Positions 1 to 18,375 of a stretch of 18,375 nt of DNA are shown here, one piece after another. The DNA is from Desulfuromonas sp. SDB. Lineage in GTDB: Bacteria > SDB-A. The position numbers were made by a program, and so were the translations under genes. Numbering within the stretch: the first letter of the stretch is position 1; every line of letters starts with the position of its first letter. The notes below the pieces were generated by a model, which was not told the origin of the DNA, ran no database searches, and worked only from the letters and a program-made list of their open reading frames with translations. The stretch spans positions 1 to 18,375 of the forward strand of contig LKUE01000211.1 of assembly GCA_001412365.1 (NCBI GenBank). Direction: 5' to 3'.

Positions 1-167
1 TTAGGGCGCCAGGAAAAGTTTTTTACCTGGATCCAGTTGGATATTATGTTGTTGAGAAGATAGTAAAAAACCAGAAAAACTAAAATTACTACTGCAATTC
101 TCTTTATAAAATTTATTATACTTCGATTATGGTTATCTGGTTTGCTTTCATTTTGTTGTTTATTCAT
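1..167 (-). CDS. N-terminus of membrane protein, possibly UPF0104/flippase-like (partial)
   Basis: An open frame on the minus strand starts with ATG at 167-165 and stays open to the window edge (55 codons). The first 22 or so residues are polar and charged (Asn, Gln, Lys, Arg). They are followed by a hydrophobic segment IAVVILVFLVFYYLL that would be a first transmembrane helix, then a Trp-containing stretch (NWIQVKNFSW). A short polar N-tail, one helix and an amphipathic Trp-rich loop resemble the start of lysylphosphatidylglycerol-synthase-type (UPF0104, COG0392) membrane proteins, which often sit beside glycosyltransferases, but only the N-terminus is visible and this is a guess. It lies 63 bases downstream of the minus-strand glycosyltransferase and is probably co-transcribed with it. 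The ribosome binding site is weak (an AGG well upstream). Confidence 0.6.
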   Translation of the reverse strand, partial: MNKQQNESKPDNHNRSIINFIKRIAVVILVFLVFYYLLNNIISNWIQVKNFSWRP

Positions 168-230
168 TTAAGTATCTGTTACCTGATAAAATTTAGGCAA
201 CATTATACTTGTTTATAAGGTTTAGGGAAA

Positions 231-1400
231 TTAAAAATCAGGGTTGTGTAAAATCCGGGAATAAATTTCCAGCCATTGTTTTACTTGATTTGTATAACTG
301 TATTTCTTTTTTGCCTCATTAAAACTGTTTGTAGTAATGTTAATATATTTACTATTACTGGATATTACAGATTTTATTAACTCTGCCAGCCGGGATGGAT
401 CACGGGGATTGAAAAATATTCCAGTGGAATGATCTTTGATTAAGTCCAATAGACCTCCGGAGTTTGAACCGATTACTAGTTTACCGGATAATCTAGCCTC
501 CAATACGGACAGCCCGAATCCTTCATTCAGGGAGGGGAGAACAAAAATATCGAAACCTTTTAATAATTCTGGAATAAGGTTATGGCTAATCATTCCGGTG
601 AATTTAACTAAATCTGAAATGCCCAATTTATTAGTTTGTTCAATTAAATTATTTTTGTATTCACCATCACCGGCAATAGTATAGTTAACCTGAACTCCGG
701 AATCATGAAGCAATTTTACTGCCTGTAATACCACTGATAAATTTTTTTGCTTTGATAATCTGGAGACTGTAATTAATTGCAGGGGTTGAGATATCTGGGA
801 AGAGGGAGAGCTGATAAAATTATCCAGATTACCAATTATGGGAAGAACCTCAATATTTAATTTATCAGTATGAGCTTCCAGAATTTTTTTTAAATAAGTT
901 GATACGGGAATCACCGTATTATATCTGATTAAAATTTTTTTCATCAGCAAATTGAAGGGATATTTCTCCATGATTCTCAGATCAGTTCCGTGAATGCTGA
1001 TTATCTTACAGGGGTGTTGGATAAAATAGCCAATTATCCCGCTGGGTACAATCCAATGGAAATGTAGAATATCGAACTGATCTGCAATTTCTTTTATTTT
1101 TAGGTAAGTTTTCTCAAATAGACCAATAAATTGATTCCAGTAAACAGGATTCATTAAAAAATGGTGCATTTTACCGGTATAAGCTATATTTTCATGCCGG
1201 GCATATTTCACTCGGTGAATATCTATTCCGCAGTAATTTTGACAGGTAGGGAGACCTTGTTGATGAGGAGTTATTACTGAAATTTTATTTTTTCCAGCAG
1301 ATAAATGACCGGCTAATCCTTTGGTCAGATCTTCAATAAAAAAACCGGCGTGATCTCCGGGAAAACGGGGATAATTATGAGTAATATGGCATATATTCAT
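231..1400 (-). CDS. Glycosyltransferase family 4-type (GT-B fold)
   Basis: A 389-residue protein with the two-domain layout of GT-B glycosyltransferases. The N-terminal domain opens with MNICHITHNYPRFPGD, the usual start of a beta strand followed by a glycine-containing loop. The C-terminal nucleotide-sugar domain begins near residue 208 (LITVSRLSKQKNL). It carries the retaining-enzyme EX7E signature in EGFGLSVLE, followed by GSNSGGLLDLI, typical of family GT4. It would transfer a sugar from a nucleotide-activated donor to a polysaccharide or lipid-linked acceptor at the cytoplasmic face of the membrane; donor and acceptor cannot be told from sequence. No good Shine-Dalgarno sequence precedes the ATG, where the DNA is almost entirely A/T. 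It is divergent from prfB and followed by a membrane protein gene, so a surface-polysaccharide or glycolipid role is plausible. Confidence 0.88.
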   Translation of the reverse strand: MNICHITHNYPRFPGDHAGFFIEDLTKGLAGHLSAGKNKISVITPHQQGLPTCQNYCGIDIHRVKYARHENIAYTGKMHHFLMNPVYWNQFIGLFEKTYLKIKEIADQFDILHFHWIVPSGIIGYFIQHPCKIISIHGTDLRIMEKYPFNLLMKKILIRYNTVIPVSTYLKKILEAHTDKLNIEVLPIIGNLDNFISSPSSQISQPLQLITVSRLSKQKNLSVVLQAVKLLHDSGVQVNYTIAGDGEYKNNLIEQTNKLGISDLVKFTGMISHNLIPELLKGFDIFVLPSLNEGFGLSVLEARLSGKLVIGSNSGGLLDLIKDHSTGIFFNPRDPSRLAELIKSVISSNSKYINITTNSFNEAKKKYSYTNQVKQWLEIYSRILHNPDF

Positions 1401-1574
1401 TTTATATTACGATATTTAAAAATTATTTATTGCATTATATATTGTTTTTAGTTAGTTTTATATAATTTTATTGGCAGAAATGCAGTTACTAATAAATATT
1501 TATATGTACATTGATTAATAATCTTACCTTAATCTAAAGTTACATCAACTTCCAATTTATCAAGGGGAGGAAAT
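1401..1574. promoter_or_regulatory. Divergent intergenic region with candidate -10 boxes
   Basis: This AT-rich 174-base spacer separates the minus-strand glycosyltransferase from the plus-strand prfB operon, so it must hold promoters for both unless the glycosyltransferase is read from elsewhere. A TATAAT is present on the plus strand at 1461-1466, and another on the minus strand lies at 1439-1434. Neither has a convincing -35 box at 16-18 bases. The plus-strand end carries a strong Shine-Dalgarno (AAGGGGAGG at 1562-1570) that fixes the prfB start. In such A/T-rich DNA the -10 matches could be chance. Confidence 0.4.
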
Positions 1575-2673
1575 ATGACTATTAAAGAATATAAAGATAA
1601 AATTAATGCCCTGGAAAAGAGGACCGAAGAATTAAGGAGGTTGCTTTGACCTTCCATCCAGAAAGAGTAAAGTAGATCAGTTAAATTCTCTATTGTCAAA
1701 ATCAAATGCCTGGGATGATCCTAAAAAAGCTGCTCAATTAACTCAGGAATTATCCGATCAGGAGAAAATTTTAAAACAGTGGGACTCCATCAGCAGTTCG
1801 GTTCAAGCTATGTCTGAATTAACTAGTACTATAACTGAGGAAGAAATCGGAGTTATTTCCGATGATCTTGAGGAAATTGACCGGCAAATTGAAAAAATTG
1901 AATTGGAAATAGCGTTAAATTCAGAACAGGATCAATTGGGGGTAATTTTGACTATTCATCCGGGGGCAGGAGGGACTGAATCCTGCGATTGGGCAGGAAT
2001 CTTGTACCGCATGTACAGCCGATGGCTGGAAAAAAATCAGTGGAATCATAAGATAATTGACTATCAACCAGGCGATGAAGCGGGAATCAAGGATGTAACC
2101 ATTGAAGTAGATCACCACATGGCTTACGGTTACTTGAAAGGTGAAAGCGGGGTGCACAGATTGGTTAGAATTTCACCTTTTGATGCCAATCATCGCCGCC
2201 ATACTTCATTTGCATCTGTTTTTATTTATCCCCTGGTTGACGATCAGATTGACATTGAAATCCAGGAAAAAGATTTAAAAATTGATTTTTACCGCAGCTC
2301 CGGTCCGGGAGGGCAAAATGTTAATAAAGTCAGCACTGCGGTAAGAATAACCCATCTGCCTTCGAAAATTGTAGTGCAATCTCAAAGCGAAAGAAGCCAG
2401 GTTCAGAATAGAAATAATGCGATGAAGGTGCTGAAGGCGAGATTATATCAGAAAAGATTAGATGAAGAGGCAACAAAAAAAGATGCCCTGGAGAAAAGTA
2501 AAACTGAGATTGCTTGGGGGCATCAAATTAGAAGTTATGTGTTTGCACCTTATACCCAGGTTAAAGATCATCGAACCGGCATGGAAACAGGAAATGTTAG
2601 TAAAATTATTGATGGAGATATTGATGAATTTATCAGAGCCTATATTCTTTGGAGTGGAGGTAAAAAGCAGTGA
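1575..2673 (+). CDS. prfB: Peptide chain release factor 2, made by programmed +1 frameshift
   Basis: RF2 recognises UGA and UAA stop codons and triggers peptide release on the ribosome. Translation starts at ATG 1575 behind a strong AAGGGGAGG. The zero frame reads 24 codons and hits an in-frame TGA at 1647-1649. A +1 shift there continues in the second frame from GAC at 1648 to the TGA at 2671-2673, giving a product of about 365 residues, close to E. coli RF2. In the joined protein the stop-codon recognition tripeptide SPF lies at residues 200-202. The catalytic GGQ loop (SGPGGQNVNKV) has its GGQ at 245-247. An N-terminal helical domain precedes them. The downstream frame alone could begin at TTG 1693, but that would lose the first domain, so the frameshifted reading is preferred. 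The gene overlaps lysS by 4 bases, the classic prfB-lysS pair. Confidence 0.96.
1635..1650 (+). promoter_or_regulatory. RF2 autoregulatory +1 frameshift site
   Basis: The sequence AGGAGG-TTG-CTT-TGA-C holds every element of the bacterial prfB frameshift signal. It has an internal Shine-Dalgarno (AGGAGG, 1635-1640), a 3-base spacer, the slippery CTT codon (1644-1646), the in-frame TGA (1647-1649) and a C after the stop. The element order and spacing match the E. coli site. When RF2 is scarce, the ribosome pauses at the poorly terminated UGA-C and slips to +1, making more RF2; when RF2 is plentiful, translation stops at codon 25. This is a known feedback device, recognised here from sequence alone. 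Confidence 0.96.
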
Positions 2674-4184
2674 GCAGTGAAAAACAAATAAGGATGGAAA
2701 GAAGAGAATTACTGTTGCAAAGGGGTGTAGAACTCTACCCCTATTATTTTAAGACAAATTCCAGCATCCGAGAAATTAAACAGAATTTCAATGAACTTGA
2801 GCAAAGTGATGAAGAAGTTTCCCTAGCAGGAAGAGTAATTTCCCTCCGGGGTCATGGAAAAACCATGTTCCTGGATTTGATGAATGATCATGAAAAAATA
2901 CAGCTATATTTCAAATCTGAACAAATGGATGAAGATTGTTTTAAGCTGGCTAAAAAAATTGATATAGGTGATTTTATAGGTGTATCCGGCAAGGTGATGA
3001 AAACTAAAACCGGGGAAGTTACTCTCCGGGTGCTGAAATGGATGTTTTTGTCGAAATCTCTGATGAGTTTGCCTGAAAAATTTCATGGATTAAAAGATCC
3101 TGAAATTAGGTACCGCCAGCGTTATCTGGATTTCATAGCAAACCCTAGCTCCACCCAAAAGATGATTATCCGCTCTAAGATAATCAAGGAAATCCGAAAT
3201 TTCCTGGATGAACGTGGTTTTATTGAAATTGAAACTCCCATATTGCAGCCTATTTACGGAGGAGCATTTGCAGAGCCTTTCTCTACTCATTACAATTCCC
3301 TGGACCGGGAATTTTTCCTTCGGGTTTCCAATGAGCTTTATCTTAAACGCCTTTTGATTGGGGGATTTAACCAGATATATGAATTTGCTAAAGATTTCAG
3401 AAACGAAGGTATGGACAAGGACCATAATCCTGAATTTACCCAAGTGGAGGTATATCAGGCATATGTTGACTATTACGCAATGATGGAATTAACCGAACAG
3501 ATGTTTAGGCAGCTTGCCCTTAAAATACACCAATCCCTCCAAATTAACTATGCAGGTCATATTCTGGATTTTTCCCAGTCCTGGAACCGAATATCCTTTA
3601 TTGATGAGATAAACCGAGTGGTGGGTGAATCAGTAAAAGGTAAAACCAGCAATCAACTAGAAAAGATAGCAGAAAAATTTAATATTGATTGTCCTGATGA
3701 TATTTCCGGGGGAAAAATCCTGGATCTGTTGTTTTCCAATTTAATTCAACCTGATCTGATCCAGCCAACTTTTGTCATGGATCATCCATTGGAAATTTCA
3801 CCTCTAGCTAAAGTGCACCGCCACAATCCTGATTTAGTGGAAAGATTTGAACCGATAATTGGGGGGATGGAAGTGGGCAACGCTTTTTCTGAATTAAATG
3901 ATCCGGTGGAACAGCGGAGGAGATTGGAATATCAGAATAAACTTAGATTGGAGGGAGGCAAGGAAAACCAGCCGCTGGATGAAGACTTTTTGCAGGCGAT
4001 GAGTTACGGGATGCCTCCGGCGGGAGGTTTAGGATTGGGGGTAGATCGGATAGTTATGATTTTTACCGATTCAGATAATATCAAAGAAGTCTTGGCTTTT
4101 CCTCATTTGAAAACTCTACCTAAACAGGATGAAGAACTAATGAGTGATTCTAATCCTGATAATAATTCTCCGGTAAGCGGATAG
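2670..4184 (+). CDS. lysS: Lysyl-tRNA synthetase, class II
   Basis: Charges tRNA-Lys with lysine in the cytoplasm. The 504-residue protein has an N-terminal OB-fold anticodon-binding domain (roughly residues 50-145). The class II catalytic core follows: motif 1 in the helix-strand RGFIEIETPILQP, motif 2 as FRNEGMDKDHNPEFT, and motif 3 as GLGLGVDRIVM near the C-terminus. Length and motif order fit bacterial LysS. An acidic tail of some 20 residues (DSNPDNNSPVSG at the end) extends beyond motif 3. Translation begins at GTG 2670, which overlaps the prfB stop by 4 bases (GTGA) and suggests translational coupling. The lolC/E gene starts 8 bases after its stop. Confidence 0.97.
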   Translation: MSSEKQIRMERRELLLQRGVELYPYYFKTNSSIREIKQNFNELEQSDEEVSLAGRVISLRGHGKTMFLDLMNDHEKIQLYFKSEQMDEDCFKLAKKIDIGDFIGVSGKVMKTKTGEVTLRVLKWMFLSKSLMSLPEKFHGLKDPEIRYRQRYLDFIANPSSTQKMIIRSKIIKEIRNFLDERGFIEIETPILQPIYGGAFAEPFSTHYNSLDREFFLRVSNELYLKRLLIGGFNQIYEFAKDFRNEGMDKDHNPEFTQVEVYQAYVDYYAMMELTEQMFRQLALKIHQSLQINYAGHILDFSQSWNRISFIDEINRVVGESVKGKTSNQLEKIAEKFNIDCPDDISGGKILDLLFSNLIQPDLIQPTFVMDHPLEISPLAKVHRHNPDLVERFEPIIGGMEVGNAFSELNDPVEQRRRLEYQNKLRLEGGKENQPLDEDFLQAMSYGMPPAGGLGLGVDRIVMIFTDSDNIKEVLAFPHLKTLPKQDEELMSDSNPDNNSPVSG

Positions 4185-4192
4185 AGGGAATT

Positions 4193-5431
4193 ATGAATTA
4201 CCGAGTGCTTTTAGCCCGTAGATATCTTAAGCCGCCTAAGGGTAATATTTTTCAATTATTTATAACTTTTCTTTCTATAGGTGGAATTATGGTAGGAGTG
4301 GCTACCTTGATTACGGTTACTTCAATTATGAATGGACTGCACAATGATATAAAAAATAAAATTATTGGAGTAAATGCTCATATTATTATAACCCAAGGTG
4401 TTTCCATGCCCGATTCCGCTAGGCAGGAAATCGTCAGCATTATCAATGAAGACAAGTACTTATCGGATAATGTGATTGGAATGACTCCTTTTGTATTCTC
4501 CAAGGTTATGATAAAGAGAAGGAATTTAGTGGATGGGGTTATGCTCAGAGGTTGTGAAATAGAATCTTCCCACCAGGTAATTAATATAGATTCAAGTATT
4601 GTAGAGGGAAGTTTTTTAGGTGCCCCCCAGCATCAGGGGGTGATGCCGGTGGTTATGGGGGTGATGCTGGCTGAAGCAATGGAACTGGAAGTGGGGGACG
4701 TTTTTGAAATTTATTCCATTCTCACCGGAACTATGACTCCCATAGGACCGGTGCCCAAAGTATATAAAGCGGAAGTGGTGGGTCTGGTGGATATCGGACT
4801 TTATGAGTACAACAGTTCCTGGATATTCACCACTTTACCAGATGCACAGAAAATTATGAAATTGAATGCTGAGGTCACCGGTTTTCAATTGGCGGTTAAA
4901 AATGTTCTGGACTCCAGAAAAATATCCAATCGGCTTCAGCAAAAGCTCGGTTACCAGTATGTAGTGCAGGATTGGTTGGGGTTGAATAAAAATTTGTTTT
5001 CTGCCCTCAAACTGGAAAAAATTGTAATGATGCTGGTGGTTTTTCTTATAGTGGTGGTGGCGGCATTTAACATTATTTCTACCCTGATCATGATTGTGAT
5101 GCAAAAAACCAGGGAAATTGGAATTCTGCGTTCAATTGGGGTAAGAAAAATTGATGTGGTGAAAATTTTTATATATCAGGGAACTATTCTGGGAATAATT
5201 GGTACTATCCTGGGAGTTGGTTCCGGATTGTTACTATGTTGGATATTGGGAAAATATAAATTTCCAATTGATACAGATGTCTACATCATATCCAGTTTAC
5301 CTATTATGATTGACTACCTGGATGTGCTCATAATTTCTATAGCTTCAGTTTTGGTTTCCTTTATGGCAACTTTGTATCCCGCATTTAAAGCTTCAAAACT
5401 GGTGCCGGTGGAGGCAATTAGATATGAATGA
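4193..5431 (+). CDS. LolC/LolE-type lipoprotein-releasing permease
   Basis: Inner-membrane subunit of the ABC machine that extracts mature lipoproteins from the inner membrane for transfer to the outer membrane. The 412-residue protein has the MacB-periplasmic/FtsX layout. There is one helix near residues 17-45 (LFITFLSIGGIMVGVATLITV), a large periplasmic domain to about residue 275, and three more helices (about 280-305, 327-353, 372-396). The cytoplasmic coupling segment MQKTREIGILRSIG and the end ASKLVPVEAIRYE are typical of the LolC/LolE family. Only one permease gene is present beside lolD, so the transporter may be a homodimer, or a second permease is encoded elsewhere; hence no choice between LolC and LolE. 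Its stop overlaps the lolD start by 8 bases. Confidence 0.92.
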   Translation: MNYRVLLARRYLKPPKGNIFQLFITFLSIGGIMVGVATLITVTSIMNGLHNDIKNKIIGVNAHIIITQGVSMPDSARQEIVSIINEDKYLSDNVIGMTPFVFSKVMIKRRNLVDGVMLRGCEIESSHQVINIDSSIVEGSFLGAPQHQGVMPVVMGVMLAEAMELEVGDVFEIYSILTGTMTPIGPVPKVYKAEVVGLVDIGLYEYNSSWIFTTLPDAQKIMKLNAEVTGFQLAVKNVLDSRKISNRLQQKLGYQYVVQDWLGLNKNLFSALKLEKIVMMLVVFLIVVVAAFNIISTLIMIVMQKTREIGILRSIGVRKIDVVKIFIYQGTILGIIGTILGVGSGLLLCWILGKYKFPIDTDVYIISSLPIMIDYLDVLIISIASVLVSFMATLYPAFKASKLVPVEAIRYE

Positions 5432-6101
5432 TTACCTTATTAGAGTGGAAAATATAACCAAGTCCTATAAATCGGGAAATGCTTCATTGGAAGTTCTTGG
5501 AGGTGTTGATTTTAAATTATCCCCCGGCGAATTAGTAGCAATTCAAGGACCTTCAGGAAGCGGTAAAAGTACTCTCCTCCATATTTTAGGTACTTTAGAT
5601 CAACCTTCAAAGGGAGAAGTCAAGGTTTTTGAAGAATCCACCTCTTCTCAGTCGGACAATGAACTTTCCAGCTTAAGATGTAAAAAGATAGGATTTATCT
5701 TTCAATTCCATCATCTTATTCCTGAATTAACCGCTTTAGAAAATGTAATGCTTCCCCTGCTCATTGCCAGCCATCCCTCCGCCCAAGCCCGTCAAAGGTC
5801 TGAACAAATATTAAGTAAAATCGGATTAGCCCGGAGAATGGAGCATACTCCCAATAAACTTTCCGGAGGAGAGAGACAGAGGGTGGCTATTGCCAGGGCA
5901 ATGGCTAATAAACCTCCAATTGTGCTTGCCGATGAGCCTACTGGTAATCTTGATCATAAAACTGGTGGATTAGCCATGCAGGAGTTGATAGAAATGGTAA
6001 AAGAAAACCAAAGCGGACTGGTGGTGGTAACTCATAATCCGGAGATAGCTGGATTTTGCCAGAGGATTTTGTATTTAGATGACGGAATTTTGCATGAATA
6101 A
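5424..6101 (+). CDS. lolD: LolD-type ABC transporter ATPase
   Basis: Cytoplasmic ATPase that powers lipoprotein release together with the upstream permease. The 225-residue protein is a complete ABC nucleotide-binding domain. Walker A is GPSGSGKST at residues 42-50 and the Q-loop Gln is at about 94. The signature LSGGERQRVAIARA starts at 146. Walker B VLADEPTGNLD has the catalytic Glu at 171, and the switch His is in VVTHNPE. The segment after the Q-loop (FHHLIPELTALENVMLP) and the DEPTGNLD sequence are characteristic of the LolD/MacB branch. The ATG overlaps the permease stop by 8 bases, and its own stop overlaps the next gene by 8 bases, so the three are translationally coupled. Confidence 0.94.
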   Translation: MNDYLIRVENITKSYKSGNASLEVLGGVDFKLSPGELVAIQGPSGSGKSTLLHILGTLDQPSKGEVKVFEESTSSQSDNELSSLRCKKIGFIFQFHHLIPELTALENVMLPLLIASHPSAQARQRSEQILSKIGLARRMEHTPNKLSGGERQRVAIARAMANKPPIVLADEPTGNLDHKTGGLAMQELIEMVKENQSGLVVVTHNPEIAGFCQRILYLDDGILHE

Positions 6102-6348
6102 CCATAAATGTGATTTATGTTCAGAAGCAGATGATTTAATTGAAATTGAACAGCTAGGATTAGAGGGTAAGACTATTACCTGGCTGTGCAGGAAATGTTA
6201 TCTGAAATTGAGATTGACCTTGAAATGCAAGAACTGCGGCATCACCATTAGTGATTTTGAACGGACTGGATTAGTGGGATGTGCACAATGCTATGATGAT
6301 TTATCCTTGTTTTTGGATCCTTTGATAATCAAAGTACAAGACCTTTAG
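6094..6348 (+). CDS. mcsA: McsA-like zinc protein, short form without UVR domain
   Basis: An 84-residue protein with four CXXC pairs at C6/C9, C32/C35, C45/C48 and C63/C66. The pattern and the CAQCY...LDPLIIKVQ segment match the two zinc-binding modules of McsA, the activator of the arginine kinase McsB. Firmicute McsA is about twice as long and ends in a UVR helical hairpin; here the protein stops just after the zinc part. Position directly upstream of mcsB (4 bases) supports the assignment. I chose ATG 6094 over the in-frame ATG 6079. It places the first CXXC near the N-terminus as in McsA, and its 8-base overlap with the lolD stop is like the neighbouring junctions; 6079 would add five residues. 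The UVR function may be met by the UVR segment inside ClpC. Confidence 0.82.
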   Translation: MNNHKCDLCSEADDLIEIEQLGLEGKTITWLCRKCYLKLRLTLKCKNCGITISDFERTGLVGCAQCYDDLSLFLDPLIIKVQDL

Positions 6349-6352
6349 ATAA

Positions 6353-7438
6353 ATGACTGCCCCCAATCAAAAGTTTCTTTCAGTTCCGTTTACCCTTAAA
6401 AATTGGTTGCCTCCCTGGTTCGGCAAACAGTACAGAAAAGTAATTTTTTCAACCCGGATAAGGTATGCCCGTAATATTTCGGAATTTAAATTTCCTCAAT
6501 TTGCCAAACCTAAGACAAGACAATATATTTATAATAGTATACTAAAAGCGGTTGGAGAAGATGGATTGCAGATAATTGGTCTGTTTGATCTGAACCGGAG
6601 ATATTTAGAGTTATTAGAGGAGCGGCATTTGATTAATACACAGCCAATACCTGAATCTTATCTGATGCTGGATGAAAATGAGTTAATCAGTTTATTGATT
6701 AACCAGGAAGATCATCTGCGTATTCAATCCCTGCAACCCGGATTTGAGCCGGAGCAGGCATTAGCGGTGGCGGATTACTGGGACCATAAATTAAATAAAT
6801 CTCTGAAGTTTGCCGGCAATTCAAAATGGGGGTACTTAACTTCCTGCCCAACTAATTTAGGAACCGGATTGAGATTGTCATTTTTAGTTCATATCCCGGG
6901 ATTGTTTTTAACCGGCGAACTGAATAAAGTAAAAGCAGCAGCTGATCAGTGCCGATTGGCAATAAGAGGGTTATTTGGAGAGGGAACTAAAGCTATAGGT
7001 TCATTTTGTCAGATTTCAAATCAGAAGACTTTTGGCCCGGTTGGGGTTATAATTGATCAGGTAAATAAATTTATGATCAAATTAGCTGATTATGAATGGT
7101 TTGCCCGGGAAAGGATAGTAAGATACAATAAACAATTTTTAACCGATAGAATTAACAAACAAATGGAAAAGCTGTTAAATTACAAATTAAGTCATTTTGT
7201 TTCAACTATGCCAAATTTCAAGGGCATTCAGGAATTAGCTAAAAATTTATCTATGATAAAATTGGGATTTGACTTGGGGATACAGGATCAATTGGATGAT
7301 AAAAAGATAACTTACTTGCTGTTTTTTTGCAAGCCCAGGCATTTGGAACTGTTAAATGAGAAATATACTACCCATTCTTTTTCCGATCTGCTGAATTCTT
7401 ATTATCAATATGAGGAGTTCACCCATGCTCAGGGTTAG
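6353..7438 (+). CDS. mcsB: Protein arginine kinase McsB (phosphagen kinase family), divergent C-terminus
   Basis: McsB phosphorylates arginine side chains and so marks proteins for ClpCP degradation. The 361-residue protein keeps the phosphagen-kinase catalytic core. STRIRYARN is near residues 30-40, and the acidic catalytic motif is ED at 119-120 in NQEDHLRIQ. GYLTSCPTNLGTGLR holds the conserved Cys at 165, GEG contains Glu210, and QISNQ follows. The family's KLGFDLG segment is also recognisable (residues about 302-308). The C-terminal part after that is unlike Firmicute McsB: the RDxxRA allosteric phosphoarginine-binding motif expected near the end is missing, replaced by a stretch with HSFSDLLNSYY. 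The catalytic residues suggest an active kinase, with changed regulation as an inference. It is flanked by mcsA-like and clpC genes; no ctsR is present. Confidence 0.9.
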   Translation: MTAPNQKFLSVPFTLKNWLPPWFGKQYRKVIFSTRIRYARNISEFKFPQFAKPKTRQYIYNSILKAVGEDGLQIIGLFDLNRRYLELLEERHLINTQPIPESYLMLDENELISLLINQEDHLRIQSLQPGFEPEQALAVADYWDHKLNKSLKFAGNSKWGYLTSCPTNLGTGLRLSFLVHIPGLFLTGELNKVKAAADQCRLAIRGLFGEGTKAIGSFCQISNQKTFGPVGVIIDQVNKFMIKLADYEWFARERIVRYNKQFLTDRINKQMEKLLNYKLSHFVSTMPNFKGIQELAKNLSMIKLGFDLGIQDQLDDKKITYLLFFCKPRHLELLNEKYTTHSFSDLLNSYYQYEEFTHAQG

Positions 7439-7490
7439 TTTTAACTTTTTGTTGGAGAGGATGTACTTATAAATATGGGGGGATATAAAA

Positions 7491-10007
7491 ATGGAAAATG
7501 AAAATTTCACTTTAAGATACCGCAAAGTTATGATGAGTGCTCAGAAAGTGGCACGCATCAATAAACGGGGTTATTATACCACTTTGGATATTTTGTTGTC
7601 AGTGCTAAATGAATCAAATTGTTTTGCAGTTAAAGTATTAATTAGACTGGGCATTGATTTAGATTCCTTAAAAAAGATCACTACTTCTAAAATTTACAAT
7701 GAAGAGTTCAGCAATGAAAATCCCAGATACCAATCAGATTATAAAAATCCGGTGCCTACAGTTGAAGTTGAAAAAATTGTTCAGGGTTCGATGAAGCAGG
7801 CGGAAAAACTAGGGCACATGTTCATTGGCACTGAACATTTACTGCTGTCCATGGTGGAGAATGCCAGTTCTGCTTCCGGAGATATTCTGCAATCTTTGAA
7901 TATCAATCATCCCCGGTTGATAAAGGAACTGGAAAAATTAGCTAAAGAAACAGATTTTTCCAGAAAGGAAAATGAACGAAGGAAAAATGGAAAGCACAAA
8001 GAAGCAAATGAAGACGATGAAGAAGATAAACATTCCATTGAAGATTTTTGCAGGGATTTAACTGGTTTGGCGGAATTGGGGAAACTGGATCCGATAATCG
8101 GCAGGGACCTTGAAATTGAAAGGGTTATTCAGGTTCTGGCAAGGAGAAGAAAAAACAATCCGGTGCTGATTGGAGAGGCAGGAGTAGGTAAAACCGCAAT
8201 AGTGGAAGGTTTAGCTCAAAGGATTATATCCGGAGAAGTTCCCCCCATCCTTCTGGGGAAAAAACTATACCAGCTCAATCTTGCTTCAGTGGTGGCGGGT
8301 ACAAAATACCGGGGGCAGTTTGAAAGCAGAATGAAGAATATCATCGAAACATTGAAAAATCGAAATGAAATTATTTTGTTTATTGATGAAATACACACCA
8401 TAGTTGGAGCAGGTTCGGCAGAAGGATCTCTGGATGCCTCCCATATCCTGAAACCCGCTTTAGCTCGAGGTGATATTAAATGTATCGGAGCAGCCACAAT
8501 TGCCGAATACCATCGGTATTTTGAAAAAGATGGGGCTTTGAAGAGAAGATTTCAACCCATTATTGTAGACCCCCCCACCCTCAAGGAAGCCTTGAATATC
8601 CTCAAGGGCTTAAAGGAAATTTACCAAAAACATCATCAGGTAATTTACACTGACAGCGCATTAAATGCAGCAGTGGTGTTTTCAGATAGATATATTACCG
8701 ATAGAAAACTGCCGGATAAAGCCATTGATGTGATTGATGAGTCGGGAGCAAGAGTCAGACTATCCACTATTCCCCAGTTTCCTGAGTTAAATGAAGAAAA
8801 AGATGCGTTAAAGGATATTATAAAAAATAAAATTGATGCAGTATCCAATCAACAGTACGAAAAGGCAGCTGAATACAGAGATAAGGAGATAAAAGTTAGA
8901 TCCCGGATTGAAAAGAAACAGAAAGAATGGCTGGAATTGGCGAATAAAGTAATTCCCAGCGTAACTGAAAATGACATCAGGGAAGTAGTCAGTATGTGGA
9001 CCAATGTCCCTATTCAGAAATTAGAAGAAAAAGAACAGGATAAACTGTTAAAGCTTGAAGATATGATCGGACAGAGAGTTATAAGCCAGATTCAGGCGAT
9101 TCAGGCGGTAAGTAAAGCTATCCGCAGGGGAAGATTGGGATTGAAAGATCCTAAGAGACCTCTGGGTTCTTTTTTGTTTTTAGGACCAACCGGAGTGGGT
9201 AAAACTGAACTGGCAAAATCCTTAGCCGAGGTTCTTTTCGGCAGTAAAAATGACCTGGTCAGACTGGATATGAGTGAATACATGGAGAAATATTCAGTAT
9301 CCAGACTTATTGGGTCTCCTCCTGGTTATGTTGGATACGGCGAACAAAACCCGGCAGTAGAAATTATCAGAATAAAACCATATGCGGTCATTCTGTTTGA
9401 TGAAATTGAAAAAGCTCATCCTGATGTGCTTAATATAATGTTGCAAATGCTGGAGGAAGGAGAAATAACCGATAGCTTGGGAAGAAAAATCAGCTTCAGG
9501 CATTCAGTGGTGATAATGACTTCTAATATCGGCACTAAGGATATTACCAGATCTAAACCTCTGGGATTCTCATCTACTCCCGAAGATATCAATTATCAAA
9601 CCATGAAGGACAACATCATTTCTGAATTGAAACGTATAATCAATCCTGAAATCATCAACCGAATAGATGAAGTAGTAGTATTCAAACGTTTGACCCGGGA
9701 AGACATGAAGAAAATTGTGGACTTGGTATTTCTGGAAGTTAAACAGAGAGTTAGTGAAAAGGATATTGATATTGAATTATCTGAAAATGCTAAAGAACTG
9801 CTGGTGGAACAAGGATATGATCCGGCTTACGGAGCCCGTCCGTTACGAAGAGCATTTAGAAATTTACTGGAAGATCCTCTGGTGGAAGAATACCTCCAGG
9901 GTAAAATCCAAATTGAAAATAAAATTTTAGTTGAACGCTCAGGAGATAAATTGATCTTTGTTGACAACAAAACTGATCAAATGGAAATTGAAATGGAAAA
10001 AAGGTAG
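7491..10007 (+). CDS. clpC: ClpC-type AAA+ unfoldase
   Basis: Hexameric ATP-dependent unfoldase that feeds substrates to ClpP in the cytoplasm. The 838-residue protein has a double Clp N-domain (about 1-150) and a charged linker rich in Glu, Asp and Lys. D1 AAA+ has Walker A GEAGVGKTA near residue 228 and Walker B LFIDEIH. A middle UVR-type coiled segment (QQYEKAAEYRDKEI, about 453-466) marks ClpC rather than ClpA or ClpB. D2 has Walker A GPTGVGKTE near 565 and Walker B ILFDEIEKAH. A KPLGFSS segment in D2 matches the LGF-type ClpP-docking loop. The first N-domain repeat is divergent (YYTTLDILL where Firmicute ClpC has GTEHILL), while the second keeps IGTEHLLL. A GGGGGGA purine run precedes the ATG, and the 52-base gap from mcsB is one of the larger ones in the operon. 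Confidence 0.96.
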   Translation: MENENFTLRYRKVMMSAQKVARINKRGYYTTLDILLSVLNESNCFAVKVLIRLGIDLDSLKKITTSKIYNEEFSNENPRYQSDYKNPVPTVEVEKIVQGSMKQAEKLGHMFIGTEHLLLSMVENASSASGDILQSLNINHPRLIKELEKLAKETDFSRKENERRKNGKHKEANEDDEEDKHSIEDFCRDLTGLAELGKLDPIIGRDLEIERVIQVLARRRKNNPVLIGEAGVGKTAIVEGLAQRIISGEVPPILLGKKLYQLNLASVVAGTKYRGQFESRMKNIIETLKNRNEIILFIDEIHTIVGAGSAEGSLDASHILKPALARGDIKCIGAATIAEYHRYFEKDGALKRRFQPIIVDPPTLKEALNILKGLKEIYQKHHQVIYTDSALNAAVVFSDRYITDRKLPDKAIDVIDESGARVRLSTIPQFPELNEEKDALKDIIKNKIDAVSNQQYEKAAEYRDKEIKVRSRIEKKQKEWLELANKVIPSVTENDIREVVSMWTNVPIQKLEEKEQDKLLKLEDMIGQRVISQIQAIQAVSKAIRRGRLGLKDPKRPLGSFLFLGPTGVGKTELAKSLAEVLFGSKNDLVRLDMSEYMEKYSVSRLIGSPPGYVGYGEQNPAVEIIRIKPYAVILFDEIEKAHPDVLNIMLQMLEEGEITDSLGRKISFRHSVVIMTSNIGTKDITRSKPLGFSSTPEDINYQTMKDNIISELKRIINPEIINRIDEVVVFKRLTREDMKKIVDLVFLEVKQRVSEKDIDIELSENAKELLVEQGYDPAYGARPLRRAFRNLLEDPLVEEYLQGKIQIENKILVERSGDKLIFVDNKTDQMEIEMEKR

Positions 10008-10011
10008 GTTT

Positions 10012-12387
10012 ATGAACAAATTAATTATTACATTGCTATTTATTTTACATCCTTTTGCCATGTTTTCTGAAGTAATCAGTGAAGTGAGGGTAACTGGTAA
10101 TATCAGGGCTTCATCTGAATTTATAATCAGAACATCCCGTATTCAGCAAGGTAAGGAATTTACCGATTTAATGGCTTCCGACGCCATTAAATCACTTTAC
10201 CAGGAAGATATTTTTCAAGATATTTCATTAGATACAAATTATATCTCTCCGGGATCATTGGAAGTAGTTATTGAAGTTATGGAATATCCCACCTTGGATT
10301 CATTTCATCTGCAGGGAGTTAACAGTATAAAAGAAAGTGATCTCCGAAACTGGATTTCCCAGGGGAGTACGGATACTTTGTATGTATCTCAATGGATTGA
10401 TGCCCCATTCAGGGGCAGAACAGTTACTCCCCGGAAATTGATGCTTTGGGAAAATTTTATCTATGGGGTGTATAAAAAACAAGGTTTTGTGGGCACTGAG
10501 GTAAGCATCCAGGTTGGAGAACCGAATTTTAACGGGGAAGTTCAAGTCTTTGTCTCGGTAAAAGAGGGAAAGAAGATCACTATCGCCCAGATAAATTTCA
10601 TCGGCAATAATTCAATTCCCCGGAGAGATCTCCGTTATCAGATAAATAACCGGGAGTGGGGATTTTATGGTTGGGAAGGATTTAGAAAAATTTATATGAC
10701 CGGATTGTTCAGAAGAGGTTTGTTCAATCAGGACAAATTTGAAAATGAAGATATCAGTTTAATTGAAAAGTACTACCATAATCACGGTTTTCCCGATGCC
10801 AGAGTGGATAGTACGGATTACCTGTTCAATTCAGATTCAATACTGCTGAAAATTGATGTTTTTATTCATGAAGGAGATAAAAAGTATTTCGGAATAACTG
10901 AAATTCAGGGAAATCAATTTTTTTCAGTGGAATTTCTGGAAAAATACCTTTCATATTCATCAGGTGACCTGTATAGAATTGACGATGTAAATAACAGCTT
11001 ACAAAATCTCAGCACTATTTATGCGGATAGCGGAATGATTTATGCACAGATCATCCCCCGGGAGGAAAAAACAGATAGTTTGGTTAACATCACCTGGGAG
11101 ATTTCTGAAGGTCCCCGGGTTAAAGTAAGACTAGTTGATATTATGGGAAACTTCCGCACCAGGGACAAGGTAATCCGCAGACAGGTAACTATGATGCCCG
11201 GAGATTACTTTTCAATTTCAAAATTCTACTTAACCGTACAAAATGTTTATAATTTAGGATTTTTTGAAAATGTAATACCGGATGTACAGAGAGTTATGGA
11301 CAGTTCAATTACCGACAGTACCGCCTATGTTGATTTGTTGTTAGAGGTGATTGAAGCCAGATCCGGGCAAATAAAGGGCGGAGCAACTTATTCCCAGGGA
11401 GGTGGAGTGGGAGCTTATGCTGCTTTTTCCATACCCAATCTCCTGGGAAGAGGAGAGACCTTTGAGCTTGAATTTGATATTAATTCCCAGATGTGGAATT
11501 TTAATGTGGGATATTCTGAACCCTGGGTATTTGACACCCCCTGGTCGTTGGGAGGCAGATTGTATGCTACCACCTATGACATGGATTATTACAAATACCG
11601 GAAACTGGGAGGTCAAATTAGCGCATCCCGACCTTACCACATACCCAGTTATCTGAGGTTTTATACTTCATATACAATAGAGAGAGTGGAGGTGGAAGTT
11701 TTTGATATCGAAAACACCAGTGATTACATCAGATCACAGGATGGAGTCAATTACCTCAGCGAATTAGGGCTTTCGGTTATCAGAGATTCCAGGGATAGGT
11801 ATTTCAATACCACCAAAGGGAGTTATTTCCTGTTGAGGACAAATATCGCCGGTGGTTTTTTACAGGGAGATATTAATTTAAGGGAGCATTTAGGAGAAGC
11901 CAGGTGGTATTTCCCCATTTATGAGAAAAAAGTCAATTCATTTATTCCCACCAATGCCTTGATGCTGAGAACCAGAATGGGGGTAATCTCTGATGTTTAC
12001 TCCAATGAAATAGGAGATGTGCCCATCTACCGGTTGTACAGATTGGGGGGTACTGGTCAATGGGGACTGAGGGGTTATGATGATTTCAGCATTGGAGTTG
12101 TGGAAGAAGGAGAAATAATCGGGGGCTCCACCGCCATGCTGTTCAATGCCGAATATTCAATTCATTTGAATGAAGCCATGACTCTACTGTTTTTCGGGGA
12201 TATGGGCAATACCTGGAGAGACCCTTATCAGGTTGATTTTGAAAATGGATTGGGAGATCTTTACAAAGGAGCCGGAGCTGGTTTCAGGATGAAAATTCCG
12301 ATGATGGGGATTATTGGAATTGACTACGCTTACGGTTTTTCATCTCAGGAATGGGTTCCGCATATTCAATTTGGAGTTTCATTTTAA
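10012..12387 (+). CDS. bamA: Outer-membrane protein assembly factor BamA
   Basis: Inserts beta-barrel proteins into the outer membrane. The 791-residue protein has a signal peptide (MNKLIITLLFILHPFAMFS). Five POTRA repeats follow, whose first strands read VRVTGN, FHLQGV, INFIGN, EIQGN and VDIMGN. A C-terminal 16-strand-type barrel starts near residue 450. The lid motif equivalent to VRGF/Y appears as GLRGYDD (R687). The chain ends in Phe (FGVSF), the beta-signal expected of an outer-membrane barrel. I chose ATG 10012 over the in-frame ATG 9958, because 10012 puts the signal peptide at the N-terminus behind AAAGGTAGG, just 4 bases after the clpC stop; the longer form would place 18 basic residues in front of it. 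Placement next to a Skp-like chaperone and lpxD is the common bamA neighbourhood. Confidence 0.95.
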   Translation: MNKLIITLLFILHPFAMFSEVISEVRVTGNIRASSEFIIRTSRIQQGKEFTDLMASDAIKSLYQEDIFQDISLDTNYISPGSLEVVIEVMEYPTLDSFHLQGVNSIKESDLRNWISQGSTDTLYVSQWIDAPFRGRTVTPRKLMLWENFIYGVYKKQGFVGTEVSIQVGEPNFNGEVQVFVSVKEGKKITIAQINFIGNNSIPRRDLRYQINNREWGFYGWEGFRKIYMTGLFRRGLFNQDKFENEDISLIEKYYHNHGFPDARVDSTDYLFNSDSILLKIDVFIHEGDKKYFGITEIQGNQFFSVEFLEKYLSYSSGDLYRIDDVNNSLQNLSTIYADSGMIYAQIIPREEKTDSLVNITWEISEGPRVKVRLVDIMGNFRTRDKVIRRQVTMMPGDYFSISKFYLTVQNVYNLGFFENVIPDVQRVMDSSITDSTAYVDLLLEVIEARSGQIKGGATYSQGGGVGAYAAFSIPNLLGRGETFELEFDINSQMWNFNVGYSEPWVFDTPWSLGGRLYATTYDMDYYKYRKLGGQISASRPYHIPSYLRFYTSYTIERVEVEVFDIENTSDYIRSQDGVNYLSELGLSVIRDSRDRYFNTTKGSYFLLRTNIAGGFLQGDINLREHLGEARWYFPIYEKKVNSFIPTNALMLRTRMGVISDVYSNEIGDVPIYRLYRLGGTGQWGLRGYDDFSIGVVEEGEIIGGSTAMLFNAEYSIHLNEAMTLLFFGDMGNTWRDPYQVDFENGLGDLYKGAGAGFRMKIPMMGIIGIDYAYGFSSQEWVPHIQFGVSF

Positions 12388-12459
12388 ATCGGTTGTCTAG
12401 TAATATTTTAATAAATTCCAGAATAGGATGTTTTAACCAGAATATTTGGGAGTAAGCTA

Positions 12460-13407
12460 ATGAACAAAATTTTTTCAATCAGTTTTATCCTGCTTTTATT
12501 GGCGATAAATATTATTCAGGCTGAAAAGATAGGTTACATAAATATTGAAAAAGTATTTCAGGAATATAATGCCATGAGCGATGTTCAAGCTCAACTTCAA
12601 CAGCTGGAAAATGAATGGTGGAGAGAAGCGGAACTGAAGAAACAGGACTGGATGGAAGAAAGACGGAGCTTGGAGAATGAAGCAGTAACTTTATCCGAAG
12701 AGGAGATTTCCCGGAGAACCAGGTTAATTGAACAAAAACGCCAGGAATACGAAAGTTATGTTCAGGAAATCTGGGGGGAAGGAGGTTTGTATCAGAGAAA
12801 AACTGAAGAATTTACTGCATCTCCCATTGCCCAGATCAATGAAGTAGTCCAGGAAATTGCGGAAACTGAAGAATATACTTTAATTATCAACGCTCTTCCC
12901 TCCCTTATCCTCTATGCTCAACCAGGTTTAGATCTGACTGACCAGGTTTTATCCAGATTAAATGCTGAGTACGTCAGTATTGTAGATACCACTGAACAGG
13001 AAAAGATGAGAACTGCTATTTTATCAGTGGTTCCCATTACTGCCGATGCAAAAAGCTCAGGGATTTCATCAACCATTAATTCCTATCTCCAGTCAATATT
13101 GAACCGGATTGCCACTCTGGAAATAGTAGAGGGGGAAAAAGTTACCGATGCTTTGCAGCAGATAGGGGTTACTACCATTGAAGATATCAATCAGTCCCAA
13201 CTGGCTTCTCTGGCTGCATTTTTAGAAGCGGAATACATTGTCAGAGGAACCATTTCTCAGGATCAGGATCAATTTCATCTGATAATTTCTGTTTTTTCTG
13301 CCTCTATGTATACCGACTTGATTGTGGTGGAAGATAAATTCCAGGGAGTGGAGAATTTGGAAAACAGCATTGAGGCATTGGTAGCCGACCTGGCATCCTC
13401 AATATAA
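12460..13407 (+). CDS. Skp/OmpH-like periplasmic chaperone fused to an extra C-terminal domain
   Basis: A 315-residue secreted protein. Residues 1-21 are a signal peptide ending in IIQA, and GYINIEKVFQEYNAM is the usual first strand and helix of mature Skp/OmpH. A long charged helical arm (about 45-115, rich in Glu, Arg, Gln, Lys) and a return to a beta strand (YTLIINALPSLILYAQPGLDLTDQVLSRLN) complete the Skp module by about residue 168, the normal length of the whole family. The remaining 145 residues form a second unit. It starts MRTAILSVVPI, continues with a helix, VEGEKVTDALQQIG, then LEAEYIVRGTISQDQDQFHLIISVFSA, alternating strands and helices. This resembles the nucleotide-free alpha/beta domains of CsgG, FlgO and TolB-N type proteins, but this is a pattern judgement. 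Located between bamA and lpxD, as skp usually is. Confidence 0.85.
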   Translation: MNKIFSISFILLLLAINIIQAEKIGYINIEKVFQEYNAMSDVQAQLQQLENEWWREAELKKQDWMEERRSLENEAVTLSEEEISRRTRLIEQKRQEYESYVQEIWGEGGLYQRKTEEFTASPIAQINEVVQEIAETEEYTLIINALPSLILYAQPGLDLTDQVLSRLNAEYVSIVDTTEQEKMRTAILSVVPITADAKSSGISSTINSYLQSILNRIATLEIVEGEKVTDALQQIGVTTIEDINQSQLASLAAFLEAEYIVRGTISQDQDQFHLIISVFSASMYTDLIVVEDKFQGVENLENSIEALVADLASSI

Positions 13408-13416
13408 AGAGTATTC

Positions 13417-14448
13417 ATGGTGGAAAAGTACAAGCTTAATGAAATTGCTAAAAAGATAGATGCAGAGGTGATGGGGGATGGAGATATTGAAATAATCTCA
13501 GTGGGATCTTTGAATTCAGCAGGAAAAGGGTGTTTAACCTTTTTAACCGGAAGTAATATAGAAGCTGCTGAATTAGCTGTTTCCCGGGGAGCAGTAGTGA
13601 TTTGCAGACAGGGGCTGAAATTAACCCCTTCCTTGCAGGTAGAAGATCCCTACTTTGGATTTATACAGGCGATGGGAATCATGAAACCTGAAAGCAGACC
13701 TTCTGCGGGTATTAACAGTACTGCTCAAATTGCTAAAACTGCGAAATTAGGACATGGAGTTTTTATAGGACCTTTCTGCCAAATAGGAGAAAATGCAGTT
13801 ATCGGAGATCAAGCGGTAATTCAAGCTTACTCATTTATCGGCAGGGAAGTTGAAATTGGTCAAAACTCCTGGCTTAAACCCAGAGTAAGTTTACTGGATC
13901 GAACAGTTGTCGGCAATAGGGTGATAATTCACTCCGGAGCAGTATTAGGAAGTGATGGTTTCGGCTATCACCAAACCTCAAAAGGTATAGTTAAGATTCC
14001 TCAAGTGGGCAGAGTGGTAGTTGAAGATGATGTGGAAATCGGCGCTAATACCACTGTTGACCGGGCGATGCTGGATGAAACCCGAATTGGGGCAGGCACA
14101 AAGATTGATAATTTAGTTCAGATTGCCCATAATGTGATAATTGGTAAAAACTGCCTGATCGCGTCTCAAGTGGGCATCAGCGGCAGTACTACCGTGGGAA
14201 ATAATGTGATCATGGCAGGGCAAGTAGGGGTGGCAGATCATGTGAAAATTGGAAATAAGGTGACTATCCTTGCTAAAAGCGGCATATCCGGTCATATTCC
14301 CGATAACCAGGTTGTGCTGTGGATTCCGGCAATGGAAGTGAGTAGAGCTAAAAGGATGATTGCGGCAGTGAGAATGCTTCCCGATTTTATTAAGAAAATT
14401 AATAAGCTGGAAAAGCAAATCAAATCATCCCAGCAGTCTAAAATATGA
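13417..14448 (+). CDS. lpxD: UDP-3-O-acylglucosamine N-acyltransferase LpxD
   Basis: Third acylation-stage enzyme of lipid A synthesis: it adds a hydroxyacyl chain from ACP to the free 2-amino group left by LpxC. The 343-residue protein has the small N-terminal uridine-binding domain ([20 protein letters not shown], about 25-45). A long left-handed beta-helix of hexapeptide repeats runs from about residue 105. The catalytic His is at about 238 in [10 protein letters not shown], and the tail ends in a helical segment ([22 protein letters not shown]). Length matches the family. It starts 9 bases after the Skp-like gene and overlaps lpxC by 4 bases (ATGA). Confidence 0.95.
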
Positions 14449-15278
14449 GAACCAGGCAGACCATATCCGAACCTATCTGTTTTGAGGGAATAGGCATACA
14501 TTCGGGGAAACCAGCAAAAATTACTCTTACCCCCCGCTGCTCCGGGGGCATCAGATTTATAAAAGATAATGTGGAAATACCCGCTGATTATCGTTTTGCC
14601 GATGCCAGTCTCCGAAGCATCAGTTTAATTAAAGATAACCTGCACATAATGGTGGTAGAGCATCTTTTAGCTGCTCTGTGGATTTGCCAAATCAGCGATT
14701 TATTAATTGATGTGCAAGGTGAAGAAATTCCCGCCCTGGATGGAAGCGCTATGCCTTTTGTGGAAAAAATACACCAAACCACCCGGAAGGAGCTGGGGAA
14801 AGTATGGGAGAGGGAGAGTGTTATGCATCCGATTAGAGTTACCAGGGATGAGAGTGAAATAATTTATTTTCCTGATTCCTCTGAATCTTTAATTGCTACG
14901 GTGATTCTCAGCTACCCGGAGCCGGGGATTGACGATGAAGTGGAAACTTTAAATTTATACTCTCCTGATTTATCCACGGAGTTAGCCCCAGCCCGAACAT
15001 TTGCTTTTTGCAGTTGGATTGAGCAGTTAAAACAACGCCAGCTGATTCAGGGCGGTTCCCTGAACAATGCAGTGGTTTTTGATGAACAGGGAAAATTATT
15101 GAATGAACAGGGATTTAGAATGGGCAGGGAATGTTCCAGGCATAAACTGCTTGATTTAATTGGGGATATGATGCTTTATCCCCGAAGATTAACCGGAAGA
15201 ATTATAAGTTATAAACCAGGTCATGCTCTGGATTTAAAATTTTTAAGAATTTTAGCAAAGGAGACCGGAAATGAGTGA
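14445..15278 (+). CDS. lpxC: UDP-3-O-acyl-N-acetylglucosamine deacetylase LpxC
   Basis: Zinc-dependent deacetylase and committed step of lipid A synthesis. The 277-residue protein has the expected metal ligands: His73 in VEHLLAAL, His233 and Asp237 in [11 protein letters not shown]. The catalytic base candidate is Glu72, and His260 lies in KPGHALDL. It starts with [23 protein letters not shown], a typical N-terminal sequence with the FEGIGIHSG loop. It is somewhat shorter than E. coli LpxC. In Bacteroidetes and relatives LpxC is fused to FabZ; here the two are separate and overlap by 8 bases, so translation is coupled but the proteins are not joined. Confidence 0.95.
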
Positions 15279-15714
15279 ACAGGTTAAGATGGATATCCGC
15301 AAAGTAATGGAACTTATACCTCATCGGTATCCCATGCTGCTGGTGGATAGAATTCTGGAACTCGAAGATGATCGAGTTTTAGGAATTAAAAATGTAACCA
15401 TAAACGAACCCTTCTTCCCCGGACATTTCCCCGGTCATCCCATTATGCCGGGTGTTCTGATTGTGGAATCCATGGCTCAAACTGGCGGTTTTCTCCTGAT
15501 GCATAAAGTGGATGATCCTGAACAAAAAGTAGTTTACTTTCTGGGAATTGACGGGGTTAAATTCAGAAAACCGGTGCTACCTGGAGATACTCTGACCCAT
15601 GAATTAGTTTTGGAAAAATACCGCCATGGTATCTGTAAAATGAAAGGGACAGCCAGGGTAGATGGGGAGGTGGTCTGTGAAGGATATTTTACCGCCAAGG
15701 TGATTGATAAGTGA
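15271..15714 (+). CDS. fabZ: 3-hydroxyacyl-ACP dehydratase FabZ
   Basis: Dehydrates 3-hydroxyacyl-ACP in fatty acid elongation and so competes with LpxA/LpxD for the same hydroxyacyl-ACP pool. The 147-residue hotdog-fold protein has the catalytic pair His52 (in GHFPGHPIMPG) and Glu66 (in LIVESMAQ). The N-terminal IRKVMELIPHRYPMLLVDRI is also typical. Length fits the family. Its start overlaps lpxC by 8 bases and its stop overlaps the lpxA GTG by 4, so the acyl-supply and lipid A enzymes are likely made in fixed proportion. Confidence 0.96.
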   Translation: MSEQVKMDIRKVMELIPHRYPMLLVDRILELEDDRVLGIKNVTINEPFFPGHFPGHPIMPGVLIVESMAQTGGFLLMHKVDDPEQKVVYFLGIDGVKFRKPVLPGDTLTHELVLEKYRHGICKMKGTARVDGEVVCEGYFTAKVIDK

Positions 15715-16502
15715 ATATACATCCTACCAGTATAGTTTCAAAAAATGCCCGGTTAGAACAAGGAGTAGTAGTTGGTCCCTATACTATTATTCATGATGAT
15801 GTTGTTATAAAAAAACAAACAGAGATTGGGTCTTCGGTGGAAATATTTAGGGGCTCGGAAATCGGCAGTAATTGTAAAATCCATAAAGGAGCAGTTATCG
15901 GTGAAGCCCCCCAGCATTTAACTGACCGTGGTGAAAATACCAAGGTGATCATCGGGGATAACAATATTATCAGGGAATTTGTCACCATTCACCGGGGAAC
16001 CCAGTTGGGAAATGGGAAAACAGTGATTGGAAATAACAATTTCATCATGGTGGCAGCTCATATTGCCCATGACTGTGTACTGGGAAGTAACATCATCATT
16101 GCCAATGAGACCGGGATTTCCGGACATACGGTGATTGAGGATCATGCCAGTATAAGCGGTATCTGTCCGATTCATCAGTTTGTCCGCATTGGAGGGTACT
16201 GTTTTGTGGGGGGTGGATATAGAATTAATAAAGATATCTGGCCCTATGCTCTTGCCGCCGGTGATCCCATCGGAATAACCGGACTTAATATTGTAGGATT
16301 GAAAAGAGCTGGTTTTGACCGGGCGGTGATCAGGGAATTAAAAAAAGCGTTTAAAATTTTGTTCCAAAGCAGTATTGTTAAATTGGATGACCGGTTTGAT
16401 GAAATTGAACAGACCTGTGAGGATTTACCCCAGATAAAGCATTTACTTAAATTTGGCAGAGCTGAAACAAAAATGGGCTTGGCGGGAAGATTTAGAAGAT
16501 AA
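15711..16502 (+). CDS. lpxA: Acyl-ACP:UDP-GlcNAc O-acyltransferase LpxA
   Basis: First enzyme of lipid A synthesis: transfers a 3-hydroxyacyl chain from ACP to UDP-GlcNAc. The 263-residue protein starts at GTG 15711 overlapping the fabZ stop. It has the LpxA hexapeptide beta-helix with the catalytic histidine in AAHIAHDCVLG (His117/His120, the second equivalent to E. coli His125). The conserved SGHTVIEDH and IHQF (His-Gln substrate-binding pair) follow. After the helix, LAAGDPIGITGLNIVGLKRAGF replaces the usual Gln-Gly-Asn loop with Gly-Asp, a variant also known outside Proteobacteria, and a C-terminal helical region follows. No lpxB or lpxK follows in the window. Confidence 0.95.
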   Translation: MNIHPTSIVSKNARLEQGVVVGPYTIIHDDVVIKKQTEIGSSVEIFRGSEIGSNCKIHKGAVIGEAPQHLTDRGENTKVIIGDNNIIREFVTIHRGTQLGNGKTVIGNNNFIMVAAHIAHDCVLGSNIIIANETGISGHTVIEDHASISGICPIHQFVRIGGYCFVGGGYRINKDIWPYALAAGDPIGITGLNIVGLKRAGFDRAVIRELKKAFKILFQSSIVKLDDRFDEIEQTCEDLPQIKHLLKFGRAETKMGLAGRFRR

Positions 16503-16547
16503 ATTATCCCGCTATTCCTAATTATCCAATAAGCATTAACCAGAAAT

Positions 16548-17804
16548 ATGTCAACAGAACCACGAAATCCCCTGATTGATTTTAATTCCGCAGGAATCAG
16601 AGTAGGATTGCTTTGTCCGGGAGGGGATCAGGCAACTCTGTCCTCCTTGGCTTTGCATTTTATTAAAAGAGAATTGGATAAGGTCCCCGGATGGTTTTCA
16701 GAATTTTTACTGAATAAACGCAATTATCTCTATGGTGAATACACTGATAAACCCCTGGTTAAATATGATATTCTAGCAGTGACTGCCAGCTGGCTGGGAG
16801 ATTATTTTAGGTTAAAAAAGATTTTGGAAAAACATCAGCTGTCTGAACATCCCGGAAAGAGAAAAAATCTTAAAATTATTATGGGAGGACCGGGAGTAGT
16901 AGTCAAGCCCGATGTGTTTTTAGATATTGCCGATGGAGTTTTCGTAGGAGATGCTGATAAGATAATTGCAGAGATATTTGATGCCTTTATTTCTGGGTCA
17001 GACGATATTCCCTGGCTTATGCTCAATCAAAATCAAACATTACCATCTCCTCGAAAATCTATGCCTAATCAGGGAATTGCTTTATTTTCTTCTGCATATG
17101 CAGTTTATCCTAAAGTTAGGTTGGTGGAAGTATCCCGGGGCTGTCCCTTCAGATGTAGTTTCTGTTGGTTAAGTCATAGCCGCAGGGATTTTCAAACCCG
17201 GAGTTCAATAGAGGTGATTTCAGAAACAGGGAATTTAAAGGAGAGGATAGGTCTGGTCAGCGCAGCAATATTGAGTCATCCGGATATAAACAGGATATTA
17301 ACCAGTTTAACTAGAATAGCCCTGCCCTCCTGCCGCTATGATCTTTTAAATAAAGACATAATTGATCAACTATCCTCTAAGCAGGTGAATTCAATTACCC
17401 TTGCCCCGGAAGTGGGTAATGATAAAATGAGTGATATTATCTGCAAAAATTTTGATCTGGATAAATTGCTGAACGTCGCTGAACTTTTGGATAAAGCAGG
17501 ATTTAAAAAGTTGAAATTGTATTTTATGCTGGGATTACCTCATGAAGATATTGATGATGTTCAATCCATCTTTCAGTTATTGGAAAAGATTTCTCAAACC
17601 TCGAAAATGTCAATTACCGCTTCTTTTAGTCAGTTCATCCCTATGCCCGGTACTCCTCTGGAAAATGAGGAAATGGAAAAAATATCTCCAGTTTTAGATA
17701 AGTATAAATTTTTACAAAGTAAATTAACCCAAAGCAATATTTCTCTGAAAAATAATTTTTCTTCTTTGAATAACCGGGTGTATAAACTTATTAACCAAAA
17801 GTGA
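16548..17804 (+). CDS. Radical SAM protein with degenerate B12-binding-like N-domain
   Basis: A 418-residue protein. The CX3CX2C iron-sulfur cluster motif is RGCPFRCSFC (C199, C203, C206), followed by the usual partial TIM-barrel segments, including ITLAPEVG and LKLYFMLGLPHEDIDD. The preceding region (about 60-150) alternates strands and helices and contains KIIMGGPGVVVKPDVF, resembling a B12-binding-type Rossmann domain. However, no DxHxxG cobalamin ligand motif is visible, so cobalamin binding is doubtful. The pattern fits COG1032-like proteins, whose reactions are diverse; substrate is unknown. It begins 45 bases after lpxA with a poor ribosome binding site, so its start is less certain. 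Its position at the end of the lipid A genes is the only hint of a role. Confidence 0.82.
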   Translation: MSTEPRNPLIDFNSAGIRVGLLCPGGDQATLSSLALHFIKRELDKVPGWFSEFLLNKRNYLYGEYTDKPLVKYDILAVTASWLGDYFRLKKILEKHQLSEHPGKRKNLKIIMGGPGVVVKPDVFLDIADGVFVGDADKIIAEIFDAFISGSDDIPWLMLNQNQTLPSPRKSMPNQGIALFSSAYAVYPKVRLVEVSRGCPFRCSFCWLSHSRRDFQTRSSIEVISETGNLKERIGLVSAAILSHPDINRILTSLTRIALPSCRYDLLNKDIIDQLSSKQVNSITLAPEVGNDKMSDIICKNFDLDKLLNVAELLDKAGFKKLKLYFMLGLPHEDIDDVQSIFQLLEKISQTSKMSITASFSQFIPMPGTPLENEEMEKISPVLDKYKFLQSKLTQSNISLKNNFSSLNNRVYKLINQK

Positions 17805-17882
17805 ATTAGATGTTTGTTAGAGGGCAGTTCTTTTTTCTAATTATAGATTTAAATAGGTTTATTGACAAATTATAAATCAGTG

Positions 17883-17912
17883 TTGACATTATATAATTCA
17901 TTATTTTATAAT
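17883..17912 (+). promoter_or_regulatory. Consensus sigma70-type promoter
   Basis: TTGACA at 17883-17888 and TATAAT at 17907-17912, both perfect consensus hexamers, are separated by 18 bases, one more than the optimum of 17. Predicted transcription start is around 17919, giving a leader of about 100 bases before the GTG at 18023. The promoter is the best in the window and suggests strong, house-keeping-type expression of the downstream secreted protein. Predicted from sequence only. Confidence 0.78.
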
Positions 17913-17924
17913 ATTACTTTCAAT

Positions 17925-17955
17925 GCAATCTGGTTCCTGATGAGGAAAAGATTGC
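17925..17955 (+). other. Hairpin in 5' leader
   Basis: A perfect 7-base outer stem (GCAATCT at 17925-17931 with AGATTGC at 17949-17955) is stacked on a perfect 5-base inner stem (TTCCT at 17934-17938 with AGGAA at 17943-17947). They are separated by a 2-by-1 internal loop, and a GATG tetraloop closes the top. It lies just after the predicted transcription start. It could protect the 5' end of the mRNA or regulate it. It is not followed by a T-run, so it is not a terminator. Confidence 0.6.
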
Positions 17956-18022
17956 GGTGAGGGGATGGGTTAATGATGAACAGAAATTGATCTGTTTACT
18001 AAAAACAAAAAAGGAGGGCTAA

Positions 18023-18375
18023 GTGAAGAAGATACTATTAGTTAGTATTATGATCTCACTAGCAGTAGCTCTATTTGCCTCTGAAGACCGTGCTCCGGTA
18101 CAGCAGATGCAGATAGAAGCAAGCGGTCCCGGACTGATGACTCAGGGGACCAGAGTAGTGATTGACGGGAAAGATGTATTAATATCCCAGATTCCCGATA
18201 CCTTAAATGCCAACGGCTATGCCTGTCAGCTGGACAGCGCCTATCCGTTTGAAGCGGATATCGCCGATGATATGGATAACACCACCGACGCGGACTGGAC
18301 CATTGACTCCATCACCACCTGGTGGGCTAACTGGAATGGTTTTACCACCTGGGCAAACGTCCCCAACGTGCACGT
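18023..18375 (+). CDS. N-terminus of secreted protein of unknown function (partial)
   Basis: An open frame of 117 codons starting at GTG 18023 behind a strong AAGGAGGG and open at the window edge. It begins with a clear signal peptide (MKKILLVSIMISLAVALFA, predicted cleavage after residue 19, before SEDRAP). The mature start is Pro/Gln/Gly-rich, then YACQLDSAYPFEADIADDM is followed by a Trp- and Thr-rich stretch (DADWTIDSITTWWANWNG). Such an ADDF/ADDM...WTIDSI...WNG pattern resembles the jelly-roll-like N-domains of large surface proteins of diderm candidate phyla that often carry a C-terminal sorting domain; the C-terminus is not visible here. Its GC content is about 52% over the last 180 bases by hand count, against about 32-35% in sampled lines of neighbouring genes. 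Confidence 0.82.
   Translation, partial: MKKILLVSIMISLAVALFASEDRAPVQQMQIEASGPGLMTQGTRVVIDGKDVLISQIPDTLNANGYACQLDSAYPFEADIADDMDNTTDADWTIDSITTWWANWNGFTTWANVPNVH

Follow-up and report, generated by a model that had tools for sequence, protein, structure and literature searches.

Skp is a periplasmic chaperone that, as a trimer, holds outer-membrane proteins in their unfolded state; how these clients are passed on to BAM has yet to be settled. In the stretch of DNA analysed here (18,375 nucleotides from Desulfuromonas sp. SDB; "the window"), the gene directly downstream of bamA encodes a Skp-like protein that extends well beyond its chaperone part. The locus raises the question of what this extension is, how widely it is shared, and what it might contribute to the delivery of outer-membrane proteins.

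The gene is an uninterrupted reading frame of 315 codons with an ATG start (12460–13407, + strand), in line with the coordinates and the description given in a sequence-only reading of the same DNA. Its product starts with a signal peptide, assigned by eye from the sequence (residues 1–21, ...NIIQA followed by E; 12460–12522, +), which is devoid of a lipobox cysteine, and continues with an OmpH/Skp domain (residues 23–167; 12526–12960, +), recognised by Foldseek and by Pfam (PF03938; 92.8 bits versus a cut-off of 32.4; E-value 3e-26). OmpH ends at residue 167 of 315, so that the claimed extension of about 145 in-frame residues is indeed present. It is composed of a flexible linker with its core at residues 172–177 (12973–12990, +, residue 172 corresponding to position 12973; pLDDT below 50 in the AlphaFold2 model of the full protein) and of a C-terminal domain (CTD; residues 182–315; 13003–13404, +), assigned to the TolB-N/LpoB/FlgT/CsgG-like type based on predicted structure, VIA-align Z-scores and HMM matches. 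With an N-terminal half of the OmpH/Skp type and an extension of the TolB-N/LpoB/CsgG type, the product is therefore a two-domain protein. Homologues from three further genomes of this family align end to end at 47–50% identity, which excludes a frameshift artefact; an artefactual or read-through frame is ruled out by the retention of the extension in every close homologue and in many distant ones, the CTD region being open and aligned in more than 150 genomes. Mean identity across the family amounts to 21% in the CTD versus 37% in OmpH. Cysteine is absent from the whole window protein, and none of 37 homologues showed a lipobox-like motif within its first 45 residues. A scan of genome contigs with the window protein alone as query gave no match.

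In the Skp half, the predicted Skp fold is present, with long helices at residues 37–77 and 80–105 of the single-chain AlphaFold2 model, and Foldseek retrieved SkpA of Flavobacterium johnsoniae (8gl8, 5e-9) as well as Skp of Escherichia coli (1sg2/1u2m, 9e-5). The full-length model, for which an alignment of 37 homologues (A1) served as input, has a mean pLDDT of 90, with the low-confidence linker separating the Skp part from a folded C-terminal part; modelled alone, the CTD reaches a pLDDT of 91.9 and a pTM of 0.84. Structure prediction, hence, rules out both a disordered tail and a longer Skp arm, two outcomes which the sequence-only reading had named as speaking against its proposal. The predicted order of elements—strand 183–187, helices 195–200 and 202–215, strand 220–222, helices 225–234 and 245–255, strands 259–268, 271–280 and 285–295, and helix 297–314—bears out the alternation of strands and helices that had been read from the letters.

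Structure comparison and profile searches also support the earlier guess of a CsgG/FlgO/TolB-N-like fold. Using the CTD model, Foldseek found LpoB (4.7e-8) and, further, GNA1162, FlgT, TolB, PelC and CsgG, while VIA-align gave Z-scores of 14.3 for FlgT, 14.0 for TolB, 12.7 for LpoB, 11.8 for PelC and 11.2 for CsgG, the alignments to FlgT, TolB, LpoB and CsgG spanning 113–127 residues. Against the PDB, the CTD family profile matched LpoB best (8e-9), with TolB at 0.003, and single family members reached E-values of, at best, 1.2e-7 for CsgG, 7.3e-6 for LpoB, 5.9e-5 for TolB_N and 6.6e-5 for FlgO, besides matches to DUF3280. The window CTD as a single sequence had no Pfam match above cut-off; its match to LpoB (PF13036) scored 14.7 bits, below the gathering score of 22.3, with an E-value of 0.029, and weak single-sequence matches to HEPN pEK499 and Phasin were taken as chance. 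By predicted fold and sequence profile, the CTD is a member of the TolB-N/LpoB/CsgG superfamily.

The gene is part of a bamA-skp-lpxD cluster. Directly upstream lies bamA (10012–12387, +; Omp85, PF01103, 3.8e-45; POTRA, PF07244, 1.9e-30), whose product starts directly at POTRA1 and carries no N-terminal TolB-N-like domain; directly downstream lies lpxD (13417–14448, +; PF04613, 1.6e-7, and Hexapep repeats), after which further lpx genes follow. The order mcsB-clpC-bamA-skp-lpxD is common to the window and three other genomes (G001, G104 and G132). lpxD adjoins skp in most loci with a long skp and in WOR-3 (NCBI Caldifarciminota, the phylum of G128) usually follows it; bamA was detected beside skp in some WOR-3 loci only and went undetected there in many. 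No Skp besides the fused form was detected in the window's genome. YfiO/BamD-like matches occur in all four genomes of the window's phylum, so that the CTD is not needed as a stand-in for a missing BamD. A separate TolB_N protein is present in three of these four genomes, including a 417-aa frame in the window's own, and the CTD is therefore no replacement for TolB.

Some further features of the stretch deserve mention in their own right. A mcsA-like gene, mcsB (arginine kinase, PF00217, 9.8e-45) and clpC (6079–10007) are located directly upstream of bamA within a cluster of LPS genes, and three phyla share the arrangement mcsB-clpC-bamA-skp-lpxD. The prfB gene starts with an ATG at 1575; before its main frame (1693–2673), the stretch 1575–1653 shows the programmed frameshift site typical of RF2 (AGGAGG TTG CTTTGA C). 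At the end of the window, a frame open at its 3' side (18023–18373) encodes a secreted protein of unassigned family, for which there was no Pfam match; a similar but longer ORF is found at a comparable place in another locus (L112, 10279–11601).

The fused Skp is a conserved, phylum-wide family already contained in public genomes and no local oddity. It is encoded in 4 of 4 genomes of the window's phylum, in 142 of 147 WOR-3 genomes, in all ten genomes of G132's phylum and in G104, the single genome of its phylum; among the matches listed, WOR-3 Skp frames are about 290 aa or longer except for one fragment at a contig edge. In a sample of 290 genomes, 180 of which gave a match to the window protein, strong matches over the CTD were confined to these same four groups. 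Skps in most other sampled phyla are about 170–270 aa long and lack the CTD. The statement that Skp normally has 150–170 residues holds broadly, given that most frames in the sample measure 170–270 aa; however, longer Skps are known, such as SkpA of F. johnsoniae (PMC10994853). In a tree of the OmpH domains of 94 proteins, the labels long and short change 3 times, versus about 31 times in shuffles. A single origin of the long Skp is not rejected, as forcing the long Skps together gave a slightly better tree (p-AU 0.58).

In another large phylum, BamA was seen to bear a domain belonging to this superfamily. In G173, the CTD match falls in the ORF immediately upstream of a short skp, and this ORF (L109, 1678–4380) encodes a 900-aa BamA (Omp85, 4.6e-76) with five POTRA stretches and a TolB-N/CsgG-like domain before POTRA1. 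Counted by eye, about 80 of 198 genomes of this phylum have BamA frames of about 870 aa or more that match the N-terminal domain together with POTRA1. Of 21 BamA loci with the N-terminal domain, taken from this phylum, G059 and G014, the Skp-CTD HMM matched the BamA N-terminus in 20; Skp was found at 20 loci and was short at each. HHalign relates the alignments of the two domains with a probability of 99.1 and an E-value of 1.4e-18 over 130 columns. Among the matches listed for the 147 WOR-3 genomes, BamA with an N-terminal domain was not evident; these BamA proteins begin at POTRA1, most frames being about 735–790 aa long. One locus of G059 (L209, 810–4190) encodes a BamA frame of 1127 aa, in which a second POTRA1-type match comes after the N-terminal TolB-N-like domain and a first such match. 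In profile scores, the Skp and BamA domains are both closer to generic TolB-like proteins than to one another, in a comparison biased by the choice of these proteins with the CTD profile. The idea that a single domain was swapped directly between the two genes is, thus, not supported; since neither domain is the closest relative of the other, recruitment was probably independent, the same superfamily having repeatedly been brought to the same site. With a superfamily as common as this one (some match in 164 of the 290 genomes), the link to BamA is one of analogy and not of descent. Its position before POTRA1 in bacteria with a short Skp nevertheless connects this type of domain with the site of BAM.

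The leading explanation proposed for the CTD is docking at BAM, for which the related domain fused to BamA itself in another phylum is the best indirect support. The protein would be made from the bamA-skp-lpxD cluster, its CTD acting as a protein–protein interaction domain that is attached by a short and flexible linker. In the Skp trimer, the C-termini are located in the body, and the linker leaves the body there; therefore, the three CTDs, each behind a short linker, would crown the body on the side opposite to the client-holding tentacles. From this position, they may hold client-loaded Skp at an envelope partner of the assembly site, most likely BAM with BamA and its POTRA domains, and given the BamA fusion in a phylum with short Skp, BAM might be served by this type of domain either from Skp or from BamA. 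We give nearly even chances to the proposal that a folded interaction domain on the only Skp detected in the genome tethers the loaded chaperone near BamA/POTRA or another envelope partner. It is suggested by the solved relatives of the fold, which are periplasmic or outer-membrane interaction domains, by the single Skp match in the genome together with the adjacency of bamA, skp and lpxD in the window, G001, G104 and G132, and by a precedent from F. johnsoniae, in whose type 9 translocon the C-terminal extension of SkpA touches PorV, an outer-membrane barrel (PMC10994853). Counterpoints are the frequency of the superfamily and the analogy, not descent, behind the BamA link, the many WOR-3 loci in which bamA was not detected beside skp, the lower conservation of the CTD relative to OmpH, and the finding that deletion of the SkpA helix in F. 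johnsoniae did not slow export (PMC10994853).

Alternatively, the CTDs could join within or between trimers into a ring or larger cage, thereby enlarging or stabilising the chaperone. The ring formers FlgT, PelC and CsgG are among the close structural matches, and Skp is already trimeric; however, LpoB and TolB share the fold and do not form rings, and the N-terminal version on BamA is hard to account for by oligomerisation of Skp, which makes this explanation unlikely. Rather improbable, too, is a coupling between the biogenesis of outer-membrane proteins and either the cell wall or Tol-Pal, in which the CTD would act on a peptidoglycan synthase in the manner of LpoB or on Tol proteins in the manner of the TolB N-domain. 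The rank of LpoB as best PDB profile match, well ahead of TolB, speaks for it, while the missed Pfam gathering score for LpoB, the short linker without a lipobox, unlike in LpoB, and the separate TolB_N proteins of the phylum speak against it.

A use of the fused protein as a structural part of another outer-membrane machine, for secretion or LPS assembly, with general chaperoning given up, would have a parallel in SkpA, a Skp repurposed in the type 9 secretion system (PMC10994853), and would suit the lpx genes behind skp. Against it, the protein is the sole Skp detected in the genome and is encoded together with bamA, and its presence across a whole phylum would fit a housekeeping role better; we regard such a change of function as very improbable. 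Returning to docking, a wider generalisation is conceivable but doubtful, namely that TolB-N/LpoB-like domains are a recurrent BAM docking module, joined independently either to BamA, ahead of POTRA1, or to Skp, behind its body, in lineages without the E. coli arrangement; if true, chaperone delivery would be physically coupled to BAM.

The Skp and CTD parts are each of known kind; their combination is new. The literature searched, which left most subscription papers outside, held no description of Skp/OmpH fused to a CsgG- or TolB-type domain, of the WOR-3 Skp, or of BamA with a TolB_N-like N-terminal domain. The "new architecture" of the sequence-only reading is, hence, new with regard to description, but not with regard to occurrence. 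The annotation of a family now plainly named "OmpH" in more than 150 genomes is refined, and attention is drawn to many BamA proteins with an extra domain for which that search found no description. Importantly, a Skp with its own folded interaction domain, conserved across a phylum and matched in other bacteria by a similar domain on BamA, offers a concrete handle on whether delivery is directed or diffusive.

Compared with known systems, the window protein shares with E. coli Skp the OmpH domain, the predicted Skp fold and the signal peptide; while the latter stops after the OmpH domain, the former adds a folded domain of about 135 aa. SkpA of F. johnsoniae (8gl8), a 341-aa chain, likewise is a Skp with a long C-terminal extension reaching an outer-membrane barrel. 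Its extension is mostly unresolved in 8gl8 except for one helix, and was not recovered from the PDB by the CTD profile at E-values up to 10. The C-terminal domain of LpoB (4q6z, 4q6l), the TolB N-domain, the FlgT middle domain, PelC and CsgG resemble the CTD in fold (Z-scores of 11–14) and profile, but belong to lipoproteins, a propeller protein or flagellar parts; the window protein has neither lipobox nor β-propeller nor transmembrane hairpins. LpoB, CsgG and FlgO have the lipobox cysteine that the Skp-CTD family lacks, and TolB continues after its N-domain with a β-propeller, where in the window the CTD is the end of the protein. To our knowledge, none of LpoB, TolB, FlgT, PelC and CsgG is known as a Skp fusion. 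In G173's phylum, it is the adjacent gene of this cluster, bamA, that encodes a domain of this superfamily; there, the domain is fused before POTRA1 and Skp is short, whereas in the window it is borne by Skp.
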